Source: Acarospora socialis (Eukaryota > Ascomycota > Lecanoromycetes > Acarosporales > Acarosporaceae). Taken from it: a stretch of DNA of 64,000 nt. Position 1 is the stretch's first letter; every line of letters starts with the position of its first letter. Position numbers and translations under genes: made by a program. This document shows, one piece after another, positions 1-64,000 of this stretch. The notes below the pieces were generated by a model. That model saw nothing but the letters and a program-made list of their open reading frames with translations, was not told the origin of the DNA and ran no database searches. The stretch is from contig JAMYGW020000003.1 of NCBI GenBank assembly GCA_025617375.2, positions 1,364,001-1,428,000 on the forward strand, written 5' to 3'.

Positions 1-971
1 AGACAAATCACACTGAGGGGTCGATGTTACTCCCCCTCCTGATCTCCATGTACGCCCGGCACACGACAGAGGCCAAGATCAGACGTGCGGCTGCCGACTG
101 GATGGAGAAGGACCTCCTCCTTGAAGTGACGGCTGTTCTGTTGAGGAATAAAGAGGGGAGTAAAGGGAAGGCACCGGTTCGCAAGAGCCACCGTTGTGAA
201 TATCACGTCCACAACAAGGCAAATCCACCTTGCACTCAAAAGGCGCGATAGCGGATATGGCTGTGAGAGTGTGGAAGTGTTGTCAGCAGCGGTTAGGTAG
301 GGGCCAAGGTGTTGAGTGATTGGCTTTAGCCGTGTGTCAGAGATTGTTACCTTACCTTTCCTCTGTGTGGTTTTTTCGGTGCGCTCGCTCTCTCGAGCTT
401 TGAGAGATCGAAGGGATTCGAGGGCTTGGACCTATTCTGGTTATCCGCCGCTCACATCTAAACGAGTGTACTTAGATGTAGAGTCTGCTTTGTTCAGGAA
501 TCAATGATCACAAACATTCAGATAACGAATACGGGCAACACGGGTACTTCACGAATTATGAGCTGCGTCACTATGGCTTTAGCTTTGCGGGGATGTGCAC
601 GAATAACCAGACCGCCGCTCAACGCCCCCGTCGGCTCCCATGCAATTCTTGTACATGCCCAAAATATCTACAAAGAAGAGACAATTGTAAGGCCTGAAGC
701 GGAGAAGGGCAGAAGGAAGTACAGCGCAAGCCACCAGAACGTAATGTGCATTAATGTACACGCCTTTGGTGCCTCTTTGCGCCATCTGAGGTATGACGTG
801 GAGAAAATGTTCTCCCCCTAGATCGAGCCCTTTTCGGATAGCCAAAGTCCACCTCAGGAGAGACGATCCAAAGCAAAATCGTGAGTCGTCGCCATCGTGG
901 ATTTTGGTTTTAATCACCTGCAATGAATGTCCCTTCTTAGCCCCCGTGTGTTAGAATAAGCCCGATTACCT
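1..971. other. Intergenic stretch, no gene seen
   Basis: This is the region downstream of the bZIP gene. Its short open frames on both strands lack recognisable motifs or a consistent splice structure. It probably holds the 3' UTR of the minus-strand gene followed by spacer. Confidence 0.5.
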
Positions 972-2995
972 TCACGAATACCTTCTCTGCATCCCCTGGC
1001 CGGCCATCACCTGTTGACCGTTTTGCATCGCCATGCCGTAAGGATTGGCGTGATGATTGAAGTCGCCGGCGATGCTGTTCATCGCCAAGCCACTGATTCC
1101 CTGCGCCTGTGACACAGGGCAGTCCTTGTGCGCCAACAAAAGGGTCTTGAGGTTGACGATTTCTTCGCGCAGCTGAGTGACTTGTGCACTCAAGGCATCA
1201 TTCTCGCTGCTGAATATTTCAACTTTGGCTTGAAGATTTGCGAGCCATTGTTTCTTCCTTTGTCTACATTTCAATGCAGCGACCCTTTGCGATGCGTCAG
1301 TACGTTCTCAGGATGCGACAAACACTACTGATCAGGTTGAGCATACCTATTTCTTTCTAGGAAGTTTTTCCTCTTCTCCTCGTCGGTCATCTTCTTCCCG
1401 TTCTCGTGGTATTGCTCCTCTTTCACGTTCATTTCCTCATCGGATTCCATCCCTTCCATACTCGTGTCCATCAGCATGTTGTTGTTATTGACCTTGGCTT
1501 TCTTCGCTGCTGGTCCTTTCGAGGGTGTCTCTTCGGCTTTCCGTCGCCCATTGGCCGCTTGCCCTCCCTTCCCTGTAGAACCTTTCTTTCCTTTTCCTCT
1601 TGGATTGGGCTTCACTTGCTCATTACCGCTATCGGTCATATCACCACTCATTTCGCTGATTCCGCGCGCCGAGCCAGATATGCTGCCTCCTAATGATCCA
1701 CTAGTGTTTCGGCCCGCTCGCTTCGCCAGCTTAGGTGATGTCTCATGGGACACATTGGACTGCATACCATGACCTGGGTTGGGCTGTGCGGGTATGGCAA
1801 ACTGGTTGTTCGACTGCGACCCGTCACGAGATTGAGCCAAGAGGAAAAGACCGTTGGCGGCATCATTGGCGTCATGTTGGCCAAAAGGGTCCTGTTGCGC
1901 TTGTTGCTGTTGCGGTTTGGATTCCATCTTCGCAGTTTGGGCTACCTGCTCGGGTGCTTGCGAAGCAGGAGGATGAAGCTGATGGTAATGTTCTGACTTT
2001 CTTGCGGCCGCGGCTTGAAGTGCAGTACGATGAAAGTCCAATGTGTTCGGTGTGGCACCGCCGCTGGCTAGTTGCTGGAATAGCGCTTGCGAGTGGGGAC
2101 TCGGCGCCGGGAACATAGACCCTCCACCACCAGGCGTAAGACCAGTCCGCAATGACGACTCGTTTGGTGTTGGAAACCCTCCACGCAGATGGCCGTCAAA
2201 GTAATCGCTTGAGCCCGTGGGGCCAGTCAGCATAGCAGGACTCAACGGTCCTGACCTCAATGAGTTGGACCAATTGTATCCACTAGCCGAGCTGTTACCA
2301 CCAGGGAGAAGGGACGCCGGTGAGGTCAGAGCCGCAACCGATGGTAATAAGGACTTGCCAGGGGTCTCAGACGATGGATTGCCGAAAGATTGTTCGAAAG
2401 GGTTGGGTTCGAGGGAGAAGTGGCTGCTGTTATGGAGTGACGAGAAGTAGTCCGGTGTATCTGTTGGATTCTGATGAACGGGTGCGGGTCGTGGTGGTGG
2501 AGCAAGAGGCAGGGTTGTTTCAGCATTGGACGTGACTTTCGGGTCTTTGCGATCGATTTGGTCAGGCGGTTGCTTTACGCTTGGCAGAGGATCTGAGGAC
2601 GACGAGACAGCATTAGCATGTCGAGCTCATGGAACAATGGTTTGATGAAGAGTATCGACTGTTGAGGTACCTGATCGTGGTGGTGTCTTCACAGCATCTC
2701 TGCTTGAGTGCAGGGGGCCATCCTTAATCGAAGTATCTTTGTCAACCATGAAAGTCAGCGACAACGACCCGAGATACTATACCGAGGCCGTAGTGGGAGC
2801 AATAAGCCGCCGTGCTTGCGCCGCGACGAAGAGCTGGCTAGGCCTATGCATTGATGGTGGTAGGGTACTGCCAGAGCGACGAACAAACTAACCTTCAGTC
2901 TTGACCACATTTCTCTTACTATCCATCGGCGAACTGGTCCTAGAGCCGGGGCGTGGCATGTGTGGAGAGGACCTTTGCGCAACTGCAGCGGACAT
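972..2995 (-). CDS. atfA: AtfA/Atf1-type bZIP transcription factor
   Basis: Nuclear CREB/ATF-family bZIP factor, the usual target of the HOG/Sty1-type stress MAP kinase in fungi. Four exons can be joined by hand: 2995-2893, 2736-2671, 2592-1347 and 1284-972, giving 1728 nt (575 aa) with all phases consistent. The N-terminal third carries the Atf1-specific conserved blocks, including SLEPNPFEQSFG, LRSGPLSPAML and RGGFPTPNESSLRTGLTPGG. The bZIP lies near residues 455-520. Its basic region NRVAALKCRQRKK is split by the last intron after the second arginine codon begins, and a leucine-rich coiled coil follows. The middle is Q/S/P-rich and has a basic, NLS-like lysine cluster. The start was chosen because exon 1 reads MSAAVAQRSSPH and splices in frame. 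A perfect CRE lies about 800 bp upstream. Identity is secure; the two small 5' exons are inferred. Confidence 0.93.
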
Positions 2996-5301
2996 ATTCT
3001 CTCGATGACGAAATCTGATGATGACTTTTAGAAAACCGGGGATGCGGTTGTGTCGTAATCTGCCCAATGAAGCGGCCGGAAGACGAAGGAACGGACAAAC
3101 CCTTGACGGGACCTGCCTTGTGACAGAGTGAATAAGGGAACTAACAGCCTGGATTGCACTCTATCAATCAGAGAGGAGGGGGCCGCAAAAGGTCAAGGAG
3201 GTGCGATGTGTGGCTACGTACCGATGATGTAGTAATGCTGATCGAGGCGAGGCGAGGCAAACTCTCTTCGATTTCTGTTCGTTCACTTATAAGACATGAA
3301 GGACTCGCTTCCACACGGATAAGATGATGCGTCAGCAAGCCAAGCCGACAAAGCCAAGGACCTTCAGGAACGAGTTGGGCAATCGCTCTCTTGTCTGTCC
3401 TAAGGACAATAATAATGACCGATCAGGCTTCAACTGTGGCGTTGTGGGTACGCAAAAGTACGGGTACTGAATAGAGTCGTGGACTCGTATTGCATAAGGG
3501 TAGATCTCTCAAGTACGACGCAACGAAGTGATGCGATTTTGTTACAATCTGCGGGCGTCTACCGAAGCGGTACCAAGAAGGGTTGGTGGCGAGCAGGTCG
3601 ATGCACTTGTAGTGGATTATCAACAGACAGTGCAGCAGAAGACGTCCTGAAGAATATTTCTTCAACATTGATGATCCAAGTACTTGTGCAGCAGCTGGGC
3701 CTGAAATCGATGTCCGTCGTGGAGATTCTGCTCGCTGAATAATCTATATAATCTATCTTGCTCCGCTTTCTCGATCCAAAACCCGATCCAATGACGTCAT
3801 CTCAAGCTCGTCTTCATGGGAACTCAATTGATGGCGCTTTCGGTGCGACACGAGCGGGTGCTGCCCCAGTTTGGCCTGACTTAGAAGGATAAGTGCTTTG
3901 GCACTTCAAGCCCTGTGCACCCCGAGTCGACTTGGGACGAGGAGAATATCGCATATGCCTGTCTAGACACATAAATGCGCAAGATGAGATCATCAGTTGC
4001 CTGCGTGAGATCCAGAACTTGGGGACTTTGGTTCGGTTCCATCTTTACTACTACGCCGGGTACGTCTGAGTCTCCAGTAAGGAGAACACTCGGTATGCGC
4101 GTAGTTTTCAGCATTGCTGTAGCTGCCTCGGCCTTGACCCCTGAGTTCCAGTCGATCGCGTACAATTGTCGGAGAAGAATTCATATCGTTGTCTGTCCTG
4201 GATGAGCATGAGCCGGCGACTTGTCGCTTATGCTAAGACTCGGTAAGTATCGGAGGTGACTCTCTGCTTTGTTAATGTTCTTCTGTGCATCTTTCGAGAT
4301 ATTCCTCCCGAGTTGCATTGGTAGGGCCGCATATGCATGGCTTTTCCTATCTTTATTCAAACTCCTGCTCTGAGAGTATTGCAATTTCGACAGGATCCGG
4401 CCTGCTTCTTTCTGTATCACTCAGGGTATCTCAAGAGCACCGAGTTTGATGAGTACTTCTCCACCGCTCTTAAACCAAAGACCGTCATGTCAACCTGTTG
4501 AACTTTAGGGGGCTCTCTCGAGTCCGCCCAAAGGCCGGGCTTTGGAATCTTGATCTGGAGACAGAAAGCGATCTTTTAGCTGCAAGAAGCATATCCGCAA
4601 CCGCCTGAAGTCAAGTCGTAGGCGCCAGTACGGTAGCCTACCAGTGGTGGCCCTGCTACTTCAAGATCATGCGCAAGGCGTCCCATATCTAGAGGATACT
4701 GCTAATCCTGTCTATGCATTTTCATCCATTGAGATGACCATGGCAGAGCTCTCTGTTTGTCCCCTTAACAGATGACAAGGCTTGGCGTCATGCGCCGATG
4801 TAAGATCCTGGTATGGATGTTTTCGGTGTTTTGGAATTGGACCCCTGCTTCGTGTTGGTCTCGGAAAGCTCGAGTGAAGAATGACCTACTATAGCTCTTT
4901 GCTCGAGGCGAGTTCAGCGTATACGCAAGGCTGAGGCAGGAGAATGGATTCTGGTACTGGACCTTAGGGTTGGTCTTCTCTGATCCAATCATATCGGACA
5001 AGTCTATAACTGTTGCAAAATGTTACCGACAGTCATCGTAATTGTTCATCTCCTGCTCTGTCTCTTTACTGTCTGCTGCCTGGGCTGAATGATGTCTCTG
5101 GATTTTGGTTTACCGATTTCTGTTTTTCGATCACTAGTATATACCTAAGATGTCTGATCGGATTAGCTGAAAGAGACTGAAAATGCATTGGCTACACATG
5201 GCGACCGACGTTCTTCAATACATCTATAACAAGGCGCATTGGGCAGTTCGGAGCAGGGAAACTTTTGCCGATCTCGATTAGGAAGATCTTAAGGCTATGT
5301 T
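2996..5301. other. Upstream region of atfA, no gene supported
   Basis: A long spacer upstream of the minus-strand bZIP gene. The only clear signal is the CRE palindrome at 3792-3799. Open frames are short, often lack an ATG, and match nothing I recognise. Confidence 0.45.
3792..3799. promoter_or_regulatory. Perfect CRE palindrome TGACGTCA
   Basis: The octamer TGACGTCA is the consensus binding site of ATF/CREB bZIP dimers. It lies about 800 bp upstream of the atfA start codon, in the right place for autoregulation. One chance match to a given octamer is expected roughly once per 65 kb of sequence, so position rather than rarity is the argument. Confidence 0.4.
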
Positions 5302-5475
5302 TCGGAGGAGCTTCGGAGCAATTATTACGACTTTGACGATATTCACGAGAATCCGTTCATTGGTCAGTTAAGACGAAGGTTCTTTTACCAACCTTATTTC
5401 TGCAGATCGGAAGATCTCGGAACTGTCTCTACGATGTTCAACGACATATCTGAAAACCCACTTGTCGGACATTTG
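5302..5475 (+). other. Possible relic of a repeat protein (two copies of a 35-residue unit)
   Basis: One open stretch encodes two aligned copies of a unit starting SEEL/SEDL and containing F(D/N)DI(H/S)ENP(F/L)(I/V)G(Q/H)L. Copy 1 starts at 5302 and copy 2 at 5407, exactly 105 nt apart in the same frame; copy 2 ends at a TGA. Upstream of 5302 the reading breaks down. I do not recognise the family. It may be a fragment of a decayed gene or a mobile-element protein. Confidence 0.3.
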
Positions 5476-7099
5476 TGAACAAAGCGTCACTCAGCAGCGT
5501 CCTCTTCAAGCACTGCCTTTTAGGAGCATCGAAACATCTTGCAACAGCTGCTTGAAACCCGGGTGCGTTTAGAAGGTCTTGGCAATGGACGACGTTCGAT
5601 GATAGTCCGTTAAACTCGCTGATCGGCGGAACTTTAGGGCTTCTCTAAAAGTCGTCAGTTGATCATCACCAGATGTCACAACTTCATATGACAAATAACC
5701 CAAGTCTGAACCTTTCTTCATCAAGCATAGTGCAACGCTCAGCTGCTCGACACAGGTAAAAGTCACCCGCAAAGCTTCTTTCTTCTTGCATCGGATAGCG
5801 CCAATTTGCATCAGGCGCGTGATATTGACGCTTGCACGGGTCGAAGTTCTCAACATGTTCCTTGAATAATGCTCTGCCGTCCTCCTTAGATTGTGCATTG
5901 ACGAGTCCAAAGTCAGCTTGTTACAGTTTGCACACCCCATACATACAATGCTGGCAACTCCAACTGTACTAACCTTGACATTGGACGCAAGCTGTTCCCA
6001 GCCTTGTGATTAACATCCGTTGACGCTCTGTCACGACGTGTACACGTACATTACCGCCTCTCAATAAGAACTTCCCTACAAACATTGTGACCTGCGTCAA
6101 AGGCGACTGTCACGACCAACTGGACTCCAATTTCTCGCCACGCAACTCCAACTCGCTGGTCATCTGGCCGGGACACCCTTCTCCTGCACAGCCATCAAAA
6201 ACGTCAGAGTGTCGAAATGGCTGAATATGGCCGCGCAGACTTGGACACAGTCGAAGAGTAGATAGAGTGTCAAGCATAGGTATGTCTGCATAACCAGAGA
6301 GCTGTCAGATAAATTCTCAGTTGTCCTCCTAGACCGCACTTGTGGGCATTCTCTCTAACGTGAAGGTCTCAAGATATGTAGAGATTTATGAGTGGGCATA
6401 CTGCTCTGAGAGCCACAACGTTCGTCTTCAATGGTGCAATGATTTCCAGACTTCGAGCTCGTCCATTCTTTCCTCTGTTGAAGCTCGTCTGTAGCTTCTA
6501 CAGACGAATGAAGACTTTATTAGGAATCGTCGTCTAGGTATCTTTATATCCGTCATAGGTTATATACTGTTGTGACCTGAGATGTCGGGTTGACCAAAGC
6601 AGAATGGAGGGAAACAGAGAGACCCAGGAGAACTGGTCTCCGCTGGCAAATGCCGTCGAAGGAGAGGCTGGAGTAGGACACTGGAGGCTGATTCAGGCTA
6701 AGTACAAGTTCCAAGGCAAACAAGGAGTATTAACCTCAGCGGTAGCTCAAAACGCCAGGGCGCAGATTGCGAGCATCGCTCGAAGTTCTCCTTACCGTGT
6801 ACGACAACTCCCATTGGCTGTTCTTCGCACAAGGAGGCTCAGATCGAGAGAATGAGCACGAGGACCACAACGAGGGCGTCCCAGCGTTGGTTGTGTCGGA
6901 AGAACATAGCATAGAAATTCTCTACCAATATCGAAGGCCCTCGCAGTCAATCCCAGAGCAAACACTTACGCCCAGATCACGATGGCGGCTCTTGATCCTC
7001 CCATACATCTACCAAGTCTAGAGCCAGGACCGAATTCTTATCTATTACTAAGAGGGCTGTTCGGACCCACCTTCGGAGCCAACCACTATCTCGGTAAAC
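5476..7099. other. Intergenic stretch, no gene supported
   Basis: A minus-strand ATG frame of 123 codons (5940-5569) is the longest open frame. It shows no known motif, no signal peptide and no splice extension, so I do not call it a gene. Confidence 0.4.
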
Positions 7100-7990
7100 C
7101 CACAACTTCGTGAGGCTTCGACTCTGTGTTCCGGAACAAAGGCAGTTCTGCAAACGACGGGTAGCCTTACAATCCCAGCGGCACCTCACGCTGATCCTTC
7201 AGACGAGGCCACCGAACCGGTGTGCTTGGCCCGAAACACGGGCACACTCCTCTGGTCGAAACAGGCCACAAGATCCTCACAGCTCTATACACGTATGCCT
7301 AAAGACCTCGCCTAGCGCGGCCGGAACGGCATGCGAACATATACCTCAAGCTAGGCGTACGCCACGAGAGCTCGTACTCATACAGACAGACGCCCAAACA
7401 AACCGCGCTACACAACCGACGTAGGGCAAACAACCAATTGCTGATACCCAACGAGCCATGAGCCTTGAGCCTCACGCCGGTACGCACAAACGCCGAAGAA
7501 ACACCAAAAATAACCGGACAGGATGGGCAACATAAACCTGGACCTTGGTCCACGCCACAAGAGCATCACCCCCACGCAGAAAAGAAATGCCGGAGAAACC
7601 GCTACTACAACGGGATTAGGGCACACGAAACCCACCCAACCCGAATCGACGCCAAAAGAGCCTCCAACCACACAGACAGGCACCAGAAGTGCCCCGCTAC
7701 CACAAGGAGAACAGAACATGCAGCAAGTGTGCTCAACGCAACCGTCAAGCCTCACCGGCCCACGGACCGATACGAACACCGAGCCAGAAAGAAAACGCCG
7801 AACGGCACCCCACGGGCCACAGTCCATATAGAACAGACCGAACCAGGCAACGAAACAAACAAACATATCCCTCAGCTCACCTCAGCTGACATGGTCAAAG
7901 CTCTAGCTGCACACCGCAATGTAGAAAGTAAGCGCGGAAAAACTCGGAGATATGCCATGTCGTACATATACGATGAGACTGAATGAGAAC
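7100..7990. other. Strand-asymmetric (A+C-rich top strand) block
   Basis: The plus strand here is visibly rich in A and C and poor in T, unlike the flanks. Overlapping long frames result on both strands: plus 7465-7986 (rich in H, R, T, P) and minus 7866-7408 (rich in V, G, F, C, W). The translations look like products of base composition rather than a protein family. A decayed retroelement is possible, but no reverse transcriptase, integrase or LTR was seen. Confidence 0.35.
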
Positions 7991-8683
7991 GGCCGGTTCG
8001 AACGGTGGCTTGCCAGGCGCGAGATAGGAGAGCAAAGGAAATTCACGCTTTGAGAAATTTTCTTCGGTGGCTTGTGGCGATATTTGGTCGTGGCGTGATT
8101 GCGGTTTGTTTTCTTTTGCTGCTGTAGGCTGTTGTCCGATTGTAATCTTAAGGTAGTAGTACCTGTTGTGGTTTGCCTTGCAAGGTACAAAGTACGAGTC
8201 GTCGGGGTGTCGGAGAGAGGAAGGGCCGTGGTGGTCACGTGCCCGGACGTCATGCTCTACATCGTGACCTAAGGTAGGGTTCAGTGTTGACCTACAGGGT
8301 GTGTTCAGGACTACGAGACCAGGGTCTGACTCCGAAAAAGTGGCATTGTCTGAAAGTTACTGAATTATATTGATACTAAATCTAATCGACCAGGATGAGG
8401 AGCTGCGTTTCCGCATCTAAGAGAAATATACCATCCATCCCCCGACGGCACAGAGGCCTAGAAGCTGCCCAATTCCCCGTCCTGTCTGAATCATCTTGAG
8501 TGCCACTCAAGGTAATGGATACCCAAAGCCAAGACATGTCACTGAGCCACCCAAATAACCGCACTGCCCTTCCTTCGGGCCCCATCACCACGACCGTCTC
8601 TCGCCCCTCCGCTTCCTCTTGCCCTTCCTTCCCTTGAGTAGAAAGGCCACGAGACCAATCCAGACCTCCCTTAGCCCACAGCT
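7991..8683. other. Spacer, probably including the 3' UTR of the next gene
   Basis: No coding signal was found. A CCTAAGGTAG palindromic motif sits at 8268-8277. The part next to 8684 should be the 3' UTR of the minus-strand small gene. Confidence 0.4.
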
Positions 8684-9286
8684 TCACCGACTTCTCCTAG
8701 ACCCTTCCGATGGCGACCAGCGTCTCCGCTCTCGCTGCGTGACGGGCACGGGCCGGTTTATGTACGACTGCTCGGCGTCGTTGCTGCTGCTGGTACTACC
8801 GTAGCTAGCGCTCATACTCATGCGCTGAGCCGCTTGTTCTTCGTATTGACGAGAGAGATTTTGAAGATCTTCGATTTGGTTCTGTGTTAGGGGATTTGTT
8901 AGTTTTGGGTTTCGGATGGATGGTGGGAGTTAAAAGGCGCGGATAGATTGAACAGAGCGTGTTTTTTTTTGAAATTGGGTGGGGGTTGTAAAGAAAGCAT
9001 ACCTTGGTCAATGGTTGGCCGGGTGCCGTGACCAGGTATCCTTCACGGCCCTGGAGGTAGTGAGCGGATGCCGAGTGGTTGATTTGTCGGATTCCCTTCC
9101 CAGGAGGACAGAGTATGTGGAGGGAGAGAGCGGGTCGTGGGGAGTGGGAGGGGAGCAAATAGTGCGTACCTGGTACGAGTACGGCCGGACGGAAGCGTAG
9201 GGGCCCAGGTAGAACTGGATGTGGCTGAACATGACTTGCCGGGAGATGCCAAAGCCGGGGACGAAGTACTCTTGCTGCGACGACAT
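8684..9286 (-). CDS. Small conserved fungal protein of unknown function (120 aa)
   Basis: Three exons join cleanly: 9286-9170 (39 codons), 9050-9003 (16 codons) and 8881-8684, giving 120 residues with phase-0 introns. The protein starts MSSQQEYFVPGFGISRQVM, continues through a short conserved GREGYLVTAPGQPLT segment, then a helical stretch NQIEDLQNLSRQYEEQAAQR, and ends in a Ser/Arg-rich basic tail. This layout (PG-GISRQV.., a GREGYLVT core, then a short coiled coil) matches what I remember of small uncharacterised Pezizomycotina proteins. No enzyme motif, signal peptide or membrane segment is visible. The joins are supported because conserved sequence continues across both introns. Function is unknown. 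Confidence 0.72.
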
Positions 9287-11478
9287 GACCGCTCTTCTCG
9301 ACGTATGCTAAATTTGAACGTTTGGGTGTTTTTGCTTTTGGGAATAGGAGGAGAAGCAAGAGTCTCGATTGAGTCGAAGATAGTGTGGGATTCAGACGAC
9401 TGCGGAAAGCTAGAGGAGGATGCCCGTGCTGCAGCTCAGCTCAATGGGTTTGGGATGCTCGTAGATCTGAGTGAGGTGTGTGGGATGTGGGTGCGGGAGA
9501 TTGGGATTCTGCCACCGTGCCTGCGGGCAAGAATGTATGGGATCTCGCAATGATGCCAGTGCTGCTGCCGCATAATCTGTCGAGGGGAGGGATTCTCCTC
9601 TCTTGTTATTTCCATTTCGTCTTTATAACTAAAGTTCCATGATGCGTGGTCAATGAGCTGCGTCTGCCCCTGGTCTATTGGCGACAGCCCTGGTTGTGGT
9701 TAGAGAAGAATGCGGGTGTGCCTTGTGTCGTGTACTGGCTGGTCGCCTTATTTCTCGCCTCACTTTCTGTCTTGCATGCTTGCTCTCCGCCCCCACCCGG
9801 AGGAACATGGGCGCCCGAATCTCTGAGTGGTCACTGTTTGCAGAAATGGATTCCTAGCTATTTGCACAGTACATGCGTCTATCCCCATATCATACTCCAT
9901 CGGAGTTCGAAAAGGTTGAACATAGCGGGCCGAGATACCACTGAATGGCTTGAAGCGAATAATGCTCGTACCTGGACTCCGTCACCAGACATCTGGCCAG
10001 TTCGGCTTTCACTGGTTGCCTGAATAGCTAGCTGCATCTCTTAGCCGTTGGAGATGAACAACAAACTGAGACGGTCAAGCTGTACTCGAGTAGCTTAAAG
10101 ATCGATGCCTACCGTGTAGGTACCAACCACCTTAGTTAATAGGGCTGTAACCGCACTAGCGACGGACCAAAAGAACATATAATGATTGACGATCCCTTCT
10201 TTCTTCTCTCGCCACCGCGAGCACCTGATGAGCTGATCTACAGGTGATCCCGTCATGAGTACTAACATGATAGTACATCTACCTATCAGACTTAGAACAC
10301 GAACATCAAATGTTCTTGCGCGGACTCCAAAATCCCTTTACGTCTAGGCAGGTCTTTCCGGCGGCATTACGCGGGTTACCGGCAGCTCCTAACAGTTACC
10401 ACGATCATGTACAAGGCTATATCGTGCAGCTCAATATCTGCCCAAGGGGTCACTGTTAGCTTCGGCAATCGATCATGTTGACCCGAGGACCTGAAATGAG
10501 GCGGACACTTGGCAAGACGGCCGGCTATCTTCGGAATGTGTTACAGTCTCCAGCTCCCTTCGGCCATGGTGTGGAACGGGTGGAGCTGTACCTCAGCGTC
10601 ATCTTGCGTCAGAGATGTCCCCCTATTCTCAAAACCGATGTTGAGTGCAGATCCGTACATCTTTGACGCAGTCTCCAGGTGTACTTGAGTCAACTTTTCC
10701 CCTAGAAGACGTTGAGCCAGTATTACCTATACGAAGAAGATCGTCAATCAAGGGAAATTGGGGCGCAAGCGAAGTTTGGAGTCCGGCAACAGAGACACGA
10801 AATGGAGTGAGCAAGTGAAGCCTCGAACTTTCCTAGCCATACAAACATGTCATGCCTGGGACGACGAGTCAGCACTTATCCGTTCGTGTACAACTCCGAA
10901 ATGTAAAGGAGCAGTGGTAGGGCGGCCATGATTCACCACTGCGCAGCTGGTGACTAATTTCTCAGGGGTCAAGGACGTGATCGCAAAATCAGTTCCATTC
11001 TAGTGTGGGCTGGCAAGACACAGGAGATCGTACGACCCGTCTCTGGGTAACCTGACACCGTGCGAACTGTTGGAGTGGCTGAACCCCTGCTCAAGGCTAG
11101 TAATTCTAATATGTTGCTATGATTGCCTTGCTGGTTGTTCTTCAGGGCAAGTGTATGACGATTCCATGCTCAGAAGCCTCAAGAACCTCAACGTGTGTAT
11201 TGGCAGGGCCACATCCGTTGACCTAGCTCAGCTGACGCGTAAGGTCCGGACTTCTGGAGTTCCTATAGTGCTGAGGAAACTGGCAGGATGATCATGAGCG
11301 AGGCTTGATTGAACAGCCAAGCACTGCGCATGAGGACCCGACATTGGTCTCGGGTGTCAGCTGCACTTTCCAGATCAGGGGGTATCAGCAGACCAATTCA
11401 ACGCAGACTAGGCAAACAATCTATTCATTATCATGAAATCTTCTAACGTCAGGCTACAGCCCTAGAGGCTTGCCCTGC
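9287..11478. other. Intergenic stretch, no gene supported
   Basis: Open frames are short or start at non-ATG codons. The longest plus frame (9646-10023) has one hydrophobic stretch but no family resemblance. I see no RNA gene or repeat here. Confidence 0.4.
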
Positions 11479-12622
11479 TTACGCCTGTGGCACATATGGA
11501 TGCACAAGCATTTCGCTGAACCTAAGCAAAGTGGACCGTCAGCCTCCAAAACACATTCATACTCCAGAAGTTGCCGAACTTACTTCTCCAACTTCTCCTT
11601 CCCCCTGACCTCTTCCACCAGCAACGGCATCTTCACTACATTGAACTCATCATACAACTCCTCTATCTGCTCCAGATACTTCTTCTGCATCTTCCGTCTA
11701 GCATTACATTGCTCACAAGGATTGTCCTTCTTTGGGAAGATTAGCTGGTTCACCACAATACAATGCGTGTCGATCTGGTACGACGACAGCTCCTGAATCA
11801 TGCGCTCGGTTTCGTAAAGGGACAGGAACTCCGGGATACACACGCATACGAACGTCGTCATATCTGCGTCTTTGAACTGCGTGTTCACCTCACCGATAGT
11901 TTCACGCAACGATTCCATCTTTTGCAGGACTTCGTCTAGGTTCCCCATTCCTGGCGGAAGGCCTCCCCTGGCGCCGATGACGGAATTGAGCATGGGTCCG
12001 AACTGGTTGGACAGCTGGGAGAGTTTGGCGAGAGCCTTCTCGAGCACAGTGGGAAACTGTAGGAAGCGGAGAGTGTGGCCTGTCGGGGCGGTGTCGAAGA
12101 TGATGGTTTCGTATGAGAGTGACTTCACTTGCTTCAAAACCTCGGCAAAGGACATTGCTTCATCCACGCCAGGAATCTTAAACCTCGTCAGCATCCACAC
12201 CTACTGCACGGGGTGAAGGCATGATCTACGCTGAATGCCAAGTCCTGCATCATGTTACCCATCCCTCCCATCCCAGCCATAGCCTCCTCGACACCATCAC
12301 CACCCGCGTTGAGTAGGTCCTGAATACTCCCATTGGGGTCGATCTCCATGGCGCTCAGATTAGTAAAGCCATCAATGAGTCGTGCCTCTTTACCAAATTT
12401 CTGATTGAAAGCATCACTGAGGTTGTGCGCCGGATCCGTAGAAATGAGGAGGACTGATCTCCGGACCTTCGCCAGCTGGATCGCCAGAGAGCAAGAAGTG
12501 GTCGTCTTGCCCACGCCGCCCTTGCCGCCGACGAATATCCAACGTAGACTCTTCTGGTCGAGGATGTTTTGCAGGGAGGGCTCAAGCTCCTCTTCGTCTG
12601 TGTTGACGAGTGCTGTAGACAT
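11479..12622 (-). CDS. GET3: GET3/ArsA-type ATPase for tail-anchored protein targeting
   Basis: Cytosolic homodimeric ATPase that carries tail-anchored membrane proteins to the ER receptor Get1/Get2. Three exons: 12622-12230, 12176-11584 and 11521-11479, giving 1029 nt (342 aa), the normal length for the family. Visible signatures are the deviant P-loop [10 protein letters not shown] near residue 31, the [12 protein letters not shown] switch I region, the [13 protein letters not shown] switch II region, and the zinc-binding CEQC pair that holds the dimer together. The last intron carries a GCTGAC branch site, and the final exon supplies the conserved tail ending in HPYVPQA. An in-frame start 72 nt upstream is not used, because family proteins begin at or near MSTALVN. 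Confidence 0.95.
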
Positions 12623-13246
12623 GGTAGACTCCTCTCTGAAAGCAGAGCTGTAATAGCCTTCTCGAATATTGCGTATACGACAGCTACGGGGCAAATCGGG
12701 TTCGATAGCCTCGTTGATCGCAGGTTTTGTATCTGCAGTGCGACGATTAGCATGTGGGTCAAAAACAGGCTGCGTAGCTAACTCCTTCTTCTAGGAAGTG
12801 ACCTACCGAGATTTAACTCACATACGCTCTTGGGCTATCAAGTTTCAAGCGCTGTTCATGGATTGCTTGTTTTGGATAACGAAGCCACACTTGCTTCTCG
12901 TGAGGCAGTGAAAAACGTGGCTTGCACGTCAATGACGTCGATCGCGGGAAGGGCGGCAAACTCCGTCATGCTGATAAGCAGGGCTCGCCGTTCGGAAACC
13001 CTCAAGCTATCATTGATCCCTCGTCGCAAGAACGGCGACCTTACGATTTCGTATATGATACCATCACGAGGACCAAACCACTCAGCGGGCGTTTGATGCC
13101 CTATCAAACTAGTTGATCTGCGCTACGCTGGACCTTGTCTCTCTTATCAGCTCTACACCCCCACCATCCTGCACCGCGAAAGACGCAGCAGCAACATCTC
13201 AACTCCGTTCTTCGCCCCCCTCAACGTTATTGAGACAAATTGAAAG
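12623..13246. promoter_or_regulatory. Shared divergent promoter region between GET3 and the HIU hydrolase
   Basis: These 624 bp separate two divergently transcribed genes and should hold both promoters. Short open frames inside are not supported. No TATA box or clear operator was seen. Confidence 0.45.
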
Positions 13247-13663
13247 ATGCAGTCTCTCCTCCCCACCACCAACCCCAAAAAAGACCCCATAACATGCCAC
13301 GTCCTCGACACATCCACAGGCCAACCCGCCCGCAACTTGCCCGTCTCCCTAACGCTCCTCAAGCCCCTCGGTCCCTCCTCGCCCTTCACCGCGCTCACCG
13401 ACTCCGACGGCCGTGTCACATCCTGGGGCTCGCAAGCTGGACCGGCGCTGCAGGAGATCTTCGAGAATCTGTCCGAGCACGAGCCTAGCGAGGCGGAGAT
13501 GGTGTGGAGTTTGCGGTTCGATACAGGCGGGTATTTCGGGGAGGGGAGGACGTTTTGGCCAGAGGTGGAGGTCAGGTTTTTCGTCAGGAAGGGGAGCGGC
13601 GAGAGGTATCATGTGCCGGTGCTGTTGGGGCCATGGAGTTATACGACTTATCGGGGGAGTTGA
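13247..13663 (+). CDS. uaX: 5-hydroxyisourate hydrolase (transthyretin-like)
   Basis: Hydrolyses 5-hydroxyisourate, the product of urate oxidase, to OHCU in purine degradation. It is a single exon of 138 aa, close to the usual length of this small homotetrameric family. The N-terminal ITCHVLDTSTGQPA motif carries the catalytic His, the ALTDSDGRVTSW segment follows, and the C-terminus ends in the diagnostic YRGS. The C-terminus is exactly YRGS, so there is no type 1 peroxisomal signal; many relatives in other eukaryotes have one. The gene is divergent from GET3. The symbol follows the Aspergillus nidulans urate pathway naming from memory. Confidence 0.93.
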   Translation: MQSLLPTTNPKKDPITCHVLDTSTGQPARNLPVSLTLLKPLGPSSPFTALTDSDGRVTSWGSQAGPALQEIFENLSEHEPSEAEMVWSLRFDTGGYFGEGRTFWPEVEVRFFVRKGSGERYHVPVLLGPWSYTTYRGS

Positions 13664-15559
13664 GAGATAAACGGCGGGTGTTGGTCTGTGGAGGGACTGT
13701 CGGTGGAAGGGCCATTGACGGGAACTCCGGTAGGAGGATGTTATCACACAAACTGCTTGGGTAGGGCAAGGAAGGTCTCCAGTTCTGACGTTCGTCACGG
13801 CGGTTCGTCTACGAAACGGTCGTCCGTCGGGGAGTCGATTACAGGAAATCAGAGTTGGACCATGCTAGTAGTCTATAATCCGAGTTGATCTCGACGGACC
13901 ACCGCTAGCCGTCATCGAGCTGCTTCCACTCCTATCCGCTGGTCGAAGACAAGCGTACGTTACCAGCAATACCTTCATCGTTAGCCAGAACAACCCCGTA
14001 GATACGAACAGCTACCGGTGCCGTAGATCCCTTTTCCACAAAACGAATCGCTGGCACCTCTTCCAAAAACACACGAACTGGTGAATCTCTGAACCACAAT
14101 GGAAAGCACCCAGGGAGAACCCGCAGTCGATTCTCTCGTCATCCCTACAGAGCATAACCCGTAAACCCTGAAGTACACCGTACGATTCTGATCAATCTAT
14201 CTGTTATGCAGACCCCATAACGAGAAGTGAAAATCACAAACCGAACCGTTCGGAGAATCTGTTTGTGGTGAACAACTCCAACAGTTGACTATATAAACAC
14301 AGATATCATGACAAGCACAGCATACGAAGTCGTCAAGATTTGTCATCTTGCTCACAAGAAATTAAGGTTCAGGAACAAACAACATGAGAACAACAAAGCC
14401 AACATTTCATCCTCCATAACATTTCCTTGAGTGTAATCAACTAACCCGTCTTCTCGCATCATAACCATTCAGCCTTGAAAATATTCCCCTAAAGATCAAA
14501 ACCCGTAGAACCATGGTAATGCCATGCCATTCCATTCTAAATATAGTACCCCGATCAAGGTAAGCTTCCCGCACGAGCCCTCGGCTCGGAACCGGAGCTG
14601 GAAGCCTCCTTAGGTAGCTTTCGTGCCTGGCCTAACCTAGACCTGGCCATTCCTTAGTGACGGACATACAGCTGATAACTCTCTATATATCACGAGCACC
14701 AAGTCCCAGAGTCTACTTCTTACTACACCCACTTACGAGGTAGACTTCCAACAATGGAACAAAAACTCTCTATCTACCACTTCCACCGAACCACAAACCC
14801 ATCAAGTTCCGACAACGATGCCTTCTTCGAGAAAGCCAAACACACCGAATCGGGACGTACATGAGACATTCCTACGAGCACAGCCTCATGTCCAAAACAA
14901 GTGCCGACACCGATGCATAGGTACCGTGCAGGTCCCACAGCATGGGCCTCCGAGCCGGAGCGGAAGCACGTGGCGACGCACATATCGTCCTGCAGGAAAA
15001 ACTTAAAGTAGAAATGCCCGGTGCTTTGGGGGTCCCGATTCACAATCATGTGTGCGCGGGGAGCTTGCAGGTTTGTGCTATCGTTATCGTACCCAGTTCG
15101 AGGATCTTTTCTCGCGTGTCTCGGGCCAGTTGCCTAAGTAGAGCATGGACGAATAACTGGTTGCGCGGTGGTAAGATATCGTGAGGTGAGGTGACGGACA
15201 TGTCCGTTTGTAGGTCCGTCTGTGCAGACGGAGATCGACATTGGTACTTATCTAGGCTGATGTAGTGATACAGGTTTAGTTCTGCGCTGGATTTGATTGA
15301 TTAGAATTAGAAAATAGAATTAAGCTCTATCACAAGCAATGCCGGCGCCCCTTCCCTCAATACCATACGCCAGCCTAAGATGCGGAACAAAACCCTGTAT
15401 GTTGTATGACCGTGACGCCTTTGGAACGATGATGACGCCGGAATTGATGATGACGAATGCCAATGTGAACTCCCTTGCCTTAGAGGTAGATGCGGAAAGT
15501 ATGTTACACCGGAAGATCCTCCGCCATGCAAGATGCCCAGTCAGAAAAGATTCCGCGTT
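13664..15559. other. Convergent spacer, no gene supported
   Basis: Lies between the 3' ends of the HIU hydrolase and the GT2 gene. It contains a CCTTAGGTAG motif (14608-14617). Nothing codes convincingly. Confidence 0.4.
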
Positions 15560-18454
15560 CTACCATGTAAACAACATAAGATTCGGGTTCAAGGCGATGG
15601 GCAGAAAGAAGTGCCCGAAGATGATCGTCGACAACGGCCAGATGGCGGTGAAGAAGTTGATGCGCCAGAAGGGCGGGGCGATGGTGGCGAGGCAGACCAT
15701 GCCTGCGCTGCAGACGATGCAGAAGAGAAAGGTGAATTTGAACTTCTTCAGCAGCTTCGGCACCTCTTCAAAGAAGGTCGTGTTCTCGATCTCCTTGGCC
15801 GTCGCGCCCCAAGTCATGTTGATGGAGAACATATGGCAGAGGAGCGCCTGGCTGACGTGCAGCGATATGCCGCCGAGAAAGACGGTCAGGAGTAAGATCC
15901 ATTTGAAATTTTCACAAACTGGACAAGATGATTAGCAGATGGGAGTCGACGAGATTTGTATGGTGTCAAGCTTACGTGCACTGAAAAGGCTCTTCTCCTC
16001 AATCCGGTATCTGAGAACTGCGAGAGCGACGTTCCCAAGCCCGTTGAACACAAGCACGATGGAGAAGTAGATCTTGAACGAGTCAATGTAGTAGTGGTCA
16101 AGGTGTCCATTGTACCAGCCGATGAGGAGATAGTTGGCAAGTGTGAGAATCCAAGCCGACCCAATGGCGTAGTATGTGCCGACATAGGCCATGATGGTAA
16201 TCTTGGAATGTAGAGGCATGCTTGATCCCATGAACTTCCTGAAGAGTGGTGTGAACGGACCCTTGAAGATCCATTGGCCCATAGGATGGAAGATGAGTTC
16301 GTTGCATCCATAAGCGTACTTCTCCCATCTGGCAAGCTCATCGTAAACAGTAAGAGAGACACCTTCTTTGAATCCTTGACCGGTATAAGCAGCAAGACGG
16401 ATGATGTAACCGGCACACTGCAACCGAAGAGCCATGTCAAAATCCTATGGCATGTCAGTCGCACGCATCTTCCGAGGACTTGCTGCAGACTTACTTCAGA
16501 AACTGTGGACTCTGACCAGTACTTCTCGGTTCCATCCTCTCCTGTGTAAGCAATGTCCTGGACGGCAGACCAGCGCAGAACCGCGTTATGTCCAACGAAA
16601 GGAGCAACATCGCCGTTGGCGACTGCATATGAAATGGCGGTGTAGATCAGATTGGTAAAGAATGTGATACCCTTTTCGAAAAAGCTGTCTGTAACGTTCA
16701 TGACACCAGAAGAATACTGGATGATAGCGACCTGGGGTGACATCTCCATTTCACTGACAGCGTCCAGGAAGCAATCCTGAGGAACTCGGGTGTCGGAGTC
16801 AATGAGAAGAATATAATCGCCGATACGGACGTTGCCATCTGCCCAGGTGCGACCCTCGTCTTCCGCTATCACTTGCTGCAAGCAGGTTTCATAGGCCACC
16901 GATTCATCCACTTGAGTCCATGTGGGTGGCCTTTCGACAGATACAAGCTTGTCTTCAACTCTGCTGCTCACTGCCAGTGCGTAATTCATGTTCGACGCCT
17001 TCTTGAACTTCCCTGCGCGGATGAAGCCCTTCTCACCATCGCTGGGCTTGGGATTGTGTTTCGGGCGGGCAACCCAGCCGATATTGTGCTCATCGTAGAA
17101 GTCTCGACGGGTCTGGGCATCCTCTTCCGGAATCAGTTGCATGCCGTCGTCGTTTACGAAAATGTTGGCGCTACCTCCCTGCATCTCGTACGTGGAGATG
17201 GCAGCCTTGATAGACTTGACAGTTGGCTCGATGACCGAGTACAAGCCTTCTTTGTATACGGGACACTGAATGGTCACATGAGGCAGAACCCCAGACCGGA
17301 TCCGTCTTGGTGCGGTACCGGAGTAAAATTTGGTGTTCTCGGTCATTTGGCTAATTGGTCCTAGCAATTGTGCGACACAGCCAGCAATGCTTTGCATGAA
17401 AAACTGAGGTCAACCAGATTAGCCAGACATTATGGGATAGTACGGGAAGCATCTCACCAAACCCAACCATATTTGAAGAGGAACGACAAGGAGGAAAGCG
17501 AGTCTCAACCAAGACTTATCCACGACCAGCTCCACAGCTAGTTCACGCCAACCACTGCCTAAGGCAGCAATGATGAGGAAAAGTGTCACTCCTGTAAGGA
17601 TAGGCTGGATTAGTACGGTCCGGCGAGGCTTCTCGGTTAGATCTTCCTGGGAGATGTCGCCGTGCTCGCTATCAACCGCGTAGTCCGTCACAGACACGGC
17701 GTTCGATTCTTTGCTGGGTTGCTTCTCGTTCTGATATGGCGAGTCTTCTTGCCATATCATATTCATCAGTTGCTGCTGGATATCCTTGGCTCGTTGCAGC
17801 AGATTCCGCGGTTCGTCGTCCCAGACAACAAGAGTTGCGGTGTCGTTCATGAACGCGGCAAAGTGATGCTTTTGGCACCGTGGTAGGTGAGTTATGTCTG
17901 GAAGGATCTGCAATCGAAGGCCATCCTGAAGGGGAACGTAGGAAAGATCCTGACGGCGGAGGAAAAGCTTGATAACCCGGGTATTGACGGTCATGGCAAC
18001 CTAGCATTAAATGTAAGCCTAAAGTATGCGGACCGTATCTAAGCCTTCCAACACCCACTTTGACGTTCAGTTGTCGAACAGCGTCGAACAGGCCCCCCCG
18101 TTCATCCCTCAGCTCGGTCGGACAGCACGTATACGAGTCTCTAAACTTCTTCAGAACAACGCCCTCTCCTCTGCCACCAGCAGTATACATCATCTCTAAC
18201 TGTTGTTGATGTAGCCAATTCACCATCACATCACTCTTGATCTCGGTGATGCTTTCGAGGTTCGAGTTCCTGAAGTCTCCCGATGGATAGATTGATGCTG
18301 GGCGAGAACTTGAATGCAGAGGGCTGCCATTGCCGGAATGCGCTGGTGTCCGCGTTGCGAGACGCACACTACCGGTCCCAGTAGTCGCTGAGGTCGCTGC
18401 GGGACTTCCGTCCGTCTTCCCCGCCGGGTGAAAGTAGGACTTGAAGGCCCTCAT
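15560..18454 (-). CDS. GT2: Family 2 glycosyltransferase, GT2 hyphal-growth type
   Basis: Multi-membrane-span processive-type glycosyltransferase related to the Zymoseptoria/Fusarium GT2 protein, which is needed for hyphal growth on solid surfaces. Five exons: 18454-18059, 18000-17458, 17403-16495, 16444-15976 and 15918-15560; 891 aa, all phases consistent. The cytosolic N-terminus is Ser/Thr-rich. Two membrane segments precede the catalytic domain. Catalytic motifs visible in order are CPVYKEG, the FVNDDG aspartates, LLIDSDTRVP (the DxD), TGEDGTEKYW, and QGFKEG followed by ELARWEKYAYGCNE, in the position of the Q/RxxRW acceptor motif. Several C-terminal membrane segments follow, ending LNPNLMLFTW. 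It is distinct from true chitin synthases; the sugar donor and product are unknown. Homology is strong; the name rests on recognised similarity. Confidence 0.9.
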
Positions 18455-20987
18455 AATGCCTTAGATGGGTCCGTGACGACGATGAAGAATTTGTCGTCCT
18501 CTGGATAATGCAACAATTCGAGTAGATACCTCCCAACGGCGGGAAAGTGTGATTATGCGAACGAATGGCTTCCTGCAAACCCACTGGATACAAGACTGTA
18601 ACAAGCGCGAGATGCCACTGAAGGAGAACAAGATAGGCAAGCTAGGTCAAACGAATGACTTGCACGACAATAAGCAGTAAAGAGGGAAGTGAAGATCCAA
18701 ACTCCGAAGCAGGTTCTCTCGGGGTCTTTTGCTTCAAGTACTGCAATATATCTAGCAAACAAACTGCAAAAATAGAAAAACGCCAGCAAAGTATAAAGAA
18801 TTTGACTTGTGCAGCTCTGGCATCTGTGTGTGGGCTTTCCCTCAATCCAGACCTGGTGCGAGTCTCGCCCCACCCGTAAGCTTTAGGTGTACTCGATGAT
18901 CACCATCGGGTGCAGCATCAGGGCTATGTGCAGTCTAGAAAACTCATAGCCTGTATTGTCTCACAAGAGCGTGGATTTCCGTGCAGAACCTCCAGAAGGA
19001 CAGGGATGGCCACATGTCTTGGTGAACTCGGTCATCGTTTCTGTCTGATTTGTCGCACAGTAAGGTCCTGTGCGTCTAGATTTGGCAACTCATATTGATA
19101 TCGGGGAGACTATTTCTCATGCGGCGCTGTGGAAGTTTGGTGGCGAGAAGTTTAAACGCAAGTACCACACGACGCATCATCTCGAGCCAGCTGGCCGGGC
19201 ATCATAAGCACCCAAAACGGACGAAGAGCGGCTTCAAGCCTGGTATGACAGCCGTGTGGAGGCGTTTGTGCAGATGAATGTACACATCTTCGGGACGCCC
19301 GTGCTAGAGTCAATATCATATAAATGGGGAAAATATGGTCCTAGACAACGAGAAAACCGAACGGATCAAGTGAAGTGGCCCGAACAACCATAAGTGTGGA
19401 ATCAGCCAAGGCTGGAGAAAGAAGCTACTCCGTAAGCCTAACAGAATCCCGCAGTAGCCATCGAAAGCGCGTAGTTACATAATGATAGCAATGTTGGACT
19501 CTTTGGACGCAAGAGGCAAAAACGCAAGCACTCAGCCTGACCTGTGGAAAGTGACGCGACCCATGGACAGGGAAAGCAATCGGGTTGATCTCTGGTCCAG
19601 TGCTGTGATCTTATTGACAATATTTGCGCTCTCTACAGACGCCTGCATAAACCTTATGCGTGGCAGAGCAGGGGTTAATCCGTCCAGCTGGGTTCGCCTC
19701 TCAGAGTTGAGAAAATGAAGCCTTTGCCATAGCCGCGTAGTGTTATGTACTCAGCAAGGTAGCGAATGCTGGGCAATGTCTGGTAGGAGTTAGAAGTCCA
19801 TGTAACTTGTGTGTGGTTCGGCGATGAGGTGTGAAAGGGAAGGAGGTCCAAGTTTCGCTTCTGCATTCTCATCTCAGCAACCATACCTTTAAGGTTACTA
19901 CGCTAGGCCCGATTGTCGGCTGCGCGTACCAATCAGGAAATTTGAGGTGACCTACCCTTTGTGGCGCATCATCCCGTCCCGACCTGACAGGGAACCTAAT
20001 TCGTACTTGTAAGTCGACGGAAGCGGAAGCGGAAGCGGAAGCGGAACATCATAAGTCGAGGCTGAGGTATCTTACCTTAGGTAGATTGAAGTCAGGGTTG
20101 TGAGTCGCGCTTCCCGCTTGGAAGTAAATCCTAGCAGGTAAAGTGTTTGCATTTCACTTTCACAACTGAATTGATTTCAGTTCTCGCAAGATCTGGGTTT
20201 GCCGATCCCTGAGGACAGTAGAAAAGGTCATCGCCGGCAATAATCCTTACAGCCATCGGCCCCCCGGGTGCATGAAGTATGCTCATCACCTTCGTTATCA
20301 CGATCGAACTCTGAAGATGGCTGCACGGACGTACGTAAGTCTCAGCTGCTTCCGGGAAGGGGAATGCCGAAATCTTGACAGATATTCGAGAAATGTCTTG
20401 ACAATTACAGCACCAGAGAAGTAAGGTCTCATTGATAGGTTCGGGTCCGTTTGGTGGTCTGACAGAGGAGATATATTATGGGTATGTAGGTACCACCGTT
20501 CGGGTGTAACGAGCCATGTGTGCAATCGCCACGAAGATGTTGTGTAACTCGAAGTCCGGCTTTTCCGAGGAGACCTTCCTAGCAGTGTGGATATAAGCTC
20601 TTTAGATATCTTTGGAGCCCTGCCACACTGTTGATTCAAAGCATGAGTCAGAAACGAAGGTGTACTAAGAGGTAATTGAACGTGGGTTTAGGGCAAGTCG
20701 TATATCATGTGATTGAGGCTCTCTTTAATCAGTCTTGGCGTTTCTAACTTAGTGTTCTGTGATAGAAGCTTACTAAGCAGGTTGGATAACGTGAGATGAA
20801 CCTCGGTCTTCATGAACTTTCGAAGGCGGAAGAGAATGGCAGTTTGGATTTATAATCAGAAACGGCCGCTGACGATGATATAAAGCAGGCTGCCTTAATA
20901 TAAGATTGCTGCTCTGTTAATCTTAGTATTGACTCTCCAGCAATTGTCCAATATCTCATTGTGGCCTTCAAACAGATATTGAGCAGG
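18455..20987. other. Intergenic stretch with a short hexanucleotide repeat
   Basis: No coding region is supported. It holds the GGAAGC repeat at 20019-20046 and a TACCTTAGGTAG motif at 20073-20084. The part next to 18454 should be the GT2 promoter and the part next to 20988 the DsbA-like promoter. Confidence 0.4.
20019..20046 (+). repeat. GGAAGC hexanucleotide tandem repeat (about 4.7 copies)
   Basis: Four perfect GGAAGC units followed by a partial unit, about 940 bp upstream of the DsbA-like gene. A simple microsatellite. Confidence 0.85.
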
Positions 20988-21705
20988 ATGACAAACTTCG
21001 AGATAGAAATTGTATCGGATACCGTCTGCCCATGGGTAAGCTCAAAGCTCAACAAGTGACTCCTCCCGAGCATGGGATCTAATCATCGGTCCATAGTGCT
21101 ATGTTGGCAAGAATAAACTCGAAAGAGGGATCTCTCTGTACAAGTCCCGCCACCCAGACACAGAGGATACCTTCTCCACCACTTGGCTGCCGTTTTACCT
21201 CAACCCTGCCGCGCCGAAACAGGGCATCGACAAGCGTCAGTACTTTAAAAGCAAATTCGGCGAGGAGCGTACGGGGATGATCTTCGAGCGTTTGAATGCC
21301 GTGGGCAAGGACGTTGGGATCAATTTCAAGTTTGGTGGCAAGACTGGTAACACGCGGGATAGCCATCGTCTGATCCAACTGGGGAAGACCAAGGGTCCTG
21401 AAGTTCAGACACGAGTGGTCGAGGAATTGTTCAAAGCGTATTTCGAAAACGAGCAGGACATCACGAGCCATGATGTGCTCTGGGAGGCCGGTGTCAAGGC
21501 CGGGTTGGAAAAAGCCGAGGTTCGGGAATGGTTGGAGAGTGACAAAGGGGGCAAAGAAGTTGACAAGGAGGTTATGCATGCCCAGATGCAAAACATCAGC
21601 GGTGTGCCCAACTTCACAATCCAAGGGAAATACGAAGTCGGTGGCGCACAGGATCCCGCAGCTTTCGTGCAGTTATTCGAGAGATTGAAGGCGATCGGGG
21701 AATGA
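20988..21705 (+). CDS. DsbA/FrnE-family thioredoxin-fold oxidoreductase
   Basis: A 218-aa protein of the DSBA-like (FrnE) thioredoxin superfamily, probably a thiol-disulfide oxidoreductase or glutathione-type enzyme. Exon 1 (20988-21035) encodes MTNFEIEIVSDTVCPW; exon 2 (21097-21705) starts with CYVG, so the intron splits the active-site CPWC motif in two. Exon 2 also has a FGEERTGMIFERL segment, the GGKTGNTRDSHRLI motif and the C-terminal VPNFTIQGKYEVGGAQDP (cis-proline VP), all family signatures. The 61-bp intron has an ATCTAATC branch region. No signal peptide is seen, so a cytosolic location is likely. The substrate cannot be told. Confidence 0.88.
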
Positions 21706-21904
21706 AAACAACCGCAGGCTGTTTGAGCATTGGAAGATCTTGGGCTAATCAGGCCCAGCGTTTCGGTTGATGTTTTATGCGACAATCGAAATGCTGAGGT
21801 CGTTGGAAACCATCATCGCCTGGCATTATCCAACTTTAGGACTCGTCGATAGTTGGGAAAGTCCAGCATGGACAACAGAAGTGTTCGTTATGATAGGTTG
21901 ACAT

Positions 21905-23218
21905 TCAGGTGGAGGCCTTGATGTTCTTGTTGCTGTTGCGTCTTACACAGAGATCACTTCTGATTACCCATTTCTCCCCCTCCAGTACTTCACGACCTTC
22001 GTGCAGCATACACTGATCTCCATGTCGATGTAACAGCGCCATCCCAGTCTCCAAGCCCACAACTATCGGCTCAATCCCTGGGTCGGCTTCTGAAGACGCC
22101 TTCCCCGTCGCTACTTTCGTGTAACAATGCCCGGGATAAAAAACCGTTTCGCCGCCAATGCAGCCCGTCGTGGGAGAAGTGAGGTAAATTAATAGTGTCC
22201 AGGTTGTTTGTGCGGGTGTTGGAGGACTTGTTGGAAGCGTAATCGAGTTGGACTAGTCATCTTCAGCACGTTAGCTACCGCTACATCATTGCTTGGTCTC
22301 AGGAAGCTTGGCTCGCTACAAGACGTACTCAAAGCTCAAGGAAAGCAGTGTCGACTTCCACAAGGCCATTGGGTAGTATATGCAGGATGAAAACAACAAT
22401 GGGCGCCAGACAGGGGCCCATTGGGCGAGAACTGGGGGCGCACATGTAACAGTAGAAACCCGAGAGATTAAGCAGTGCCTCAGGTGGATTAAACGTGAAA
22501 ACATTGCATGTCAGAGGAATTTGGCCAAGTATCCAGGATAGGAAGAATCCTGTCAACCAGCCTGTGGAGTAGGCAGTAATGTACCTCTTGTAAGGTCTGC
22601 CCACTACATCGACGTTGGAAATGATGGAGAAAGGTATGACCACATCCATACAAGTAACCAAGAGTGGTAGCCAGAGATAGAAGTTCGTGGTACTGGGACG
22701 TTACTGTGCAATGTCAATTAGACTATCAACCTACAGTGTTGGTCAAAGAACTGCCCCTTCCTATATCGGTAGATTCTGATCCTAGGATTCAAGCCCACAA
22801 CAACTCCACCCCACAGCTTCTTGCTTCCCTCTTCTAGCGTAGAATCTCCGTCGTTATTGAAGCATTGGTTCAGAACAAGATCTTTAAGAGCGGTCGAGCT
22901 CCAGAGCCTGTCAGCGAAGTCTGGATCGTTGATCTCATAACGATCATTGATTCTCAGAGCATCCCCTTTCTTCGGTTTGCCCGGGGTTGTGACTAAGGGT
23001 AGGGTAGATAGAAAGGAGACATAGGTCCTGCAAAGAGTCGCAGTCCAGAAGTTTGGGATCAGAGCAATCTGATCCTCAACTAAAGTTCTTATAAACAGAT
23101 CATCTGTAGGAAGAAGCGGGCTGAACCGTGGCCAGTTAAGGTGATTTGCGTTGGCAACACCATCCTCTTTAGACAGTTTGGCTTTCTTTGGCTGCTTGAC
23201 GTTCGCCTTAGGCGCCAT
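21905..23218 (-). pseudogene. 2-oxoglutarate/Fe(II) oxygenase gene, apparently interrupted
   Basis: The N-terminal exon (23218-22735) starts MAPKANVKQPKKAK and runs through a conserved oxygenase region to GQFFDQH, just before the iron-binding HxD. The C-terminal half lies at about 22260-21905: TTWTLLIYLTSPTTG, CIGGETVFYPG, then MALLHRHGDQCMLHEGREV with the distal His, and EKWVIRSDL with the 2-oxoglutarate-binding Arg. Joining at GTAGGT (donor) and CTGAAG (acceptor) restores H-Y-D but implies a 474-bp intron, many times the local norm. It also leaves an in-frame TAG at 22253-22255 right after the HxD. I found no alternative splice that avoids the stop and keeps HxD. Either the gene is dead, or the true structure differs, or the base is an assembly error. 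It is divergent from the forkhead gene. Confidence 0.65.
22261..22734 (-). other. 474-bp oversized intron or insertion with a transporter-like open frame
   Basis: Sits inside the oxygenase gene between its two conserved halves. On the minus strand it holds an open frame with no ATG start (about 22700-22329) that is strongly hydrophobic. A segment reading SNVDVVGRPYKR is followed by a membrane-like stretch and PPEALLNLSGF. This loosely resembles the C-terminal part of allantoate-permease-type MFS transporters, but the match is weak. Poorly matched inverted ends may be present. An inserted gene fragment or relic element is plausible; this is unproven. Confidence 0.35.
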
Positions 23219-23661
23219 TGTTGTCTTCAACTAACACGCTCGTGCTATTTTGGAGCGTGTTAGTGAGGGACTTGCCTAAGTACTTTTGGCTTCAGTAATG
23301 TACTGTTCCCATTAATTGAGCTTTGTTTTCTTGTGAGTATTACATCAGGGGACAAACATGCTTGAATGTTGTGATAGAGGTACAGAGGACCGTTAGCGCT
23401 TCTCGCTTTGTCGTCTCCGCCAAGATTTCGACGGCGATCTCCATTGTCAAGTGAATTGCTTCCCGGCCTCCGCATCTTGACTAGAGAACAAGCACAGCAC
23501 ATGTCTAAGATTAATGATAAGATTTTCAGGAACTCGAATAGCATCGAACGGTCAGAATCCTTGCGTGACAGCCAAATCCACGCGCTCAAGGAGGGGTTAA
23601 CTGAGTTTCCTGTCACCGCAATACCGAAGGCTACCTTATAGATCATGCGGACATTGAACGC
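23219..23661. promoter_or_regulatory. Divergent promoter between the oxygenase and the forkhead gene
   Basis: These 443 bp lie between two divergent starts. The region contains the hairpin at 23231-23263. A plus-strand open frame ending at the TAG at 23639-23641 stops about 20 nt before the forkhead ATG. Confidence 0.45.
23231..23263. repeat. Perfect 11-bp hairpin 12 bp upstream of the oxygenase start
   Basis: CTAACACGCTC (23231-23241) and its exact complement GAGCGTGTTAG (23253-23263) are separated by 11 bases. If transcribed it would form a stable stem in the 5' leader of the oxygenase mRNA. It could instead be a palindromic binding site. Confidence 0.6.
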
Positions 23662-26600
23662 ATGATGAGCAGCAACGAGTCATCCGAGACTAATGCGCAA
23701 CATACTCCAGAAGACTCGTTCAAGGAGCCTAAGCATGAGCGCCGTTCTCAAGATGAAACGCTGGGGCCGCCAGCACACATCGCCGACACCGCAGATACAG
23801 CAGGAAACGTTGCGCCCACGGAAGGATGTCGCGACACCGTGGATTTACAAGGGCGGGCGATAGCAGAATACCATCCTCTCGAGCCTGACAGCGTGTCGCA
23901 ATTGGATTCAGCTTACTCTGTGAAACCAGGCCCAGCAGCTGTCTCGTCACCGGCAAAGAGCGCTAGCCCTGCCACAAAGGCTCCTGCGGACGTCACTCAT
24001 CCACATGATCTGGTCATGGGTACAGGCGCGGGCGTTGTGAACAATAACGCTGTTTATCAGGACAAGCTTCAAGGGTTTCTGACGGAAGACCAGTCATATG
24101 CGGAAACCTACGGCCTTCCGCAGGGCGCAACCTTAACGCAACTGTCCTGTGCAGAAGTTTCTGTACCGTTAGTTTCACTCGACGCCGCTCAGTCTATGCT
24201 TCTTGCCCCAGAAGATGGGTTAATGGCCGAAACACCGTTTTTAGAACCCGCGCTCTCGGTCGTGGAATCAGAAGCCCCGCGCATACAGGCCTTTGCCAAA
24301 CTGGAATTTGATGATGGGCAGTTTTACATGAATACTTACTCCGTTGAGCTAGGACGTGACATACGAGCTGCAAGACTCGCTTTCCAACGAGACTTGGAGG
24401 CCAATCAACAGGGCGATGCCAAAGTCAAGAGGCGAAGCTCGGACGGTGAAGATGTGTCTCAAACACCGAGTAAACTGAAGCGGGAGGGTAGTAGTAGGTT
24501 GGCCGGAAGCGTCGTGAGCGAAACTGGGGGAATCATGGGTGTGGACATGCAGGACCGAGATCCGAGGAGGAGAAAGAAAAGCAAGATATCGAAGTCAACC
24601 AGTTCATCCTCTCAGTATCTGTCTCGTAAGAACTCAATGAATATCCCGAACGCGCAAACAGACTATCAATCTTTGGCTATGGCGTCGCTTTCAGAATCAA
24701 CCGTAGGTGCACATCCAGTGGATCCACTGTCCTTACTTCCCTCACCGGACGAGTGCCCTTTGATTCCTATACATCCTCCAGCTGTCGCAGTTGGTGGTGC
24801 CGCCGGACACAAAGGAATCTCTCGCAAACATGTTCGGATAGCCTTTAACTTTGACAAGCACCTTTTTGAGGTCGAGATCAAGGGCAAGAACGGGGCGTTC
24901 GTGGATGAGCAATGGTACGCACCGGGGGAGGTTCGACCGCTCAAAAGTGGCAGTTACATACAAATTGGGGGAGTCGGCGTGCGCTTCGTGCTTCCTGACG
25001 TGGCTCTTGGTGAGACTGGAGCCGAAACCATTGGAGGGTCTGATCCAGCCCAGGGAGGCAAGATGAGCTTTGAGTTTGAGGACGGGAGAGGCCAGAGTAT
25101 TGCGTTGGACGACAGTAGTGAAGATGAGGTGTCAGAGGACGAGGACCTCGTGAGTGGAGAAGAGGAGGATGGAGACGATGATGAAGACGATGAAGAAGAA
25201 GAACAAGAAGGAGAAGAAGAAGCAGGAGGGTTGCGACAAAGCGCGGAAGGTGAATTGGTGGAAGAAAATTCAGCAGGTGGTCAAAGCGAAAGTGAGAGTG
25301 GCAGGCTAGCGATAGGGAAGGAATTGGACCCTGTAGAAATTGAACCCTCACCTGAGCCTCCGCCCCCGCCACCGCCGCCAGCTAGGAGAAAAGGTCCAGG
25401 CCGGCCGCCAAAGAACGGCATTATATCGAAAAGGGAGCAAGCACTCATTGCTAGAAAAGCTAGGGAAGATGCGAAGAAACTTGCACAGAACCAAGCTTCG
25501 CCTCCTTCGAAGTCGTCGAAAGAAAAAGGTGGTAAGTTTAAGACCGAGACGGGACCTGAGACGAGCCCGCCACCGAAGCCAGAAAAGAGGAAGTATACCA
25601 AGAGAAAGAAAGTGGAAATTCAAACATCGGGACAAGCCGAGCAGTTGGGAGGAACGAGTCAAGTAGATGGCCATACTACGGAACCCATGGCACCACCTAA
25701 GCCACCCAAGGAGAAGAAACCTCCCAAGCCTCCGCGATCACCTTCGCCAGTGTTTGATGAATCTCAAATGACTCCTGAACAGCTTGCCAAGCCCCAGTCA
25801 TCATACGTCGTGTTGATTCATGAAGCCCTTACAAACTCCAAGACTGGCGCCATGTCCCTTCCACAGATATATCGAGCCATAGAAAGGCGATACCCCTTCT
25901 ACAAACTTCGAGTAACGACGACTGGCTGGCAAAGTAGTGTTCGTCACAACCTTTCGCAACATCACGCATTCCGAAAAGTTGAGAGGGACGGAAAAGGCTG
26001 GATGTGGGGCCTTGTACCTGGCGTTTCAATCGAAAAGGAAAAGAAGAGGAGACCATCGCCACCCCCTCCACCTCCACAGCATTACCTTCAGCAGGGGCCA
26101 TCTCTTCATCCCTCACTACATTACCCCGGTATGCCGATTGCACCGGGTTACGGTCAGCCACACATGACGCCGCATCAACATGGCCCGTACCATCCGATTC
26201 CCCCTGGACCCGGCTCAATACATCAACCTTTCCATCCTCCCGCTCCCCCCACGAATCTCCATACCCTACCTCCGCCACTTCTTACTGCACAGCGAGACGA
26301 CTCATCTTATCAATCACCTTATCAACCACCTCCGCAGTCACAAGCTCCCCCTTTACCACAGCTACAACCACCAGCAAAACCTCAACCTCAATCTCAATCT
26401 CAACCACAACCCCAGCAATCACAGCCTCAATATCAACATCAACATCAACCTCAACATCAACCTCAGCCTCAGCCCCAGATAAATAATCGAGTTCAGAATC
26501 AGACTCACCCTCCTCCGACCTCGTCACATAGCGGCGCTAATGGCTTTTATGCCAATACAAGGCTGTCTCAAGCCCCTCCACAACAGCCTATTTACCAGGC

Positions 26601-27486
26601 CAGGACTACACCGCCCAACCAGCCTCGACCACCTGCCCCACAACAGCAACCCAACATCGCAGCGCCCATACAACGCAGCCCAAGCGTTGGGCAAGACGTA
26701 CTGCAAGCCGTCGGTAAATTCAAAAATGCGCTCATCAGCTCCATGCCCGACAAGGTACGCGGAGAAGTCATCGTCACATCGGCAATCAACCGCACGCTAG
26801 GTCTACAGAACAGCTCAACCGTTCTGGGCAAGGAAGACCCGCAAGAAAAGGCCATTATGAAAGCACTAGCCGGCATGCTCGGGAACCTGAGCAAAAAGAA
26901 CGAGGCGGCCGCCGCGGCAGCAAACGCAGCAAGACAGTCATCGTCTGGCCCTCCGCAGCCACCATCTCAGGCGCGGTCAACACCGCCTCAAGGCCAGCAC
27001 TTATCTCCGGGACCTAATGGGCTGCCACAGCCACCACATCAGCAGCAACAAAATCAGCAACAGCAACAGCAGCCCTATCCACAAGGCAATCGACCACCAC
27101 CGCAAGCCCAGCAAGGCGCGCAGGCCCAATTGCTCCAGCTCCTGCAGCAGATCGGCAACCGTAACACCGGCTCCCCTTCACCCCAGCAGCGACCGCCACA
27201 GCAGTCGGGACCGCCCGTTCCGACCGAGCAGACGCAAGTCAACGGGACCGGCCATCCCTCCACGCCGCCGATAACCGCGCCTTCGCTGGTCGAGAAAAGT
27301 CAGTATGCGACTCAGCCGAACGGCGAGGGCGCTGCAGCGGAGGAGGAACCGGCAGAAGCAGAAGCTCCGTTACAGGACTCGGCGCCTTTGGCGGATGCAG
27401 CTGCCGGCCTTAAACGACCTTTGGAGAATCGTGAGGGGTCCGCGGACGCTGAGTTGCCTGAGGCGAAGAGGGTTGCTGCTGGCTAG
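23662..27486 (+). CDS. FKH2: FHA-domain forkhead transcription factor (Fkh1/2 type)
   Basis: A single 1274-codon exon. An FHA phosphothreonine-binding domain spans about residues 209-450. It is split by a low-complexity insert, with the core motif GISRKHVRIAFNF and the GKNGAFVDEQWY / LKSGSYIQIGGVGVRFVLP strands after it. A very acidic tract (about 480-525) and an AT-hook-like GPGRPPKNG (about 575) follow. The forkhead winged helix occupies about 710-795 with YVVLIHEAL, LPQIYRAIERRYPFYK, WQSSVRHNLSQHHAFRKVER and GKGWMW. The C-terminal third is P/Q/H-rich. FHA plus forkhead is the layout of yeast Fkh1/Fkh2, which control cell-cycle genes. ATG ATG at the start gives two possible first methionines. 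Family is certain; the Fkh1 versus Fkh2 name is arbitrary. Confidence 0.95.
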   Translation: MMSSNESSETNAQHTPEDSFKEPKHERRSQDETLGPPAHIADTADTAGNVAPTEGCRDTVDLQGRAIAEYHPLEPDSVSQLDSAYSVKPGPAAVSSPAKSASPATKAPADVTHPHDLVMGTGAGVVNNNAVYQDKLQGFLTEDQSYAETYGLPQGATLTQLSCAEVSVPLVSLDAAQSMLLAPEDGLMAETPFLEPALSVVESEAPRIQAFAKLEFDDGQFYMNTYSVELGRDIRAARLAFQRDLEANQQGDAKVKRRSSDGEDVSQTPSKLKREGSSRLAGSVVSETGGIMGVDMQDRDPRRRKKSKISKSTSSSSQYLSRKNSMNIPNAQTDYQSLAMASLSESTVGAHPVDPLSLLPSPDECPLIPIHPPAVAVGGAAGHKGISRKHVRIAFNFDKHLFEVEIKGKNGAFVDEQWYAPGEVRPLKSGSYIQIGGVGVRFVLPDVALGETGAETIGGSDPAQGGKMSFEFEDGRGQSIALDDSSEDEVSEDEDLVSGEEEDGDDDEDDEEEEQEGEEEAGGLRQSAEGELVEENSAGGQSESESGRLAIGKELDPVEIEPSPEPPPPPPPPARRKGPGRPPKNGIISKREQALIARKAREDAKKLAQNQASPPSKSSKEKGGKFKTETGPETSPPPKPEKRKYTKRKKVEIQTSGQAEQLGGTSQVDGHTTEPMAPPKPPKEKKPPKPPRSPSPVFDESQMTPEQLAKPQSSYVVLIHEALTNSKTGAMSLPQIYRAIERRYPFYKLRVTTTGWQSSVRHNLSQHHAFRKVERDGKGWMWGLVPGVSIEKEKKRRPSPPPPPPQHYLQQGPSLHPSLHYPGMPIAPGYGQPHMTPHQHGPYHPIPPGPGSIHQPFHPPAPPTNLHTLPPPLLTAQRDDSSYQSPYQPPPQSQAPPLPQLQPPAKPQPQSQSQPQPQQSQPQYQHQHQPQHQPQPQPQINNRVQNQTHPPPTSSHSGANGFYANTRLSQAPPQQPIYQARTTPPNQPRPPAPQQQPNIAAPIQRSPSVGQDVLQAVGKFKNALISSMPDKVRGEVIVTSAINRTLGLQNSSTVLGKEDPQEKAIMKALAGMLGNLSKKNEAAAAAANAARQSSSGPPQPPSQARSTPPQGQHLSPGPNGLPQPPHQQQQNQQQQQQPYPQGNRPPPQAQQGAQAQLLQLLQQIGNRNTGSPSPQQRPPQQSGPPVPTEQTQVNGTGHPSTPPITAPSLVEKSQYATQPNGEGAAAEEEPAEAEAPLQDSAPLADAAAGLKRPLENREGSADAELPEAKRVAAG
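26380..26480 (+). repeat. Imperfect CCTCAA/TCTCAA repeat encoding a PQ/SQ/HQ run
   Basis: A hexamer-type imperfect repeat inside the forkhead gene, giving alternating P-Q, S-Q and H-Q dipeptides. Such tracts vary in length between strains and often act as activation or scaffolding segments. Confidence 0.7.
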
Positions 27487-27881
27487 TATGTATGTCTTCC
27501 AAGCGGTTCTTGTTGCATGGTTCGATACCTTGGGAAGGGCCCAGAGCCTAAGTGTTAAATGACCAGGTGGGATATGTCTTTGAGCCCGGCGTTATCGTCT
27601 TGTCGGTATCGCAGCGTTCACTGGGATATAGGGCATGATGGGAAGCATATGACATTAGAGTTTGCATGCACGCTGGAGGTTCGATTGCGTGTGTAAATAA
27701 ACATGGTGTAGCCTATGTAGCTATATAAACTCCATGATGGAGCGACATCGCAGTCATCTAGAATGCTCTCCTTCGCCTTGAACACCGTGATAGGACATGT
27801 TATGAATTGAATGAGAACCATGGGACAGGGAGGGAGGTAGGGTAATCGGAGAACACGCAAGCCCGTAACTGTTAGATTGTA
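27487..27881. terminator. Convergent 3' region between the forkhead gene and SNF7
   Basis: A 395-bp spacer between two convergent genes, holding both 3' UTRs. AATAAA-like sequence (AAATAAACA near 27696) is a candidate polyadenylation signal. Nothing codes here. Confidence 0.4.
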
Positions 27882-28828
27882 CTACATCGCCATCTCGGCC
27901 TGTAACTTGGCCAACTCCGCTTCCTCGTCCTCTTCCTCGGGTTGGACCTTTGTTGCCTTGCCTTTCACTATTCAAAGAAAGTCAGCACGCTACACAAGCC
28001 ACTTGAGTTCCTTATGTAATGGTTTGAACTTACGTGCTCCGTTCGCCGCCGTCGGCAGCCTATGCACTTCATCCGACACCGGCACCACGCCACCCTTCAA
28101 CATCCTCTCGTCAATCTGTTCTTGCTCCATGCCCTCAAGCTCAGCTTCTAAATCCTGTTCGTCGACCGGCTCCCCTATCGGCACGGAGGTGATGGCCTCT
28201 CCAATCTCCTGGCCTAGGGCATGTTGTTCCCGAAGCTCTTCCCTGTTGCAACGGAAAACACCGAACCGTCAGTAATGCTTGTCTCAATGACAATCCGAGT
28301 ATTCAAACATGCCGTGGCGGTAGTCAGTACGTACATTGTCTGATCGATCTTGTCCATTGTCAGGCCGCCGTGGATCTTCTTCATTGCTTGACCGGCTTTC
28401 TGCATAGCGAGGAGCGTCTCTTGGTTGATGTTGGCAGCTTCGATGGAGTAAATTTGTTGTTCTATAGTCGAGATTTGCGCAGTGGTTTGTTCGAGGGAGT
28501 GTTCGTGCTGCTTCTTTCGTCGCAGTGCTGCTTTGGCCGCTGTCGAGATAGAAAACGATTAGCCTCTTAGGTCTCCAGAAGCACGACGTACGAGCGGGCT
28601 CTATGCGGCCGAGTATGCAACGCTGCGGTGTGCAAGAGTGGATTGTTGCCTACCGGTCTTGTTCACGGTGACGTTCTTCCTGGCCAACGCATCTTGCTCT
28701 GCCATCTGATTTTCGAGATGCCTTTCCCTCTTCTGTAGCATATCCAGCTGTTGCCGCAGACCTAGGATAGCATCTTTAGGAGCATCCCTCCGCTTTTGCG
28801 CACCGCTGCCACCGAACCAACCCCACAT
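27882..28828 (-). CDS. SNF7: ESCRT-III subunit SNF7 (VPS32/CHMP4)
   Basis: Core filament-forming subunit of ESCRT-III on endosomes, used in multivesicular body sorting; in fungi it also acts in PalC/Rim pH signalling. Four exons: 28828-28654, 28539-28335, 28242-28034 and 27967-27882, giving 675 nt (224 aa), normal for the family. It begins MWGWFGGSGAQ, the membrane-inserting start typical of Snf7. The helical hairpin follows (LGLRQQLDMLQKRERHLE, then ALRRKKQHEHSLEQ, and AMQKAGQAMKKIHGGLTMDK). The C-terminus is acidic and ends AELAKLQAEMAM, the MIM/Bro1-binding tail. All introns have clear branch sites (for example TACTGAC). Divergent from the TEN1-like gene. Confidence 0.94.
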
Positions 28829-29353
28829 GGTGAGATGTTGGTATGATACGACGACTAAGAGCCTGACGCAACCTGCCCAAGCAACTAGACTTGCCCCCAG
28901 ACAAGTTCGAGAGAGAAACCGAAGCCTAAGCGTCTGGGAAAGCCGATCTCTCAATAAGCTGGGTATTAGGCGGACGAGGGAGAAGACCTAGGCTGAGTAG
29001 GCGAGGGCGGCCGGGATCGCCAACACTTGGACAAATTGCGCTGTCGGACAGAGAGTGTTCTAGGTGACTGACTAGTGGCGGATTATAGGTATGGGCTGTG
29101 GATCGTCGAAGGGAGGTTCTATTGCCTTGGCTATCGATGAAAGTGGTGAGGTTCAAGAAGCGTAATCAACCTATGACATACACTCACGCTAGCACGGTCG
29201 CGGGACCTCTCACGTGACTACTCTCCATACCTTATCGCAACCACCATATTCATGAGATGCGCCCGGCAGTGCTCTATATCCGGAGGTTGAGCCAGCTTGA
29301 CACCATGGTGCTTTGAGTTTGGTTGAAGCTCGAGATGCCCCGCCGTTCTGAAC
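28829..29353. promoter_or_regulatory. Divergent promoter between SNF7 and the TEN1-like gene
   Basis: A 525-bp intergenic region between two divergent starts. No TATA box stands out. It should contain both 5' UTRs. Confidence 0.45.
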
Positions 29354-29850
29354 ATGAGTGGTAGTAACCTGGGTCCAGTACCTACGAGACTGGTGTTCCT
29401 CAGTGATCTCCCTCAAGTAGTGGTGGGTGAGAAAGTGCGCTTTCTAGGGTGGTAAAACCTCCCTACTATCGCGGGCTTGCAGCACCTTCATTAATGTAAT
29501 ACAGTGTTTCAAGGTACATCACCTCGACCGCAAGCCTCTTGCTTTCGCACAACTACCCCGCCGTTCCTGCATATTCGATCACTATCGCATCCGTAGATGT
29601 GAACCTGCTACTTTCGACGTTGAAGCCCACAGATATGCAAGTGGGGGAGTGGGTGAACGTTATAGGCTACGTCACCTCACAATCAGTGTTCGCTACAAGA
29701 GCGGAGCGCAAGTCTGAGGCTTCGAACCGGGCAACGGTGTCTGTCCAGGCGATCATGCTCTGGTCTGCCGGGTCGGTCAAGCTGGGAGACTACGAAAGGG
29801 TCTTGGCCGAACGCAAGGAGGTTGAGAAGAGGTTGGAGGCACCGTACTGA
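29354..29850 (+). CDS. TEN1: TEN1-like CST-complex telomere-capping subunit
   Basis: Small OB-fold protein, third subunit of the CST (Cdc13/Ctc1-Stn1-Ten1) complex that binds the telomeric single-stranded overhang. Two exons: 29354-29451 (98 nt) and 29505-29850 (346 nt), giving 147 aa. Exon 1 reads MSGSNLGPVPTRLVFLSDLP and ends in EKVRFLG; the 53-bp intron splits the Cys codon of the conserved RFLGC(V) motif. Exon 2 continues with SRYITSTASLLLSHNYP, VDVNLLLSTLK and QVGEWVNVIGYV, all characteristic of fungal Ten1 proteins, and then VQAIMLWSAGSVKLGDYE. Exon 1 is too short to stand out alone; it is supported by the motif completed across the splice. Identity comes from remembered family motifs. 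Confidence 0.82.
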
Positions 29851-32481
29851 GGTACCCCGTGAAGTATTTGGCCTCTCCACAAGAGCTCTCCAACCGTCCA
29901 ACATGGCACTTCCTGACAGGTATGGTACTTGTAACATGGTCACGGACAAGCCGGCACATGGCTGGTTTGCGTTTCTGGAAATTGCGTCGAGTAGTGATAT
30001 GCCTACAAGAAGGCCTTGAAAGAAAATGACGCCTTACGCTGGCTATTAGCATCGCAGCATTATCGATGGACACGGATCTAGTACAGAGTCGTCCAAGCAG
30101 TGCTAGAACCGAGCGTACTCATTTTCTACAGCAAGCTCTTCAAGTGGATATATCAGAAGCCAAGAGAGGCATTCGCTCTTAACTGCATGTCTCTCTCCAG
30201 CCACCTCGAAAATAGCGAGCATTCATCAGTCTTTACCGACTCCCGGTCCAGCATTGGTGAATCAACACATGTCAGCACGATACCCTGACCCTCTAGCAAT
30301 GGAGTCCATGATCGCAAGACCCAAAAAGCTCAGGATTGATGTGCGAGAGATGGCGAGACCGCACAGACAGCAAGCGCTATGACCGCATTAGATGGTCTGT
30401 AACATCAAGCCCGTCGGAAGGTCTAAGAAGGGTTTAAGCTGTTGGTGGAGACTTATAGTTGAGGAAGAGAATCAAAAGGGCTGAAAGCGTGGTCTAAGAT
30501 ACAAAATACTGTTCAGTTCTTCAGCGTTTCCAAGGGTATAGGCGCGTTTACCATGTCTCATTGAACAGTGAGGAGAGACGGTAGGCTCAGACTTTAGCCA
30601 CTTGCATATCAGAAGGATCTAAAGACTCCGTACAGGTTTTTTCTGTGCGGTTGATAACTCTCTCTGAACTGACCATCTTCATACTGTTCTATTCCATGGA
30701 TCCTTTCAAAAGAACGGACCCATCTTTGACTGAGGATAACTCAACATGCTGTTGGTCTCCGACTGTTCCTGTAGGCTGTAGAAGACCTTAACCAATTCCT
30801 CCACTACTCTCTTCAAATGCGGCGCGAACAAAACAGCATTAGCTTGGGTGTCGTAACCAGGCACCAGACTCGTGCGAAACCCGGAGAGCCTCGCACCATG
30901 GAAGGTGCTTGAAGAAGTACCATAGTAAACACCTAAGTTATAGAAGCTTTGACTGCGTTCTCCACAGACTCCAAGAACCATGACCATTGACCACAGTCCA
31001 ACTGACCTTTCCACAATCTGCCGATTCGAGCCCGTTCGAGCAATCATCGTCAGCACTCCCGCCCAGATGACCCGAGATCCCCGAATCCGTCCATTCCTCC
31101 TCCGCTAACTTTCCGGCTCAATTCTACGGTTGTTTACCTTGGGCTAGCACACACTAGAGAAAGTTATACCCCGTCAAGGGTCCACCCCAGACGTTCTTAA
31201 CCCCAGATCGAAGGGAGAATTCGTGCCTAACTAAAGTTTCTGTCTTCGACCAAGGAACGAGGACTACGGAGGTACAGGGTCAGGAATGGAAATTGCATTA
31301 GCTCAACAGAATCAAACAATCCTTGATTTTTGGTTTTCTTATACAATTTCCGTCTACGTGTGTATGCCATCCATGAAATCAGCTGATCTTTCATACATAT
31401 GCAATCTCCATTCCGCCGTGTCCTGACCCTGGACCCTCTTGGATGAAAGCGGCAAACGATGGGAGAAAAGGGGAGATATCTCAGGGCGCAATTCAGGGCT
31501 ACCTTGTCGTGTTCTGCAAAGGGCTACTGTAGGAACGGAAATCCCATATCACTATCACGTTTCTCGTCACCGTCGATCGTTCGTGATCAATTCTCCGTAC
31601 AGGTGCATACAGTACATATTTGTTACCTACCCTCGCTCAGCGCACCACTATCGAAGCTGAGCTCAGCTCGCTCCAAAGGCATTCGGCCCCTACGGCCCGT
31701 AGACCAGGTACCCAACCCGCCTTGCACTAAAGCACTCGGCTGTTCGGTAGGTAGGCTACAGTATATAGAGTTTGCCCTTGAACTCAATGGAAACGACGGA
31801 TCGGGGCAGTTCACATTGCATTGCCGCAGTGCACTGCATGTTGCATATTCCGGTGCGCGATATGCATTGGAGAAAGAGCGGGATGTGAGAGTCGGGATTC
31901 TGCGTATCGTACTATAGGTTGCGAAAGGGTATGTGATGCAATGTAGGGAGGGATAGGTGGGGGAATGTGAGTGAAAACGCTGGGTGGTGGGAACCTGGCT
32001 GCGAAAAGCGGGTTAGGTAGATTGGAAGTTATGCGACCGGCCGGGCCGCCGGTGGACTTGTACGAGGTGATCGAGAGATCCTGAAGGGCGTTACATCGTT
32101 CGTTCGTCAAGCCGGGACACTGGGATTTGGGAGACTGGCAACTAGTCAGGAGTTAGATATAGTCGGGGAAGTTGGAAGACTGGAATACAATGTCAAAGAT
32201 ATGGTATAATTGTAGTCAAAAGCTAGCTAGATGATATGCGTATGTAAAAGCCCGAGAAGTATGTGAGAGAGATATCTATAAAAGCCAAGCCCCGAATCCA
32301 ACCCAGATCGAGAGAGTCGACGATATCCGTTACACAGCAGCACATCCACGGCACCACTTCATGCAATGCCATGTCATACGATCCGATACCGATAAAGAAA
32401 CATCCTCAAATCCCTACCCCAATACCCCGATATGAATATATGTCAAGAATACTAAAGATGGACCGAACCAACATCGAAGAC
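29851..32481. other. Intergenic stretch, one doubtful open frame
   Basis: Apart from the minus-strand frame at 31047-30706 there is no coding candidate. No repeat or RNA gene is evident. Confidence 0.4.
30706..31047 (-). CDS. Doubtful hypothetical protein (113 codons)
   Basis: A minus-strand frame starting at ATG 31047 and reading MIARTGSNRQIVERSVGLWS, later LVPGYDTQANAVLFAPHLKR and VVEELVKVFYSLQEQ. The C-terminal half looks protein-like (mixed composition, amphipathic helix), but I recognise no family and see no conserved upstream exon. It could be the surviving 3' end of a decayed gene. Listed only because its composition is better than that of the neighbouring frames. Confidence 0.2.
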   Translation of the reverse strand: MIARTGSNRQIVERSVGLWSMVMVLGVCGERSQSFYNLGVYYGTSSSTFHGARLSGFRTSLVPGYDTQANAVLFAPHLKRVVEELVKVFYSLQEQSETNSMLSYPQSKMGPFF

Positions 32482-33500
32482 TTAACGGCCCGTCGCAAAA
32501 CCGTTCGCGGTCATCAGAACCGGACACTGACCCGGGTTCATCTTGCTCATCTCGGCGTGCACCCGCTTCGTCTCCTCGTTCATTGGTCCCATGGCGGTCG
32601 CGTTGCCTGGTTTCTCTTCCAGCGATCCGGTCGGTTGGGGATCTTTGTTGACAATGCCGTTCGGCGCGATCTGTCGGAACATCTCCATCGGGTCGAACCA
32701 GGTCTGTACGTTCTGGAGCTGGACCTTGTCGTTGACTTGTGCGACGGTGACGCCTTGGATATCGATCATGCCGCCGTGGGCTTTGGCGGTGATCTTCTCG
32801 CCCTTGCTGTGGTGTGGGTTAGTAAATTTGGTGGTGTAAAGATTGGGGGGAGACGAACTCGTTGAACCCAACGTAATCGTTCTTCATCTCTCCCCAATGC
32901 CTCCACCTGAAGGCGACCTTGGGTGGCCCACTGTACACTTCGAGCACCTCCCAGGCAAACGTCGGCATCATCCGCTTGAAAGTCTTGTGCGATTGTGCGA
33001 AATCCGACGTGGCCGGGCTGTAGTATTCGTTGGAAGCGATGATGGCGTTGTATGTGCCGACCTTGAGCATGTGCTCGCCTGTCTGCGGTGGGCCACCGTT
33101 GATGGCGAAGCTGTAGTTGTCGTGGTCGATTGTCCGCCAGTCCTTGAGGTCCATCTTGAAGGAAGCTTCAATCTCCCAGTTCTTGACTAGGTTTTGGGCG
33201 ATCATCTCGAGGCTGCCATCGGGGTGTGACTTTTGTTTGGCTGTATCGAATAGTCAGCAGGCTTGTACAGGGTCATTGGCAAGCTCCAGCGAGGAGGTAC
33301 GCACTTTGTCTGAATACTTCTCGGGTGTTGGAGTAGTCTGGTGCCCTTCCGTACCGCCACGCCGCCTCATCCTTCAATACAGCATCGGGACTCGTCAGGT
33401 AATCGGGTGTACCGGCAGCCTTGGGTTCTTCTTTCGGGGCTGCGGATGAGAACATGGACATGACCGAGTTGGAGAAGTCTTTGAAAGATTTGGGAGCCAT
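32482..33500 (-). CDS. SnoaL-like (NTF2-fold) 'pathogen-related' family protein
   Basis: Three exons: 33500-33305, 33240-32859 and 32806-32482, giving 903 nt (300 aa). The N-terminal MAPKSFKDFSNSV is followed by TPDYLTSPDAVLKDE and RYGRAPDYSNTREVFRQT. The core contains MIAQNLVKNWEIEASFK, GEHMLKVGTYNAII, FAWEVLEVYSGPP, VAFRWRHWGEMKNDYVGFN and HGGMIDIQGVTVAQVN. This is the SnoaL-like cone fold of proteins annotated as pathogen-related in plants and fungi. The second intron uses the unusual donor GTTCGT but restores the conserved N-D-K-G-E-K. The biochemical role is unknown. No signal peptide; cytosolic. Confidence 0.87.
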
Positions 33501-36249
33501 GACGAGTTGTGAAAGTCGTACAGGAATTGCTTGAACCGAGTAAATGAATGAAATACAAAGTATAGCGAGGGAAGGAAGTTGGATGTCAGATCTGTGGAAC
33601 AAAGAAGGAAACACGTTGCACTCCTTATCTCTGTTTTATATGAGGCGAGGCGGGGAGCATCCGTGGAGGAGGACGGGAAGGAGGTCCAATCCGATCCAGT
33701 ATCCGCAGGCCACGAAAGTTCCTCGCTTCGAATTTCAGTTCTAGAGCTCGCGAGGAGGGCAGTCGTAAGTGATCGGTAAGGGGTACCTCCTTTAGGGAGA
33801 ACTGCCGAGGGTTCTGGATCAGTTCCTTTGTGACTCTCTACGCCCTGATCACCAAGTGTACGAGGGCTCAATTTGACTACTGAGAGTTAGTCAGTTACAT
33901 GCTCTGTTGGGGACGCAGAAACGGTGTGGAAGAAACGGCAGCAGACGTACAAGGGGTTGACCAGGGCTAGTTCAGCCTCGCCACACCCTTACACTCAAAA
34001 CGAACCAATCCGATCGAGCCAGGACCCCCATTTCATCTCATCCTTCCTTGTAAGAACCATCTTCCTGGGTTCCTAGCTTGACGCGTGTGCGTACGAACAA
34101 TTCTGGTAGAGTTGCTCCAGACCAGCCATCAACGGCATTAATATTTCGAATGAGACGATCGGACTCGACACGCTTACAGCAGTTAATATATATAGGGCGA
34201 ATGAACGTGCTCTCGTATCATCAATACTTGGCCATCTTGCAGCTGGTGTTTATTGAACACCTGCTGATGTGACCTGTCACGTGTATTTCTCAACGATGGA
34301 ATTGGTTGAGATCTTGGGCCGGCTCGGAATCTACCCACGGAGCCGGACGAGCAACAGTCTCAGCCCATGTCAATCATAATCTCTCTCGACGCTCGATAAG
34401 GTAACGTGGAGCATTGCCGTCCTTGTTAGTAGATGATGCCATTTCCAATTGGGAAGGTCGATGTCGTGGTCGAGTGTCGGGATCGATGCTTGATGCTTGA
34501 TCGTGGAGACTATCGGCAGGATCAAACCACTTGATTATGGATTAACCACTGCCCAGAGTCCGCCATTATAGCTTCATGCAAGACGTTGACTGCCGTACTC
34601 TACGAGTACTACTCGTACATATAGAGCACGCATCAGGTCGTCATCACATGATAGAGTACTTACAAAGGGAGCGCCTGGCTTGGATGATACGTAGAGCGGC
34701 TTTCCGGGCAAGGCCGCTGTGAGCTGGTCGTCTCCTGATCTTTCTGTCTAGGCTTCCCTGACTGGGCAGATGGAGTTCTCTCCTGCACCCCAGACATCTT
34801 ACACTTGAGGCAATGATGGTCAGGCACCGATGTATTTGAGGAAACCAATAAAGCGCCTGCTGGCCGTCGAGCGCGCTTCAGCGACGTAAAGGAGTAATAT
34901 TGAATGCTGGGATTCAACTCCTCTTGAACACTCGATGTGATTCCTCTAGGTGTTGGTATTCGTACCGAACCATTAACTAACTGTTCATTGATTGACAAAT
35001 AACACTGAGGGTGATAGGGCGGGCCTGACAAGGATCCAAGCGAGCAATCAGGCCAACGTGTGACCTGTTTGTGCCTGCAGGAGAAGAACCAAACCATCAC
35101 CGAGCACTTAACCGGGTTAATCCCAACCCTCAGATTGTCTAGGTTTTCACCTTCCTTGTCCAATATCAAAGTGTGTTGAGAAATGTGCACAATAATATCT
35201 TCTCGGTCGTCTCCGACCGTTGATAAGGTTGACGCGGCAGGAGCTTATTATTTACCGAGCAACAAGCGATACCTTAAGGCCGGCTCCAGGGAAGCCCCCC
35301 GCCGTGCGCGCCATTAGCCGGGAAGAGGCGCATTTAGGCCAAGCCTTGGTGGCAGACCAGGTAGTACGCACTGCCAATGATTGGGACGAAATCATATCTA
35401 CCAAGTAATGGCGATCATGAGCTCTGCCTCTCATAGAAAGTGCCCGCGCGGATTGTGACCCGAAGAATTAGGTAAGGAGCCGCTCCCAAGAAGGTTATTT
35501 GAGTAATCCGGTAGGGTAAACCGAGATAGTACGATAATATGATTGTTGAGTGTTAGCTTATTGGTTTTCCTTTTCCTTCCCTCTGGGTATTGATTCAGAA
35601 CATGGGTATGGCGTTCAAGGTCGTATGTTGTAGTGCCAGGAACTGTGCCTGACGTGGGTGACTGTGAAGTGTGAACGTTACGTGCAGGACACAAGCCAAA
35701 GCCGCTGCCACTCCCATGCTCCAAAGCTCCTGGCAACAGCGCCTCCGAAAAGGGGAATGCTCCTCTCGGTCCGTCTGGCCGGCAAATCAATTCCCTATTG
35801 AACGTTCTAGCGAGTTGCCACACTCAACTTTTGCTTCGAGGCGGTCGAGGCACCGTTGAGGCTTAATACGCATCCTTGCCGGTGCATGAAACGGATCTTG
35901 CCCTTGCATACACATAAGGGCCCTGTACTGGACCAGACGAGTGCCTACTCACTATCAGTTCTCACAAAATCCTTGATCCGGCCCGGCGGCAGTGATAACT
36001 GACTATTCGACCAAGTTGACTATCATGTGTCCCATATTTTCATGCTGTGACTGGTCGACCCAGTGGTCGGCCCTATGATTTAGGATCTGTTAAGGCCCGG
36101 AACCGCAACATCGAAAGGTCTGCAAAGAGTACTTACTTCTGTGACGGCTGCCACCGACCTCAACCTTCGCCCAAGTTACGACGTTGACCGGGCAGATAGA
36201 GTGCTTGGAAATGCTGCGCCGTCCTCGATCTTGAACGAAACGCAGCGAA
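33501..36249. other. Intergenic stretch, no gene supported
   Basis: The longest frames (minus 35190-34660 and 35823-35431) begin at GTG, not ATG, and match no family. Many stop codons interrupt plausible extensions. No mobile-element domain was seen. Confidence 0.4.
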
Positions 36250-38847
36250 ATGGCCAACATTCGAACGGGGCAGATTGTCCCGCGTACTTTCACGGTCGGC
36301 TACATTATCCTCTCGTACATCGTCAGTTATGTGGGAGCGTTGACGACGTTGGAGTTGCTCCATCGGCGAACGGCGGACACTGGTCTGTATAACTGGTGAG
36401 TCTCGCCAAGACCAATCGTCAACGACCCTCAATTGGCCATGTCCAGCGTGCGTGGGCTTGAAGTTGAGTGCTCCTGAATAGGTATCTCTTGGTCGGCTCC
36501 GCAGTGACGATGGGCGCCATCGCGATATGGTCCATGCATTTCGTTGGAAACCGAGCAATCGTCCTCTTGGACGGGGATCTCCAGATGCAGATTGCCTACA
36601 GTTCCGGGGCCACGGCGTTGTCCTTTTTCGTTCCGATCTTCGTCCTTCTCGCGGCGTTTCTGGCAATTGGGGCAAACGACAAAGTCGGCAAGATCCGAGT
36701 TGCGATCGGGGGAACGCTGGCAGGACTGGCCATCTGCGGGATGCATTACCTCGGACAAGCGGGAATCGCAAACTATGGCTGCGTGTATTCGATTCCCCAC
36801 GTGGCCGGCGCCGCCGTTATTGCCGTCATTGCCTCCATCACCGCTCTCTCCATCTTCTTCGTCTTTCGAGCGGCATGGACCAATTCCGCGTGGAAGAGGG
36901 CCCTCTGTGCCATTGTCCTTGCTGGAGCGGTGTCTGGTATGCACTGGTTGGCGTCGGTCGGGACGCAGTATCGGTTTAGAGGCGATGTCTCGTTGAAGCA
37001 GAACATCTCCAGAGACCAGACTGTCATCATCGTCATTGCATTGGTATGTGGTCGTTCCGAATAACGTCACCGATGGCATCTCTGACCGTTCCAAAGTCCA
37101 TGGGAGCTTGCGCCATTTTACTAGCCTTTGCTATTCTCGCCAAACGTCGACGTTCGAAGTCTGCAAGCAGAGCACAGCAGGTCATCTTGGCTTGTGCAAC
37201 TTTCGATCCCGAGGGCAGGTTGCTGGTGACACCGGAAGGCATGCTGCCAACGGAAAAGATTACGAACTCGTTTGAGGAGCGCGTACGTATCTCTGTCACA
37301 TATGTGATGCTCCTCTTTGCTAGGACTGATGTCTTGAATCGGTACTTTAGTCCTTTGACGATATCTTCTCGATCGCCCATCCCGTCTTTCTCTGGATGTT
37401 CCGCACGACCAGGAATTGGCGTGGCATAGCCAGTCTGATACCTGGCATGCGTCGTCACCTTCATGCGGCGGCCGCGCTGAACATGATGCGACATGGTACT
37501 CACACCCCGTCTCCCAACTATACGAGCGCAGATGACTCTGATGGTGCCGAGGATTACTCCATAATCTTCCGTGAACTCTTCTGTGTCGCGGCAGCCGGAC
37601 TGGCAGAACAACTCAACGAACCTTTGGAAAACCTCGGAGCCCTGTATGATCAAATAATTGTCACGGGGACCATTACTGGAAGAGGAAGAGGGAGAAAGTC
37701 CAGATTGCTGCAGTTGAAGAGCGAAGCCGTCATTCAGGACACCGAACGTGGATCACCGACACCCCTCAGCTTCGGACCGGGAAAGCTACTCTTTGTTGTC
37801 CGCCGAGCGAACAGAGCGGAAGCTTCAAGGCTGCAGGCTTCAGGCTTCCGGTTTGCGGCAGCGCCGCAAGTGATCGATCACCTGTCGAGGAGGATGCAGG
37901 TCGGCCGGGACGAGTTCGTCATGCACATCGATGGTATGAGAGAGTACTCGGGTGAGGAGCACATGCTCGAGCCCGGCGTACACTTGGCCTGTTTTGCCAT
38001 ACGGGCGGGAGTCCGAGGAGGCTTCGATGTACTCGTACGCAGAGATGCCAAGAATCTCCTGCCAACCATGCAGCTGCCGATCGCCTCGATCGAGCCATGG
38101 CATTTCGAGTTTCTCAGTCAATTCAATGGTTGGTCGGTATCGGCCTGCCTGCGGTGGTTGCGGACCAAGTCATCTGTTATCTCTGAGAAGGACAAGATGT
38201 TTGTCTCACAGTTCCATAGCTCGCTTACAGCACTGGCAGAGAAAGTCGACGAGCCATTCTTTCAAGAAGCTCTTTTCGTTGCGAAGAGCGTCCAAGCGCC
38301 CTGTCGCGGTACTGGGTATAACGCAGCACCAGCCCAAGCAACCTTACTCGCTTTTCGGCACATTGTACCTATCCATTTCCAGCCATCGAATTCGCGGCTG
38401 GTCTTCTCGCCACTGAGCTTCTTCCGCTGCCAGCAGCAGGTCTACAAGAATATGGCGGATCACGAACTGTTCGCTCGCAAAACCCACCGTGAGATCGCGC
38501 CTGTTCTCGACCACTCGAGACCATCCATGCATCAGGATCGTAAAGACTCAGCGCAGACGATGGGTCGTCCTCCTTTGTCCAGAAAGGGATCCAGCTTGCT
38601 GAGTATCTTCAAACCCAAGAGGTCGTCTGCCAGCATCTTCAGGGGAGACAACAGCAGCAAAAACAACCTTGTGGAGAGCCAGACGCTCGGTGGCATCATG
38701 GTCAGTACCGAGTTCAGTGTGGCGGTAGGCAAAGGTGACACTCATGTGGAATTGAACGATCTCGGAACCAGCGGCTTAGCCACAAAGGAAGTTGAAGATC
38801 CGGAGATATTCGTTGATGTCCTTATCCAAGCTTGCAAGGGCAAGTGA
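36250..38847 (+). CDS. MHYT-domain multi-pass membrane signalling protein
   Basis: Four exons: 36250-36395, 36482-37043, 37097-37282 and 37351-38847, giving 796 aa, with an in-frame TGA 18 bp before the ATG. The N-terminal half is a seven-helix MHYT module in which the name-giving motif occurs three times: SMHFVGN, GMHYLGQ and GMHWLAS. Each pairs with a membrane helix, and in bacterial relatives they are proposed to bind a metal and sense gas. The C-terminal cytosolic half (about 500 aa) has conserved stretches such as DDIFSIAHPVFLWMF, PGKLLFVVRRANRAEA and GVHLACFAIRAGVRGGFDVL. A Ser/Lys-rich region (SRKGSSLLSIFKPKRSSAS) follows that looks like a phosphorylation target. It is a fungal MHYT protein; the ligand is unknown. 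Confidence 0.9.
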
Positions 38848-39321
38848 GAGAATTATTTGATTGTGCCGACCGATGGCGTGGCTTAGATTGCCTTGTATTC
38901 TCTCTGGATGTTCGACTTTGGCGTTCTGATGTCTAGAATTTGCGACGGAGCTCAGAACTTCAGTCAAGGGTCAGGGCTCAGGCGCCGTCGGCGTTCCACT
39001 TTCTGTAGGCATCTTGCCTTGTCAACCACCATTATTTGTATTACTTTCGGTGAACTCGGATATTCCAATTGCGTAGCAATAAACTACGTTCTCAGAAAAG
39101 CTCTGCCAAGTAACGAAAATTGTGTGGTCCGTTGAGGCTTTTCGATCTAAGATTTCTCCGCTTTTGAACGCTCCGTCTATGCTTGGCAAGCTAAATTAAG
39201 TATTCTTAACTCACTACCGAGTAAGGAGATATACCGTCTTCATGCCAGTGAATACAGCGATTCTTTCTTTGCGCCTTCAACGACTACAATTCTAAAATAC
39301 TCCGTATTTACTTTCCACATA

Positions 39322-39363
39322 AGAGTAGTGTACTGAGAGTAGTGTACTGAGAGTAGTGTACTG
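39322..39363 (+). repeat. Three perfect copies of AGAGTAGTGTACTG
   Basis: A 14-bp unit repeated three times head to tail with no mismatch. Each unit contains AGTGTACT, close to a palindrome. It lies in a spacer about 475 bp past the MHYT stop codon. Confidence 0.9.
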
Positions 39364-40401
39364 ATAATCAGAGTTGCAATTGACCATCTGCTAATAGTGT
39401 TGTCACACTCTCTGCATACGGAACGTGAGTCGACGAGATCTTCGACATCTGGTCCATACTAAACATCGAGCATTCTTGGATGGTTGAGGAGCGATGGTCG
39501 ATATATGTCAAATTACTCCAGTTTTCTTTCACATACGACCACAGACTAAGGAATACTGGGCATCCCGTCCGCTCTGCCATACATAAGCCTTAGATCGGCG
39601 GATTAGTCTAGGTAGTTGGGTCGGTGACGACCAGCGAATACCCGCTGTTGTATGTTTTGCTTTTTGCATGTTCTCTTGGTACCTCAACACGACTTGTGAG
39701 CATTAACGAATATCTTCAACTACCTAGGTTTGAGAGTTGCTTTTGGCTCTTCATTGTCTAGGGCATGGAAGGTTTGAAGTCTCGAAACCCCTCCATAGAA
39801 TAAGAAGCCTGGAAGCCATGTGAAGCCTCGGTTTGGCGTCAGAGCAGCTGGATAGAAGCGAGGGCAATCACAGTCTTCGTGTGATCGTCCCTCCTTCGTA
39901 CTCGACGCCTTCACAGATCAACCCGCCAGATCAGGGTCATTCGACATATATCTAAAGCAAAGTAACGTTCCTGCAGATATTTGGCGAGCGCACGTTGCTA
40001 GGTGTTTCATGTAAAGGCTTGATGGGGAAAAGATAAGTCAAATGCTCGCTAACCCTGGGTGTTCGCTGGGCCTTTCATCTCCACATCGGTCAAGATGAGG
40101 AGAAAATTGAGCACCAGATGCGGCTGGGCCCGACAATGATGTCTTTGTGCTTCAAATATGCCAACGTCTAGTTGCCTAAGGCCTGTGATTCTGTCACATG
40201 GGCGGGGCGCTGTCTTGCCTTACTGTGGTGCCAAATGCTGCTGAGCCATGGATGTCCATGTCACACTCAACACGGCAAGACGAGCACCAATACGAGTACC
40301 TATTGTAGCAAGATGGTCTACACTGGCAGTCCGTTCTCATTTACTTTGCTTGGCAGTGCCTGGCCTTGCTTTGGCCTCGTATCAAAGATGGGGGCCACTT
40401 C

Positions 40402-40409
40402 TATATAAA
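40402..40409 (+). promoter_or_regulatory. TATA box TATATAAA of the GH25 gene
   Basis: A consensus TATA element 86 nt upstream of the GH25 start codon, at the spacing expected for a regulated, secreted-protein gene. Confidence 0.55.
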
Positions 40410-40494
40410 CAGTCGTCTTCTCACTCGAGTAAAGCTGCGGGTGTGCATTCTGACGAAGCCTTGAACAATAACACCAAATCAGCGAATTGCAATT

Positions 40495-41417
40495 ATGTAC
40501 CTGTTCATCCTTGTGTCATTGCTCGCAAGCACTGTCCTCGGAGACCTTCGTGGCTTCGACGTCTCTCAAGCCCAAGCCCCTTATAACACCAATTTCTGGA
40601 CGTGTGCCCATAACGCGGGCTACGGCAAAGCCGTCATCCGTGCTTACAGGCAGGCTTGCGGCAGCGTAAGGGTTCCCTCATCTACCACCATCACAACATG
40701 TTATTCGGTCGCAGCGCATTTGACGGCTGACACTCGACCAACTCACAGGGCGGCGCCGTCGATCCGAACTTCGTACCAGCATACAATGCGGCGCGTGCTG
40801 CTGGTTTCACCAACATCGACGCATATATGTTTCCATGTACGCCACCTTTCCGTCTTTGTTCCACCGTCAGGATGATAGGTTCTAAACTTGGCAATCAGGT
40901 ACCGGCACTCAAACCAGCGGCACCTGCAAGCCCATCCAGACCCAGATCGACGAACTCCTCAAGGTGATCTCGGACAACAAGATCATCGTGCAACGCCTCT
41001 GGTTCGACATCGAACCCACCAGCGCCTCCGTCAGCGGCTGCAACGCCTGGAACCTGAGCAAAACATCCAACCTGGCGCTGGCGAGGCAATGGGTCACTGC
41101 TCTCAAGGCGACGGGCTTGAAGTGGGGTATCTATGCTAATGGGTAAGAGTTCCAAGATCCCAGATCCAATACCTGGTCTGTTATGGCGGATGCTGATTCA
41201 CTGCAGGAATCAATGGACGGCTATGTTCCCCTATCGGTCTTCCGATGTGGGATCCGACCTGCCGCTTTGGGCTGTGCAATTCGACTACAAGCCGGGCGTC
41301 AGCACCGTGACGACCTTCATGGGCGGCTGGACCAGCGCGTTGGCTAAGCAGTACTATCTGGACACGAAGACGCCGGAGTGTGGAGGTAGCTTGGATCTTG
41401 ACTCCTTCGCTGCGTAG
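40495..41417 (+). CDS. Secreted glycoside hydrolase family 25 (lysozyme-type muramidase)
   Basis: Predicted extracellular N,O-diacetylmuramidase that cleaves bacterial peptidoglycan. Four exons: 40495-40665, 40749-40836, 40899-41142 and 41207-41417, giving 237 aa. A signal peptide (MYLFILVSLLASTVLG) leads into RGFDVSQAQ, the strand-1 motif with the conserved Asp. The catalytic DxE-type pair is in LWFDIEPTSA, with WGIYANG and PLWAVQFDYKPG further on; the C-terminus is SLDLDSFAA. Cysteines in TSGTCK, SGCNAW and PECGG suggest disulfides, as expected for a secreted enzyme. The protein follows the family layout and looks intact. It may serve defence against bacteria or feeding on them. Confidence 0.93.
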
Positions 41418-44035
41418 TTATCAAGAGACGAAAGTCGGGAAGACATCCTTTCTCCAACATTTCCATGTACCGATAGTAGATGAATCAATAATGAACTGCC
41501 GTCTTTGCGATATCTCTGGGTAATATGTCATCATATCCACAGTATCTTACAAGTAGATGGCCTTGTATAAAAGTTTTGCGGCTGCGGTTACTCAAGCGGT
41601 ACGCTCAGGACTAAGTAGATTGGTAAGGCAAGATCACGCCTGTCAGAGGCTGAAGCGGCAGCGGACCGCCCGCCGCTAACATACGGTACCACATACCTCA
41701 GTTGTATGGAGCATGCACGGCCTGGGCGGGTGCACGTCTCTAAGGCACCTGGTTGTACTGTAGGAAGGTAGTCGAAAGGAGCAGCTCCCAACACGTCCTG
41801 GCCCCTTTATTCATTTCCGAAGGCTCGAGTATCCGAATGATGCAGAAGTCAAGTCTTCTACTAGCCGCGTCCTTCGACTGTCATAGCCGGCTCATACATG
41901 CCTGTACAGCTAGGGTTGGGGCCTCTGAGAATGTCTCAGAGCCGCTCGCAATGTGAAGCTTCCAGATGCGTCTAGAGGTTCCTCGTCCGAGTGTTGATGG
42001 TGCATCTTTGCAGGGTCTACTGACGTACAGAGTAGCTGAAGGAGGCTGATGAGCCCTAACAGAAGGACGGATAGTTCAGCAATGACTTCGATGTGTACAG
42101 GTTGTCTCATGCTGCCCGGATGAGGAATACGTGTTGGTTGGTGGTATCGATTAATGGGAAAACCCGTCTAGGGTCCCATGTTTAGGAGGAGCTTGATCTT
42201 GGAATGTCGTTGTCCAGTTCTGGGTGTTGCCGATGGAGCTTGGATAAACAATTCTTCTGGAAGATGCAGGTTGAGATAAGCTAGATGACAAGAATAATAA
42301 AAGTACGTATTACTAAGTACAGTCTCTTGTTCCACTCCTTTCACTCCCACTTGGCGCCGCACAGCCCGACATGTATCCATGGCGTAGAGTAGTACACTTC
42401 GGTCTGCTATAAAGAATGGCATGCGGATACATGAAAGCCAAAATCGTTCTCGTGATATAGCACGACGTGTTTGTAGTTCAGTGATTCGATTGTTCGATGA
42501 ACTTGGTACGAGAATATGGCCTTAGGGCTATTGGATTGGACAATACAAAAGAGGTTTGCGGGAGTGATTGAAACATTTAACATTCTCACAGGAAGTTTAC
42601 CTCGTCCGTTGAAGGGCAAGATGGTAGATTGATAAGGTGACAAATTTCGGAGAAGGCTATCGGGTTGAACTTGGCCGGTCCATGCTGGGTCCAAAAACCC
42701 AACTGGGAGTTCATCTCTGGGAAAACCGAGCTATTACAAAAGCCCAAAGTGCACAATCTGGCTGTTGAGCCCTTTGCCGGCACTATAATAGTACTACCCC
42801 ATCCGAATATTCGAATAGTTGGTAACGGCCGGTCCTATTTTGGTCCAACGACGGGCAACCGCAGATCAGCGGATGGTTACACGCTACCCCGCGTTTCGGC
42901 TAGGTGCCAAGCTGGATGACAGGCATCAGCCAACGATATCACAACCACCACCTACCTACCCTACCTTCCCCTCCCCAAGCACTGCCAATAGGACTCTCGA
43001 CTTATGAATATCACACGAGGAGTATGGCCCAAAACCAATCCACGTCTCGAACGGGCACATATACTAGTAGGTTCATGCACCCTGCACAAGCTTACCCTAA
43101 TGACCCCGCTGTCCACACAATTGGCAATCCCATGGGCCGTAACAGCCGACACCGTCGATCTCACACAATGTCCCTAGCCTTTTCCTTTGTTAATCCTACG
43201 AGTCAGTGACCTTGTGGGAGGGGTATTCTACGTGAAGCCAAGAGGGAGTTTGTACCTACACTACTTCCTTTGTGCGAGCTCGATGCGATCTCGATCTTAA
43301 TGGGTTAAGGCGTCAACTTCTGGGTCCTGTTCCGGCCAGATCAGGCGAAGAAGGATTCATGTCCAGCGCTGAGCAATTGCTAGCTTCCTGTACGTTTCAT
43401 TGTTCAGATGAAAGCGCGACTCTTCTCCTCATGTCAACCTGTCTAAGTCATGGGCCCACAAATAATAGCATTCAGCAAGGCGATAGAGGAGATCCTGATG
43501 CGGGGTATCTCGTCCCTCCATCAGCCATGGACCGTGGACAGCTTTCCGTTCCTACCATCTTACGCCATCTTCCTTCTTGTGAGCAGGGTTTCATCCGACT
43601 GCGAATCTTGATTGGTCTCCACCTTCTAGATCTGCAACTTGTGCTGCAAAGTATCCAGATATCCTTGTCTTCCAAGACTCATTCTGGATCTCTGGATGGA
43701 GCCTTTGACTGTCAAGTTAGGGGACTAGACCTCACAATTCGGGTCTAAATCTGTACTGACGGTCGATATTGGAATCGCAGCCCATAGCTTTTCCTCTTTT
43801 GTTACGACGGGAGCTGGAAGCAGCAACCCTTCCACGTCTCCTCCGAGGACCGTGCTGGTGCCCTAGTACTTCCAATCTGTCTCCGGCGTACCGGATACTG
43901 GAGATGCGGGGTTGAGATCCTATATCAGAGAGACTTACTGCACTTTGTCCTGCTGAACCGAGCCTCAGTTCTACTCGACAGGAGTCTCATTACAACCATA
44001 CTGTAATATCTTACGGGCTACTTCACTTTATCAAG
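41418..44035. other. Intergenic stretch, no gene supported
   Basis: No frame here shows motifs or coding-like composition. The plus frame ending at 43748 starts at a non-ATG codon and is not supported. The right end should hold the promoter of the alcohol oxidase. Confidence 0.4.
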
Positions 44036-46353
44036 ATGACTATTCCTGACGAGTATGATATCATTGTCTGCGGTGGAGGATCGGCCGGGTGCGTGGTTGC
44101 TGGGCGTTTGGCCAACCTGGACCACAACCTCCAAGTGCTCCTGATCGAGGGAGGCGAGGACAACTTGAACAACCCATGGTGAGCCTTAGTGGTTACTCCC
44201 AGCAGTACAAGACGATAGCTGATAGTTTCTAAGGGTCTACCGCCCGGGTATCTACCCTCGCAACATGAAGCTCGACTCGAAGACGGCCACCTTCTATTAT
44301 TCTCAGCCATCAGAATATTTGGGAGGCCGTCGAGCTGTGGTGCCGTGTGCTAATGTTCTTGGTGGGGGATCTTCCATCAACTTCATGGTAAAGCGGTGCT
44401 TTTCAGTCTCGCAAGGCAGTATGCTAAACATCGGTCCAGATGTACACAAGGGCATCCGCTTCCGACTACGATGACTTCCAAACCAAGGGCTGGACCACTG
44501 AAGAGCTCCTGCCTCTGATGAGAAAACACGAGAACTACCAACGTGCTTGCAACAATCCGGACATTCATGGCTTTGAGGGCCCTATCAAGGTCTCTTTCGG
44601 CAACTATACATACCCGGTCATGCAGGACTTCCTCCGGGCTGTGGAGTCTCAAGGAGTCCCGGTTACCGATGACCTCCAGGATCTAAAAACCGCTCATGGC
44701 GCTGAGCACTGGCTCAAATGGATTAATCGGTAGGCGTCTTCACTCCACGGGGTATCGCAGATAGCACCACAATGATGCTGACTTGAGCAGTGATACCGGA
44801 CGACGATCAGACTCGGGTCATGGTTACATCCATAGTACAAGAGCTCACCACACTAATCTTCACTTGAAGTGCAACACCAAGGTTGACAAGGTCATAATCG
44901 AAAACGGTCGTGCTGTTGGTGTGCAAACCGTGCCCTCGAAACCTCTGTCTCCTGACGAACTCCAGCCGAGGATCTTCAGAGCCCGCAAACAAATCGTCAT
45001 CAGTGGAGGCACGCTCAGCTCTCCGCTTATCCTTCAGCGATCCGGGATCGGTAACGCTGAGAAGCTGCGGAAGGTTGGCGTTAAGCCCCTGGTGGACCTC
45101 CCAGGTGTCGGTCTGAACTTTCAAGACCACTACCTTACCTTCTCTGTATACCGTGCTAAGCCTGACACCGAGTCATTTGATGACTTTGTTCGGGGCGACC
45201 CGAAGGTTCAAGAACAGGTTTTCAACCAATGGAACATCAACGGTACCGGCCCGTTGGCAACCAATGGTATCGAGGCTGGTGTGAAGATTCGTCCCACCGA
45301 ACAAGAACTTGCAGAAATGCGGAAATGGCCCACGCCAGAATTCCAGAGCGGATGGGACAGCTACTTCAAGAACAAGCCTGACAAGCCTGTGATGCATTAC
45401 TCGGTTATTGCCGGGTAAGACCCATGGCTCGAACATAAACCGATTGCGCTGATCCGATGCGTAGATTTTTTGGAGACCACATGCTCCTCCCACCTGGAAA
45501 GTTTTTCAGCATGTTCCACTTTCTCGAGGTGCGTTGACACAGCATTGGAGGAGCAAATACAAGGGCTGACAATGTCACAGTATCCTTTCTCCCGTGGCTC
45601 GACGTTCATCACGTCACCCAACCCATATGAGGCACCAGATTTCGATGCAGGCTTCATGAACGACAAACGCGATATGGCTCCTATGGTATGGAGCTATATC
45701 AAATCGCGTGAAACCGCACGTCGGATGTCAGCGTACGCTGGGGAAGTAACCAGCATGCACCCCTTCTTTGCCTACGACTCGCCAGCCAAGCCTCTGGATA
45801 TGGATCTTCCCACGACCAAGGCATACGCCGGTCCTAACCACATCACCGCCGGCATTCAGCATGGTAGGTTCCCAGCGGTGCTAAGCGTGCTTGAAATACT
45901 GACTGATATTTAGGCTCTTGGTCCTCACCGCTTGAACCTGGGCGCCCGCCAGCGCCCAACTTCCTCAGCAGCGCCAAACAGGACGTGCGAGAGGATCTCA
46001 AGTACACCAAGGAAGACGTCGAGCACATTGAGGAATGGGTCAAGAGACACGTCGAGACGACCTGGCACTCGCTCGGGACCTGCTCGATGGCTCCCAAGGA
46101 GGGCAACTCCGTCGTCAAACACGGCGTCCTCGACGAACGACTGAACGTGCACGGCGTCGAGGGCCTCAAGGTCGCCGACTTGTCCATCTGTCCGGACAAC
46201 CTCGGATGCAACACCTACTCCGTGGCGCTGCTCATCGGCGAAAAGTGCGCCATGCTCGTTGCGGAAGACCTTGGATACAGCGGAGAGGCGTTGGACATGA
46301 AGGTGCCCAACTACCACGCACCCCGTGAGATCGCCGGGCTATCTCGTCTGTGA
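44036..46353 (+). CDS. AOX1: Peroxisomal alcohol (methanol) oxidase, GMC family
   Basis: FAD-dependent oxidase converting methanol or short alcohols to aldehyde and hydrogen peroxide in peroxisomes. Seven exons: 44036-44178, 44234-44387, 44440-44729, 44791-45414, 45465-45528, 45581-45863 and 45914-46353, giving 665 aa, the size of yeast AOX. It has the FAD-binding IIVCGGGSAGCVVAGRLAN, GMC signature VLGGGSSINFMMYTR, RSDSGHGYIHSTRA and SGGTLSSPLILQRSGIG. The C-terminal active-site region is WHSLGTCSMAPKEGN plus SICPDNLGCNTYSVALLIGEK. It ends in SRL, a type 1 peroxisomal targeting signal. High similarity to methylotroph AOX runs throughout. In a mould this may deal with methanol released from pectin or with wood methoxyl groups; that use is inference. 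Confidence 0.95.
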
Positions 46354-47732
46354 GGATGTGATGGAGATGGGGAGCATTTGGGATAGCATACGTCAGACCG
46401 TACCGGATTTCTTGCACTTTGGAGCCGCAACGTTGTAGCGAGTCGTAGCCGTAACCCGGTTTGCTCAAATGCCAATCAGTGAACTTTCTGAATAATAACG
46501 GTCAAGTTATGGTGCTAAGGATAGAAATGCACATATCCGGCCATTTCACACCGGCATATCCGTACTACTGCACTTCTACCAGCATCGCGAGTATCTCATG
46601 AGCCGAAGGAAGACAATGGAAGTCCTTTCGTGCAAGTGGCTTTGAGAGGCCAGGCCGTCGGCCAAGCCCTTAGCCACAGGAGGCGAATGTTATATTTATA
46701 GATCACAAACTGCCACTCCACGTGAGATGACGGACTCTGACCATCCTTCAATTGGCATGCTCTCCTTGTAAGTTACACCATCGGACGCTGCATGCAGAAA
46801 TCAGAATTGCATACTCGTACATGGGCGTCGGATGCAACTGTTTCCTACATGTATGGTTATGGCCACCAAAACACGATCCTGAAATGGCAATATACCCGAG
46901 AATGCAAGCGACACTGGGATAAAGTGAACATAGTACCGCACCTGCGTGTGTTCTGATCGAGAGGTCACCGACTGACTTACCTGAACCAGCTTTGCACGTA
47001 CCTAATATGTAAGTTAGCAGTAAGCTGTATTGAGTATTGGCCAACCGGCAAGAGCTTAGTTGTAGAGAGCAGTTGGAGCTTTTCGATGCGCTTTTGAAGG
47101 GTCAGTTTCAGAAATGGCCTGAATACCTACTTGATGCATGAAAGTGTAAGCGATTGGTCGACGGGGATGACATTTCATCCGGTTTCGCCACGAGAGTTGA
47201 GCCTTCTAATTCGCTGATACCTAGGTAGCCTGCAGAAGGTAACTTACACAGTATTAGCGTTTTTCTTGATCTTTTCCCCATCCAATCTCCCTACCTTACC
47301 TAGTAAGTTACCTAGTACCTTATCACTATCGCTAAAACTGCAGTTGATCCCTCACCTGTTTCGTCATAACTTTAAACTCAGGTCAATTACTGCCCGGCTC
47401 TGGAGGGAGTGCCGAATTACTCCCTCGACCACCTCACACTTCGTCTATCCTTACACGAACCTGAACCCATCTCACGGAACGCCTCTCCATTGATCGATTG
47501 TAGCATCGCTCCTCTCGCCGCACAACCATCTGAGCATTCTCTTCATAACATTTAGTCTTTCCCATTTAATGCTAACTTTTCCGATCGTCACCCCTGTCCT
47601 GATGTCGATTTAGCGCGCAAATCTTCCAACGCCGGCGGTGGTTGTTGACCGAATGATCTAATCGTCTTTGCACGAAACTCGAACGCAACTGCTAACATCG
47701 ACTTCGACTTTTACTCGAGCCAGTAGAGTGCG
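46354..47732. other. Spacer including the kelch gene promoter, no gene supported
   Basis: Pyrimidine-rich stretches near 47270-47720 suit a fungal promoter and 5' leader. A direct repeat TTACCTAGTA occurs twice near 47295-47320. No coding signal is visible. Confidence 0.4.
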
Positions 47733-50258
47733 ATGAATCCATCATCATTCACCGGTTCAGCTTCGACCGCTTCTCGTCCAAAGCGCCGGTGGACGTCCAA
47801 GTTTAAAGAGATCGGTCTTGATGACGGATATGAAGATCTAGCTCCCGGACCGTCACAGGATGCACCGTTCCAAGGAAGAGGAGGCCTGCAGAATGCTGAG
47901 GTGCTTCGTGCGGACGTTGAATCAGATACCGATGACTCCGAAATCGGTACCCCGCGCATTGAAAAGTCAGACCCATTCACACGGACCAGTCTTCCATCCA
48001 TGACTCGACTTCACCTCTTGGCCCTTATACTGGTCATTACCATACCTCTGCTGCACAATATTCCGTTTACTGGAAGGTCTGGACACGGTATCATAGGGGT
48101 CGAAGGTCGTGCCATCGAGAGGTCGGCGGTACAAGAAAGGGCTGCCATTGACGGAGAGTTGGTGAGCAGGGACAACAACCCTACGGATGTGTGCACACGA
48201 TGGAGTCACCAAAGTATACTGTCATCTTGCTGCTTTGCTTGAGACGCGTACTGATATCTCTTAGGCGCCGTCGTCAATGGGACAGTTTACATTTACGGAG
48301 GTCGGGCATCAACAAACCCGGGACAAGTAAACGATACTTGGAGTATGTGCGATTGTTCTAAGTCTTAACATTATACTGACGACACATAGACAACAACTTC
48401 CTCACTCTCGACCTTACCAAAACTTGGCAGATATCCTCACCTACTTTCAAAGGCCTTCCGCAACCGTCCGGTCCTCCAGCTGTGGCGAACGGGTATCTAT
48501 GGAATTCTCATGATTCGTTGTTCTTGTATGGTGGAGAATTCTCGGACAAGCCTACCACGACCCCTGTCCCTTATGCTTTATGGGAATACAATATCCCCTC
48601 ATCGAATTGGATCAGACATGACAATCCTACCACCTCTCCGGGAAACAATAGCGACGGCGGCAATCGCCCCGTGCAGGAGGCAGCCGAAGGCGCTGGCATC
48701 AGTGTGCCGGAACTAGGTCGTGGATGGTACTTTGGCGGACATTTAGATCCGTATACTACGGCTGGTTGGCCGCAATGGGTTCCCAGGGTATATATAAAGT
48801 CACTGATCGAGTTCACATTCCCCGGGTCTCCCAATGATGGAATCCAGAGCCTGAGTGGAGGCAAGACTGCCGGGCCTGACGGAGCATGGCGTAACGTCAC
48901 GCAAGGCGGCTTGCAAGAAGAAGCTGGTTTTACCGAACGAGCCGATGGTGTGCTGGTCTACATTCCTGGATATGGCAAAGAGGGGATCATCTTGGGTTTA
49001 GCGGGTGGGACCAACACGACCTTTGTAAGTCCAAGATGGTCAGGCGGTATCTCACGGCTTGCTGATCAACCTAGACACAAATGAACATCATCGATGTTTA
49101 TGACGTTGCCAATTCGACGTGGTACAAACAATCCACGAGCGGGACAACTCCAGGCATCCGCGTAAATCCGTGCGCTGTGGCGGCCTCTGCGGCAGAGTGA
49201 GTATCTCAGTCATAGGTTTGAGAAGTCAACTTGTTAATTCTTCGTATAGTGGCTCGAGTACCAATGTTTACCTCTTTGGCGGACAGAATCTCATCCCTGC
49301 CGGCAGCCAGGAACAATACGACGATATGTGGATTCTCACAATACCGAGCTTTACATGGATCAAAGTCGATACCAAGGATCAATCTGTGCCTCCGGGCCGT
49401 TCTGGGCATACCTGCCACATCTGGGATGGCCAGATGATCGTTGTAGGAGGTTACGTTGGTCCGAATATCAGTTGTGACAGTCCTGGCGTCTACGTCTTCG
49501 ATACGTCTGGACTTAAGTGGCAGAATCAGTTTAAAGCCTTGGCTGGTGGAAACACACAGAATCAACAGGACTCTCAGTCGAAGAACCCCATTGGTCTCAG
49601 CGGGAGCTACGGTTATCAGGTTCCGGCAGTTGTACAGTCTGTCATTGGAGGTCGCGCTAACGGCGGTGCTACCGTCACTGCCCCCGCCCAGGCAGCCACG
49701 CAGGGTCCCTTGGCCACGGGTAAACCTATCATCTACACCGTTACAGCATCCAATGGTGCCGTCGTCACCGAGACCGCCTCATCATCCACCAACGGTGGTG
49801 GTTCTTCTGATGGCAGTGGCGGCAGTGGAGGCCCAAACATTGCGGCCATCGTGGCCGGCGTGGTCGCTGGGTGCTTTGCCATGCTTGCAGGCTACCTCGG
49901 TTTCTGCGCCTGGGTATACCGCCGCCAGCTTGCGCTATACAAGCAGCATGTTGCCATGTCTCAACGCGCGGCAGCCGGTGGGCCAATCGAAAAGACGGGC
50001 TTCATGTTGCCCCGAGCTTCCGGAGGCTCTTCGGATCGTCCTACGAAGTTCTCCACGGACCAATCCAGCGGCCCGACCGCGAGTGCTGCAGGTGCTAGCA
50101 GCGGCAGTGGATATACGAGTATACCTGTCCAGCCGCCCATGGGAGGCAACAGTACGGCGAACTCCAGCACAGATGATCTGATGGCCGGCCAGGAGCCCAG
50201 CTTCCTGGGCGTGATGCTGAACCCACGGCGGAGTCTGAGGGTCATCAACAGGGACTAG
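47733..50258 (+). CDS. Kelch-repeat membrane protein
   Basis: Five exons: 47733-48213, 48265-48342, 48390-49024, 49075-49196 and 49250-50258, giving 774 aa. An N-terminal cytosolic segment of about 90 residues precedes a hydrophobic anchor (LHLLALILVITIPLL). Next comes a beta-propeller of kelch repeats, recognisable by the double-glycine blades YIYGG, SLFLYGGEF, NVYLFGGQN and QMIVVGGYVG with following W/Y strands. A G/S/T-rich stalk then leads into a second membrane helix (near residue 636: NIAAIVAGVVAGCFAMLAG), followed by a basic RR stop-transfer and a low-complexity Ser/Gly tail. The layout predicts an exposed propeller tethered between two membrane helices. Fungal proteins of this kind are uncharacterised or described as cell-wall or polarity related. 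Confidence 0.9.
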
Positions 50259-51457
50259 GGTTTTAATGACTGTTAATGACTTCTAAGGATCCATTTAACG
50301 CGGGCGAAAAGCAAATATCTTCTGACTGATTGGCGCCGATGTACATCTTCGAGATCTGGATAGGGCCCATACATACACGGAGGCTCCTCTTACTTAATTT
50401 TAGAACAGTCATCGACTCGTCGTCTGGGGTGTTTATAGTTGGGCAATTTCAAAGGGAAAGAAACAAGCTAGGAAGAGCAGTAGGTAGCGTAACGGCGAAC
50501 GTTTTGTGCCCTTCTGAGGGCTCTGTAAGGAGTTAGGCGGTTGCTATGAATATATATTTGACACCTCTGAGAAGTTACTTCAACAAGTCCAAATTGAGTC
50601 TTGGTAAAAGTCCGGAAGTGCCATCAGAGGCGCGCTGTGCCCTGAACTTCTGCCGTTTTAGTAGACAAGGTTTGAGGAAGGGCTGAAGATTTCGTGGCAC
50701 CGCAAAATCTATGTCTTACAGACCAAGTTCACCAAAGCCTTTTGTTAGCCTAGAAGTCACTGAAGTTGTGGTAGGCTATTGGTTGGTAGACTGATTTGCG
50801 GTGTCACGAAATCTTCAGCCCTTCCTCGGTGTATCTATTGCTTTAGATCTTTCTTCTAGGTGCGGCGCTTTACCTACTCACCTTACCTAAGGCTCGAGGC
50901 GACCTCGGTTTTATTGAGATGCCAAGCAATATGGCTCGGCTAAGCGGCAACGTTCTCCCGAACAAGATGCGGAACGAAATCTTGGTGCGGAAATCGAGAA
51001 AATCTCCCTACTTCATGCTGCCCCACTCAGATATATCTGGGTGGCAGCTACCGCGGACCCAGTCGTGGGGAGATTTTATGATGTGTTTACTAAACCTTCG
51101 GCGCTATCGGTGCAGACCTCGGGGTTTTGGTCATGGATCTCGGGTCATCGTGCATATCATCTACTGCTGGTTCCCATTTGCGTGGGCTTGTTCTGTTCCC
51201 TGCTTCTATGTCACATCATTCTCTTCAGGCGTGGGATATGCATTTGTGAAAGCGTGTAATGAGTCGACGGAGGACTTCTATCACCCTTCCAGCCTACTTC
51301 TACTGAAAAATTGGAATTGTGGTTATTGTTGGCCAATGATCCTCAAGGAATGGACGATTCTCCATCTTTCAAACTGCTTTTTGGAACGGTTTTAGGGTAG
51401 AGAGAGAATCAAATCTACTGCTCGTTCTCAAGCTTGCCACTGAACACCGCGCTCAAG
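50259..51457. other. Spacer between the kelch gene and the MFS transporter, containing a MITE
   Basis: Apart from the element at 50674-50827 nothing is supported. A plus-strand ATG frame at 50919-51395 has no family resemblance. Confidence 0.4.
50674..50827. mobile_element. 154-bp MITE-like element with 33-bp terminal inverted repeats
   Basis: The left arm 50674-50706 begins GAGGAAGGGCTGAAGATTTC; the right arm 50795-50827 is its inverse complement with one mismatch in 33 positions. The 88-bp interior has no coding capacity. Size, long near-perfect TIRs and position in a spacer fit a non-autonomous DNA transposon. I found no clean target-site duplication at its edges and no second copy in the window, so the superfamily is unknown. 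The alternative is a long hairpin used as a transcription unit or regulator. Confidence 0.7.
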
Positions 51458-53287
51458 ATGTCTTTTCCTCATACAGAAAAGGCTCCACGCCACTCCACCG
51501 CCTCCTCTACCGCCGAGGACTCAATTGCAGAGACAGTCTCAGTCCATGACCACTTCGATGAACCTGAGAAAGCACTCACGCCGCAGATCTCTCGAGTCGC
51601 CAGCGAACCCAGCAGACCTCCTCTCTCACGGAAAGCGACGTCAATCGGTACAACAGCCACCACAGATCCTGCATTCGAGATAGATTGGGAGGACGAAGAT
51701 GATACCGAGAATCCGAGGAATTGGCCGTTATGGTACAAGGGCGTGACTATCGGGTTTATATCTTGGTCGACATGGGTTGTGTATGTCTTCTCGGGCCCTC
51801 CATGTTAGCTTGAGTGACCCTGTTCTGATTAATACGTCACACCCACAGAGTCCTTTACTCGACATCATACACCTCCGGCCTTGCCAACATGATGGTCGAT
51901 TTCAACGTGACCTCCGAACCACTCGTTGCGCTTGGGATAACCACCTACCTCCTTGGTCTGGCCGTTGGCTCCGTAATCCTGGCACCTGTCTCCGAAATCT
52001 ACGGCCGCCGACCCGTCTATATCGTCAGCATGGGACTCTTCATGGTTCTGATTATTCCAACCGGCCTCGGAAACTCCCTCGCAGAAGTCCTGGTGGTACG
52101 CTTCTTTGGCGCCGTGGCTGGCAGCGCCATGATCGCCAACGCCCCCGGCACGATTTCGGATATCGTCTATGACGAGTACCGAGCTTTGGCTTTTAGTATC
52201 TGGAGCATTGGGCCGCTCAACGGTCCTGTGTTCGGCCCGGTCATCGGTGGATTCGTGACCCAGTATATGGGTTGGCGGTGGACGAACTGGCTTGTGATGA
52301 TACTGTCGGGCGTGGCTTGGGCTTTTGTATGCATCTTGAAAGAAACGTACAGCCCGGCATTATTGCAGAAGAAGGCGAGGAAGCGAAGGAAAGAGACGGG
52401 TGACGGGAGGTGGTGGAGTCGGTACGATCAGAAGATCGACTTTTGGGAGAGACTGAGGGTCAATCTAAGTCGACCGTTCGTCATGACTTTCACTGAGCCT
52501 ATCTGGTAAACCATCCCTTCCCTCACCTTTCCTTCCATTGCACCAAACTAACCCGCCACACAGCATCTTCTGGGACGTCTACATCGCCATCATCTACGGC
52601 ATCCTCTACCTCTGCTTCGTCGCCTACCCCATCGTCTTCACCCAGATCCGCGGCTGGGCGCCCGGCATCTCGGGCCTGGCCTTCGTCGGCATCGGCGTCG
52701 GCTCCTTCGCCGTCATCGCCGCCGAGCCCCTCATCCGGCGCATGATCAACGCCCACAAACCCGACCCGGAAACCGGCAAGGTCCCGCCCGAAGCCATGGT
52801 CAGCGTCGTCTGCATCGCCGCCGTGCTCGCGCCCATCGGCGAGCTCTGGTTCGCCTGGACGTGCGTGCCCGTCACCAGGCACTGGATCTGGCCTATCCTG
52901 GCCGGCGTCCCCTTCGGCGCGGGAAACACGACCGTCTTCATCTACGCCAACAATTACCTCACCCACAGCTACGGCATCTACGCCGCCAGCGCCATGGCGG
53001 GGAACTCGGTCGTGCGCTCCCTCATCGGGGGCACGTTGCCGCTTGCGGGGCCAGCCATGTATTCGAAACTCGGACCGCATTGGGCCGGCACGTTGTTGGG
53101 CTTGGTGCAGGTCGCTATCATTCCGATCCCGGTCGTGTTTTATAAGTATGGGGCGGGCATTCGGAGGAGGAGTGCGTTGATTAGTAGTATGCAGGCTGAC
53201 AAGGCCCGCTTGGAGGGGAAGAGGGAGAGGGCCGCGTCGAAGGCGGAGAACGGGGTTGCGGTGGAGAAAGCGGATGTCGAAGCCTGA
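51458..53287 (+). CDS. MFS drug:H+ antiporter, DHA1 (12-TM) type
   Basis: Plasma-membrane exporter of the major facilitator superfamily, close to fungal multidrug and polyamine transporters. Three exons: 51458-51780, 51849-52505 and 52564-53287, giving 567 aa. A Ser/Thr-rich cytosolic N-terminus ends in DPENPRNW-like DTENPRNWPLWYKG, which precedes TM1 in this family. TM1 follows, then the motif-A-like loop between TM2 and TM3 reads APVSEIYGRRPVYI. Motif C appears as SIGPLNGPVFGPVIGGFV in TM5. A long central cytosolic loop separates the two six-helix halves. The third exon is markedly C/G-rich compared with exon 1. The C-terminal tail is charged and Lys/Arg-rich. The ATG at 51458 was chosen because earlier in-frame starts are not ATG. 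The substrate is unknown. Confidence 0.92.
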
Positions 53288-54472
53288 ATTCCATATATTC
53301 TTAGACCCACGGATGGCGCTTTGAACCTTTGGATGACGCATTGAGGGTGGCATTTAGCGGGGCGTTTTCGGGTGTGGTGTTCCACAGGAGGGGTTGCGCG
53401 GGTTGGGTTTAAAGGCTCCTGCCGGTTTGTGATGAGTTTAGGGCTCTATTGAAGGGTGAGAACGGGAATGGGCAGAGAGGGGAAAGGCTACGAAGTATAT
53501 ACACTTATATTTAGGACTACCCAAGAAAGAAGTCTCATTCCGTTTTTCTGCTCCAGAGGTGAGCGAGTGCTACCTTTTCCCCAGCCGAGCTTGACCAACC
53601 CTAAGCACCGGCCGAGCCTCCCTGAGTAGCCCCTGGGCGCTTCCTAAGGTAGTTGGGGCCCATGCAGGGTGCAGCATCAGGGAACCTGAACCAGCTGCCT
53701 TGTCACGCCTCGCCCAAGTCTCGCCAGTATCTAGGCGATGCCCACCTGAGACAAGAGAATTGGGGGCCGTTTGTGTGCCAATCAATCAAGTCTGTTCTCG
53801 AACTACCTAAGATACAGACCGCATTGCACAGCATATGGCGAAGCTTCCATGCCAGTCAGCTGCTGTGCCAATCCCTGTGCAAGCTATACAGTGAAGTGTT
53901 CATTTCGAGGAAGGTTGGGTATTTGCTGCCTTATGAGTAACGTCATGGATCCAGACTCTAGATACCCTGCTTACACCACCTTGATGACGTGCATGAGCGA
54001 TGCAGTAGCACGGACGAAGCTGAAGGCAAGTCGTCACAATGGAGGGCCTCCGTACTACTACACCTTACTGTACAGCCTTGAAATTGTGCGAGGGTGATGC
54101 CTCTGAAGCGGAGTGTTTGGATGGGTTGTAGTGTATTGATTTAATTTTTAACTATACCGTAAATAGCATGTAGCTCTTGCGAATGCTGCCGTAAGTTGGT
54201 GTAGTGATCATGCATTCTCCTAGCGACCAGGTCTGACTGTATCAGATTTGATGAGTGTGGATGGGTGGTATTGGCTCAGACATCTACCTGCTTTCGTCAG
54301 TGTGATCAACTGTTGATGATCATCTTCAGCCCCACGCGGCATGGTTAGATGTTATTACACATGTTCTGTGATACTGAGTGTTTCAAATATGCTCATTTTA
54401 AATCTGACATTCATATATAAGGTGCATCAAGACGTTCTTATGGTCTTCGCACTTCGTCTGTTTTGATCAATA
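53288..54472. other. Intergenic stretch, no gene supported
   Basis: Short frames only. It carries two palindromic motifs of the CCTAAGGTAG type (53643-53652 and 53804-53811) and the TATA box of the next gene. Confidence 0.4.
54414..54420 (+). promoter_or_regulatory. TATA box TATATAA of the rhodopsin-like gene
   Basis: A TATA element 53 nt upstream of the start codon at 54473. The short distance implies a short 5' UTR. Confidence 0.45.
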
Positions 54473-55735
54473 ATGGCGCAGTCTGCTACCCCAGACAGAG
54501 GCCCGGAAATAGTCGCTGTATCCGGTACCTTGCTGGCCCTGACCACGGTGGCGGTAGCTCTCCGCGTCTGGGGTAGATATGTCGGAAACAAGGCTGGTTT
54601 ATGGTGGGATGACTGGCTCTCGCTGGCCGCTCTTGTAGGTTGGATCCTGTTGCAGCTGACTACAACACAGTACTGATTCTTCTTTTTGTATCGCAGCCTT
54701 TTAACTGGGCAATCTGTGCACTGAGTATGTACTGGGTGTCTATTGGACTTGGGAAACACATTGAACAAGTTCATACACCTCAAACAAAGTTGGCTGTCGT
54801 TCTCTTCGCTATGGAGCTTTTGTATAACACTGGCCTCACTCTGATTAAGATGTCTGTGTTACTATTCTATGTTCGTGTGTTCAAGATTCAAGTCTATCGA
54901 ATCATCTTCTGGATCACAGGAATCATCATTGTTGGCTGGTGTATTGGTTTAGATTTGCTCCCAATGTTAGCATGCAAGCCCATTCAAAAGTTTTGGAACC
55001 CAGCTGTTCCAGGTCATTGCAGCAATGAACAAAAATATCTTGTTGGGACAAAAATACCAAACGTCCTGACAGACTTGGTTTTACTGGTCCTGCCAATGGC
55101 TATGGTGTGGCGTCTGCAGCTCAGGACTTCACGCAAAGTTGGATTGGTTGGAGTGTTTGCAGCTGGATACTGGTAAGTCTTAGAGCAAAAGATTATGAAT
55201 CCAATCTATGCTGAACTAGAAATAGTGTCCTCGTTCTGTCAGTGCTACGCTTAGTGTTCATTGCTCAACTGGATGATACGCTGGAAAAGGATACAACATG
55301 TATGTTTTTTTGATAAACAACGCCATCAGCTCTATTTTGTGTCTGACAAGATATATAGGGAACGGAGTAACATCAGTGATCTTATGCATATGTGAAGTCT
55401 CAATCGCTCTAATCAGCGGCTGTCTTCCTAGCATCTTCAACCTTGCCAAACATGCCGCCGGAAGGCAGATCTCATCTCTGTTCAGCAGATTAACTGGTTC
55501 AAACCCCTTAGGTGGCACTGCCAAAGCCAATCCGGGAGACTCCAATGACAGAGTCTTTGACAACAAGGGCGGAGCGGATCATTACACAACGGCATACCCT
55601 CTTGTGCATGACCGCAACCACCGAATCGAGGACCCGGAGATGGGCACACAATTGCAGCAGATCCTTGTCCGTAGCGACATACACATTGGGGTTGTTGTTC
55701 ACAGCAGCCATAAGCCCACGGACAGAATGAGCTAG
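54473..55735 (+). CDS. Fungal rhodopsin-domain integral membrane protein
   Basis: Seven-helix integral membrane protein of the fungal rhodopsin-like domain, the group often labelled PTH11-related though lacking a CFEM domain here. Four exons: 54473-54634, 54697-55172, 55226-55299 and 55359-55735, giving 362 aa. Family marks in order: ALTTVAVALRVWGRYV in TM1, LWWDDWLSLAAL, ALSMYWVSIGLGKHI, TLIKMSVLLFYVRVF, the ACKPIQKFWNP / GHCSNEQKY extracellular pair of cysteines, TDLVLLVLPMAMVWRLQL and DTTWNGVTSVILCICEVSIAL. A Ser/Gly/Asn-rich cytosolic tail of about 110 aa follows. The codons look more A/T-rich than in the MFS gene upstream. Ligand and role are unknown; relatives include candidate receptors. 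Confidence 0.9.
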
Positions 55736-57174
55736 CTATCAGGGAGGGCGGTGTGTCTACAATTTAAAAAATAGGTTATACAGCAGCTTTGGATCAATGT
55801 CAACAATCTGTGGACGGGTCTAGTTGGGTGAGATGTTGGGTCCTAGTGTTTCACTCGTGGTAGGACTATCCAGGACACTTATCTTGTGGTATCTCTTACG
55901 GGGCTGGGAGTTTAGGATGAAATGAATAGGACAACAAGTAGTAATATGGAACGAAGGAACCTGGGCGCATGGTTGTTCTGATTATTTGGAGCGGAAGAGA
56001 CTCTCTCTGTTGTATAATGGTATACACTCCGTATACAATGGTGTGATGCATGCTAATGCTAATGTGCTACTGTTACTTGTGTCAAGATCCACATCACATG
56101 AGAAAGATAGAGCACATTCGCAAGTAGGTACATTCAGAAGTAGAGGTATGCTGTTTTTCAGAGGTGGTAGCAAGTTAGTAAAATCTTTGAATGTGGGATT
56201 TGGTGTGGTGCCGAACAATTCTGCAAAATAGTCATTCAACTCCGCAAGCGTACTGTAACATGCACGTGATATACTGACTTGTCAGCCGCACTGTACCAAG
56301 GTACGCCCATGGCTCATATCCCTCATCTTCCGCACGCTTTGAACTCCCTATGCCGCTCTGCGTTCTAGAGCAATTTTCCAGCCCGTTCAACGAGCTTGCA
56401 ATACGCCTTCAGCAGCTCTCGACTCGAATGACTAGCCCTTGCGGGTGAGCGCTTTATCGAGGTTCTCGTATAGCCTTAAGGTCAAAGACCAGCCGGCGCC
56501 ATCTCTGCCTCCTCACTCGTATATAACTCCTTTGGGAAACCGCTCTAGATGTTTCATGATTTCAAGCTCTATGGATGCTTGCCGACGTGTTCTCTGAGCG
56601 GTCCAGTAAATGCTGAGACGTCAGTACAAGCGGACTGGAGGTGGGGCACGATGTAGGATGCTCCGCTCTGATCACTCTTCATATGATCCAAACGAAAACA
56701 AGATAACACATATGATGACCTTATCTAACATCCGTCTCGCACTATCCTCTGATATGACTGTCCATGCCTAAAAGAGGAACAGCCTCCCCTAACGGCCGTT
56801 CAGGGTGAGCTTATCATGTGAGTAGCTGTCCCTTCTCATACTCTCTAAGAGGCAATGACATCCATATCACAAGACTTTCTAAATTCGACATTGCAGGTTG
56901 AGCTGAACAACAGTATGCGATCAGGATGGAGCCGCCGAACTCCTTTCAGAGCCCAATGGCAGAGGCTTTCAACCTTGGCACAGCGCATGATGGCACAAGT
57001 CTAAGATAAGTTATCGAACTTTACGGTAGTCTATGTAGGTAATATTTCTGGGGCTGCAGATAAACCTAAGGATAGTACGATTCCGAGAGTTCTCAGTCCG
57101 CAGTCATCTGACCGTGGTCTTACGAAGCTCTTTCAGCTTTCCTTTTTCTTCATAACCAAACTTTAAATAGTCTG
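55736..57174. other. Intergenic stretch left of the PKS relic, no gene supported
   Basis: Small frames at 55982-56239 on both strands are not supported. No PKS domain or element is recognisable beyond the ACP end. Confidence 0.4.
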
Positions 57175-58330
57175 TCAAGGTGCTTTTATCAGCAGATATG
57201 TGTCGCCGTCCTCCCTGACTTCAACCTCGTATTTGCGTCGCAACCCTTTAGATGCAAGTTTCCCCAGCTGCTCGATCGATCTAGAATTCACGATTTCTCA
57301 GCACACTGATTTCGAGTCCGAGATTTTGACGCCACCAATTTCGTATCTCGATAGCTACCAACGAGTCCACACCGAGAGCCGACAGCGACTGCTTCACATC
57401 GACATCATCTTCCGCTTTCTCGGCACACCTCGGGTTTTTCCACGCCTAGCTGTGCCAAATCTATTCCTATGAATGCACCATTGGGCTCGAAGAGATTCAT
57501 ACTCAACATTCCACGCCAATGAGGTCTCGTTGCCCAGTCTCGAGCATCTTACCAAAGTCCGCCACGCATTTCCAACATGCGTGAAGCAACTCACCAGATA
57601 AGAAGTTCAGAACTACATCAACTCCTCTACCATTTGTTTCGCGTATGAGGTCCGGCAGGAAAGAACTGTTCCGGGAATTGAATATGCGGTTACGGGGTAT
57701 TCCGAATGTCTTCATGAGATATTGGACCTTTTCTTCATTGCCTACCGTTGCAAAAATCTAGATCTATTAGCTCAGGGTCGTGCTGTAGTCGACGATCACC
57801 TACTTGAGCGCCTAGCATTTTGCATATCTGGATTGCTGCCAAGCCGATACCACCGCAAGCGGACTGGATCAGAAAAGTCTGTTCATATCTTGATGAGCCG
57901 CAAGATCATAGTTGACTGGGTCGTGGCCTTCTTACCTGGCCTTTTTCTAACCTCCCAATTGTCAACAGAGAGTAAATGACCGTGCTGTATACACACGGCA
58001 TCGTTGCAGCCTCCTCAAAGCTGAGATCGTAGGGCATCTTTACGCATAGCTTTGAGGAAGCAGCGAAGCGAGTCGAGAAGCAACCTTGTGCAAAGATAAC
58101 AACTCGGTCACCTATTTCCAAATCTCTTACCTCGGATCCGATTTGGCGTATAATACCAGAGCCTTCCAAGCCGATTCCTACCTTTGTTCCATCGACAACT
58201 GCCATAGCTATAAGAATATCCTAAGCATCAGTTAGTTAGGATTACCTCTACATGCGTTAGCAACATACTTTGAAGTTCAAACCGACAGCACGAGGCTCAA
58301 CATCAACTTGATCATGGGCCAGGTGAGGTG
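57175..58330 (-). pseudogene. Relic of a highly reducing PKS: enoyl reductase fused to ACP, KR missing
   Basis: Reading the minus strand, conserved HR-PKS enoyl-reductase sequence runs from VDVEPRAVGLNFK through GLEGSGIIRQIGSEVRDLE, TMPCVYSTVIYSLLTIG, SACGGIGLAAIQICKMLGA (NADPH loop) and [17 protein letters not shown]. Three ordinary introns are still spliceable (58268-58221, 57935-57879 and 57803-57758). Near 57510-57520 the frame changes. At about 57415-57435 the ER text (after [12 protein letters not shown]) jumps straight to an ACP, omitting the rest of ER and the whole ketoreductase, normally several hundred residues. The ACP retains the phosphopantetheine serine in [18 protein letters not shown] but has another frame change near 57291-57302. 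No KS, AT or DH is present upstream. Clearly a dead remnant. Confidence 0.85.
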
Positions 58331-58643
58331 CTGCCGTCGAGGGGCACAGTCACATGTCAAGGTTCTCCTGTCTCACAATGCTCCGCTTGCAAAGGATGCG
58401 TTCGTGCTTTTTGTTTCTTCTTAAGGCTTATTCATACGTCTCTATCTGCCGTCTGGAAATAGCCCGAACAATATGATCTATGTATCTGCGACCAGGGAAA
58501 TGCTCGCACATTGCGGGTCGGTTCGTCAAATCAAGCATCCCATCTCCCCTCCCTCACTCAAGGCTCTCTATATTGGCTCCCGAGCCCTGTACACACCACA
58601 ACCCAACCGCTCGCTCCATCTCCCTACTCCCACCCTTCCCAGT

Positions 58644-60802
58644 CTACACCTGCCCCTTCACGAACCTCAGCATAACCGGCTCTGCCGGCTTCGTGTTCAA
58701 CGCGAGCTTGATCTTCATCTCCTGCCCCCCGAGTACCCTATCCCCATCCATGCTCAGCAATTCCACAGCCGCAAACTCCTGGAAAATGCGACAGATCAGA
58801 TACTCCATCTCCATCCAGGCGAAGTTGCGGCCGAGACAGATCCGCGGGCCGTGGTTGAAGGGTAGGAATTCCCAATGCTTCGGCGTCCAGGTCTCCCAGC
58901 GTGAGGGGTCGAACGTGTCAGCTGTGGGACCGATAAGGTCGTGCCGGCGTTGGGTTCCGATGTAGGACATGACTAAAATTGAGCGGGTTTTGTTAGTTGG
59001 ATGAAAGGGGGAGATTGGAAAGGAAGTTTAGGAAAGGGGAGCAAGCTTTTAGTACCGATGTGGGTGCCTTTAGGGACGCCGATACGGTCCTTCCCGAGGG
59101 GACCGCCGCCAGTGGGCAGGAAGGTATCGTTGAATGCGGTGCGGATGTTGAAACCCACTACTTCGCTGTTAGATCATGACACCGTGATCAAAGGCAGCAC
59201 TATTTACATGGAGCGTGTAAACGCAGTGTTTCCTTGATAATGTTCTGCAGCAATGGCATGTTCTTCAACTGCGCTCTTGTAGGCAGTGTCGAGAAGCCGA
59301 CGCTGGAGTTGGGAACCGGGCTGTCTGTTAGCGGAGTCTTGCTCTGGTTCGGTCAAGGGAAAGTGTTCAACTCACGTCGAGGCAATTTCCGCCCGCAGAC
59401 TTTTGACAATGTGCGGATTACGGGCGAGTTCGTAGAATGCCCAGACGAGTGTGATGGAGCCAGGATCCTACCGGCTAGAATCAGCATCTTAACTTCCACT
59501 CCAGGGCACCCGCAAAGAATCGATCATGTGCTTACCTTGCCGCCAATCAGGACCGCCATCAGCTGGTCCTTGATGCGCTAAAAAGAGGATATTAGCAAAG
59601 CTCGGTAGGTGTAAGAGGTAGAATATGGGAGTGGCTTACCTTCCTGCTGACTTTCTGGAGTATCAAAGACCCTAGCAGGCTCTGCTCCTTCCTAATCTTT
59701 TCATTTGAATCCGTTTGTTCTACCACGGACATTGCCCGGTCAATCACATGGTCCAAGTAGTTGTTCAAGACGGCGGATGCTGCGGGCGTTCCCGGTAACA
59801 AGGCTCCCAGCTTCCTATATATCAAGCGGTTCAGTGTGTTAATCTTTACTATAAATTGGAAATGTAGGCGTACCCGATCAGAGTTCTCTTGGTGTTCCAG
59901 ACATACATCTCCTCGACCGCGTCCCGCAAAGGCTGCAGCTCTGTTGAAAGTGTACCGGCGGATTCGCCAAAGAATATGTCCGAAGCGACATCAAGAAGGA
60001 ATCGATCCATCTGATCAAGGCCTTCATGGGCTTTTTCATCAGATAGATTCCGGAGAAGTTGGATGACATGTCCTTCCATAATGGCGTAGTCAGTCATTCT
60101 ACTTTTGGCAGTCTGGCACGTCATCAGCACGTAAGATTTAATAGCACTTTGGAGTGAAAAGCACTGACGTGGTCGCGCAAAAGGTCTTTGTTTGAGTGCC
60201 ATACGGCTCCATCAGCTATTGCGGTAGGTCATTAATTTGAACCATTGGTTCCTTTGGCTGCTGGTGCGGAGCCATACTAGCAAAGACCGAGTCAAACATC
60301 AGGTCATACCAGATCTTGTGGAAAGCCTCGCCTTTTCCAAAATCGGAGAACTAGTAAGTGACATTGTTAGCACAGATAGTAGTAAGAATTCGCCAACTTA
60401 CTTTAGTTGATAGAACAGCTTTGATGTTGTCCGAATCATCGGTCATTAGGACCTGGATCCCTAACATGTTGAGCCTTACAGTTCGACCTGGAACATCGAG
60501 AATTTGACGAGTCCACTCGAAGAACTCATGGTTGAGGATTCTATTGATAGCTGTTGCAAAGAGATCAATGCCTAGACCCGAGCGTCAGATTGGAACATGT
60601 TGTGTAAAAGGCAATTGATATGGGTAATACCGAAAGGTGCCCAGTAAGTAACTGACGGAGCTTTCTGGCCGAGTTTTTTAAGTCTCTGATGTGCTGAGTT
60701 CCGCCTTCTGAGGAAGTGAACAATCCAGAGGAGGGCAGCGGTGCCAACAAAGAAACCACTTGGCAACGAGATGCGTTCAACAAGATTCTGTAAAACTGGC
60801 AT
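58644..60802 (-). CDS. Cytochrome P450, CYP52-clan-like
   Basis: Haem monooxygenase anchored in the ER by its N-terminal helix. Eleven exons join to 1554 nt (517 aa): 60802-60631, 60571-60402, 60350-60278, 60215-60169, 60112-59874, 59814-59640, 59577-59536, 59467-59376, 59320-59208, 59157-59056 and 58972-58644. It shows APSVTYWAPFG, FSDFGKGEAFHKIW, DIFFGESAGTL, the ExxR helix IIKETLRL, LPTGGGPLGKDRIGVPKGT, FDPSRWETW and the haem-thiolate loop FLPFNHGPRICLGRNFAW. The I-helix lacks the usual A-G-x-D/E-T-T and reads GGKDPGSITLVWAF. No stop or frame break was found. It sits about 300 bp from the PKS relic on the same strand, so it was probably its tailoring enzyme. The substrate is unknown. Confidence 0.88.
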
Positions 60803-61605
60803 TCTGAAATATGTCTCCTGATATACAATCACAATGGGATCTGGCTTCTGTTGCGAGTAAAGCTAGGATGCAATTTGAATATTAAGTTGAAATTGTAGGT
60901 AGCAGATTATCAGGAGTGAGGAAGAGAAATGGCAGACACTTAAGTAACACTCTTGTCAAGCTAGGTGCCTGGGCCGGATAGTATCAGCAGTGATCTTGCT
61001 TCATGAACAAGGCAGTGTTCCCGGAATTTGATAATCCATTCGTCTACTCACGGCCGAACTGACTCAAACCAGCTCGTTCAGCAAAGTCGATATAAATTTT
61101 GGCCTGAAATCCTCCGCGAAGCCATGGAATTTATCATGCAGTCTGACAGCCTTGTGCAATTAATCACTTTTATTATGGTAGCCAGAAAATAGCGTTAATG
61201 TAACATAACATGTAGATGCTCACAAACAATATGATGTAAGCCCAAACGCTGTGGTCCGGGCCGCCGTTGAGGGCGTAAGACATTGTCCTTGCCATCGGTT
61301 ACTCAAACATCCTGAGTATTCTCTGAATCTTTTCTTGATGTAGGCATACTTTCGTGAGCTGAGTCATGAAGTGACTTAATGACAGCCTTGTAGCGAGCAA
61401 GTTAGGGGTCCGGATAATACCTGCATGGTACGGCCGATCGATGGAACGGGTTGAACCATTTGCAGCCCGGACCAAATCAAGGAATCGAAGCAATACCAAC
61501 CATTCGTGAAAGGTATCCATGCCTTCCCAGGAGAGGATGAACTATTCTTTTTCTTAGGGGTGTTCCGCCCGTACTGTCATATGGCTTTGTTACACTGAGG
61601 AGTCC
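60803..61605. other. Spacer between the P450 and the methyltransferase relic
   Basis: Contains the presumed P450 promoter. A minus-strand frame of 73 codons (61520-61299) has no recognisable family. Confidence 0.4.
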
Positions 61606-62035
61606 GACACGGTGGCGAGGGCACAACTTGGTTGGAAGCCAGATGTGGATTTCATGCCTGCCGGCAATCTCATGCGTCTATACGCAAGTCTAAGGGACGA
61701 CAGCCTTAAACTCGAAAGACTTACACTCTTGTGCATGCTCGAGACCCATCATCGAATTTCGAGGCGCGAGACTATAGTTGACCACCTCAAGAAATTTCAT
61801 TCCTGGTTGGATCTCCAAGCGAGTCGGGCTAATAGAGGAGAATATGGTCTTCGAGAAGAGGGTCGACCCAATTGAGATCCTACTGCAAGAAGATGGACTC
61901 AAGAATCTCTATAAATTTTACCAAGAACATGTGGGATTGCCGGGACTTCTTTGCGCTGCTCGGCCATGCAAAACCAAACCTCGAAGCCTAAAGATAGGTG
62001 CAGGAACGGGCGGAACAACAGCTGGTGTGTTGAGA
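61606..62035 (+). pseudogene. Relic of a PKS C-methyltransferase (cMeT) domain
   Basis: Plus-strand remains of the linker and methyltransferase domain of an HR-PKS: LGWKPDVDFMPAGNLMRLY, LERLTLLCMLETHHRIS, DHLKKFHSWLD, then in another frame KRVDPIEILLQEDGLKNLYKF, then a further frame (CRDFFALLGHAKPN), and finally the SAM-binding KIGAGTGGTTAGVL near 61990-62035. At least three frame changes and a missing stretch of about 50 residues show it is dead. Orientation is opposite to the ER-ACP relic. If both came from one synthase, an inversion or rearrangement is implied. Confidence 0.82.
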
Positions 62036-63339
62036 GTCTCACATCGCAATCTAGTGAACGTACCATAGTACATCTACGGACATTCAGCTTCACGGCTTTA
62101 AGACTCATGGCTGGGATGGGGGAATGAGTTGCGCAGGTTGAAACAACGAACATGTGAGTACAGAGGAACAGCCCATGGGTGATGCTGCAGCCCTAAGAGC
62201 TAACTATGCCCTCTTATCTTACAATCCATGCGTGAAAAGCATATATGCAACTTTCAGTTAAAAACAAATATTGTTGAAGAGTCTTTCCGCCTAAGTCTAG
62301 ATTCATGAGCAGGTGTTCATGGTGTAGTACAAATGGTACTGGATCAGGATCCATCTGGATGCGACAATGACCACCAAATCCGGCGTAAACGGCATTAACA
62401 CTGAAGCCGACTCGGCGCATTAGATGGGATAATATTGGTTGCTACCTCATAAATATCGGCCCCTGCATGATATCTTCGAACCTCGCCTATGCAGGCTCTA
62501 GTACTGCTGGTATAAAGGTACTCCCGGCCCCTTTTGAGAATTTACTAGGGTTTGCGAAGGAAGCCGTGAACGCGCATCGGATTTCATCAAGTTTGCCACA
62601 TATCGTTTATGATGGCCTAATACTCTGTACCTCGTCCCGCCTGCCACTCTCACGTGTGCGCAATTCCACTTCCTTCAAATTCTCCGCTCCGCACCACAAA
62701 TTCTTTCTCGGCCGCATCGTTCTGTGCCAGCTCGGACTCTAGCCTTGTTCCGTGGTGTTTTTATACGGCCGTTCACTCGCAAGTGTCCCTGATCTCGTAC
62801 GAAGTACAGATGGCACGCAGGGGCTCGCTTCTTCTGACATAAGATACTTCGTACTGAACTTAAGTGTCGTACATACATGCTTCATGATATTTCTCAGTTC
62901 TACCCAGAATTGACACTATTTCCATATCACCATACCTTAACTCCTATTGGAAGTCATCTTACCTTAGAAGTCCTGCAACTTCGACATTTCTCTAGATACC
63001 TTACTTTATAAATGTACAAGTATGTACCTCAATGACAAGTCACAGTCTCCTGCAACTACATGTTATTAGTATCTTAGTGCTTATGGAACTTCTTGACTGA
63101 GCTCTTCACTGCTGTCTTTAAAGATATATTGTGTTCGATTGCTCACTTTCTTATTTGTTTGCTTCCGTTCTCTTTTATGTTTTCTCAGGCCATTATAACT
63201 ACCCCAGGTACCTACTTTCGTGGCCTATTGACTAGGCGGAATGTGAGCGCACCTCCTCCTTGTGTGCTGCACTCGTAATCGCATGAGCACTGATTATTGA
63301 GACAGTGTTGTTACGAAGATCAGAAGAGTCGCCTCTAAT
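62036..63339. other. Spacer between the cMeT relic and the MFS exporter
   Basis: No coding region is supported. A/T-rich sequence near 62880-63200 leads to the exporter gene and probably includes its promoter. Confidence 0.4.
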
Positions 63340-64000
63340 ATGGCGTCTTCTGTAATGGCTACAATCGAAAACAACAGTGAGCAAGCTCAACAACACCAGA
63401 TAGTAAACCTATCTCTCGCAAACAACGAAGCGAATGTCCATGAGAGTGACGAAACGGTTTCCATTGAAACCGAGAACTCCAGGACACAAATCATTCCACA
63501 GACCCCTAAGCAAGGCTCTACAGCCCCGGATCCAGAATGGAGAGCTGGTAGAAATGAATGGATGATCATCATTGTCTTGGCAGTTGTATCTTTGATGGTT
63601 GCGCTTGACGCCACGATCTTAGTACCAGTCTTGCCTGTAAGTCTCCCCGAATTCGACATCAACGTTGTCTGGTGTGTTAATGCTGCCAGGCTATCGCGAG
63701 CGACCTCCATGGCAATGCAACAGATACCTTCTGGACTGGGACAGCCTACCTCTTGACCCAGTCAGTCTTTCAACCCTTCATAGTCGCTCTTTCGGACGTC
63801 TTCGGCCGCCGTTCGCTTTACCTGATCTCGCTGGGCTTCTTCACGATAGGCACTCTACTCTGCTGCTTCTCCCAGAACTTTAATGAGTTATTGGCTGGTC
63901 GGTCAATTCAAGGAGTTGGTGGTGGAGGCATCCTAGCCTTGGGGCTGGTGATTCTGACCGACATCATACCGCTCCGCCAGAGGCCTATCTACTTGGGTGT
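63340..64000 (+). CDS. MFS exporter, DHA2 (14-TM) type, cut by the window edge
   Basis: Exon 1 (63340-63636) gives a polar N-terminus and TM1 (WMIIIVLAVVSLMVALDATILV). The intron 63637-63689 is followed by exon 2, which continues to the window end without a stop. TM2 and the motif A loop read ALSDVFGRRSLYLISLGFF, then CCFSQNFNELLAGRSIQGVGG, typical of the DHA2 aflatoxin-pump-like group. The protein is truncated at about 200 residues by the end of the sequence, not by mutation. Its place beside a P450 and PKS relics suggests it once exported the product. Confidence 0.9.

Follow-up and report, generated by a model that had tools for sequence, protein, structure and literature searches.

The window analysed here, a stretch of 64,000 nucleotides of Acarospora socialis DNA (G000:C3:1364001-1428000; assembly of 31.1 Mb in 38 contigs), holds a biosynthetic cluster that has decayed in part: a polyketide synthase (PKS) in pieces beside an intact cytochrome P450 and DHA2-type exporter. 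The locus is the remnant of a PKS-P450-exporter cluster conserved in other fungi, as each of the three proteins has relatives there that lie on common contigs under neighbouring locus numbers. We give a probability of about 0.75 to the explanation as a whole, in which a three-gene cluster was wrecked through an inversion and deletions and the P450 and exporter are still constrained. The original prediction, a decayed PKS cluster with both partners intact, is supported by the PKS pieces and by the open partner frames.

The window is fungal in character, with many short GT-AG introns per gene and top matches from ascomycetes. The closest named relatives came from Seirophora for the P450 (73%, among 84 matches), Loekoesia for the PKS ER (74%, among the best 120 of 2054 matches) and Xylographa for the exporter (78%, among the best 120 of 1313 matches), all of which we take to be lichen fungi. 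With best E values of 6e-102 (ER piece) and 1e-239 (P450), chance similarity is excluded. Seirophora is placed within the Teloschistales in PMC9907504. An Rfam search of 50-64 kb of the window gave no match. To the left of the PKS wreck lie a second MFS transporter (51829-53287) and a fungal rhodopsin-domain gene (54467-55735), neither with any sign of cluster membership. Reading by eye to the right of the exporter, we found a HET-like frame (L009:2751-3583) and, beyond it, long NACHT-like and ankyrin-repeat frames (L009:5111-10000 and L010:35-1375).

Synthase pieces and intact neighbours

The window and 19 kb beyond it were searched by tblastn with 11 HR-PKS relatives as queries. Each returned five to seven matched stretches at the same sites, which, together with Pfam matches on the ER reading frames, confirmed the predicted pair of PKS fragments, ER-ACP on the minus strand and cMeT on the plus strand. 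Two minus-strand open reading frames, 57503-57757 and 57906-58220, are zinc-type reductase domains (Pfam ADH_zinc_N and ADH_N, respectively), and both also match fatty acid synthase and PKS reductases. Our splice model joins them into 220 open ER residues over four exons (58325-57506, minus strand); the three introns between these are of the GT-AG type and measure 48, 57 and 46 nt. Exon a (58269-58325) holds the first recognisable ER residues, exon b (57936-58220) the ADH_N match and exon d (57515-57757) the ADH_zinc_N match, with exon c (57804-57878) between the latter two; all four were also matched by tblastn, whose minus-strand stretches run from 58322 to 57178. Exon d ends in a single-base frame break. 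A late ER piece follows in another frame (57420-57512), beyond which the remaining ER and the whole KR are absent. The ACP comes next (57299-57418, 90% to the relative P0085), with GVDSL, which we take to be the ACP motif. The C-terminus after the ACP (57178-57297), again in another frame, stops where relatives stop. The plus-strand fragment is limited to the DH-cMeT linker (61594-61866) and the first part of cMeT, which has a diverged SAM-binding motif and lies in the other frame (61847-62035), so that it spans 61594-62035 in two frames.

Several frame breaks had been proposed for each fragment. Most of those within the ER are explained by three introns misread as breaks, whereas single-base breaks near 57513 and 57298 and a frame change between the two plus-strand pieces are present. 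The minus side has further lost the end of the ER and the KR. Internal stop codons are absent from the matched pieces. With the 11 queries and E values up to 5, we also searched four gaps (60790-61600, 62030-63340, 58320-58660 and 55750-57190), where none of the absent parts (KS, AT, DH, the bulk of cMeT, the end of the ER, KR) gave a significant match and only weak, short matches were returned. A KR motif match at 58634-58569 on the minus strand (9 of 11 queries, E 0.09-1.9) was treated as chance, because it lies upstream of the ER, out of order, and adjoins the P450 stop. The HR-PKS order KS-AT-DH-cMeT-ER-KR-ACP in one chain is not found at the locus; the surviving pieces are homologous to and in register with full-length HR-PKSs. 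This PKS is a pseudogene of the HR-PKS family and not a working member.

Elsewhere in the genome there are 39 KS matches, and unrelated intact PKS genes exist. Some KS matches are in short pieces (C5:1823377-1824360, C1:771906-772181, C7:169199-170173 and C10:955225-955700), some of these with internal stops, and these may reflect introns or further decayed synthases.

The P450 (58644-60802, minus strand) lies between the two fragments and proved to be the uninterrupted 11-exon gene that had been predicted. Its 511-aa product, with the end of intron 8 placed at 59303 from relatives, aligns end to end with P0001 and P0003 and matches the whole PF00067 domain (188.8 bits, residues 71-470). The P450 signature motifs are ExxR and FxxGxRxCxG, here KETLR and FNHGPRICLG. 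The usual I-helix motif is AGxDTT; this protein has GGKDPGS. On the alignment, GGKDPGS is a family trait and no sign of decay, because relatives share the common form xGKDP (GGKDPSS, GGKDPGA, AGKDPVG). Several relatives (P0003, P0034 and P0052) bear CYP52 or alkane-hydroxylase names, which suggests, by name only, a CYP52-like enzyme. The closest solved structure is ancestral CYP11A1 (E 2e-25). A second relative, 38-44% to P0001 in two exons, lies at G000:C8:991991-993456; it is not beside a KS match, the nearest being about 38 kb away.

The exporter stands alongside, as had also been predicted. It occupies 63340-65209 on the plus strand, of which 63340-64000 falls in the window; it is cut by the window end at 64000 and continues to 65209 in the genome. 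The open frame is complete (586 aa) with two introns, 63637-63689 and 64440-64495. MFS_1/TRI12 profiles match over the whole chain (PF07690, 175.6 bits; PF06609, 74.5 bits), as for a DHA2-type MFS exporter, and relatives include pumps that annotators named FUS6.

Possible constraint on the surviving partners

To compare the three genes, we took the alignment columns in which at least 95% of relatives agree and scored how often each gene departs from the common residue. Summed over its six pieces, the PKS deviates at 8 of 90 such columns. The ER contributes 4 of 61 by share, a level that none of 120 relatives reaches; counted by number (4 of 62), 2 of 120 relatives do. With the cut-off at 85 or 90%, 5% of relatives show as large an excess, and at 99% the share is 10%. 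In cMeT 3 of 8 columns deviate, above all 107 relatives; the late ER deviates at 1 of 7, as much as 9 of 90 relatives do. The linker (0/3), ACP (0/7) and C-terminus (0/4) together show none in 14. Neither partner deviates at all, the P450 at 0 of 38 columns (against 22 of its 84 matches) and the exporter at 0 of 78 (against 60 of its best 120 matches); their counts remain low at other cut-offs as well, with 2 of 91 and 1 of 130 at 85%. By Fisher's test the PKS differs from the two partners combined (0/116; p 0.001) and from the exporter alone (p 0.008), with p 0.10 against the P450 alone. As the comparison sets differ in depth and diversity, these counts lean towards a P450 and exporter that are still constrained and are not proof.

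We consider it somewhat better than an even chance that, by these residue counts, constraint on the partners continued after the PKS died. The strongest competitor is a freshly lost pathway, in which all three genes became useless together and the P450 and exporter have simply not yet been hit; we think this a real prospect, with odds of about one in three. The death of the PKS does not appear old, given its long open stretches, the 220 ER residues among them, and the absence of deviations at the 14 conserved columns of the ACP, C-terminus and linker. With no internal stops in the matched pieces, it may even have happened so recently that constraint would look no different from a mere want of time, and the comparison with the P450 alone falls short of significance. 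Against a fresh loss stand the contrasts with the exporter and with both partners, and the lesions themselves: the coding DNA of P450 and exporter, about 3.3 kb in all, carries no indel, against two small frame breaks in the PKS and the loss of several large parts of it.

If constraint did continue, the partners would probably be held because one or both act on another lipid or polyketide. For the P450, an alternative role would be the hydroxylation of fatty-acid-like chains. A more specific idea, which we regard as tentative and rather unlikely, is that the death of the PKS left P450 and exporter as an orphan pair that still works and has taken on another task: the P450 would oxidise, and the exporter remove, some other chain made in the thallus, be it a fatty acid, another synthase's product or a lipid of a partner organism. 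If true, a pathway wreck would have become a small detoxifying or tailoring unit.

Origin of the broken synthase

That a collapsed or misjoined stretch of the assembly hides an intact PKS is very improbable. The two small frame breaks, being of a single base, could be base-calling errors, but such errors do not suffice for a protein that lacks well over half its length, is split over two strands and has changes at conserved sites. Nor do the ER and linker have a near copy elsewhere in the 31.1-Mb assembly, where no other ER match exceeds 38% (the best are at 34-38%) and the linker piece has no match.

The two fragments fit one protein. On P0086 (2499 aa), the plus-strand pieces map by tblastn to residues 1217-1307 and 1350-1412 and the minus-strand pieces to 1787-2035, 2420-2459 and 2460-2499; the six pieces follow its order and cover non-overlapping parts. 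For ranking, the ER piece was used to collect 2054 proteins at E up to 0.001 and the best 120 were kept, most of them HR-PKSs of about 2500 aa. Among these, P0086 and P0085 ranked first and second for the linker, second and first for both ACP and ER, first and third for the C-terminus, third and first for cMeT, and fifth and third for the late ER. The linker is 67% identical to P0086 despite its poor conservation (3 columns at 95%). Quick trees place the ER piece beside P0086, P0085 and P0092-P0095 at an SH-aLRT of 93; for the linker the group is P0086, P0085 and P0094, at 83, and both values are below 95. A check for unrelated synthases had accompanied the original prediction, which the comparison did not refute: whichever of the six pieces is taken, P0085 and P0086 are both in the top five of 120, so that by homology the fragments on the two strands are most likely one synthase. 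Derivation from two different synthases is highly improbable: the fragments do lie on opposite strands with the P450 between them, and a set picked by the ER piece could miss a better linker relative outside it, but the same two proteins rank at the top for both fragments, which cover separate parts of the protein and fall into overlapping tree groups.

Some annotations among these relatives are irregular. The Pfam lists of P0085, the nearest ER relative, and of P0092 (999 aa), both from other Teloschistales-type lichens, hold no KS domain; these models may reflect draft assembly or repeated decay of the same gene. The Lasiodiplodia theobromae relative P0090 bears the name of a PKS-NRPS hybrid (lepA), probably an annotation error, since no NRPS domain stands in its Pfam list.

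From left to right, the present order is ACP-ER (minus), P450 (minus), linker-cMeT (plus) and exporter (plus). Flipping 58.3-62.0 kb yields, by coordinates, a collinear ACP-ER-cMeT-linker on the minus strand, followed by P450 and exporter on the plus strand. In this flipped layout the PKS is divergent from the P450, which sits between PKS and exporter, in agreement with the exporter-P450 order in Pycnora. We infer that a single inversion with deletions is the shortest, though unproven, account. The HR-PKS and P450 would ancestrally have been divergent, with the exporter past the P450. An inversion would then have parted cMeT from ER with one of its ends, inside the synthase, while its second end fell past the 3' end of the P450. 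Later deletions would have taken away KS-AT-DH, the bulk of cMeT, the end of the ER and the KR, and small frame breaks would have been added after the inversion; the P450 and exporter would have been left whole, with their own upstream DNA. Under this model KS-AT-DH would have been deleted from the stretch between the P450 start and the linker (60803-61593). Contrary to what the model leads one to expect, KS, AT and DH left no trace between P450 and linker. Repeats at the break points are only short and imperfect. RIP was rejected as the cause of decay, the composite index being -0.60 for the ER and -0.73 for linker/cMeT against -0.46 for the window.

Related clusters and pathway loss

We compared longest-contig sizes and locus numbers among all 84 P450 matches, the best 120 of 2054 PKSs and the best 120 of 1313 transporters. 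A shared contig was inferred from equal size of the longest contig, a reading backed by consecutive locus numbers in 6 of the 13 contig-sharing pairs. Among the matches listed, at least two P450-PKS, three P450-exporter and eight PKS-exporter pairs share a contig. In Pycnora praestabilis all three relatives lie on a contig of 688,805 bases, with exporter M1827_006612 adjoining P450 M1827_006613, and related pairs were found on 10 further contigs among the matches listed. In L. theobromae the P450 and PKS are g1894 and g1895, and PKS and exporter share a 95,674-base contig. Neighbouring P450 and exporter genes occur in Cladophialophora carrionii (G647_00752, _00753) and Pseudogymnoascus VKM F-4281 (V493_05365, _05366), and neighbouring PKS and exporter genes in Paraphaeosphaeria sporulosa (DPSP01_000571, _000572) and Pseudogymnoascus VKM F-4520 (V502_01879, _01878). 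PKS and exporter also share contigs in Lojkania, Bimuria and Phaeosphaeria; the Cladobotryum pair is a weak case, as its shared contig is as large as 4 Mb. Relatives of all three proteins are thus neighbours in other fungi by position, strands not being visible. A literature search did not find the trio described. It is an undescribed and widely shared arrangement, and its product could be sought in fungi with the whole cluster.

The HR-PKS, lacking a release domain, would have made a reduced chain. Its C-terminus after the ACP stops where those of relatives do and shows no release domain, so that freeing the chain would have been the task of another enzyme. The CYP52 names of relatives suggest that the putative CYP52-like P450 would oxidise an alkyl chain, and the DHA2 exporter would move the product out.

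The locus catches a cluster partway through loss, its core broken and its partners seemingly constrained at the sequence level; should both partners turn out to be in use, the locus would show cleanly how genes for tailoring and transport can outlast the synthase they served. The P450 resembles CYP52-type fatty acid and alkane hydroxylases in the names of its relatives and differs in its I-helix, GGKDPGS against AGxDTT. The clusters of Pycnora, L. theobromae and other ascomycetes resemble the locus in their proteins (PKS 67-70% in the ER, P450 43-57%, exporter 51-67%), shared contigs and neighbouring numbers. Their PKSs, however, are listed as full length (2529 aa in P0088, 2421 aa in P0091), whereas that of A. 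socialis is fragmented over two strands. Such pathway loss is already known: in Pizarro et al. (2020, PMC7643366), loss of the usnic acid cluster is a source of chemical difference among lichen-forming fungi. Non-producers in that case lack the cluster entirely, whereas at the present locus the break is confined to the core gene and the P450 and exporter stay.
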